Shown here piece after piece: positions 1 through 34,035 of a DNA stretch of 34,035 nucleotides; position 1 is the first letter of the stretch, and the number at the start of each line of letters is the position of its first letter. The translations under genes were made by a program, and so were the position numbers. Source of the stretch: a virus; IMG/VR virus record IMGVR_UViG_3300024264_000103, positions 1-34,035 of that record; one strand, 5' to 3'. The notes under the pieces are model-generated. The model did not search any database. It was given only the letters and a program-made list of their open reading frames with translations, and had not been told where the DNA came from.

Positions 1-1
1 G

Positions 2-76
2 GGGATGCAAGTTTCTAAATACCCTTGCGATTACAAAGCAGGGCCAATATCATCAAGAGCAAAAGCCTACAAATAA
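2..76 (+). CDS. 3' end of a gene truncated by the window start
   Basis: An open frame runs from base 2 to a TAA at 74-76 and gives 24 residues ending in SSRAKAYK. No stop precedes it in the window, so it is the C-terminus of a gene that starts upstream. Its stop overlaps the ATG of the next gene as TAATG, the arrangement also used at 5258, 32764 and 32919, which supports it being real. The fragment is basic and carries no motif I can assign. An ATG at position 5 could in principle make a 23-codon peptide, but this is less likely. Confidence 0.55.
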   Translation, partial: GMQVSKYPCDYKAGPISSRAKAYK

Positions 77-396
77 TGAGTAGTTCAAAATTTTCATCTC
101 CATTTTTTAAAAAGTCGCCACTATTGGGGGCTTATACCTCAGGCGCAGATGCTGTATTCGCACCTTCAGACGCTAAACACTTTAGTAAGCTAAGCGATGA
201 TTTATTAGGAGCTACTATGGCTGCTATGAACCCTAAATCTTCAAAATGTGAAGAGCTTCGCACAAGATGGCATAATGATAAAATGACGGATAAAGCTTAT
301 GCGGACGCTAGTAAAGATTGTATCGACACAGGTGGATTAGCTGAAGGATACGGGGGAGCGTCGACTCAAGCAGGATATGATTACTTTAATAGTTAA
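76..396 (+). CDS. Small protein with Ser-Pro motifs (106 aa), function unknown
   Basis: I place the start at ATG 76, not at the in-frame ATG at 25, because the upstream frame ends in TAA at 74-76 and the two overlap as TAATG, which implies translational coupling. The product begins MSSSKFSSPFFKKSPLLGAY, so it has SSPF followed a few residues later by KSPL. The same order occurs at the N-terminus of the protein at 32405. The middle is mixed polar sequence (LRTRWHNDKMTDKAY) and the C-terminus is rich in Gly and Tyr. There is no signal peptide and no membrane segment. Short proteins with SP-containing peptides are common in phages of Bacteroidota; a minor virion or cargo role is my inference only. 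Confidence 0.7.
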   Translation: MSSSKFSSPFFKKSPLLGAYTSGADAVFAPSDAKHFSKLSDDLLGATMAAMNPKSSKCEELRTRWHNDKMTDKAYADASKDCIDTGGLAEGYGGASTQAGYDYFNS

Positions 397-427
397 TTAC
401 ATAAAATAAACAAATAAATAAAAAACA

Positions 428-832
428 ATGGGATACGGAGCACCGCTGAAAAACCAAAATAAAGGTTACGCAGCACAAGAAAAAAAAGATTTACTTAAAG
501 ATAACCCGGTGGCAAAAGTTGCAAGCGGAGGATCATGGTTGTCAAAACACATTTCAAGTCCACTAGCTATGGGTAAAGCGCATGGTATGGCACCTAAAAT
601 GGAATCTCCAATGGAGAAAGAATTAGTAGGAGGCCAAAAGAATTTACCAGAAGGACTAAAAAAAGCTATTGAAGCTTCACCTGCGGAAATGCATGGTTCC
701 CCAGCAAAGCACGTAATTGCGCATTCCCACGGTAAAAAAAGCCAAAAGGAAGGTAAGCTTAAACCAGAGCCAGGGTATTACAACGACTTAAGCAATAAAA
801 AATCTTATTATTACGATTATAACGAAGGATAA
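428..832 (+). CDS. Small basic protein with repeated SP motifs (134 aa), function unknown
   Basis: A Lys-, Gly- and Met-rich protein preceded by an A-rich leader without a Shine-Dalgarno sequence. It carries at least four Ser-Pro peptides: ISSPLAMGK, MESPMEKE, EASPAEMH and HGSPAKH. SPLAM recurs exactly in the protein at 32405. The C-terminus is Tyr-rich (KKSYYYDYNEG). The composition predicts mostly disorder with short helices. It has no catalytic motif. Its place beside the other SP-motif gene and a probable abundant virion protein suggests a small structural or capsid-internal peptide, but I do not recognise the family. Confidence 0.7.
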   Translation: MGYGAPLKNQNKGYAAQEKKDLLKDNPVAKVASGGSWLSKHISSPLAMGKAHGMAPKMESPMEKELVGGQKNLPEGLKKAIEASPAEMHGSPAKHVIAHSHGKKSQKEGKLKPEPGYYNDLSNKKSYYYDYNEG

Positions 833-860
833 AACAGAGAGGACTGTAAAAACCTCAGCC

Positions 861-895
861 AAACACTAACACTAACATAAACAAAACACTAACAC
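861..895 (+). promoter_or_regulatory. G-free leader with a 12-bp direct repeat
   Basis: The leader of the gene at 897 contains AAACACTAACAC exactly at 861-872 and again at 884-895, ending one base before the ATG. The whole stretch lacks G, so it cannot form stable secondary structure. Bacteroidota ribosomes favour unstructured A-rich leaders over Shine-Dalgarno pairing, so a translation-enhancing leader for an abundant protein is a reasonable inference. It could also be a chance product of biased composition. Confidence 0.4.
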
Positions 896-896
896 A

Positions 897-1268
897 ATGG
901 CAAAATTTTTAAAAGTAGAAGCATTAGCAGCTGGACAAGCTGAAGTATTAATTCCAATCGAAGGTATAGCTGGAATGCTAGCTACATCAGACGGAACAGA
1001 CACAACATTAGTAATTAGCATGAAAGCACCTGGTGCTACAGCTAAGTATACAATTGTAGTGGCTGATCCACTAGAAGGTTTGGATGCTATGTATGCAGCA
1101 TTTAACAAAGCTATCGCAGCTAATCCAGGAGGTGTAATTTCAACAGTAGTACCACCTTTAACAACTGCGCAAGCACCAGCTGCACAGTCAGGACAAAAAG
1201 GAAGAATTGTAATTACGCAACCAGCAATTTACACAAAGTTCGCAAGCTGCGTATTTGCACTTTCTTAA
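897..1268 (+). CDS. Probable abundant small virion protein, beta-rich (123 aa)
   Basis: The product starts MAKFLKVEALAAGQAEVLIP and alternates Val/Ile/Thr strands with Gly/Ala turns, as in small capsid decoration or head-associated proteins. It is almost free of Arg and of charged runs. Codon choice leans to GCT/GCA, GGA, GTA and ACA with few rare codons, and the leader is unstructured and repeated; both fit high expression. There is no signal peptide or membrane helix. A capsid-decorating or head-fibre role is inferred from composition and context. A closed reading frame on the opposite strand here is a shadow. Confidence 0.7.
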   Translation: MAKFLKVEALAAGQAEVLIPIEGIAGMLATSDGTDTTLVISMKAPGATAKYTIVVADPLEGLDAMYAAFNKAIAANPGGVISTVVPPLTTAQAPAAQSGQKGRIVITQPAIYTKFASCVFALS

Positions 1269-1270
1269 TT

Positions 1271-1426
1271 ATGAAATCAAAAGGTTTAGGAGACAGCGTA
1301 GAAAAGTTTACTAAAGCTACTGGTATCAAAAAAATGGTTGACACAATGAGCAAGGGATTAAACCTCCCTTGCGGTTGTGAAGCCAGAAAAGGAGCATTGA
1401 ATAAAATATTTCCTTACAAACAATAA
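1271..1426 (+). CDS. 51-aa CGC-motif small protein
   Basis: ATG at 1271, two bases after the previous stop, reads 51 codons to TAA at 1424-1426, and the next ATG follows after three bases. The product begins MKSKGLGDSVEKFTKATGIK and later contains LPCGCEARKGALNKIFPY. The pattern GLGD-x-EK-TKATGIKK, then CGC-x2-R, then LN-x-(I/L)FPY recalls very short proteins common in Bacteroidota phages and prophages, which I know only as hypotheticals. The paired cysteines could bind a metal, but with only two in a short peptide this is speculation. The gene is too short for ordinary ORF cut-offs and is easily missed. Confidence 0.7.
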   Translation: MKSKGLGDSVEKFTKATGIKKMVDTMSKGLNLPCGCEARKGALNKIFPYKQ

Positions 1427-1429
1427 CAG

Positions 1430-1738
1430 ATGGCTTTTAAACTCACTAACGCCCCGTATAAAACAGACAATACTCCAATTTACAATGTACCTATGGAAGA
1501 TGGTGTTATGGGAAAAGCTAACAATAATGGTACTATAATATTAAACAAAGACTTAGATCCTTCTCAATGTCAGGATGTAATTAACCATGAAATGGTTCAT
1601 ATAAATCAAATGAAGCGTGGTGATTTAGATTACGATGATGACAACGTATATTGGAAAGGTAAAAAATACTCAAGAGCTGATATGGAAGAAGGGGCAAAAA
1701 ATTTGCCTTGGGAAAACGAAGCTTATAAAAACGCATAA
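1430..1738 (+). CDS. Small HExxH metallopeptidase-like protein (102 aa)
   Basis: The protein has a zinc-peptidase signature HEMVH at residues 53-57 inside a predicted helix (INHEMVHINQM). It is followed by an acidic strand region (YDDDNVYWKGKKY) and a C-terminal LPWENEAY in which E95 or E97 could be the third metal ligand. This layout matches small phage-encoded minimal zincin-like domains. No signal peptide is seen, so it would act in the cytoplasm or the virion. Possible substrates are phage structural proteins or the giant protein at 23491, but nothing in the sequence proves activity. It lies between the CGC protein and an unrecognised gene in one tight operon. Confidence 0.7.
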   Translation: MAFKLTNAPYKTDNTPIYNVPMEDGVMGKANNNGTIILNKDLDPSQCQDVINHEMVHINQMKRGDLDYDDDNVYWKGKKYSRADMEEGAKNLPWENEAYKNA

Positions 1739-1739
1739 T

Positions 1740-2534
1740 ATGGCACACAGACCAGGACATTTTGACTCAACGACTTTTAGAAGAATGAAAGATAAATTTA
1801 ATCAAGAACAATTAAGAGATAATGACTCTGATATTGTTGGCGGAGAATTAGATTTACCTGAATTTTCGTATAGAGGTAAAGATGCTTATAACAGAGAAAT
1901 ACAAGCAGTAAAAGGAATAGGCACTCCTTATGTAGGGAATGGCAGAAAGAAAAAATATCCATACTTAAGCTCCCAGCATTTTGCAACAAAGGATATTTAT
2001 AATCCTATGAAATCAACCCAAAGGAGAGAGGGAGTAAGGACAATAGCAGAGGAAAGAAAATTTCAACAAGATAGAATGCTTTCTGGTGCTTTTGGAGGAG
2101 ACGGAACAACAGCAAGAAGCCTCAGTTATTTTGGTCCCGAGTTTAATAAGCGTGCAGAAAAAAATGCTAAAGTTGCAAATGCTCGCCATGACTACTTAAC
2201 TGATATTGCTTTAAATGAAGGAGAAGAAGCATTATACAACGCTTTAGATCGTAACAGAAGAGGGCCAAATAAAAATAATGTTATGATTGACAAAGGCAGA
2301 CTTGTGTACGAAAAATTTCCTATGAAAGATGCTAGAGCAAATAGTTTCAGAGACGAATATGCCGCTAACCCTGCAGGGCTAAGCCTTAGAAATATACACT
2401 CTTTTGAAGATTTATCAACAAGAGCTATTGACACTCAAGACGAAGCTGACTATTACAGAGATTATTTTGGGAAGCGTGCTAGAAGACCTTTAAAAGATAA
2501 TTACTTCGATACAAGAGGCGGCGAGTCATTTTAA
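1740..2534 (+). CDS. Charged protein of unknown function (264 aa)
   Basis: The frame is open further upstream, but ATG 1740 (MAHRPGHFDSTTF) lies two bases after the preceding stop, and the upstream part overlaps the metallopeptidase gene, so I use 1740. The product is very hydrophilic, rich in Arg, Asp, Asn and Tyr, with many RR and KK pairs and Tyr/Phe-Gly turns (FGPEFNKRAEKN, YYRDYFGKRARR). It has no membrane segment, signal peptide or motif that I recognise. Such composition is seen in minor virion or DNA-associated proteins, but I assign no function. An AT-rich gap of about 50 bases follows. Confidence 0.65.
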   Translation: MAHRPGHFDSTTFRRMKDKFNQEQLRDNDSDIVGGELDLPEFSYRGKDAYNREIQAVKGIGTPYVGNGRKKKYPYLSSQHFATKDIYNPMKSTQRREGVRTIAEERKFQQDRMLSGAFGGDGTTARSLSYFGPEFNKRAEKNAKVANARHDYLTDIALNEGEEALYNALDRNRRGPNKNNVMIDKGRLVYEKFPMKDARANSFRDEYAANPAGLSLRNIHSFEDLSTRAIDTQDEADYYRDYFGKRARRPLKDNYFDTRGGESF

Positions 2535-2585
2535 AACATTAATAATTTATGTAATAATATTAATATAACACTTAAATTTAATATT

Positions 2586-2930
2586 ATGAAAAAATTATTT
2601 ATTACACTATTTAGCGTATTAACATTTTTAACAACTCAAGCACAAAAACAATTCGAAGGCGAGTGGATTACAAATACTTCATCATATGTAACTACAATTA
2701 TAGCAAGTGATTATGCTATCTTACAAGTATTTGATTTTAGCTTTAAATATGATAACTTTATTAAAGAGTCTATTTTATATCAAGACGATTATACTTTTAC
2801 AACAGAATGTTATAATCCAAGAAATGGATATAGAGTAATTATAAAGTATAGATTAAAAAACGAAGATACTATTATTTGTGAATTTAGCGGCGACTTTCAC
2901 GGTGTAATTGAACTTACTAAAAAAGAATAA
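2586..2930 (+). CDS. Secreted small beta-rich protein with signal peptide (114 aa)
   Basis: The N-terminus MKKLFITLFSVLTFLTTQAQ is a clear Sec signal peptide, with a Lys pair, a hydrophobic core of about 14 residues and likely cleavage after TQA, typical of Bacteroidota. No lipobox Cys is present. The mature part is about 94 residues of alternating strands (FEGEWITNTSSYVTT; VIIKYRLKNEDTIICEF), compatible with a small lipocalin-like or jelly-roll barrel. It is preceded by one of the larger AT-rich gaps here (2535-2585). A phage-coded exported protein next to a holin could act in the periplasm in lysis, superinfection exclusion or as an accessory (moron) gene. This is inference; the function is unknown. 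Confidence 0.65.
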   Translation: MKKLFITLFSVLTFLTTQAQKQFEGEWITNTSSYVTTIIASDYAILQVFDFSFKYDNFIKESILYQDDYTFTTECYNPRNGYRVIIKYRLKNEDTIICEFSGDFHGVIELTKKE

Positions 2931-2933
2931 AAT

Positions 2934-3332
2934 TTGAAAAAAATTTGGGAATGGCTAAGCGGTAACGTTATCAAAGATGTTGGTGACGTTATTGACAAGC
3001 TTACGACTACAGACGAAGAAAAACTTCAGATTAAGAAAGAAATTCAAGTTATAGTTGAAAAAGCTGCAGCTAATGCAGAAGACCAAATAACAAAACGCTG
3101 GGAATCAGATATGACGTCTGACTCTTGGCTTAGCAAAAACACGCGTCCTATGGCGCTTATATTCTTATCATTTATGGCTATAGCTTTTATATGGGTTGAT
3201 AGTCATCACGAAATATCTTTTACTGTAGAACAGGAATGGATAGAATTATTAAAACAACTATTAACAACCGTGTACGTAGCATACTTTGGTTCACGCGGTT
3301 TTGAAAAGTATAAATCAATAAGTAATAAATAA
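2934..3332 (+). CDS. Holin of the GTA three-TM type (132 aa), TTG start
   Basis: Translation most likely starts at TTG 2934, three bases after the preceding stop; the next in-frame Met is far inside the protein. The first 55 residues are an amphipathic charged helix (TTDEEKLQIKKEIQVIVEK). Then comes RWESDMTSDSWLSKNTRPMA, the signature region of the holin family linked to gene-transfer-agent release, followed by a membrane segment (ALIFLSFMAIAFIWV) and a second hydrophobic helix (LLKQLLTTVYVAYFGSRGFE). The length is usual for the family. It would form lesions in the inner membrane that let the amidase reach the wall. It sits far from the amidase at 33609, and a second membrane protein beside that gene competes for the holin role. 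Confidence 0.8.
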   Translation: MKKIWEWLSGNVIKDVGDVIDKLTTTDEEKLQIKKEIQVIVEKAAANAEDQITKRWESDMTSDSWLSKNTRPMALIFLSFMAIAFIWVDSHHEISFTVEQEWIELLKQLLTTVYVAYFGSRGFEKYKSISNK

Positions 3333-3335
3333 AAA

Positions 3336-3905
3336 ATGGGACAATATCCAATAACAGCCGGAGTATTCGGCAAAGCAATGCGAGCTGTAGGCAAAACAGG
3401 AACTCCAGACGGTAAACCGGCTTGGGTTTTTGAAAATCAAACAGGTAACTTAGGAACCTTATTAAACAGCTCTCTAATATGGTGCGGAGATTCTGGATCA
3501 ATAGATGTTATACCAGCAGGCACTAGTCTAAGCTCTGTTAGCTCATTAAGCCTAACATCTGGAGGCGCTGCTTACACAGATGTAACAGCGGATACAACAT
3601 GCTCTAACAATATGGCTCAAGGCCTAACAGTAGCTATAACACAAAATGCCGGAGTTATACAATCTTTAAATATTGTTGCTGCTGGATCAGGTTATAATGT
3701 AGGTGACATAATTACAGTTACCGAAGCTGGTGGAGGTGCTGGAGGAGCAAAAGCTACAATAACAGCAGTTAACCAAGGCATACCAATTGCAGCGCAAAGT
3801 GTGGAATTTAAAGTAGTAGCTGGAAGCGTATTGCCAATAGCTGTAGATTATGTAACAGACTTTAGCGGAGATTTAATAGAAGCTGATATTGTTATATGTA
3901 AATAA
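3336..3905 (+). CDS. Beta-rich virion protein with an inserted GxGYxxGD domain (189 aa)
   Basis: Residues 1-65 and about 150-189 look like one small domain (MGQYPITAGVFGKAMRAVGK and AQSVEFKVVAGSVLPIAVDY). Between them, about residues 68-147, lies a Gly/Thr-rich beta segment with two similar halves: LSLTSGGAAYTD followed by GLTVAIT, and LNIVAAGSGYNVGD followed by KATITA. GSGYxxGDxITV motifs are widespread in phage structural proteins such as neck, decoration and fibre proteins. The insertion into a compact host protein fits a surface-exposed module. A capsid or head-associated structural role is inferred. No signal peptide or membrane helix is present. Confidence 0.65.
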   Translation: MGQYPITAGVFGKAMRAVGKTGTPDGKPAWVFENQTGNLGTLLNSSLIWCGDSGSIDVIPAGTSLSSVSSLSLTSGGAAYTDVTADTTCSNNMAQGLTVAITQNAGVIQSLNIVAAGSGYNVGDIITVTEAGGGAGGAKATITAVNQGIPIAAQSVEFKVVAGSVLPIAVDYVTDFSGDLIEADIVICK

Positions 3906-3955
3906 CTAATATATAAGTAACTATATTAATATAAACAATTAAATAAAATCAAATT

Positions 3956-4219
3956 ATGAGTAAAGTAAAAGAAATGGTAAAAGCAATGATTACTGAAGAG
4001 CAATTAAAAACTGTTCAAGAGCAACAAGCTAAATTAACCGAAGGGTTAAGAACTTTAGGAGTACTAGACGTTCAAAAACAAAATGTTCACGGTCAAATAG
4101 CTGAACTATCTAAAGAGATTGAAGCTACTAAGAAAGAGCTAGAAGATGAATATGGTCAAGTAAATATTGACTTAAAAGACGGTTCTTATACTGAGATCGA
4201 AAAAGAAGATGCAGAATAA
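3956..4219 (+). CDS. Small coiled-coil protein (87 aa)
   Basis: Almost entirely charged helix, with heptad-like runs from about residue 13 (TEEQLKTVQEQQAKLTEGLR) to 70 (LSKEIEATKKELEDEYGQ), so a coiled coil is likely. It ends in an acidic tail (SYTEIEKEDAE). The AT-rich gap 3906-3955 precedes it and may hold a promoter, though no defined box is visible. The 3' end overlaps the next gene by 11 bases, implying coupled translation. Its position in the small-gene block before the terminase suggests an assembly or regulatory partner protein. I do not recognise the family. Confidence 0.7.
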   Translation: MSKVKEMVKAMITEEQLKTVQEQQAKLTEGLRTLGVLDVQKQNVHGQIAELSKEIEATKKELEDEYGQVNIDLKDGSYTEIEKEDAE

Positions 4220-4436
4220 TATAAGAAAAATCAGTATAGGTTCTGATTATAAAAATGATGCTATGCACTACTCGGTTGGTCAACAAGTTTATGGCGGACA
4301 CGAAATATCGCACATTTTATTAAATGAATCTGACGGTTCTTATAATATTCATATTAAAAAAAACAATGAGGTGATGCCATGGAAGAAATTCAATTCTAAC
4401 ATGGCAATCTCTGTTGAGTATGACTTGGAGTATTGA
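4209..4436 (+). CDS. Conserved small phage protein (75 aa), function unknown
   Basis: The ATG lies inside the end of the preceding gene and its TGA overlaps the TTG of the next one, so three genes are chained. The product starts MQNNIRKISIGSDYKNDAMH and then has VGQQVYGGHEISHILL, DGSYNIHIKKNNEVMPWKKF and SVEYDLEY. This reads as a small antiparallel beta protein. The pattern IRKISIG-DY-K-AMHY-VGQ-V resembles a short protein I associate with this genomic position in other Bacteroidota phages, always next to the GroES-like gene. No enzymatic motif is seen, and I know no function for it. Confidence 0.65.
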   Translation: MQNNIRKISIGSDYKNDAMHYSVGQQVYGGHEISHILLNESDGSYNIHIKKNNEVMPWKKFNSNMAISVEYDLEY

Positions 4437-5038
4437 AAAGTATATACGACTTTATTGTAGAACCGCTAGGCGATGAGTACAGTAATAAAATTAAAGTTGG
4501 TAACAAGCAGCTAATTGTAAACACAGGTATAGAAGATTTTAAATTTGTAAATAGGTTAGCTAAAGTTTTAGAAACACCCAAAGCTTTTAGCACAGGGATT
4601 AAGGCAGGCGATACAATTGTTATTCACCAAAATGTGTTTAGAACATTTTACGATATGAAAGGTGATAAGAAAAAAAGTAGATCTTGGTTTAAAGATAACT
4701 TATATTTTTGTGCTGCAGACCAAATATATTTATATAAAAATAAAACAGGTTGGAATTCGTTTAATGACAGATGTTTTATAGCACCGATAAAAGACAAAGA
4801 GTCTTTAACATTGGAAAAAGAGCAAAGTCTTATTGGTATATTAAAATACGGCAATAGCTTCTTAAAAGCGCTTAATATTAATCCAGGCGACTTAGTAGGT
4901 TACAAGCCTAATGGTGAATGGGAATTCTTAATTGAAGGTAAGCGTTTATATTGTATGAAATCAAATGATATTGTAATTAAGTATGAACACAAAGGAAACG
5001 AAGAAGAATATAATCCTAGCTGGTCAAATAGCTGTTGA
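4433..5038 (+). CDS. Tandem GroES-like co-chaperonin, TTG start (201 aa)
   Basis: TTG 4433 overlaps the previous TGA, and no ATG is available before the conserved region. The first unit (about residues 4-115) has FIVEPLGDEYSNKIKVG, then KVLETP and TGIKAGDTIVIHQNVFR, the order of a GroES barrel (start strand, mobile-loop region, GDxVxx turn). A second, weaker copy follows: DRCFIAPIKDKESL, GILKYGNSFLKALNINPGDL, and RLYCMKSNDIVIKYE, which matches the closing strand of GroES (YLxLxxxDIxAxI). Two fused GroES-like units would cap host GroEL and help fold a phage protein such as the capsid protein, as T4 gp31 does. The family call rests on pattern only. The last 56 bases overlap the next gene. Confidence 0.55.
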   Translation: MKSIYDFIVEPLGDEYSNKIKVGNKQLIVNTGIEDFKFVNRLAKVLETPKAFSTGIKAGDTIVIHQNVFRTFYDMKGDKKKSRSWFKDNLYFCAADQIYLYKNKTGWNSFNDRCFIAPIKDKESLTLEKEQSLIGILKYGNSFLKALNINPGDLVGYKPNGEWEFLIEGKRLYCMKSNDIVIKYEHKGNEEEYNPSWSNSC

Positions 5039-5258
5039 AGAATTAATAAAGGTAGCAAAAGAACCTATTGTTGATTCAGGAGATGATATCACAGCAGATA
5101 GATTAAAAAATGCAGCAGCCACAAAAAAGCTAGCAATATTTGATTGCTTTGAAATACTTAATCGCATTGAAGCTGAAGAAGCTTTGTTAAATGAAAAACC
5201 TAAAGAAGTAAAAGAAGAAAAGTCTTTTAGAGGTTTTGCTGAAGGTAGATCTAAGTAA
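4983..5258 (+). CDS. Small helical protein before TerL; candidate small terminase (91 aa)
   Basis: It starts at ATG 4983 inside the GroES-like gene (56-base overlap in another frame) because no later start is available, and its TAA shares a base with the TerL ATG (TAATG at 5256-5260). The product is helical: AGQIAVEELIKVAKEP, GDDITADRLKNAAATKKLAI and FDCFEILNRIEAEEALL, ending in a charged Lys/Glu tail. The position directly before TerL and the small helical form suit a terminase small subunit or a TerL-binding partner. No helix-turn-helix is obvious, so this is inference. The ITADRLKNAAATKKLAIFD stretch looks like a conserved core. Confidence 0.6.
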   Translation: MNTKETKKNIILAGQIAVEELIKVAKEPIVDSGDDITADRLKNAAATKKLAIFDCFEILNRIEAEEALLNEKPKEVKEEKSFRGFAEGRSK

Positions 5259-7471
5259 TGTACGAGCAAACTTTATATAAAGTATTAAAAGACCATGTAA
5301 AGCCTAAGGTTCTTAAAAGAATGAATAGGTATAAAAAATGGGAATATGGCTATAACGAAGAGCACGATCTTGTCGTTATAAGTAAAACAGGTGAGATAGG
5401 CGAGGTTTATGAAATACAAAACCTTAAAATAGCTTTGCCTAAAGTAAAAGATGTTGTTGAATTTGAAAAAGATAAGTGGACTTATACACCATACCCAAAA
5501 GAATTAAAAAAAATTAAATCTGTATTTGACTGGGAAGAATACCCGTTAGATTTTAAAGAAAAATGGTATGACTATATTGATGAAGAATTTACACGACGCG
5601 AAGAAGGCTTTTGGTTCATTAGCAAAGGTATTCCTACTTACATTACTGGCACTTATTATATGTACTTGCAGTGGAGTAAGATTGACGTCGGGCAACCAGA
5701 CTTTAGGGAATCGAATAGATTATTCTACATATTTTGGGAGGCATGCAAATCCGATACCAGGTCATATGGAATGTGTTATCTTAAAAACCGTCGAAGCGGA
5801 TTTTCATTTATGTCCTCAGCTGAATCGGTCAACCTTGCTACAATATCAACGGATTCACGGTTTGGCATATTGTCCAAATCTGGTGCCGATGCTAAAAAGA
5901 TGTTCACAGATAAGGTCGTACCTATTTCCGTTAACTATCCCTTCTTTTTCAAACCGATCCAGGACGGTATGGACAGGCCAAAGACCGAACTCGCCTACAG
6001 AGTCCCTGCCTCCAAATTTACCCGTAGAAAGCTTGAAGCCAACGAAAAAATACAAGAAATTACCGGTTTGGACACCACCATCGACTGGAAGAACACCGGT
6101 GACAACGCCTACGATGGAGAGAAGCTCAAACTCCTCGTCCACGATGAATCGGGGAAATGGGAAAGGCCCAACAACATCCTCAACAACTGGCGTGTTACGA
6201 AAACCACCCTTCGATTAGGTAGTAGAGTAATAGGCAAATGTATGATGGGATCAACGTCAAACTCATTAGATAAAGGCGGCGATAATTTTAAAAAGCTTTA
6301 CAATGATTCAGATGTTACACAAAGAAACGCCAACGGACAGACTCGCTCAGGACTCTATTCTTTGTTCATACCTATGGAATGGAACTACGAAGGATACATT
6401 GATTCTTATGGCTTACCTGTATTCAACACACCAAAAAAAGAAGTTACAGATCCACACGGAACAAAAATAACACAAGGTGTAATAGAGTACTGGGAAAATG
6501 AAGTAGAAGGTTTAAAATCAGATCAAGATAGTTTAAATGAATTTTACAGACAATTTCCGCGTACAACTAAGCACGCATTTAGAGATGAATCAAAACAATC
6601 TTTATTTAATTTAACTAAGATATACCAACAAATAGATTTTAATGAAGATCTTAAAAACTCAATCAACGTAACAAGAGGAAGTTTCCAATGGGAAAATGCT
6701 GAAAAAGATACTAGAGTAATATTTGTTCCAAATAATGATGGTAGATTTTTAGTAACTTGGGTTCCTCCTGAGCAATTACAAAATAAAAGATATATAAAAA
6801 ATGGTACTAATTATCCTGGCAATGAGCACTGCGGAGCATTTGGTTGTGATCCATATGATATATCAGGCACTGTGGACGGTAGGGGGTCGAAAGGCGCTCT
6901 TCACGGTTTAACAAAGTTCAGTATGGAGGACGTACCTCCTAATCATTTCTTTTTAGAATATATAGCTAGACCACAAACTGCTGAAATATTTTTTGAAGAT
7001 GTATTAATGGCTTGCGTATTTTATGGTATGCCAATATTAGCTGAAAATAATAAACCCAGATTGTTATATCATTTTAAACGAAGAGGCTATAGAGGCTATT
7101 CAATTAATAGACCGGATAGAAAATATAACAAATTATCAGTAACAGAAAGAGAGTTAGGTGGTATACCAAACTCAAGTGAAGATATAAAACAAGCTCATGC
7201 GGCTGCTATAGAAACATATATAAATGAATTTGTAGGGCTTAAAGAAACAGGATACGGCGACGTATACTTTCAAAGAACATTAGAAGATTGGGCAAAGTTT
7301 AATATTAATAATAGAACAAAACACGATGCATCGATAAGTTCAGGCTTAGCATTGATGGCATGTAACAAGCATAGATACGCGCCAGGTCCTAAAAGAGAAA
7401 GACCGTTACCGGTTGATTTAGGAATTAAAAAGTACGACAACAAAGGTTCAATATCAAAAATAATAAGTTAA
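5258..7471 (+). CDS. terL: Terminase large subunit, ATPase plus nuclease
   Basis: This is the packaging motor that cuts concatemeric DNA and drives it through the portal. The N-terminal ATPase domain has a deviant Walker A, KNRRSGFSF at residues 176-184, and a Walker B of hydrophobic residues followed by acidic ones (LKLLVHDE, 290-297) with the catalytic Glu at 297. A motif-III-like GSTSNS follows. The C-terminal RNase H-like nuclease shows FGCDPYD, with D531 and D534 as likely metal ligands. At 737 residues it is long, as in crAss-like phages. It abuts the portal gene with no gap. Bases about 5690-6215, which include both Walker motifs, are much more GC-rich than the rest. Confidence 0.92.
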   Translation: MYEQTLYKVLKDHVKPKVLKRMNRYKKWEYGYNEEHDLVVISKTGEIGEVYEIQNLKIALPKVKDVVEFEKDKWTYTPYPKELKKIKSVFDWEEYPLDFKEKWYDYIDEEFTRREEGFWFISKGIPTYITGTYYMYLQWSKIDVGQPDFRESNRLFYIFWEACKSDTRSYGMCYLKNRRSGFSFMSSAESVNLATISTDSRFGILSKSGADAKKMFTDKVVPISVNYPFFFKPIQDGMDRPKTELAYRVPASKFTRRKLEANEKIQEITGLDTTIDWKNTGDNAYDGEKLKLLVHDESGKWERPNNILNNWRVTKTTLRLGSRVIGKCMMGSTSNSLDKGGDNFKKLYNDSDVTQRNANGQTRSGLYSLFIPMEWNYEGYIDSYGLPVFNTPKKEVTDPHGTKITQGVIEYWENEVEGLKSDQDSLNEFYRQFPRTTKHAFRDESKQSLFNLTKIYQQIDFNEDLKNSINVTRGSFQWENAEKDTRVIFVPNNDGRFLVTWVPPEQLQNKRYIKNGTNYPGNEHCGAFGCDPYDISGTVDGRGSKGALHGLTKFSMEDVPPNHFFLEYIARPQTAEIFFEDVLMACVFYGMPILAENNKPRLLYHFKRRGYRGYSINRPDRKYNKLSVTERELGGIPNSSEDIKQAHAAAIETYINEFVGLKETGYGDVYFQRTLEDWAKFNINNRTKHDASISSGLALMACNKHRYAPGPKRERPLPVDLGIKKYDNKGSISKIIS
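5690..6215. other. GC-rich composition island inside terL
   Basis: By hand count, bases 5941-6180 hold 119 G+C of 240 (about 50%), while 5281-5340 in the same gene holds 16 of 60 (27%). In the island Leu is often CTC (four within 6120-6185) and Arg often CGT, CGA or AGG, whereas the surrounding phage genes use TTA and AGA. The patch also keeps two false frames open (+ frame 5568-6218 and - strand 5855-6142), an effect of the composition. It spans the ATPase core and stays in frame. Recombination with a GC-richer relative or an assembly chimera are both possible. Confidence 0.75.
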
Positions 7472-9859
7472 ATGAGTATATATACTAACACAAACAGCGC
7501 TTTTCCTAGTCAAGTAGTAAGTGACGCAGAAAAAGCAAGTTTGGAATATGGTACGCAAGTTGGGCAGGCTATTGAATACGAATGGTTTGGTCAAGGTCGA
7601 ACTAACGGTAATAGATATTTAACTAGTTGGAATCAATTTCACCAATTAAGATTATATGCTCGAGGAGAGCAATCAATACAAAAGTATAAAGACGAACTGT
7701 CAATTAATGGCGATTTATCTTATTTAAACTTAGACTGGAAACCTGTACCTATATTATCTAAATTTGTAGATATAGTAGTTAATGGAATTTCGGCTAAGTC
7801 TTACGATGTAAAAGCGTACGCGCAAGACCCTTACTCAATAAAGAAAAGAACAGATTACGCTTCTACTCTTTATGAAGATATGGTAGCTAAAGAATATTTA
7901 GACAGTTTAAAAGAAACTTTAGGAATTGATTTATATCAAACACCTAATATAGATACGATACCAGAGTCTAAAGAAGAGCTTGAGCTTCATATGCAATTAA
8001 GCTATAAGCAGTCAATTGAAATAGCAGAAGAAGAAGCTATATCATCTGTGCTTGCTCAAAATAAATATGATCTTACTAGAAGAAGATTAAATATGGATTT
8101 AACTGTGTTAGGTATTGCTGTTGCTAAAACAGGCTTTAATACAGCAGAAGGCGTAACGGTTGATTACGTAGATCCGGCATATGTTGTTTACTCTTACACA
8201 GAGGATCCTAATTTTGACGATATTTATTATGTAGGTGAAGTAAAGTCTATAACAATACCTGAGCTTAAAAAAGAGTTCCCTAATATATCTGAGGAAGAAC
8301 TTGCTAGAATTCAAAAGATGCCAGGTAATAGCCAATATGTAACAGGCTGGGGAAACTATGATAAAAATACTGTACAAGTTTTATACTTTGATTATAAAAC
8401 ATACCACAATCAAGTATTTAAAATAAAGCAAACAGAACAAGGATTAATGAAGGCTTTAGAAAAGCCAGACACATTTAATCCACCTGCTAATGATAATTTT
8501 GAAAGAGTATCAAGATCTATTGAAGTACTATATAGCGGAGCTAAAGTATTAGGCAATAATGATATGCTTAAATGGGAGTTGGCAGAAAATATGTCAAGAC
8601 CTGTAGCAGATACAACTAAGGTTGAAATGAATTATGCTATATGTGCGCCTAGAATGTATAAAGGAAGAATTGAATCTATTGTAAGCAAATGTATTGGTTT
8701 TGCTGATATGATTCAATTAACACATTTAAAGCTGCAACAAGTTTTATCTCGTATGGTTCCAGATGGTGTGTACTTGGATATGGACGGGCTTGCAGAAGTC
8801 GACTTAGGCAACGGTACAAACTACAACCCCGCGGAAGCACTTAATATGTATTTCCAAACAGGTTCTATTGTAGGTAGATCACTTACTCAAGATGGCGATA
8901 TGAATGCCGGTAAAGTTCCTATTCAAGAACTTAATAGTTCAAGCGGTCAAGCTAAAATAGGTGCGCTTATACAAACGTATCAATATTATTTACAAATGAT
9001 ACGTGATGTAACGGGACTAAATGAAGCAAGAGACGGTACAGCAATGGATAAGAACTCACTTGTAGGATTGCAAAAGATGGCTGCTAACGCGTCCAATGTT
9101 GCTACCAGACATATTAATCAGTCTAGCCTTTATTTAACGCTTAAACTAGCCGAAAACATTGCTCTTAAAATAGCAGATGCTTTAGAATTTCCACTTACAA
9201 GAAGCGCATTACAAAACTCTATATCAACGTTTAATATAAAAACGTTAGATGAGGTTGTTAATTTAAACTTGCATGACTTTGGTATATTTTTAGAGCTGGA
9301 GCCAGACGATGAAGAATTAGCACAGCTTGAAGCAAATATACAGGTTTCACTACAACAAGGCAGTTTAAACTTAGAGGACGCTATAGATTTAAGGCAAATT
9401 AAAAATCTTAAATTAGCAAATCAATTGCTTAAGGTAAAAAGAAAAGCTAAAGCCAAACAGGATCAAGCTAATCAACAAGCTAATATTGCGGCACAAGGGC
9501 AAGCACAAGCAGACACTGCTGAAAAAACAGCAATGGCTGAGGTACAGAAGCAGGAAGCTATAATGGGTGCTAACGTACAGTTTGAGCAATCAAAAAATCA
9601 AATGGAGATACAACGCATGGAAATAGCAGCGCAGTTAGAAGCGCAAAAAATGCAAACAAAGTTTCAATACGACATGCAACTCAAGCAATTAGATGTTCAA
9701 ACAATCCAACAAAAAGAAGGAGCAATTGAAGATCGTAAAGATAATCGTAGCAAAATGGAAGCTACGCAGCAAAGCGAATTGATAAGTCAAAGAAAAAACG
9801 ATGGCTTACCAATAGACTTTGAAAATCAGCCTGAACAAGGCATGCAAGCTTTCATGTAG
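7472..9859 (+). CDS. Portal protein (795 aa)
   Basis: The ATG follows the TerL stop with no spacer. The sequence contains LRLYARGEQSIQKYKDEL from residue 59, then DLSYLNLDWKPVPILSKFVD, a long helical wing, and PAYVVYSYTEDPNFDDIYYV, the pattern I associate with portals of crAss-like and related Bacteroidota podoviruses. MIRDVTGLNEARDGT in the second half is a typical portal element near the crown. From about residue 640 the protein is a Gln- and Ala-rich coiled coil (QQANIAAQGQAQAD; MQTKFQYDMQLKQLDVQ), probably the barrel or an extended C-terminal tail. Twelve copies would form the packaging vertex that receives TerL and later the ring proteins. Confidence 0.88.
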   Translation: MSIYTNTNSAFPSQVVSDAEKASLEYGTQVGQAIEYEWFGQGRTNGNRYLTSWNQFHQLRLYARGEQSIQKYKDELSINGDLSYLNLDWKPVPILSKFVDIVVNGISAKSYDVKAYAQDPYSIKKRTDYASTLYEDMVAKEYLDSLKETLGIDLYQTPNIDTIPESKEELELHMQLSYKQSIEIAEEEAISSVLAQNKYDLTRRRLNMDLTVLGIAVAKTGFNTAEGVTVDYVDPAYVVYSYTEDPNFDDIYYVGEVKSITIPELKKEFPNISEEELARIQKMPGNSQYVTGWGNYDKNTVQVLYFDYKTYHNQVFKIKQTEQGLMKALEKPDTFNPPANDNFERVSRSIEVLYSGAKVLGNNDMLKWELAENMSRPVADTTKVEMNYAICAPRMYKGRIESIVSKCIGFADMIQLTHLKLQQVLSRMVPDGVYLDMDGLAEVDLGNGTNYNPAEALNMYFQTGSIVGRSLTQDGDMNAGKVPIQELNSSSGQAKIGALIQTYQYYLQMIRDVTGLNEARDGTAMDKNSLVGLQKMAANASNVATRHINQSSLYLTLKLAENIALKIADALEFPLTRSALQNSISTFNIKTLDEVVNLNLHDFGIFLELEPDDEELAQLEANIQVSLQQGSLNLEDAIDLRQIKNLKLANQLLKVKRKAKAKQDQANQQANIAAQGQAQADTAEKTAMAEVQKQEAIMGANVQFEQSKNQMEIQRMEIAAQLEAQKMQTKFQYDMQLKQLDVQTIQQKEGAIEDRKDNRSKMEATQQSELISQRKNDGLPIDFENQPEQGMQAFM

Positions 9860-9867
9860 AAAGTAAC

Positions 9868-9892
9868 AACTATTTAATTATATTATATTATG
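9868..9892 (+). promoter_or_regulatory. AT-rich start-site element, copy 1
   Basis: AACTATTTAATT, one variable base (here A), then TATTATATTATG whose last three bases are the start codon of the gene at 9890. The same 25-base string occurs at 12616-12640 with a single difference and in the same register to its ATG. It does not contain the usual Bacteroidota -7 box (TAnnTTTG). It could be a late-promoter part, an upstream translation signal, or both. Confidence 0.45.
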
Positions 9893-11077
9893 TCAGAAGT
9901 AAAAACAAATGAACCTGTTAAACAGGAAGGTGAGTTTAAAATTAAAAAGAAAACTCCAAAAAAATTAACAACAAAAAATGATGAGCCAATTAAAGTAAGC
10001 ATTAAAGAGCCTTTAGTTGAAGTTCCGTCGGATGTTACAAAAGTAATAATACCTAAACAAGAAGAAGATGCCATTCAAATCGGAGAAACAGAGAAGGTAT
10101 CTGTGGAAGAATCATCCGGAGATAGCGCAAAGATGGGAGAACCTGTACAAGAGTCCAACGAGGATGTTGAAGGGTTTTCTCCAATCAAAGAAGTTGAAGT
10201 AACAAAAGTGGAAGCTGAAGTTAAAGAAGCTTTAAGGGATGAAAAAGTATTAGGCAAACAGTTGCCAGAAAATATTGAAAAGCTAGTTTCGTTTATGGAA
10301 GAAACAGGTGGGACAATAGAGGACTATGCAAGACTTAATGCTGACTACTCAAAAGTAGACGACGTTACATTGTTAAAAGAATATTACAAAAAAGAAAAGC
10401 CTTATTTAGAAGGTGAAGATATAGATCTCATTTTAGAAGACTTTGTTTATGACGAAGACGTTGATGAGGAAAAAGATATGCGCAAAAAGAAAATTGCGTT
10501 TAAAGAAGAAGTTGCAAAAGCCAAAAACTATTTAGAGGAAACTAAGAGTAAATATTACGACGAGATCAAGTTGAGACCGGGCGTTACTCAAGACCAACAA
10601 AAAGCTATGGACTTTTTTAACCGATATAATAAGCAGCAAGAACAGGCTGAGCAACAACACGCACAATTTAAAGAAAGTACTAAAAATCTTTTTGGCAATA
10701 ATTTCGAAGGTTTCGATATTAAAGTTGGCGAAAAAAACTATAAGTACAATATTCAAAATCGTGATAAGGTTGCAGAAAACCAATCAAATATTAACAACCT
10801 TGTCGGGAAGTTCCTTGACGCAGATGGCAATGTTAGTGACACAAAAGGTTATCATAAAGCTATGTACGCTGCTGAAAATGTAGATAAAATTGCCGCTCAT
10901 TTTTACGAGCAAGGAAAAGCTGACGCTGTTAAAAACGTAGTAAACAGTTCAAAAAACTTAAGTGGTACTAAAGCTAGGGCTACTCAAGGGGATGTGTTTG
11001 TAGGCGGATTTAAAGTTAAAGCAATTTCAGGTACTGATTCTGCAAAACTAAGAATTAAAACAAAAAAATTTAACTAA
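9890..11077 (+). CDS. Scaffold-like protein between portal and capsid genes (395 aa)
   Basis: The protein is highly charged and largely disordered or helical. Residues 1-110 are low-complexity, rich in Glu, Lys, Val and Pro (EGEFKIKKKTPKKL; VEVTKVEAEVKEALRDE). The centre, about 165-270, is a charged helix rich in Asp, Glu, Lys and Gln (YNKQQEQAEQQHAQF), and the C-terminus is a small basic Gly/Lys-rich segment (KLRIKTKKFN). The position between portal and major capsid genes, the acidic helical composition and the basic C-terminal tail are classic for a scaffolding protein, whose tail binds the capsid shell. No protease motif is visible. The start carries the repeated AT-rich element. Function is inferred from context. 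Confidence 0.7.
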   Translation: MSEVKTNEPVKQEGEFKIKKKTPKKLTTKNDEPIKVSIKEPLVEVPSDVTKVIIPKQEEDAIQIGETEKVSVEESSGDSAKMGEPVQESNEDVEGFSPIKEVEVTKVEAEVKEALRDEKVLGKQLPENIEKLVSFMEETGGTIEDYARLNADYSKVDDVTLLKEYYKKEKPYLEGEDIDLILEDFVYDEDVDEEKDMRKKKIAFKEEVAKAKNYLEETKSKYYDEIKLRPGVTQDQQKAMDFFNRYNKQQEQAEQQHAQFKESTKNLFGNNFEGFDIKVGEKNYKYNIQNRDKVAENQSNINNLVGKFLDADGNVSDTKGYHKAMYAAENVDKIAAHFYEQGKADAVKNVVNSSKNLSGTKARATQGDVFVGGFKVKAISGTDSAKLRIKTKKFN

Positions 11078-11091
11078 AAAAACAAACAATT

Positions 11092-12552
11092 ATGAGTTTA
11101 ACTCCTCAATTTGGTAGTTTAATACCTTCGCAAACTCAACAGACATTAGCGAATAACTACCTACAATTTAACACTGGCGCTGGCAATGATTTTGCACAAC
11201 AGTATTTGCCAGAGGTATATGAAGCCGAAGTAGAGCGTTATGGAAACAGAACGTTATCTGGTTTTTTAAGAATGGTTGGCGCTGAAATGCCAATGACATC
11301 TGATCAAGTAATTTGGTCTGAACAAAATAGATTGCACATATCTTACGACGGTGTAAGCGTTGCTGCCGGTGGTGGTGGTACTACTAACGTAATTACTATT
11401 AATCCTGGAGGTGTAGCTGGAGTATCAAATGTTATTTCGCCTAACGATACTATCGTTGTTTTAGATCCTGCTACAGGGGCTGAAGCTAAAGCATTAGTAA
11501 TATCTTCTACTCTTGGAGCTGCTGGAACAATTACTGTTCAGGCTTTTAATAATAAAAAATTAGACACAGCCGCAGGAAATGGAATTACCCCAGCATCTGC
11601 TACAATTAAGATATTTGTATATGGATCCGCTTATACAAAAGGAGTGGCTGTAGATTCAATTGCTGCTGGAGCAGGGCCTCACACAACAGGTTACGCAACA
11701 GTACAACCGCAATTTACACAATATTCTAATTCACCAATTATATTAAGAAGCCAATATGTAATTAATGGTTCTGATATGGCACAAATTGGATGGGTAGAGG
11801 TTGCAACTGAAGATGGAACATCTGGATACTTATGGTATTTAAAAGCTGAATCTGAAACAAGATTACGTTTTGAAGATTACTTAGAAATGTCTATGGTAGA
11901 AAGTGAGTTTAGTCAAATATCTGCTGCTGCTTTACCTGGATCTGAAGGATTATTTGCTGCTATTCAATCTCGTGGGAATGTAGAAGTAGGATTTACTGCT
12001 GCTGCTGGACTTGACGAGTTCGATGCAATTCTTAAAAACTTAGATACTCAAGGAGCAATTGAAGAGAACATGCTTTTCTTAAATCGCCAAACTGCTTTAG
12101 ATTTTGATGATATGCTAGCTAGCATTTCTGGTGGATTCGCTGGAGGAACTGCTTTTGGTTTATTTGAAAATTCAGAAGAAATGGCTTTAAATCTTGGATT
12201 CTCAGGGTTTAGAAGAGGATCTTATGATTTTTACAAAACTGATTGGAAATACTTAAACGACGCTTCTACACGTGGTGCTGTTGCAGGTATAAGCTCAATT
12301 GAAGGTGTATTAGTACCAGCTGGAACTTCTACAGTATATGATCAAGTATTAGGAACTAACATCAGAAGACCTTTCTTACACGTAAGATATAGAGCTTCAC
12401 AAAATGATGATAGAAGAATGAAGTCTTGGTTAACTGGTTCTGCTGGAGGCGCTGCTACTTCGACTCTTGATGCTATGGAAGTAAACTTCCTATCTGAAAG
12501 ATGTTTAGTAACTCAAGCTGCTAACAACTTTGTATTATTCAAAGGAATCTAA
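11092..12552 (+). CDS. Major capsid protein, HK97-like (486 aa)
   Basis: The segment YEAEVERYGNRTLSGFLRMV followed by MPMTSDQVIWSEQNRLHISY resembles capsid proteins of crAss-like and uncultured marine podoviruses. Residues about 90-200 form a Gly/Thr/Val-rich beta segment (GGGGTTNVITINPGG; AGTITVQAF) that looks like an insertion or extended loop domain. The rest is the mixed alpha/beta HK97 body, including SETRLRFEDYLEMSMVESEF and FLHVRYRASQNDDRRMKSWL. Codons are strongly biased to GCT, GGA and AGA, as expected for the most abundant virion protein. A terminator-like hairpin follows 23 bases after the stop, also typical for a capsid gene. Hundreds of copies would build the head on the scaffold encoded just upstream. 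Confidence 0.9.
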   Translation: MSLTPQFGSLIPSQTQQTLANNYLQFNTGAGNDFAQQYLPEVYEAEVERYGNRTLSGFLRMVGAEMPMTSDQVIWSEQNRLHISYDGVSVAAGGGGTTNVITINPGGVAGVSNVISPNDTIVVLDPATGAEAKALVISSTLGAAGTITVQAFNNKKLDTAAGNGITPASATIKIFVYGSAYTKGVAVDSIAAGAGPHTTGYATVQPQFTQYSNSPIILRSQYVINGSDMAQIGWVEVATEDGTSGYLWYLKAESETRLRFEDYLEMSMVESEFSQISAAALPGSEGLFAAIQSRGNVEVGFTAAAGLDEFDAILKNLDTQGAIEENMLFLNRQTALDFDDMLASISGGFAGGTAFGLFENSEEMALNLGFSGFRRGSYDFYKTDWKYLNDASTRGAVAGISSIEGVLVPAGTSTVYDQVLGTNIRRPFLHVRYRASQNDDRRMKSWLTGSAGGAATSTLDAMEVNFLSERCLVTQAANNFVLFKGI

Positions 12553-12575
12553 TTGATTCAACATTAATGTAATTC

Positions 12576-12610
12576 TTACCCTCGTTGAACTGACGGGGGT
12601 AATTATTACT
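12576..12610 (+). terminator. Terminator-like hairpin after the capsid gene
   Basis: TTACCCTCG at 12576-12584 pairs with CGGGGGTAA at 12594-12602 (nine pairs including one T-G) around the loop TTGAACTGA. The downstream tract is T-rich (TTATTACTTTTAT) rather than a perfect T run. It lies between the capsid stop and the next start, where phages often attenuate transcription to raise capsid mRNA. Confidence 0.65.
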
Positions 12611-12615
12611 TTTAT

Positions 12616-12640
12616 AACTATTTAATTTTATTATATTATG
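12616..12640 (+). promoter_or_regulatory. AT-rich start-site element, copy 2
   Basis: Near-identical (24 of 25 bases) to 9868-9892, with T instead of A at position 13, again ending in the ATG of its gene (12638). It begins 14 bases after the stem of the preceding terminator-like hairpin, which fits restarting expression of the next gene. Confidence 0.45.
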
Positions 12641-13462
12641 GCTAAACAAGCTAAAGCAAAACAAGTTGAGGTTGCGCCTCAAGAAGAAGTGGTAACAAAA
12701 GTTGCTGCTCCAGTAAAACCTACAAAACCAACGTGGGAAATTAAAGATAGAATGTATTTTTTAATGGGTTCAAAAAGCCCCCTTACACTAACAATACCAG
12801 GTAAGCACACTAGAAAACACGCTCTTTTATATTTTGATGAAAAAACTGGAAAACAAAGAGAATTAAGATATGCTACAAATCAAGACTCACCTTTGGTTGA
12901 TGAACAAAAAGGAGAAGTAACTATGGGGCATATAAGATTTTCAGATGGTGTTTTAAATGTTGGTAAAGCACAGCAGAATTTGCAAAAATTATTATCATTA
13001 TATCATCCTTTAAAAAATAAAATATACCAAGAATACAGTGCAATTGAAAATGCTGAAGATGAATTGGATGTTTTAGATTTACAAATTGACGCTTTAAATG
13101 CAGCGAGAGCTATGGATATAGATCATGCTGAAGCAATAATGAGAGTAGAAAAAGGATCAGCCGTAAACACAATGAGCTCTAAAGAAATTAAAAGAGACTT
13201 AATGCTGTTTGCAAGAAATGAACCTGCACTATTTATAAATTTAGCTAATGATGAAAATGTTCAGCTTAGAAACTTTGCAATTAGAGCATCTGAATTAAGT
13301 ATAATTATGCTATCGCAAGATCAAAGAACCTTTACTTGGGGATCAACCGGTAGAAAACTAATGAATGTTCCTTTTGATGAAAACCCTTACTCAGCGTTTG
13401 CGGCTTTCTTAAAAACAGACGAAGGTGTGGAAATCTATAAATCTATAGATAAAAAACTATAA
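12638..13462 (+). CDS. Conserved phage protein after the capsid gene (274 aa), function unknown
   Basis: Residues 1-32 are a Lys/Ala/Val-rich disordered leader. A beta-rich part follows (MYFLMGSKSPLTLTIPGKHT; HALLYFDEKTGKQRELRYAT) with TMGHIRFSDGVLNV, then a helical middle (NLQKLLSLYHPL; EDELDVLDLQIDALNAAR) and RTFTWGSTGRKLMNVPFDENP near the end. I recall similar proteins in uncultured marine phages, annotated only as hypothetical. The gene stands alone between two terminator-like hairpins and has its own AT-rich start element, so it probably has a regulated expression level of its own. A virion or head-completion role is inferred from its position. Confidence 0.7.
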   Translation: MAKQAKAKQVEVAPQEEVVTKVAAPVKPTKPTWEIKDRMYFLMGSKSPLTLTIPGKHTRKHALLYFDEKTGKQRELRYATNQDSPLVDEQKGEVTMGHIRFSDGVLNVGKAQQNLQKLLSLYHPLKNKIYQEYSAIENAEDELDVLDLQIDALNAARAMDIDHAEAIMRVEKGSAVNTMSSKEIKRDLMLFARNEPALFINLANDENVQLRNFAIRASELSIIMLSQDQRTFTWGSTGRKLMNVPFDENPYSAFAAFLKTDEGVEIYKSIDKKL

Positions 13463-13471
13463 AAACAAGTG

Positions 13472-13513
13472 ATACTATATATAGGCGGTTTCGGCCGCCT
13501 TTTTAGTATATAA
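13472..13513 (+). terminator. Rho-independent terminator
   Basis: GGCGG at 13484-13488 pairs with CCGCC at 13495-13499 across the loop TTTCGG, and a run of five T follows at 13500-13504. Outer AT arms (ATACTATATATA to the left, AGTATATA to the right) can extend the stem. It is the clearest terminator in the window and ends the unit of the 274-aa protein. Confidence 0.85.
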
Positions 13514-13523
13514 AAATAAACAA

Positions 13524-14291
13524 ATGGCAGTAAGCGTAAATACAGTATATCAAACAGTCTTGTATATTATAAACAAAGAGCAAAGAGGTTATATAACGCC
13601 TGCTGAATTTAATAGTTTAGCCGCTCAGGTACAAGACGAAATATTTCAATCTTACTTTCCAGACGGTAATCAATTAAACCGTCAAAACCAAAAAAACATA
13701 CAGAACAATACGGAGTTCTTTAACATGTTTAAGGATACCTCTTACAAATTGTTTCCATTTGAAAGGCAAGTAACTTTTCTTTATAACACAACAAACAAAG
13801 GTTGGGTTTTTAACGGAGGAGGTACAATATATAAATTAGGCGAAATACTATCTACATACACAGGCAATCCCACTTATGATTCTATAACAGAATTAGCCAG
13901 CCAATCTGATTTTAGCAAAATTACTAGATCTAAACTTACAGCACCATCTGCGCAATATCCTTTAGCAGTTACAACTCAAACTACAACTATAATAGCTCCT
14001 TCTACAACTCAACAGTTATTAGTAAAGGTTAGCCCAAATCCAGATATTTTAACTATAAATTGTTTATTTACACCTACATCTCCTTTATGGTCTTTTACAG
14101 TAGGAACGTTAGGTCAGTACTTGTTTAATAACACAGCTGGCGCGTTTGTTGATTTTGAATTAGATATATCAGAACAAACAAACATAATTACAAATATATT
14201 AAAATATTGTGGCATTATAATAAATGATCCTACAATAATACAAGTAGCTTCTCAAGAAGCGCAACAAACGTCAAATAACGAAAAATCATAG
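13524..14291 (+). CDS. Head-tail ring (connector) protein (255 aa)
   Basis: The N-terminus VNTVYQTVLYIINKEQRGYI followed by TPAEFNSLAAQVQDEIFQ and YFPDGNQLNRQNQ matches the pattern of crAss-like ring proteins that stack below the portal. The rest is a beta-rich barrel-like part with Thr-rich loops (TTQTTTIIAPSTTQQLLVKV) and a final helix (EQTNIITNILKYCGIII), ending in a polar tail. It follows a strong terminator, so it may start the tail transcription unit. In such phages several rings connect portal and tail. The ring assignment is from recognised sequence pattern plus position before the second ring and stabilisation proteins; the exact ring number cannot be told. Confidence 0.7.
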   Translation: MAVSVNTVYQTVLYIINKEQRGYITPAEFNSLAAQVQDEIFQSYFPDGNQLNRQNQKNIQNNTEFFNMFKDTSYKLFPFERQVTFLYNTTNKGWVFNGGGTIYKLGEILSTYTGNPTYDSITELASQSDFSKITRSKLTAPSAQYPLAVTTQTTTIIAPSTTQQLLVKVSPNPDILTINCLFTPTSPLWSFTVGTLGQYLFNNTAGAFVDFELDISEQTNIITNILKYCGIIINDPTIIQVASQEAQQTSNNEKS

Positions 14292-14297
14292 TAACAA

Positions 14298-15524
14298 ATG
14301 GGTTTAATAACTGAAACAAATCAACAATATTACCAAGGAGCCCAAGGATTTTTATCTGCTACTGGCGCTATTAATGAGAAATTTACAACCACGTTTGATA
14401 CAAATTTAATATTTGGAGATTGGAATCCCGCTAATGCGAACTACGCTTTAAACAATTTTAAATTGTACACAAGCGCTAACGGTTTTCCTGGAACTTATAC
14501 AGAATATTTACTTGCTTATTCTGTTGAGAATAATGTTATAAATGTTAACGCTGCTTTAACAGCTGGAACCTTTGTTACAGTTCAATTAAAAACATTAGAC
14601 GGAGGACAATACGGTCAAGGACAAACTCAAAAAGCGTTTGGAGAAACGGTTGAAGATAATTACGGAAGCTACGAATACATTAAATTAAACGACGCAATAG
14701 ACAATTTTATGGTTGGTTATGTTGGCGATGGCAAATTAATACAAAATGCTAAAAAATCTGATGTGTTATTTTTTGCTAAAAGATCACTGCAGGAATTTAG
14801 CTATGATACATTGAAAAGTATTCACTCGCAAGAATTAAGTATACCTGAAAGTTTAAGTGTTATTTTACCTCAAGACTACGTAAATTACGTTAGAGTATCT
14901 TGGATAGATCAATTAGGAATAAAAAGAATTATATATCCAGCAAATAACTTAACAATAGCTCCCTTTGAAACACCTATACAAGATCAAGCAGGCACCCCAA
15001 CACAAGACAACTTTGGTGAAAATGTAGAAGGAACATCTATTACAACAGAAAGATGGAAGTCAGCTAATGACAATTTAATAAACGGACAACAAGGTAATAA
15101 TGTAAATGAGATTTTAGATTTTCAAAACTCTTACAACTTTAATAATAATTTTAATTGGGGAAGACAATACGGGCTTGATCCTCAAACCACTCAAAGAAAT
15201 GGGTGGTTTAATATGAATGAGCGCGATGGTAAAATGTCTTTTTCTAGTAATTTAATTGGAAAGCTTATTGTTTTAGAATATATTTCTGACGGCTTAGCTT
15301 ATGACTCTGACACCAAAGTACCTAAGTTAGCAGAAGACGCTTTATATGCGTCTATATTGCATTCTATAATATCTACAAGATCTGGCCAGCAAGAGTATTT
15401 GGTTCAAAGATTACAAAAAGATAGAAGAGCTAAACTTAGAAATGCTAAAATAAGATTATCAAATATTAAACTTGATGAAATTGTTCAAGTTATGAGAGGT
15501 AAATCTAAATGGATTAAACACTAA
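14298..15524 (+). CDS. Head-tail adaptor / ring protein (408 aa)
   Basis: Residues 1-130 are a beta-rich domain (FTTTFDTNLIFGDWNPANAN; LKTLDGGQYGQGQTQKAFGE). The core has YVGDGKLIQNAKKSDVLFFA followed by RSLQEFSYDTLKSIHSQEL and PESLSVILPQDYVNYVRVSW, a hallmark of tail tubular or ring proteins in crAss-like and P22/T7-like podoviruses. The C-terminal helical bundle (EYLVQRLQKDRRAKLRNAKI) is basic and probably contacts neighbouring subunits. The gene lies six bases after the preceding ring gene and six before the stabilisation protein, so the three are one assembly module. Role as gp4-like adaptor is inferred. Confidence 0.72.
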   Translation: MGLITETNQQYYQGAQGFLSATGAINEKFTTTFDTNLIFGDWNPANANYALNNFKLYTSANGFPGTYTEYLLAYSVENNVINVNAALTAGTFVTVQLKTLDGGQYGQGQTQKAFGETVEDNYGSYEYIKLNDAIDNFMVGYVGDGKLIQNAKKSDVLFFAKRSLQEFSYDTLKSIHSQELSIPESLSVILPQDYVNYVRVSWIDQLGIKRIIYPANNLTIAPFETPIQDQAGTPTQDNFGENVEGTSITTERWKSANDNLINGQQGNNVNEILDFQNSYNFNNNFNWGRQYGLDPQTTQRNGWFNMNERDGKMSFSSNLIGKLIVLEYISDGLAYDSDTKVPKLAEDALYASILHSIISTRSGQQEYLVQRLQKDRRAKLRNAKIRLSNIKLDEIVQVMRGKSKWIKH

Positions 15525-15530
15525 AATTAA

Positions 15531-18500
15531 ATGGCTAAAGTTCAAAATACTTTTTTAAAGTCCAAAATGAATCAAGATTTGGATGCTCGTATATTACCAA
15601 ACGGTGAATACAGGGAAGCTACTAATATACAAATTAGTAGATCTGAAAACTCTAATGTTGGTTCGCTTGAAAATGTTTTAGGTAATAAAAGCGTATTAAA
15701 TTTTCAAACTTTAACAGGAGTTGCAAACCTTAAGTGTATAGGCTATTTATCAGACGAAGTTAATAATACTGTTTATTTATTTTTAACAAACAATCCAAAA
15801 CAACAATATTCCCCCGGTACCGGGCATTTTATAATATCGTATAACCCGCTAACAAATGCTCAGGCTATTTTAGTGCAAGGCGCTTTTCTTAATTTTTCAC
15901 AAGCAAATGAAATATACGGTGTTAATATATTAGAAGGCTTATTATTTTGGAGTGATAACAGAAATCAACCCAGAAAAATAGACGTTACATTAGCCACCCC
16001 GGGGTATTATACTACGGAAGATCAAATATCTGTAGCAAAATACAACCCTTACCAGTGTATAGAACTTTATCAGTTTAGCACTCTAGCGTCATCGGCTGAT
16101 GTTCCTTACGAAACTACTATGAAAGACGTTACTAGCATAACGCTACCAAATGGAGGTATTGGAAAAGCTACAGGATATATAGCTGCTTCAAGCACTATAG
16201 TATTAGATGCTAATTCTGTTAAAGGAGATATAGTCCAAGGAGATCCTTACGACAGCGCGGCTACTGTGGGATACATTTCATCTGACAATGGCCCTGTAAC
16301 TATTATAGCAGGAGCTTTAGTAAAATCTTCAGGAACTTCATACAATACAACAAATGAGCAATGGACTGTTGAATTAACAACCGGCACTTTCCCTGAAATT
16401 CCAGCAAGTACAACTTTTGAAATTGTATTTAATCCTAACCCTTACTATAATTCGACTTTTCCAGGAGATCCTGATTACTTAGAAGATAAATTTGTTAGGT
16501 TTAGTTATAGGTTTAAATTTGAAAATAATGAATATTCTATATTTGCACCTTTTACTCAAAGTGCATTTATACCAAAGCAGGATGGGTATTTCATGTATCT
16601 AGATGAGCTTGGCTTGCCTAAAGTAGATGATCAAACAAATACATATAGAAGTACGGTAGCCTCTTTTGTAGAAAACAAAGTAGACGAAATTACATTAAGA
16701 TTACCTCTGCCTTTTAACAATTATGAGCTTTCTAACAAATTAAAAATAACCGAAGTAGATATACTATATAGAGAGTCTGATGGCTTATCTGTAAAGGTAA
16801 TAGACACCATAGACATAAGCACTATAACATCAGCCGCTGGTATTTGTAGAGTAAACGGCGCGGTTACAAATTCAAGTACTGTAGTAGTTAATAATATAAC
16901 AGGAGGAATAAATCCTGGAGATACCGTATCAGGAGCTGGTTTAAATGACGCTGCTCTTACTACTTTTCCAGCCACAGTAGTTTCTTTTAATGCAGAAACT
17001 AATACTATTACTCTTAGTGAAAATGTAACATTACAAAACAATGTTACGTTAACAATAAACGACCCTGAATATTTTGTTTATACATATCAATCAACTAAAC
17101 CATTTAAAACTTTACCTGAATTCCAAACAACTAGGGTTTACGATAAAACGCCTGTTAGAGCATTAGCGCAGGAAATTGCCGGCAATAGAGTTATATATGG
17201 TAACTATCAAGATAAACATTCTCCACCGCCATCAATTGATTATAACGTAGCCTGCACGCCTAAACTTGAATTTAGCGTAAATCAAATAAGTACTACATCA
17301 CCTCAAACCTTTACAAATACAAGTACTATAATTTTAGATGTAACAAATGCTAAAGATAGAAGCAATATTGTAGCGGGGATGATATTTACATCAGATAGTT
17401 TAGGTTCAATAATACCTGATAATACTTTTGTAGCTACAGTAGTTTTGGGGCCAGCGGGAAATCAAGTAACAGTAACATTAACAAACAGTGTAACTGTTTC
17501 TACAAATGATATAATAATATTATTTCCAGGCTCTGATACTCAAAATTCAACGTCTAGAATAGAATACCCAAATCATTCTGTTAAAACAAATAGGAATTAT
17601 CAAATTGGCTTTGTATTATCTGATAGGTACGGGAGACAATCAGGAGTTATACTTTCGAATAACACTGATGAACTTACTGTAAATGGTATATCATACGCGG
17701 GATCTACATTGTATTCTCCGTATATAGATGAAAGTGTTGACCCAGACAGTTGGCCAGGCAATTCTTTAAAAATATTAGTAAATAATCCTATAACGGGCGG
17801 GGACACCGGTTTATACAACGGCGACATTACTAGTTTAGATTACAATCCCACGGGTTGGTATTCGTATAAAGTAGTTGTGAAACAAACTGAGCAAGATTAC
17901 TACAACGTATACTTGCCGGGTATTATGGCAGCTTACCCGGACGACGTTACATTGGAGCTGGGTGACACCTCACATGTTGTACTTATAAACGATAACATAA
18001 ATAAAGTGCCTAGAGATTTAAACGAGGTAGGGCCTCAGCAAAGGCAATTTAGAAGTTCAGTGCGATTATTTGGTAGAGTTGAAAACACAAGCGCGACTTT
18101 TCAATCGCCAGATGTGGGCGATGCAAATACTCAATATTATCCAGGTAGAAGTTCAGATACTGTTTCTACTATATCTACAGTTAATGATCTTTTTGAATAC
18201 AATCCAATAAGCCCAAGTCAACCTAATTATTTTCCTCAATTTTACAACTTAAACTCAAATCCTTTAATTGCTAGGATAAGCACTAGCTCTAAAATAGGGC
18301 AAATATCTACTACAAATTTTACGCCTGGAAGTGCTGTTATAGTTTCAGATGTAGAAAATAACTTTTTAATTCCTATAACAAGCATAAAAGGCACTATTGC
18401 TGCCGATTATTTAGTTTCCGGGATTGATATTCCTAATGAGGTTTTTGTAAACACGTATACAGCTGGGGTTGGAAATGGAGGAGCTGCTATTGCAACAGGC

Positions 18501-20150
18501 GATGCAGGAGCTGGATCATTAAATCTTTACGAAATTGCAATATCCGTGTTAGAGGGTAGTGTGGTTGTAGGCTCTACGGTAACAGGTACCAATGTGCCAG
18601 AAGGATCAAAAGTTGTTGCTTATAATTCTACTACTAATGTACTAGAAGTAGGCCCTCTTACTATAGCAACCGTGACCCAAGGTACTAGATTGACATTTGC
18701 TTCGGTGCCTGGACAGTTAACATTAAAAGATAAAGCCGGGACTGCTTTTAGAATTTCTTCTAAAGCTGAAACTGTTTTACAATTTAACGAAACAAGTGCA
18801 TCTCCAAATTGGGATGTGTTAGTGCCTGGAATACAATACTTATCTGTATACGAAACAGAACCTGTAGTAAGTTTGCTAGATATATTTTGGGAAACAAGTA
18901 CATCTGGTTTGATAAGCGATTTAAATAATTCTTTACTAAATCCAAGTGGGCAAGGCGGGTTTACCGGTTGGAATGATAATCCTTTTACAGAAGGATTATC
19001 TAATGGTAGTGCTATACTACAAGCTCCTTTTCAATTAGCTACTAATTTTGGGGATGTTATAACCGGAGGTACTTTAGTTTTAACATCTGTTACTGAACTG
19101 TCCTCAGATGGGGTAGCGGGGTTAAACGTATCTAATTATTTTGTTTTACAATCTACAGCTACAGATTATTGGACTGTTAAAATAACACAAGATTATTATG
19201 ATGCAGTTTTTTACTTTTTTAATACAAACGAAGAAAAGCGCCAATTTAGATTAACCTTTACTTCAACTGTAAATAACCAAGACAATACAATAATTAAAGA
19301 TATATTTTTAGCAAATGAAGAACCAGTGCCAACTCCTTCGTCTTTGTCTACTATATATACGAACAGAACAGTAACCGGCCCATTATTACCTGGTAGTGGT
19401 ATAGTAGGGGTAAATGGAGCCAATAATACTGCCCTTGCAGGAAACGATTTAAGCTGGTCTATTGAGTGGGTAAGACAAGGCGCTAATAATCAAGAAAGTG
19501 ATGTAACTTCTAGCAGCTTGTTTAACTTGTTAGTAACTGAAACTACCACAAGTCGAAATGCTCAAATTGAAAATGCGGTAGGCACAGACATGCCTCCTGA
19601 CATATTTTATATAAGACTTCTACTGCAAGACGGTGGTGGTTTAGAAGAAGTAGATATTGTTATAGATTTTCGTTTATTAATTCCATCTGGAAATATTTTT
19701 AATTCTCTTACTGAAGGAACTTGCCAAGGGGATACACAGCCTGATTATTATCCAGCTACATTAATTGTTATAGACGCTAATGTACCCGGAGCTAGTTCTA
19801 GTGCTTATGGGCGCTATTATTTTACAGGGGGTATGTTTGAAAATTATGGTAATTCGTATTCATTAGTCAGCTACTCTGGCGGCACTCTTATAACTTTACC
19901 TTTAAACACTGCTGACCCCGCAGGGAATCAAGTAGTTACTTCTGGATCTGGGTATAATTGCCCTGTTTGGTTTTATGTACCTGCTTCTGGATCTTTTAAC
20001 GATTTAGAAAATTTAGTAGGGAATTATGAATGCGACTGCATTTTTGGAAGTACTATAAACATAACTACTCAAGGATGTCAATCAAATATTTGTGGCACTA
20101 CCATACCTCAGCACCCAGATGTAACAGGATATGTCTTTCAAATAATATAA
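15531..20150 (+). CDS. Tail stabilisation / muzzle-like protein (1539 aa)
   Basis: The N-terminus FLKSKMNQDLDARILPNGEY followed by REATNIQISRSENSNVGSLE and NVLGNK is the hallmark of podovirus tail stabilisation proteins (P22 gp10, T7 gp12, crAss muzzle). These form the tail tip and guide DNA ejection. Later parts (EDKFVRFSYRFKFENNEYSI; GFVLSDRYGRQSGVILSNN) belong to the same propeller-like body. At least four Ser/Thr/Val-rich segments interrupt it (about residues 202-305, 435-508, 597-668 and 923-1065) and look like small beta sandwiches, for instance GGINPGDTVSGAGL and TITLSENVTL. The C-terminal part holds a cysteine-containing region (YECDCIFG; CQSNICGT). The next gene carries a motif often found further along the same protein in crAss-like phages. 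Confidence 0.8.
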   Translation: MAKVQNTFLKSKMNQDLDARILPNGEYREATNIQISRSENSNVGSLENVLGNKSVLNFQTLTGVANLKCIGYLSDEVNNTVYLFLTNNPKQQYSPGTGHFIISYNPLTNAQAILVQGAFLNFSQANEIYGVNILEGLLFWSDNRNQPRKIDVTLATPGYYTTEDQISVAKYNPYQCIELYQFSTLASSADVPYETTMKDVTSITLPNGGIGKATGYIAASSTIVLDANSVKGDIVQGDPYDSAATVGYISSDNGPVTIIAGALVKSSGTSYNTTNEQWTVELTTGTFPEIPASTTFEIVFNPNPYYNSTFPGDPDYLEDKFVRFSYRFKFENNEYSIFAPFTQSAFIPKQDGYFMYLDELGLPKVDDQTNTYRSTVASFVENKVDEITLRLPLPFNNYELSNKLKITEVDILYRESDGLSVKVIDTIDISTITSAAGICRVNGAVTNSSTVVVNNITGGINPGDTVSGAGLNDAALTTFPATVVSFNAETNTITLSENVTLQNNVTLTINDPEYFVYTYQSTKPFKTLPEFQTTRVYDKTPVRALAQEIAGNRVIYGNYQDKHSPPPSIDYNVACTPKLEFSVNQISTTSPQTFTNTSTIILDVTNAKDRSNIVAGMIFTSDSLGSIIPDNTFVATVVLGPAGNQVTVTLTNSVTVSTNDIIILFPGSDTQNSTSRIEYPNHSVKTNRNYQIGFVLSDRYGRQSGVILSNNTDELTVNGISYAGSTLYSPYIDESVDPDSWPGNSLKILVNNPITGGDTGLYNGDITSLDYNPTGWYSYKVVVKQTEQDYYNVYLPGIMAAYPDDVTLELGDTSHVVLINDNINKVPRDLNEVGPQQRQFRSSVRLFGRVENTSATFQSPDVGDANTQYYPGRSSDTVSTISTVNDLFEYNPISPSQPNYFPQFYNLNSNPLIARISTSSKIGQISTTNFTPGSAVIVSDVENNFLIPITSIKGTIAADYLVSGIDIPNEVFVNTYTAGVGNGGAAIATGDAGAGSLNLYEIAISVLEGSVVVGSTVTGTNVPEGSKVVAYNSTTNVLEVGPLTIATVTQGTRLTFASVPGQLTLKDKAGTAFRISSKAETVLQFNETSASPNWDVLVPGIQYLSVYETEPVVSLLDIFWETSTSGLISDLNNSLLNPSGQGGFTGWNDNPFTEGLSNGSAILQAPFQLATNFGDVITGGTLVLTSVTELSSDGVAGLNVSNYFVLQSTATDYWTVKITQDYYDAVFYFFNTNEEKRQFRLTFTSTVNNQDNTIIKDIFLANEEPVPTPSSLSTIYTNRTVTGPLLPGSGIVGVNGANNTALAGNDLSWSIEWVRQGANNQESDVTSSSLFNLLVTETTTSRNAQIENAVGTDMPPDIFYIRLLLQDGGGLEEVDIVIDFRLLIPSGNIFNSLTEGTCQGDTQPDYYPATLIVIDANVPGASSSAYGRYYFTGGMFENYGNSYSLVSYSGGTLITLPLNTADPAGNQVVTSGSGYNCPVWFYVPASGSFNDLENLVGNYECDCIFGSTINITTQGCQSNICGTTIPQHPDVTGYVFQII

Positions 20151-20183
20151 GTAATTTAAAATAAAAATAAGTAATAATTAAAC

Positions 20184-21632
20184 ATGGCAGGAGCAGTAAT
20201 TGAGGTAAAATACTTTAACACTTTTTTGTTGAAAAAAACAAGTAAAGCAGAAGAGCCTATATGGAACGGTTCCTATGGTATACCTTCAGATATTGGTGGA
20301 TATCCAGTTGTTTCTAATATTAATGAAACTAGTAACTGGGCTATTGAAGAATCTAGAATTAGAGGAGGTTATAATAACACTACTGTAGATTTTGGTGTAA
20401 AAGCATATATAGTAGAAGATGAACCTAATCAAGCTATTAAAGCAAGTGGGTTAATATACTCAGGCATATTTAATTCTAGAACAGGAATAAATAGAACCAA
20501 TGTTTTTTCTGTTGCTGAAGAAATTACTAAATCAGCAGATCCAGCTAATGGCTCTATACAAAAATTATTTGCTGAAGATACAAACCTTACTGTATTACAA
20601 GAGCTTAAGTGCTCTAGGGCTTTAATAGATAAAGATGCTATATATTCTGCAGAGGGAGGAGGCACTGTTACCGCTAGTAATTTAGTGATAGGAGTTATTC
20701 AACCATATACAGGGCAGTATGGTATTAGCTTAGACCCTGGTAGTTTTGCAAGTTACGGTTATAGAAAGTATTTTTCAGACAGAAATAACAATGTAATCCT
20801 ACGACTGAGCCGTGATGGCATAGAAGAAATATCTAGCTACGGTATGACCGATTATTTTAGAGATGAATTAAACGCTGTAGATAGCCCCGCTACTAATGGT
20901 AAAATAATAGGAGGCTATGACATTCACAACGATCAATATGTTATTTCAACTCAAGGCTTTCAAACAAGAACACTTTGTTTTGATGAACGACCAAAAGGGT
21001 GGACTAGCTTTTTTACTTATTCCCCAGATCAAATATTCAGTTTAAGAAATAAATATTATACAACAAAAGATAATGAATTATATCAACATTACTCTGAATC
21101 TGTTAGCAGAGGTAATTTTTACGGAAATAGAACTCCTAGCAGCATAACGTTAGTATTAAATCCAAATCCAACAATTTCTAAAAACTTTAAAGCTATTGCT
21201 TACGAGGGTAGTAATGGCTGGGAAGCTGTTTCTGCTTTTTCTGATAAAACAGGAAAAAATAAAAACGGAGTATATGTTGATACATTCGATTCATCAAATA
21301 CAATATTAAGCTTTTATGGAGGTGAATATGTTATTAATCCTTCAAATAATCAACCAGTTAAATGGACGGATTACTCAGGCACATTAGGCACAGCGCAGCC
21401 CCCATACAATAGATATCATGCTGGCTTCGATAGAAAAGAAAACAAGTATGTAGCTAACTTAGTTAACAAGAGCACAGCTTCGGAAGGAGAAGTAATTTGG
21501 GGCGATTCTATGAGCGGCATTAAAGGATTTTACGCAACTGTAAAATTATCAACTGACTTAGTTACGGACGTAGGTGGACCTAAATCACTATTTTCAGTAG
21601 AAGGCACTTACTCAATTAACAACGGATATTAA
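20184..21632 (+). CDS. Second tail stabilisation protein (482 aa)
   Basis: Residues 179-229 contain YGISLDPGSFASYGYRKYFS, then NNVILRLSRDGIEEISSYGM and TDYFRDEL. Next come GGYDIHNDQYVISTQ and FDERPKGWTSFFTYSPDQIF. These repeated RLSRDG, GGYD and KGWTSF elements are blades of a beta-propeller-like stabilisation protein, and I associate them with the second half of crAss-like muzzle proteins. Here that half is a separate gene, 33 bases after the 1539-aa protein. The N-terminal 150 residues are beta-rich with no recognisable motif. The two gene products probably assemble together at the tail tip. There is no sign of a frameshift: the first gene ends naturally and this one has its own ATG and A-rich leader. 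Confidence 0.7.
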   Translation: MAGAVIEVKYFNTFLLKKTSKAEEPIWNGSYGIPSDIGGYPVVSNINETSNWAIEESRIRGGYNNTTVDFGVKAYIVEDEPNQAIKASGLIYSGIFNSRTGINRTNVFSVAEEITKSADPANGSIQKLFAEDTNLTVLQELKCSRALIDKDAIYSAEGGGTVTASNLVIGVIQPYTGQYGISLDPGSFASYGYRKYFSDRNNNVILRLSRDGIEEISSYGMTDYFRDELNAVDSPATNGKIIGGYDIHNDQYVISTQGFQTRTLCFDERPKGWTSFFTYSPDQIFSLRNKYYTTKDNELYQHYSESVSRGNFYGNRTPSSITLVLNPNPTISKNFKAIAYEGSNGWEAVSAFSDKTGKNKNGVYVDTFDSSNTILSFYGGEYVINPSNNQPVKWTDYSGTLGTAQPPYNRYHAGFDRKENKYVANLVNKSTASEGEVIWGDSMSGIKGFYATVKLSTDLVTDVGGPKSLFSVEGTYSINNGY

Positions 21633-21650
21633 TATGAAAAAATATAACAC

Positions 21651-22322
21651 ATGGCATTAGGAACAATGGCTTTAATCGGCGGTGGAGCTCAGGTAATAGG
21701 AGGTTTGTTTGGGATGAGTTCAGCTAAAAAAAGAGCCGAAGCGGCAGCTAAAGAAAAAAGACGTTTGCAAAGAAAGCTAACTAATTTAGAAAACAATAGA
21801 CAAGAAATAATAAACCCTTACGATGGCATTCAGGACCTTAGTAGTTTAATAAGCAATCCTTTTGCTAATTTATCTGTAGCAACGGGTGCAGCTGAAATGA
21901 AAATAGAAGAAGCTGATATATCTTTAGCTAATACTTTAGATACAATGAGAGCTACCGGGGCGAGTGCCGGAGGCGCAACGGCATTAGCGCAGGCTGCATT
22001 GAGATCTAAAAAAGGGGTAGCGGCTAGTATTGAAGCGCAAGAAAAAACAAACGAAGACAAAAGAGCCGCGGGTGAACAAGCTTTACAACAACAAAAAATG
22101 GCTGAAGCACAAAGATTACAACAAGCAGATGTTGCTGGTGAACAATTTATGTTCAGCACTCGAGAAAGCAGGGAAATGCAACAATTAGATAGAACAGCGG
22201 CAATGTTAGGAGCATCAAGAGCAGCTGAAGGTCAGGCTCAAAGTGATAGAACTGGCGCTTTAACAGGTATGCTAGGAGGTATTGCTTCCACGGCAGGTGC
22301 CTATATAGCCGCTAAGTCTTAA
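21651..22322 (+). CDS. Probable internal virion protein, T7 gp14-like (223 aa)
   Basis: It has a hydrophobic Gly/Ala-rich start (ALIGGGAQVIGGLFGM), a long basic then Gln/Ala-rich helix (KKRAEAAAKEKRRLQRKL; EQALQQQKMAEAQRLQQADV), and a second hydrophobic Gly/Ala segment at the C-terminus (LGGIASTAGAYIAA). Two membrane-compatible ends around a coiled coil are typical of ejected internal core proteins of podoviruses such as T7 gp14, which enter the outer membrane. It lies between the tail stabilisation genes and the giant protein, where internal virion proteins are expected. The similarity is one of design and position only. Confidence 0.65.
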   Translation: MALGTMALIGGGAQVIGGLFGMSSAKKRAEAAAKEKRRLQRKLTNLENNRQEIINPYDGIQDLSSLISNPFANLSVATGAAEMKIEEADISLANTLDTMRATGASAGGATALAQAALRSKKGVAASIEAQEKTNEDKRAAGEQALQQQKMAEAQRLQQADVAGEQFMFSTRESREMQQLDRTAAMLGASRAAEGQAQSDRTGALTGMLGGIASTAGAYIAAKS

Positions 22323-22333
22323 TAAAAATAAAT

Positions 22334-23485
22334 ATGGAAAACCAAAATTTACTTCAAAATATTTTCTTAAAGCAATTTAATGAAAGCAACGCTATTGCTT
22401 ATAATAGAAATTTTGTAGCTAACCCAAGCGATTATAATTTTCAATTACTTGATAATGCTTATCGTTTTGCCGGTAAGTACTATGCTCAAATAAAAATAGC
22501 TATAGAATCAAACAAATGTCAATCAGAAGACTGCGCTTTTGAATTGTCTCAGTTAAAAAGACTTCAAGAAGCTCCAAAAGCATCTTTAGATTTTTTAGCA
22601 TCACTAATAGCAGAGTTAAACACAACTGATGAACCTAATTTTGATCCAAATAACAATTACAAATATACAGCGGCTAATAGCATAATGATGGCAAGACCTG
22701 GCTTTTCTAAAAACGATGGCTACGAAGTTTATTTAGATTTAATGCAAGACGGATCACAGCAAATAGAATTTAGAGGACCTGTTTTTAAAAAGAAAGAGTT
22801 AGTTCCTTTTCAAGACGAACTTGTAGAAATAGATATAGATGATCCTTTAATTATAAACAGCGCATCTTTAAACGCTTTAACTAGTTCAGAAACTTCTTTA
22901 GTTGTTTCAACTCCAGATATAAATGCTTCTATGCTAAAATTACTACCTGACACTGGGTTATTTTTGCAGGAAATGATTAATGAAAATAAAGAACTAGGGT
23001 CAAATGCTAAAATAAGCGAGGAGTTTGTAATGAAAAATTCAGACGGCAGTTTTGATTATGAAATTGTTGATTTAGGAAATGGTAAAGGAAGAAACGTGCT
23101 TAAGTATGACATGAAAAAAATTAATCAAAAAGTATCCCCATTTGTAAATGCTGAAGTTGCAGGCTTAATGGGCTCTGAGCAAGACGTAGTAGCTGCATGG
23201 AACGTTTATATATCTAAAGACACTAGCGTTACGGAAGACGATCAAATGGTTCAAAATGCAAATGCAGCAGGATCAAGTTGGTTGTATGAAAGAGATTTGC
23301 CTTTATCTCCAGACAAAAAAGAAATTTTTGGAATAAAATATAAAGAATACTTTATGAATAATTATCTAAATGAATTTACTAAAAACCAAATACCTACGGT
23401 AAAAGAAGATGCCGCAGTATTTGATTTAGCAGAAGCTAAGAAAGCAGAAGCACAAAAATTTTTAGATGATAACAACTTAAATTAA
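22334..23485 (+). CDS. Probable internal virion protein (383 aa), unrecognised family
   Basis: A soluble, acidic protein with a helical N-terminus (LLQNIFLKQFNESNAIAYN; DNAYRFAGKYYAQIKIAIES), a central mixed region (GYEVYLDLMQDGSQQIEFRG) and a helical charged C-terminus (FDLAEAKKAEAQKFLDDNN). Two cysteines flank a short acidic loop (CQSEDC). No enzymatic motif or membrane segment is seen. The gene starts 11 bases after the gp14-like gene and ends five bases before the giant protein, so the three form one unit, much as T7 gp14-gp15-gp16 do. On that analogy it may occupy the gp15-like place. I do not recognise a family. Confidence 0.6.
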   Translation: MENQNLLQNIFLKQFNESNAIAYNRNFVANPSDYNFQLLDNAYRFAGKYYAQIKIAIESNKCQSEDCAFELSQLKRLQEAPKASLDFLASLIAELNTTDEPNFDPNNNYKYTAANSIMMARPGFSKNDGYEVYLDLMQDGSQQIEFRGPVFKKKELVPFQDELVEIDIDDPLIINSASLNALTSSETSLVVSTPDINASMLKLLPDTGLFLQEMINENKELGSNAKISEEFVMKNSDGSFDYEIVDLGNGKGRNVLKYDMKKINQKVSPFVNAEVAGLMGSEQDVVAAWNVYISKDTSVTEDDQMVQNANAAGSSWLYERDLPLSPDKKEIFGIKYKEYFMNNYLNEFTKNQIPTVKEDAAVFDLAEAKKAEAQKFLDDNNLN

Positions 23486-23490
23486 ATTAA

Positions 23491-26400
23491 ATGAACTTAT
23501 TAGAATACGTACAATCATTAGGCTCTGATATATCTTTAGAAGAAAAAATTGCTTTAACTAAAGACTGGAAGGAAAAAAATGAACCAGTAGAAACTATTGT
23601 TGAAGAAGTAAAACCTAATAAATTTAATGAAGATGGATCTTTAAATGTAGATTCTTTTTCTGAAGAAACAAAAGGATCTGCTGAAAAGGTAAATGAAAAA
23701 AAGAAAACTGCTGCTGTACAGGACAATGCAACAGCGTTTCCGGTTATGTCCGAGAGTATAAGCTTTGGAAATGGTCAATCAAAATCTTTATTTCAAGAAA
23801 GTGATTGGTTAAAATCTTATAAAAAACAACAGAAACAAAAAGAAGCATTTGAAACTCAGCAAACAAAGCTTAATTCTATTGTATCTGAAAATGAAATGTA
23901 TACTGCTAACGGCTATGATCTTAAATGGGGCGTTAGCAAAAAAGGCAATATAGAGTATTATCAAAAAGAAGAGGGAGCAAAAGATTGGAAGTTAGAAAAA
24001 AATGACGGTGCTATTTTTGATATAGCAGGAGCGCTAGGCCATTTAAACGAAGAGCAAAAGAAAAAACTAAAGGAGTTTAAAAAGCAGCAAAAAGAGCAAA
24101 AAAAGCAAGCGGGTTATTTTAACGACATACTTAACAGGAGTGAAGATACTTTTAAAATTGATCCTGATTTAGGAAAATTAGACATAAAGCTTGGTCAAGT
24201 TACTGTTAAGCCAAAAATAACAGGCACTGTAAATCAGGAGTTAATTGAGGCTATGGACAATGATAACCTTAATAACAAGAGCATTGATCTTACTTACTAC
24301 ACGGACAAAAAAAATGCAATAAAAGAAATAAAGCTTCAAAGATCTGAAATTGAAAATAAAGCAAAACGTATTGCAAAGAGTAAAGGTCTTGACGAGGAGC
24401 AGTCCTTAGATTTTATTAATAAAGAGTTAGCTAATTTTGATGATCAGTACGGTAGTGAAATAGAACTTTTAGAAGATTTAAACGGTTTAACTGAACTACA
24501 AAGGAAAGCTTTAGTCGAATTAAAAAAAGATACAGGTAACAATGCTAGCACTGGGAATACATCTCAGCAGTTGGGAAATTATTTTAATTCTGCTTTATCA
24601 ATTATTGGGGTAGACTTAGAAGAAGTTTTTAGAGACCCAGAAGTTATAGAGTTAAATAATGAGGTGGAGCTTAACATAATAAATTCTTTAAGTCAAAGAG
24701 ATTTAGAAAAGCTAGCTAAGGGTTATTTTAATTTAAAAGAAAAAGAAGAATTAATTAACAAGGCTAAAATTCCAATTTACCAAAGAAAATCTAAATTTTT
24801 ATCTAGAGCTTTTGAAAATTTAGAAGAAACTTATAAAGGTTCTTTAACAGCTATGGATACCGAGCTGGCTGACTTAAAGTTAGAAATGAATAATTTATAT
24901 TCTACAGGTCTTAACACACAAAGTCAGTTAAATGCTTATTCTGATTTATCTAAAAAATATTCAGATATTTCATTATTAAAAAATGATCAAATTACAGCAT
25001 ACACAAAAGAGTTAGGAGATTTAGTTGCAACTAAAAACTTTGTGGAGGGGGATTTGAATATGTCTTTTTCTAAGAACACAATAAATAACAATTTTAAACT
25101 TACCGACGAAGTAATAAAATATAGAGAATCATTTGCAGGTGAAGGTTTTTGGAATGGGACTATGGATGTAGTTGGAGGAGAAGGTATAGGTGGCATGTAC
25201 GAACTAGTTATGAAAGCAAATCCGTTGTCTTTCGGAGCAACTTTAGTTGCTAATGGTTTAGACTGGATAGGAGATATGGTTGGTTCTCATGACCCTGAAG
25301 GATATTCAGTTTACGAAGCGTGGGCAGATACAATTTACAATTTTACAGATTACGGGCTAGTGCCCAAATCAGAGGATGAAAAATTTAGCATAACAAAAGA
25401 AGAAGGTGGGTTTTCTGATTTTAATCTTAGAAATTATGGAAAAACCGGAGTTAGAATGTTACCTTTTTCGTTATATTTAATAGGTGAAGCTAGAAAAGGC
25501 AAAGTTTCAAACATACAACAAAGCATTGGTAAGGCGCTAAACGGTTTTAATTCTACTACAAAGGTGTTAACACCTTTGAGTGCTAAGTTAAAAAATAATA
25601 TTATAATGGCGGAAGCTGCTTTTAGAGGCACTTATGCAGACAACGTTAAAGACGCTCAAAGTAAAGGTTTGTTTGGCGCTAAAGGGTACACTTATGCAGC
25701 ATCTATATCTTTAGCGGAAGGATTGGTGCAATCTATAATGCCTGATACGCAGTTTTTAAAAGGTGTTGGAGGTAGAAAACTAAAAGATGCTTTTGCGGGC
25801 AGGCTATCTAAAGCTGCTACAATAGAAGCAACAAAAACTGCAGGTAAAGAATTTAGCATAAACATATTAAAAGAATACGGGGAAGAGCAAGTAAATTATG
25901 GGTTAGGTTTAATAACTGATATTTCTTATGGGCTTGCATTACCTAAGTCTTCAGAATTTTTAAATGAGCAAATAGAGTTAGCCGCAGGCACTTTAATGCT
26001 AAGCAGCGGTATGGGTTCTATAGGTGCTGTTAAAACTTTTAATAATCAAAAAACTTTAATATACAATCAGCTAGCGGGTAATTTAGATTCTACCATGCTC
26101 TACCTTGATACCTTAAAAAAGAATACCTCAGATCCTTCTGCTATTGAGCAAATAACAAAAGCCCAACAATTTGCTTTTAATGTAGCAAAAGCAGTTCGAT
26201 TATCACCTTCTGATGTAACAGGAGCTGAAGTTGATTTGTTAATGGAAAAAACAGAGTTATTAAAAGAAAAAGACAATACAGATTCGGCTTTTCATAAGCC
26301 TATAAACGATAAAATAGCAGAATTAGACAAGCAAATAGTTGAAATTAATAAAACTAAAATTGAAGAATCTAAATCAAGAGCGGGTGCAAAAAACATAAAA

Positions 26401-29400
26401 GATCAAATTGGGACTACGTTAGAAACTTTTAGTGATCAAGCCACAATAGATGCAAGAGTAGAAGAAATAAAACAACAAGGTGGAAATGTTTTAGAATCTA
26501 CCGGTTATGGCCAAGCATTAGTTTTAGATGGCAAAAAAATAATATTAATAAATGATCAAGCGCAAGCGGAAGACTTTAGATATACTACAGATCAGCATGA
26601 GCTTTTACACCACTTTTTCCTTGAAACCTTTAAAACAAACCCAGATGCTGCCATAAAATTTGGGAAAGCATTAATTAGTGAAATTGTTAACAATCCAGAC
26701 ATTACCGGAGGTTTTGAATTTATGGAAAGGTTTAATGATTATCTTACAGATGAAAATTATTCAGCCGCAAATACATTTGAAGAGGTTATTCCTTTAATAA
26801 GTGAATCTCTTACAAATGGCGATATTGTTTATAATAAAAAGCAAGATAGTTTCTGGAAAGCAATTGGAAAACAAATTTCTAGTTTATTTAAAAATCCAAG
26901 CAATAAACAAAAGCTGGGCATAACTTTTGATACCGGATTAGATGTGTTTACTTTTATTAAAGACTTTAATAAAACAATAGAGTCAGGTGGAAAATTAACT
27001 GAGGAACAAGTAAGGATATCTAAAGAAGGAGCTACAGGTGAGTTAGTAACAGGAGATTTAAAAATTGACGGCAGAACAAAAGGAAGTAAAGTTGTTAAAG
27101 TGATTAATGAAGCAATGGTGGACGCTACCGCTGACGCTGAAATCATGGTAGCTAAAGAAAGCAAAAAAAACACAGGTACTGAAGCTTCTGCTAAAGTTCA
27201 AGAAATATTTGAAGCTAAAGGCACGGACGGCGCTTTTGATATCATACAGCAATTTAAGCCTATAGTAAATAAATTAGTAGAAAGAAGAAGCCAAGCTCCT
27301 AATTTTGATCGTCAATTATTAACAGATGAAATTGAAACAGGTAGACGCGGTATAATAGATTTAATTAAAGAATACGATCCTAAATCAAATGTGCCATTAG
27401 CTGCTTATGTAAATAAATTTTTACCCGCCAGGGCTATAGAAGCTTCGCAAAGAGTTTTAGGCGAAGAGTTTACTACAGATGTAACGGAGGCTAAAGGAAT
27501 TGCTGCTGAAGAAGTAACCACAGAAGTAAGTACAAAGCCTGTTACTAGAAAAATAAAACCTAGTTCACTTATTTCTAAAGACGCAGTAACTAAAATTAAA
27601 GAACAGATACAAGAAAAGATTAAAGGCATCGATTCTAAAAATCTAACGTTTAAAAAGCTTGGTGATTTAGCCCCTGAAATCATTGCAAAAGAAATTGGCA
27701 TACCTGTTAAAAAACTTACAGTTCCTGCTGCTAATTTATCAAAAGCAGATGCTACGGCTATTCAGCAATTTGTTAATAAGAACGCAGATAAATTATTAAA
27801 GATATTACCGGAAGGTGCAGTAGTAGAAGCTGCAACAGAGAAGCTCTTAGGTACCTCTACGGGTGTGCCGAAAGGATTGCTTGAAGCATTTTATACTAAA
27901 AAAGCTAGACTTGGCAAAGGTGCTGGGCTTTCACCATTTGTTTTAAATAAGGGAATTACAAAAGCAAAATTTTTAGAAGCATTTGGTATAGTTGATGGCA
28001 AGAAACAAGAAGGTTTTAAAGCTAGATCTTCACAAGCTCAGGCTTTAAAAGGTATTGCTAATTTGTATGGAAGACTTGTAACAAATGAAATTGTAAGATC
28101 TGATACAGATTTAAGCTTAGAAACTAAACAAGATGTAGCTGCAGGTAAAAATACATCAATGGCTAGCAAGCGTATAAATACGGAAGCTGAAATACCTGCT
28201 GCTTTAATGGATACATTTAAAGATCTTTCTATTTTAAGAAGTAAAAAACAATTAGCTAACAAACTTGGATTTAGCTCACCGCCTATAAATGAATCTAATA
28301 GAAAAGAACAGCAAGATAAAGTTCTAGAAGCCGTTATAAAATACGGGTTAGATACAGCAACCTTGGAAGCAGGTATGATGGGAAGCGGTGGAAGACAAAG
28401 TTTTTATGGAAATATAGTTAAAGGAAAATTTGTAAAAAAAGCAGAAAAAGACGGCGGTAAAAAATATGTAAAAACCACTGATGGCGAATATATTTTAGAA
28501 AAAAGCAAAAGAGGTAAATTAAAAGGAAGCAAAATAACTAACTGGGTTGCAAAACCTGGAAGATTATATTATGGTAATCAAGACCCTGCTTTTCAAACTT
28601 TAATAAAAGAAGCTAAAAAATACGAAGGTAAAAAAGCTAAAAGAGTTGGTGTTAAAAATGCTTTTACAGAAAAAAGTATAGAACAGTCCAAAGTAAATAT
28701 GGCTACTCTGGATCACGTAGTTAATCAACTAGCTGACGCTGTAGCCAAAGGAATGTCTTTAGATGTTGCAGGTGCTATTGTTATACAAAGTTATCAAGCA
28801 ACCTCTGGGTTAATTAAAATAGCTGCCCCTTTTAAATACAAATCTATATTAATGGAATACGCTGGATCTGAAAGCAAACAAAGTCAGCGAGAAGGAGAAA
28901 AATTTAGAGAGGAACATAATCCACCTGCATCGGTTATAGGTGCGCAAATAATGTTTGCTATAAAATATAACGCAGCCAAGCCTATAATGAAGGCTATAAA
29001 AGAAAATTATTATCAAACTCAACTTTCTAAAAAAGATGATAATAAATTAGATATGGCTAAATTAGATGCAACTTTAGTGGAGGGCCAAACTATATTTGAT
29101 AATCCAATATCTAGGTTAGCCGCTGCTGGAATAAATCTTCAAACTTTAGTAAATCCTATAACAGGAAAAACTATAGCAGAAGAAAGTGGTTTTGGAATTG
29201 ATCCAACAATGTATAACAAATACAATACTAACGAAAAACTACAAGCTTCTAGTATTCAAAACGAAGCTATACTAGAAGGATTAAAAAATCCTGAATATAA
29301 TGTTGCTAAAATTATCAAAGCTTCGCTACCTTTAGTGGCTGGTAAAAGCATGGCCTCTAAGCGCGATGGTGGTTTAATACCTGATGCTATTAAATATGAC

Positions 29401-32400
29401 AGACCTATAACTGTACAAACAGCTATAAATGCTTTAGAAAAAACCGATAAAGCTTTAAACAATGCTAGACGGCTAGATGCTCCCGTTAAAAAAATTAGAG
29501 TATTTGATTTTGATGATACGCTTGCAAAATCAAAAAGCATGGTTATTGTTAATATGCCTGACGGTAGCTCTAAAAAAATAAACGCAACTCAATTTGCTCA
29601 GCAAGCATCTGATCTTGAGTCACAAGGTGCGGAGTTTGATTTTACAGAATTTAGCAAAGTTGTTGAAGGTAAAAAAGGACCTTTGTTTGAAGTTGCTCAA
29701 AAAATAGCAGATGCAAGAGGAACAGAAGATGTATTTATACTTACAGCAAGACCTCAAAATGCTGATGGTCCTATAAAAGCTTTTATGAAAGCAAATGGTA
29801 TTGACATACCTTTAAAAAATATAACAGGTTTAAGCGATGGCACAGCTGAAGCAAAAGCTGGCTGGATAATGGGTAAAGCCGCAGAAGGTTATAATGATTT
29901 TTATTTTGCAGATGATGCTATTAAAAACGTGCAGGCCGTTAAAGATGTGCTAAGTCAAATTGATGTTAAGTCTGAAGTTCAATTGGCTAAAGCTAGTAAA
30001 AGAACAACTTTTGATGCTATCGTAAACGATATGATTGAAGATTCTGCGGGTATTGAAACTTACAAAAAATATTCTGCCGCTAGAGCTAAAACTGTTGGCG
30101 CTAACAAAGGCAAATTTAATTTCTTTATTCCAGCATCGGCTGAAGATTTTACAGGGTTATTATATAAAATGCTAGGCAAAGGTAAAAAAGGTGATGCTCA
30201 AATGGCATTTCTTAAAACAAATTTACTTGATCCCTACGACAGAGCTGAGTCAGCTGTAACACAAGCTAAGATAGCAGCAGCTAATGATTTTAAGGCATTA
30301 AAACAAAACTTAAAAACTTTGCCTAAAAGCTTAAGCAAGCCAACAGGTGTAGGTGGATTTACATTTTCCCATGCTGTTCGTGTTGCCGTGTGGTCTAAAC
30401 AAGGTATGAGCATTCCAGGTTTGTCTAAAAAAGATATAAAAGAATTAAATGATTTTGTAGACAACAATGCAGAGCTTAGTGTGTTTACAGATGAATTAAT
30501 GAAAATTCAAAAAGGCAAACCTTATCCTAAGCCTGGAAATAATTGGCTGGGTGGTAACATAACTAGCGATATTATAAACGGTATCAATAAAGTAAACAGA
30601 GCAGAGTACCAACAAGAGTGGAGAGAAAATGTAGACATCATATTTTCAGAAGATAATATGAATAAGATGGAAGCTGCATATGGAACTAGATGGCGTGAAG
30701 CTATGGAAGATTCTTTACGCAGGATGAAATCTGGTAGTAACAGACCTCCAGGTGGTAACAGAGTTACTGATGGATTATTAGATTGGTTGAACAATTCTGT
30801 AGGTGCTGTAATGTTTTTAAATACAAGGTCTGCGCTGCTTCAAACAATATCATCGGTAAACTTTATAAACTGGGGTGATAATAATATTGTTAAAGCTGGT
30901 TTAGCATTTGCTAATCAAAAACAATTCTGGAGTGATTTCATGACACTTATGAACTCTGATTACTTAGTTGAACGTAGAAACGGACTTAAAATAAATGTAA
31001 GTGAATCTGAAATAGCAGATGCTGTAAGAGATTCTAAAAACAAAGTAAAGTCTGCTATAGCATTTTTATTAAGTAAAGGTTTTGTTATGACTAGATTTGC
31101 GGATAGTTTTGCTATTGCAACAGGTGGCTCTACATTTTATAGAAACAGAGTAAAAGCTTTAGTGGCTAAAGGAATGGATCAAAAAGCTGCAGAAAAGCAA
31201 GCGTTTAATGACTTCAGACAAATAGCAGAAGAAAGCCAGCAATCAAGTAATCCAAATAGAATTAGTGCACAACAAGCATCTGGTGCGGGGCGTGTGATAT
31301 TAGCGTGGGCAAACACACCTATGCAGTATGCTCGTATACAAAAAAGAGCAGCTCAAGATCTTATAAACGGCAGAGGTGATTGGAAAACAAATGTATCTAA
31401 AATTGTTTATTACGGTGCTGTACAGAATTTAATATTCAATGCCCTGCAACAAGCTGTGTTCGCATTAGGATTTGGCGAAGATGACGAAGAAGAAATGGAT
31501 GCTAAGAAAAGTGAAAAGATTTCAAGAATAGCAAATGGCATGATTGATTCACAACTTAAAGGATTAGGTATTGGTGGTGCTGCAGTAGTTGCTTTAAAAA
31601 CTGCTTTAATGGAATTAGGTAAGCAACACGCAAAAGATAGATCTAAATACGAAGAAGCAGTATTTGATTTACTAGGATTCTCACCACCTCTTGGTTCTAA
31701 AATACAAAAAATAAATAGCGGTCTTAGAAGTTTTAGCTGGAATATGAAAGATATAAAAAGCAAAGGGTTTAGTTTAGACAATCCAGCTTATTTAGCAGGT
31801 GCTCAAATAACAACTGGACTTACTAATATACCTCTTGATAGAGTTATAAAAAAGCTGAATAGCATGCGAGGTATTGTAAATGAACAATCTGCTCTTTGGC
31901 AAAAGGTTGCACTGGGATTAGGTTGGTCTACATGGGATGTAGGTTTAGGATACTATGGCGGATTTGATGCTGCAAAAGTATTAACTCCTGAAGAACAAGC
32001 TATAGAAGATGTTACTACAATGAAAAAAGAAACTAAAACTAAAGAACAAGTTGATATGCTTTTAGATTTAGGGCTTACTAAAAAAGAAATAAAAGCTTTA
32101 GGTAAAGAGCAAGCAAGAGTTGAAAAAATAATAGAACTTCAAAAAGCAGAAGTTACACCAAAGGTTGAGCCTGAAGTAAAATCTGAAGAAGTTAAAGAGG
32201 AACCTAAACAAGAAACAAAACCTAAAAACGAAAGTGCGGAAAGAAAACTTAGAAGACAGTTTGATTCTATTAAAGGTGAAAACAAACCTGATCAAGTAAA
32301 AACATTGCTTAAGTTTGGATTGTCAAAAAAAGAAATAAGAGCTTTACAATACGAAAAGAACCGAGTAAATAAAATATTAGAATTAATGAAAAAAAATAAA

Positions 32401-32403
32401 TAG
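23491..32403 (+). CDS. Giant multidomain (polyvalent) protein, 2970 aa
   Basis: One uninterrupted frame ending in TAG at 32401. In order it has: a charged N-terminus with a Lys/Gln coiled coil (about 185-205); Gly-rich hydrophobic stretches near 560-600 and 830-850; a zincin motif HELLH at 1036-1040 with E1097/E1098 as a possible third ligand; a helical segment at 1275-1315 (GRRGIIDLIKEYDPKSNVPL) like sigma-70 region 2; a complete HAD phosphatase set, DFDDT 2006-2010, T2085 and DD 2141-2142; a hydrophobic part around 2639-2661; and two similar C-terminal helices. ASKR occurs at 1558, 1955 and 2168. Large polyvalent phage proteins of this kind are thought to be ejected with the DNA. Size and place after the internal virion genes support that. 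It has no DxDxD RNA polymerase motif that I could find. Confidence 0.8.
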   Translation: MNLLEYVQSLGSDISLEEKIALTKDWKEKNEPVETIVEEVKPNKFNEDGSLNVDSFSEETKGSAEKVNEKKKTAAVQDNATAFPVMSESISFGNGQSKSLFQESDWLKSYKKQQKQKEAFETQQTKLNSIVSENEMYTANGYDLKWGVSKKGNIEYYQKEEGAKDWKLEKNDGAIFDIAGALGHLNEEQKKKLKEFKKQQKEQKKQAGYFNDILNRSEDTFKIDPDLGKLDIKLGQVTVKPKITGTVNQELIEAMDNDNLNNKSIDLTYYTDKKNAIKEIKLQRSEIENKAKRIAKSKGLDEEQSLDFINKELANFDDQYGSEIELLEDLNGLTELQRKALVELKKDTGNNASTGNTSQQLGNYFNSALSIIGVDLEEVFRDPEVIELNNEVELNIINSLSQRDLEKLAKGYFNLKEKEELINKAKIPIYQRKSKFLSRAFENLEETYKGSLTAMDTELADLKLEMNNLYSTGLNTQSQLNAYSDLSKKYSDISLLKNDQITAYTKELGDLVATKNFVEGDLNMSFSKNTINNNFKLTDEVIKYRESFAGEGFWNGTMDVVGGEGIGGMYELVMKANPLSFGATLVANGLDWIGDMVGSHDPEGYSVYEAWADTIYNFTDYGLVPKSEDEKFSITKEEGGFSDFNLRNYGKTGVRMLPFSLYLIGEARKGKVSNIQQSIGKALNGFNSTTKVLTPLSAKLKNNIIMAEAAFRGTYADNVKDAQSKGLFGAKGYTYAASISLAEGLVQSIMPDTQFLKGVGGRKLKDAFAGRLSKAATIEATKTAGKEFSINILKEYGEEQVNYGLGLITDISYGLALPKSSEFLNEQIELAAGTLMLSSGMGSIGAVKTFNNQKTLIYNQLAGNLDSTMLYLDTLKKNTSDPSAIEQITKAQQFAFNVAKAVRLSPSDVTGAEVDLLMEKTELLKEKDNTDSAFHKPINDKIAELDKQIVEINKTKIEESKSRAGAKNIKDQIGTTLETFSDQATIDARVEEIKQQGGNVLESTGYGQALVLDGKKIILINDQAQAEDFRYTTDQHELLHHFFLETFKTNPDAAIKFGKALISEIVNNPDITGGFEFMERFNDYLTDENYSAANTFEEVIPLISESLTNGDIVYNKKQDSFWKAIGKQISSLFKNPSNKQKLGITFDTGLDVFTFIKDFNKTIESGGKLTEEQVRISKEGATGELVTGDLKIDGRTKGSKVVKVINEAMVDATADAEIMVAKESKKNTGTEASAKVQEIFEAKGTDGAFDIIQQFKPIVNKLVERRSQAPNFDRQLLTDEIETGRRGIIDLIKEYDPKSNVPLAAYVNKFLPARAIEASQRVLGEEFTTDVTEAKGIAAEEVTTEVSTKPVTRKIKPSSLISKDAVTKIKEQIQEKIKGIDSKNLTFKKLGDLAPEIIAKEIGIPVKKLTVPAANLSKADATAIQQFVNKNADKLLKILPEGAVVEAATEKLLGTSTGVPKGLLEAFYTKKARLGKGAGLSPFVLNKGITKAKFLEAFGIVDGKKQEGFKARSSQAQALKGIANLYGRLVTNEIVRSDTDLSLETKQDVAAGKNTSMASKRINTEAEIPAALMDTFKDLSILRSKKQLANKLGFSSPPINESNRKEQQDKVLEAVIKYGLDTATLEAGMMGSGGRQSFYGNIVKGKFVKKAEKDGGKKYVKTTDGEYILEKSKRGKLKGSKITNWVAKPGRLYYGNQDPAFQTLIKEAKKYEGKKAKRVGVKNAFTEKSIEQSKVNMATLDHVVNQLADAVAKGMSLDVAGAIVIQSYQATSGLIKIAAPFKYKSILMEYAGSESKQSQREGEKFREEHNPPASVIGAQIMFAIKYNAAKPIMKAIKENYYQTQLSKKDDNKLDMAKLDATLVEGQTIFDNPISRLAAAGINLQTLVNPITGKTIAEESGFGIDPTMYNKYNTNEKLQASSIQNEAILEGLKNPEYNVAKIIKASLPLVAGKSMASKRDGGLIPDAIKYDRPITVQTAINALEKTDKALNNARRLDAPVKKIRVFDFDDTLAKSKSMVIVNMPDGSSKKINATQFAQQASDLESQGAEFDFTEFSKVVEGKKGPLFEVAQKIADARGTEDVFILTARPQNADGPIKAFMKANGIDIPLKNITGLSDGTAEAKAGWIMGKAAEGYNDFYFADDAIKNVQAVKDVLSQIDVKSEVQLAKASKRTTFDAIVNDMIEDSAGIETYKKYSAARAKTVGANKGKFNFFIPASAEDFTGLLYKMLGKGKKGDAQMAFLKTNLLDPYDRAESAVTQAKIAAANDFKALKQNLKTLPKSLSKPTGVGGFTFSHAVRVAVWSKQGMSIPGLSKKDIKELNDFVDNNAELSVFTDELMKIQKGKPYPKPGNNWLGGNITSDIINGINKVNRAEYQQEWRENVDIIFSEDNMNKMEAAYGTRWREAMEDSLRRMKSGSNRPPGGNRVTDGLLDWLNNSVGAVMFLNTRSALLQTISSVNFINWGDNNIVKAGLAFANQKQFWSDFMTLMNSDYLVERRNGLKINVSESEIADAVRDSKNKVKSAIAFLLSKGFVMTRFADSFAIATGGSTFYRNRVKALVAKGMDQKAAEKQAFNDFRQIAEESQQSSNPNRISAQQASGAGRVILAWANTPMQYARIQKRAAQDLINGRGDWKTNVSKIVYYGAVQNLIFNALQQAVFALGFGEDDEEEMDAKKSEKISRIANGMIDSQLKGLGIGGAAVVALKTALMELGKQHAKDRSKYEEAVFDLLGFSPPLGSKIQKINSGLRSFSWNMKDIKSKGFSLDNPAYLAGAQITTGLTNIPLDRVIKKLNSMRGIVNEQSALWQKVALGLGWSTWDVGLGYYGGFDAAKVLTPEEQAIEDVTTMKKETKTKEQVDMLLDLGLTKKEIKALGKEQARVEKIIELQKAEVTPKVEPEVKSEEVKEEPKQETKPKNESAERKLRRQFDSIKGENKPDQVKTLLKFGLSKKEIRALQYEKNRVNKILELMKKNK

Positions 32404-32404
32404 T

Positions 32405-32764
32405 ATGAGTTCACCATTTCAAAAAGCTTTTAGCTGTAAATCACCATTAGCAATGCATCACTGGAGCCCTGAAACAGTTAGAGGCGCAAGAGGTGGAAAT
32501 ACTGTATATGTAACAGGTGAGCAAGGCGGCTACGAGTTTCATGAAAACCCTCAGTACGATGGGCATCAGCCTTCAAGTCATTTAATGGCTGATGATAATA
32601 ATAAAATCGCTTGGCCCGCTATATATAGAGATGAAAACGGCAGTTGGTCTAACCAATCTATGGAACAAGCTAAAAATAGAAATGAACTTTATGATTTTAA
32701 CGATAATGAAACTATGATTAATTTCGCTAGAAAAGGCAATTGGAAACAAAATAAAAATAAATAA
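32405..32764 (+). CDS. Small SP-motif protein (119 aa), function unknown
   Basis: It starts one base after the giant gene's stop. The N-terminus MSSPFQKAFSCKSPLAMHHW repeats the SSPF...KSPL order of the protein at 76, and SPLAM is shared with the protein at 428. A Gly-rich turn region (ETVRGARGGNTVYVTGEQGG) and a His/Asn-rich middle (YEFHENPQYDGHQPSSHLMA) follow, then acidic and Asn-rich sequence. No membrane helix or enzymatic motif is seen. The shared N-terminus suggests that these scattered small proteins bind the same virion or host partner. Its TAA overlaps the next ATG (TAATG). Confidence 0.65.
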   Translation: MSSPFQKAFSCKSPLAMHHWSPETVRGARGGNTVYVTGEQGGYEFHENPQYDGHQPSSHLMADDNNKIAWPAIYRDENGSWSNQSMEQAKNRNELYDFNDNETMINFARKGNWKQNKNK

Positions 32765-32919
32765 TGAGCATATCAGATATGAAATTATACGCTATTAATG
32801 CAGGAGCATTAAGTATAACCACTTTTACGCAAATAGAAGATGGATTAAAAATTTTTTTACTCTTAATAACTATAGGGTATACTTTAACAAAATGGATTAA
32901 ACTTAAACAAGAAAAGTAA
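32764..32919 (+). CDS. 51-aa membrane protein, holin candidate
   Basis: This short frame runs from ATG 32764 (overlapping the previous TAA) to TAA 32917-32919, which again overlaps the next ATG. The product begins MSISDMKLYAINAGALSITT and has one or two hydrophobic stretches (INAGALSITTF and LKIFLLLITIGYTLTKW) with a basic tail IKLKQEK. That is the size and layout of small phage holins, and it lies in the same run as the amidase, four genes upstream of its start. Similar KLYxINxxxLxIS...LKIxLLxxxIGYT peptides occur in Bacteroidota phages to my recollection. It may be the holin partner of the lysozyme, or an antiholin to the 132-aa holin at 2934. Confidence 0.7.
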   Translation: MSISDMKLYAINAGALSITTFTQIEDGLKIFLLLITIGYTLTKWIKLKQEK

Positions 32920-33206
32920 TGGAAAACAATTCACCTCTTTTCATAAAGGAACAAGCTTATGAAAAGTCTAATCGCAAGATGCGATCTAAGTACAAAAAAG
33001 AAACAGGTAAAACTTTAGGGTCAAGACAAACATCAGGTACTGGAAAACGAAGAGTGTCGTTTGCATGTAGGTTTGCAGGGATGGCAGGTGCTATGAAAGA
33101 TGCTAAAGGTGAGCCAACAAGAAAAGCTATGGCTTTAAAAAAATGGGGTTTTGGAAGCGTTGGTGCTGCAAAAAGCTTTTGTAATAAAAATAAAGAAAAA
33201 AAATAA
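32919..33206 (+). CDS. Small basic protein conserved in marine phages (95 aa)
   Basis: A Lys/Arg-rich protein that begins MENNSPLFIKEQAYEKSNRK and continues with KYKKETGKTLGSRQTSGTGK, RRVSFACRFAGMAGAMKDAK, and GEPTRKAMALKKWGFGSVGA, then AKSFCNKN. The block RRxSFACRFAGMxGxMKDxxGxPTRxAxALKKWGFGS is a pattern I associate with small proteins in many marine phages, whose role is unknown to me. Two cysteines and a strongly positive charge would allow nucleic-acid or metal binding, but this is speculation. The start also carries an NNSPL motif reminiscent of the SP proteins. It is translationally coupled to the membrane protein before it. Confidence 0.65.
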   Translation: MENNSPLFIKEQAYEKSNRKMRSKYKKETGKTLGSRQTSGTGKRRVSFACRFAGMAGAMKDAKGEPTRKAMALKKWGFGSVGAAKSFCNKNKEKK

Positions 33207-33207
33207 T

Positions 33208-33603
33208 ATGGGATCAGCAATATACGCAAAAATGTTTAAGCAAACGCTTAAATATGACGAATCAAAAGAACAAGATAACCCTGATTTTTTCAAGCAAGAT
33301 GAGGATTATATGGCAGAAAGAAAAGCAGCTAAAAATAAAAAAATTGACCCAAGAAAAAAATCTTACCAAGATTCAGTTCAAAAACTGCATAAACCAGCAT
33401 ACAAAAATTATCTTAAAAAACAACGAGAAGGATACAGTGCTTCTGATGATGATGGGCAAACAGTTAATTTTATACCCCCTCAAAAAGATCCAACAAAAAT
33501 TAAAAGCTTAAAAGATTATGCTTACACTATGGAAATTGCTAAAGGCGGATCGGTAACTAAAGACGGAAAAACAGCGGCGCAATTAGCTAGAGAAAATAAA
33601 TAA
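33208..33603 (+). CDS. Small Lys-rich protein (131 aa), function unknown
   Basis: The frame is open from 33151, but the earlier start would overlap the preceding gene, and ATG 33208 lies just after that gene's stop, so I use it. The product MGSAIYAKMFKQTLKYDESK is followed by very basic, disordered sequence (AERKAAKNKKIDPRKKSYQD; KNYLKKQREGYSASDDDGQT) and an end with KDGKTAAQLARENK. No membrane segment or enzyme motif is present. It lies five bases before the amidase gene. Virion or DNA binding is compatible with its charge, but I do not recognise it. Confidence 0.6.
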   Translation: MGSAIYAKMFKQTLKYDESKEQDNPDFFKQDEDYMAERKAAKNKKIDPRKKSYQDSVQKLHKPAYKNYLKKQREGYSASDDDGQTVNFIPPQKDPTKIKSLKDYAYTMEIAKGGSVTKDGKTAAQLARENK

Positions 33604-33608
33604 ATTAA

Positions 33609-34034
33609 ATGAGAGCAATATCAAAAATAATAGTACATTGTTCTGCAACACAAGAAGGCAGAGATTTAGATGCGGCTGAAATAAATCGGTGGCATTTAAA
33701 AAGAGGTTGGAAAGGCATAGGCTACCACTACGTTGTTTTGCTAGACGGTACAATAGAGTATGGCCGTAGCATATATGAGCCAGGAGCTCACGTTAAAGGA
33801 ATGAATAAAAATTCTATAGGCATTTGTTATATTGGTGGAGTTGAAGGAGAAAGAGGGGATAATGGTAAATGGATTGCTAAAGACACTAGAACACCTAAGC
33901 AAAAAGAAAGCTTATTGTTATTGCTTAAAACATTAAAAAAAATGCATACAAGTGCAACAATACATGGCCACAATGAATTTGCCGCGAAAAGTTGTCCGTG
34001 CTTTGATGCTAATAAAGAATATTGTAATATATAA
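33609..34034 (+). CDS. N-acetylmuramoyl-L-alanine amidase, T7-lysozyme-like (141 aa)
   Basis: The endolysin cuts the amide bond between N-acetylmuramic acid and L-alanine in the host wall. The zinc ligands of the amidase_2 fold are visible: H10 (KIIVHCSAT), H121 (IHGHNEF) and C129 (KSCPCFD). Y39 (GIGYHYVV) and K127 match the catalytic Tyr46 and Lys128 of T7 lysozyme. The typical LDGTIEYGR and NKNSIGICYIGG segments are present. Length and lack of a signal peptide fit a single-domain phage enzyme that needs a holin to reach the periplasm. Its TAA at 34032-34034 is the end of the window, so the gene is complete. Confidence 0.95.
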   Translation: MRAISKIIVHCSATQEGRDLDAAEINRWHLKRGWKGIGYHYVVLLDGTIEYGRSIYEPGAHVKGMNKNSIGICYIGGVEGERGDNGKWIAKDTRTPKQKESLLLLLKTLKKMHTSATIHGHNEFAAKSCPCFDANKEYCNI

Positions 34035-34035
34035 A

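Follow-up and report, generated by a model that had tools for sequence, protein, structure and literature searches.

How does a phage deploy several unrelated domains that it encodes within one chain? The question is raised by a marine bacterial virus whose record of 34,035 bases, analysed over its whole length, is called the window here. The final gene of its structural block encodes a giant protein with the make-up of polyvalent proteins. We propose that this protein is probably cut at the seams between its modules by its own zincin and, packaged with the genome, ejected like T7 gp16 and the cargo proteins of crAss phages. The observations behind this reading are modular exchange among relatives, concerted seam motifs at the protein level and co-variation of these motifs with the zincin. 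Self-cutting would answer how giant virus proteins of this kind get unpacked.

A giant protein in a podovirus structural block

The relevant genes are all on the plus strand:
5258..7471, plus strand: terminase large subunit (TerL), by podovirus matches
7472..9859, plus strand: portal, by podovirus matches
20184..21632, plus strand: 482-aa relative of the crAss muzzle protein (Pfam PF25731 and PF25729, both above cutoff)
21651..22322, plus strand: 223-aa gp14-like protein, two genes upstream of the giant (Pfam T7_gp14)
22334..23485, plus strand: 383-aa gene in the T7 gp15 position, by synteny
23491..32403, plus strand: giant polyvalent protein, 2970 aa, 328 kDa, a single ORF from ATG to stop

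TerL and portal match podoviruses of Cellulophaga, Flavobacterium, Maribacter and Tenacibaculum, the portal with 52% identity to MW202828. The genes run from terminase and portal through structural genes, a 1539-aa gene, the muzzle-like, gp14-like and 383-aa genes to the giant, and the same order is found in several podoviruses of these four host genera. T7_gp14 is the sole Pfam match of the 223-aa gene (E=0.0074, below cutoff), and a Pfam search with the 383-aa gene gave none. The syntenic giants of elemoA (3694 aa) and phi38:1 (1691 aa) are annotated 'structural protein'. Thus, the gp16-like placement noted in the first-pass annotation is borne out by the podovirus matches of TerL and portal, the syntenic structural giants and the gp14-like and muzzle-like neighbours. 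Two other syntenic giants carry labels that are probably misannotations, namely 'reticulocyte binding/rhoptry protein' in MW202828 (741-12320) and 'tRNA methyltransferase' in PP540027 (28228-33717). The whole giant has no Pfam match above threshold and no PHROG match. Direct homology to isolate phages was also considered and rejected, tblastn giving no match and a profile search only the elemoA zincin.

Peptidase, sigma-like and phosphatase modules

The modules and key residues of the giant are as follows:
26353..27105, plus strand: zincin metallopeptidase module, aa about 955-1205 (alignment A3, invariant H-E-H-E)
26572..26574, plus strand: D1028, 8 residues before HExxH, candidate S1' specificity residue (column scan, hold-out)
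26596..26610, plus strand: HELLH, aa 1036-1040, with its H, E and H invariant in the alignment
26782..26784, plus strand: E1098, candidate third zinc ligand (invariant column of A3)
27202..27450, plus strand: sigma-region-2-like segment, aa about 1238-1320, within module 1226-1560 (PDB profile, Foldseek)
28171..29361, plus strand: module of unknown fold, aa 1561-1957, with other sequence in its place in several relatives
29485..29985, plus strand: HAD phosphatase module, aa about 1999-2165 (invariant motifs I-IV, class C acid phosphatase fold matches)
30001..31980, plus strand: helical C-terminal core, aa 2171-2830, conserved among relatives

Relatives were collected by scans of viral contigs (15 close ones at first, then 80, with hold-out scans adding more), and about 170 proteins were compared. 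Exactly one HExxH is present in 83 of 90 distinct family proteins (window included), in diverged sequence contexts, and H1036, E1037, H1040 and the distal E1098 are invariant in the 34 diverse relatives of alignment A3, so that HELLH is not a chance occurrence. A structural model of the zincin and sigma-like modules has a MATCAP peptidase as its best, weak Foldseek match (E=0.5). The peptidase reading is well supported by the alignments, and the earlier claim of a peptidase signature at HELLH was exact in its position. Relative L013 has EEIFH and no HExxH, its zincin being replaced or degenerated, yet it keeps SKG seams (see below); a different catalytic solution or a protease acting in trans are options there.

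The sigma-like segment proved the weakest of the three signatures reported in the first-pass annotation. RpoS region 2 provides the top two matches of the segment profile against 177,635 PDB sequences, but only at E=0.22, and sigma factors account for several Foldseek matches of the zincin and sigma model, in no case at E<0.001. A Pfam search of the giant returned no sigma match. A sigma-region-2-like identity for this helical segment is plausible but weak. A fold search with the adjacent 1561-1957 module found no match.

The phosphatase fared better. The complete HAD motif set described earlier is confirmed, with D2006 and D2008 in DFDDT, T2085-A-R, K2122 and D2141-D2142, all invariant in the first 15 relatives. 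The nearest Foldseek matches of the AlphaFold HAD model are class C acid phosphatases 3ocu, 3ocy and 3pct (prob 0.94-0.98, E only 0.25-0.5). The phosphatase reading is well supported. HAD and C-terminal core share 78-95% identity among the first relatives; structure searches with the core gave no match to a known fold. In some relatives, among them L042 (aa about 1760-1950), L047 and L097, a P-loop kinase-like domain is inserted into HAD between motifs I and II, at the C1-cap position. It recalls the kinase and phosphatase of T4 Pnkp, which are arranged in tandem there and nested here. Long HAD-region matches in L049-L052, L105 and L108 may represent the same insert. The C-terminus of the window giant (aa about 2848-2970, 32032-32400) contains two related repeats of ~35 residues, EQVDMLLDLGLTKKEIKALG / DQVKTLLKFGLSKKEIRALQ, of which L007, L014 and L015 have a single copy.

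Module exchange and seam peptides

Within the family, HAD and the C-terminal core are conserved, and each of the other parts (the N-terminal region, the zincin, the sigma-like and the middle modules) is swapped independently of the rest. The borders of exchange coincide with seams that bear the peptide [KMR][AFE]S[KR]X. This expression was chosen post hoc, from the first set of relatives. The window giant has four such seams, all C-terminal to the zincin:
27151..27168, plus strand: seam J0, AKESKK, aa 1221-1226, predicted cut K1225/K1226
28156..28173, plus strand: seam J1, SMASKR, aa 1556-1561, predicted cut K1560/R1561
29347..29364, plus strand: seam J2, SMASKR, aa 1953-1958, predicted cut K1957/R1958
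29986..30003, plus strand: seam J3, AKASKR, aa 2166-2171, predicted cut K2170/R2171

No 4-mer of the giant is more over-represented than ASKR, which has three copies where 0.06 are expected. Residue X is common to all copies within one genome and varies between genomes (R/K, L/I, G, T/S or D/E). It changes jointly at all seams, being L/L/L/I in L001 and L011, G in L013, T in L005, K in L043 and L054, and D/E in L097, and such joint changes are seen even between closely similar cores. X belongs to the same class in 82 of 117 within-protein pairs, versus 32 expected (0/20000 shuffles). Copies within one genome use different synonymous codons, which rules out an origin of the motif from repeats at the DNA level and indicates that selection acts on the seam peptide. 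Class-matched copies number 84 in giants versus 9 in shuffled giants, with a single one in the 103,408 aa of other ORFs from the same loci; relative to the zincin, 75 lie downstream and 2 upstream. EESKSR at aa 958-963 was rejected as an additional site, since its X is S, outside the R/K class, and it precedes the zincin. AlphaFold places J2 and J3 within predicted helices (J3 at low confidence), which counts against cleavage there.

Several relatives deserve separate mention. L101 (3990-12532) looked like a naturally split giant; it was rejected as such because its two overlapping ORFs change frame at the start of HAD, pointing to a frameshift or error. Giant genes L105-L113 are on contigs assigned to Aliivibrio, Woesearchaeota and Ilumatobacteraceae MAGs; these are probably phage contigs that were mis-binned. 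One giant of alignment A1, unlike the others, contains a LysM domain (Pfam E=1e-8).

The seam residue co-varies with the zincin

To identify the module with which X travels, we compared nearest-neighbour predictions of its class. The zincin was the best predictor (33/40, chance 0.36), ahead of the sigma module (0.68), the C-terminal region (0.56), HAD (0.51) and three neighbour genes (0.41-0.48); the 1539-aa gene scored 9/14. X would have to change 12 times on the zincin tree versus 22 times on the tree of HAD plus C-terminal region, the part in which J3 physically lies. On this second tree, independent contrasts agree in 7.6 of 8 cases with none opposed (p=0.008). By MRQAP, the zincin independently predicts J3 (0/1000 permutations); in a Mantel analysis of the whole family, J3 similarity tracks C-terminal similarity more strongly than zincin similarity.

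Among 1009 columns, the top one is residue -8 from HExxH (D1028 in the window). Asp at this position goes with Arg or Lys as X (17/17) and is found in none without basic X. Val tends to accompany Thr/Ser, Arg to accompany Leu/Ile, and Lys to accompany Asp in two lineages. The S1' residues of thermolysin are located 3, 9 and 12 positions before the first His, which suggests that residue -8 could line the S1' pocket. The zincin tree offers just two contrasts; therefore, residue -8 is not separated from the rest of the zincin. A first hold-out set of 34 distant giants had zero Asp(-8) cases and moderate concordance (6/15 versus 2.5). In a second one, consisting of 53 unseen giants found by their zincin, the motif copies located after the zincin are basic in 15 of 25 cases with Asp(-8) versus 3 of 68 without (p=2e-8).

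There are exceptions. L036 has a T-type zincin, yet its X is R. The MDQVVTTGQ clade and L314 have D at -8 and mostly S/T as X, L330 and L332 carrying a K copy in addition; L108 is mixed. Lys at -8 is also paired with T or G, and a rule that it always goes with acidic X is ruled out, because Lys occurs with T, G, K or Q as well. The sequence comparisons suggest that, with these exceptions, X follows the zincin module and not the neighbouring sequence.

A proposed self-processing precursor and its alternatives

According to the proposed scheme, the giant would most likely be packaged with the genome and then ejected in the manner of T7 gp16 and the crAss cargo. The zincin would cut its own polypeptide, either in cis or from one copy to another, at the inter-module seams, presumably after K1225, K1560, K1957 and K2170. 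Its S1' pocket would read the P1' residue following Lys, with D1028 as the putative residue favouring Arg or Lys. The predicted products are the zincin with the N-terminus (136 kDa), the sigma-like module (36 kDa), the 1561-1957 module (44 kDa), the HAD phosphatase (23 kDa) and the helical core (89 kDa). Cutting could take place before packaging, inside the capsid or after ejection. A single signal for packaging and ejection could in this way suffice to deliver several enzymes that are later separate proteins. The giant was initially described as a single chain combining several enzymes. One ORF with several domains is indeed what we find; what that description missed are the seams, which suggest that the chain is a precursor divided by cleavage.

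Instead, another protease, encoded by the phage or the host, could cut the seams; zincin and protease types would then travel together, and the correlation with the zincin would reflect this linkage. L013, with its concerted SKG seams despite a degenerate zincin, speaks for this reading. Against it, neighbour genes predict X poorly (0.41-0.48), and changes of X follow zincin swaps within otherwise conserved proteins. A virion protease should presumably also have further structural proteins among its targets, yet the remaining ORFs of the loci are almost free of the motif. We regard a separate protease as unlikely.

Readings without any cleavage are less probable still. The motif might serve for docking or packaging, as a tag that each module carries once and that the zincin or some other component of the virion binds; the repeated one-per-module layout and the predicted helices at J2 and J3 would suit a tag, but charge complementarity between X and the residue beside the zinc helix better fits a substrate pocket, and a tag does not account for the near absence of copies upstream of the zincin. 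This makes docking improbable. At marginally longer odds, the seams would be functionless scars of domain shuffling, that is, recombination points with concerted X due to shared ancestry. The coincidence of motif and module borders agrees with scars, whereas the synonymous differences between copies within a genome and the concerted shift of X across all the seams, seen also where cores are closely similar, do not.

We thus favour cutting by the resident zincin. More generally, and with somewhat less assurance than for the window giant, we consider it likely that phages carry self-processing ejection polyproteins, a platform for module swapping in which the embedded zincin and all seam peptides co-evolve, and a module taken up from another phage becomes functional only when its seam residue fits the zincin already in place. 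If so, phages bring in several enzymes via one ejection signal by the same polyprotein strategy that RNA viruses follow, and the seam code would allow module borders to be read in unannotated giant proteins.

Comparison with known systems

By position, after gp14-like and muzzle genes, the giant resembles T7 gp16 and the crAss001 cargo proteins as described in PMC10172136. Sequence searches with PDB profiles gave no match to either, PHROG and Pfam gave none to T7 gp16, and the equivalence is positional only. Like the giant, elemoA QLF85284 and phi38:1 gp101 are encoded by the last gene of the same syntenic block and annotated as structural. The elemoA protein has a homologous zincin (hhalign 92%, E=7e-7), with no homology detectable outside it; phi38:1 gp101 has none at all. 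The N4 virion RNA polymerase, in the passages of PMC12633501 searched, is a comparable ejected protein of about 3500 aa; it has an HExxH domain, and its large C-terminus is helical and of unknown fold. Those passages do not mention its processing. The giant differs in that no RNA polymerase was recognised in it.

The closest parallel is with the polyvalent proteins. In the portions of Iyer et al. 2017 (PMC5512222) used here, the zincin is the commonest domain of phage polyvalent proteins, autoprocessing by these zincins is proposed, and P1 DdrB is described as cut before packaging. Such proteins with a zincin MPTase share with the giant a phage multidomain chain and an embedded HExxH zincin. 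Text searches of that paper returned neither cleavage sites nor a specificity, and no domain of sigma-like or HAD type. The role of these zincins has so far been a guess; exact predicted sites, a candidate pocket residue and exact fragment sizes make autoprocessing directly testable. The giant differs from the polyvalent proteins of PMC5512222, as far as those portions describe them, in having seam motifs that co-vary with its zincin. Within the literature searched, three elements appear to be new: a concrete set of putative sites, the observation that these co-vary with the peptidase, and the products predicted from them.
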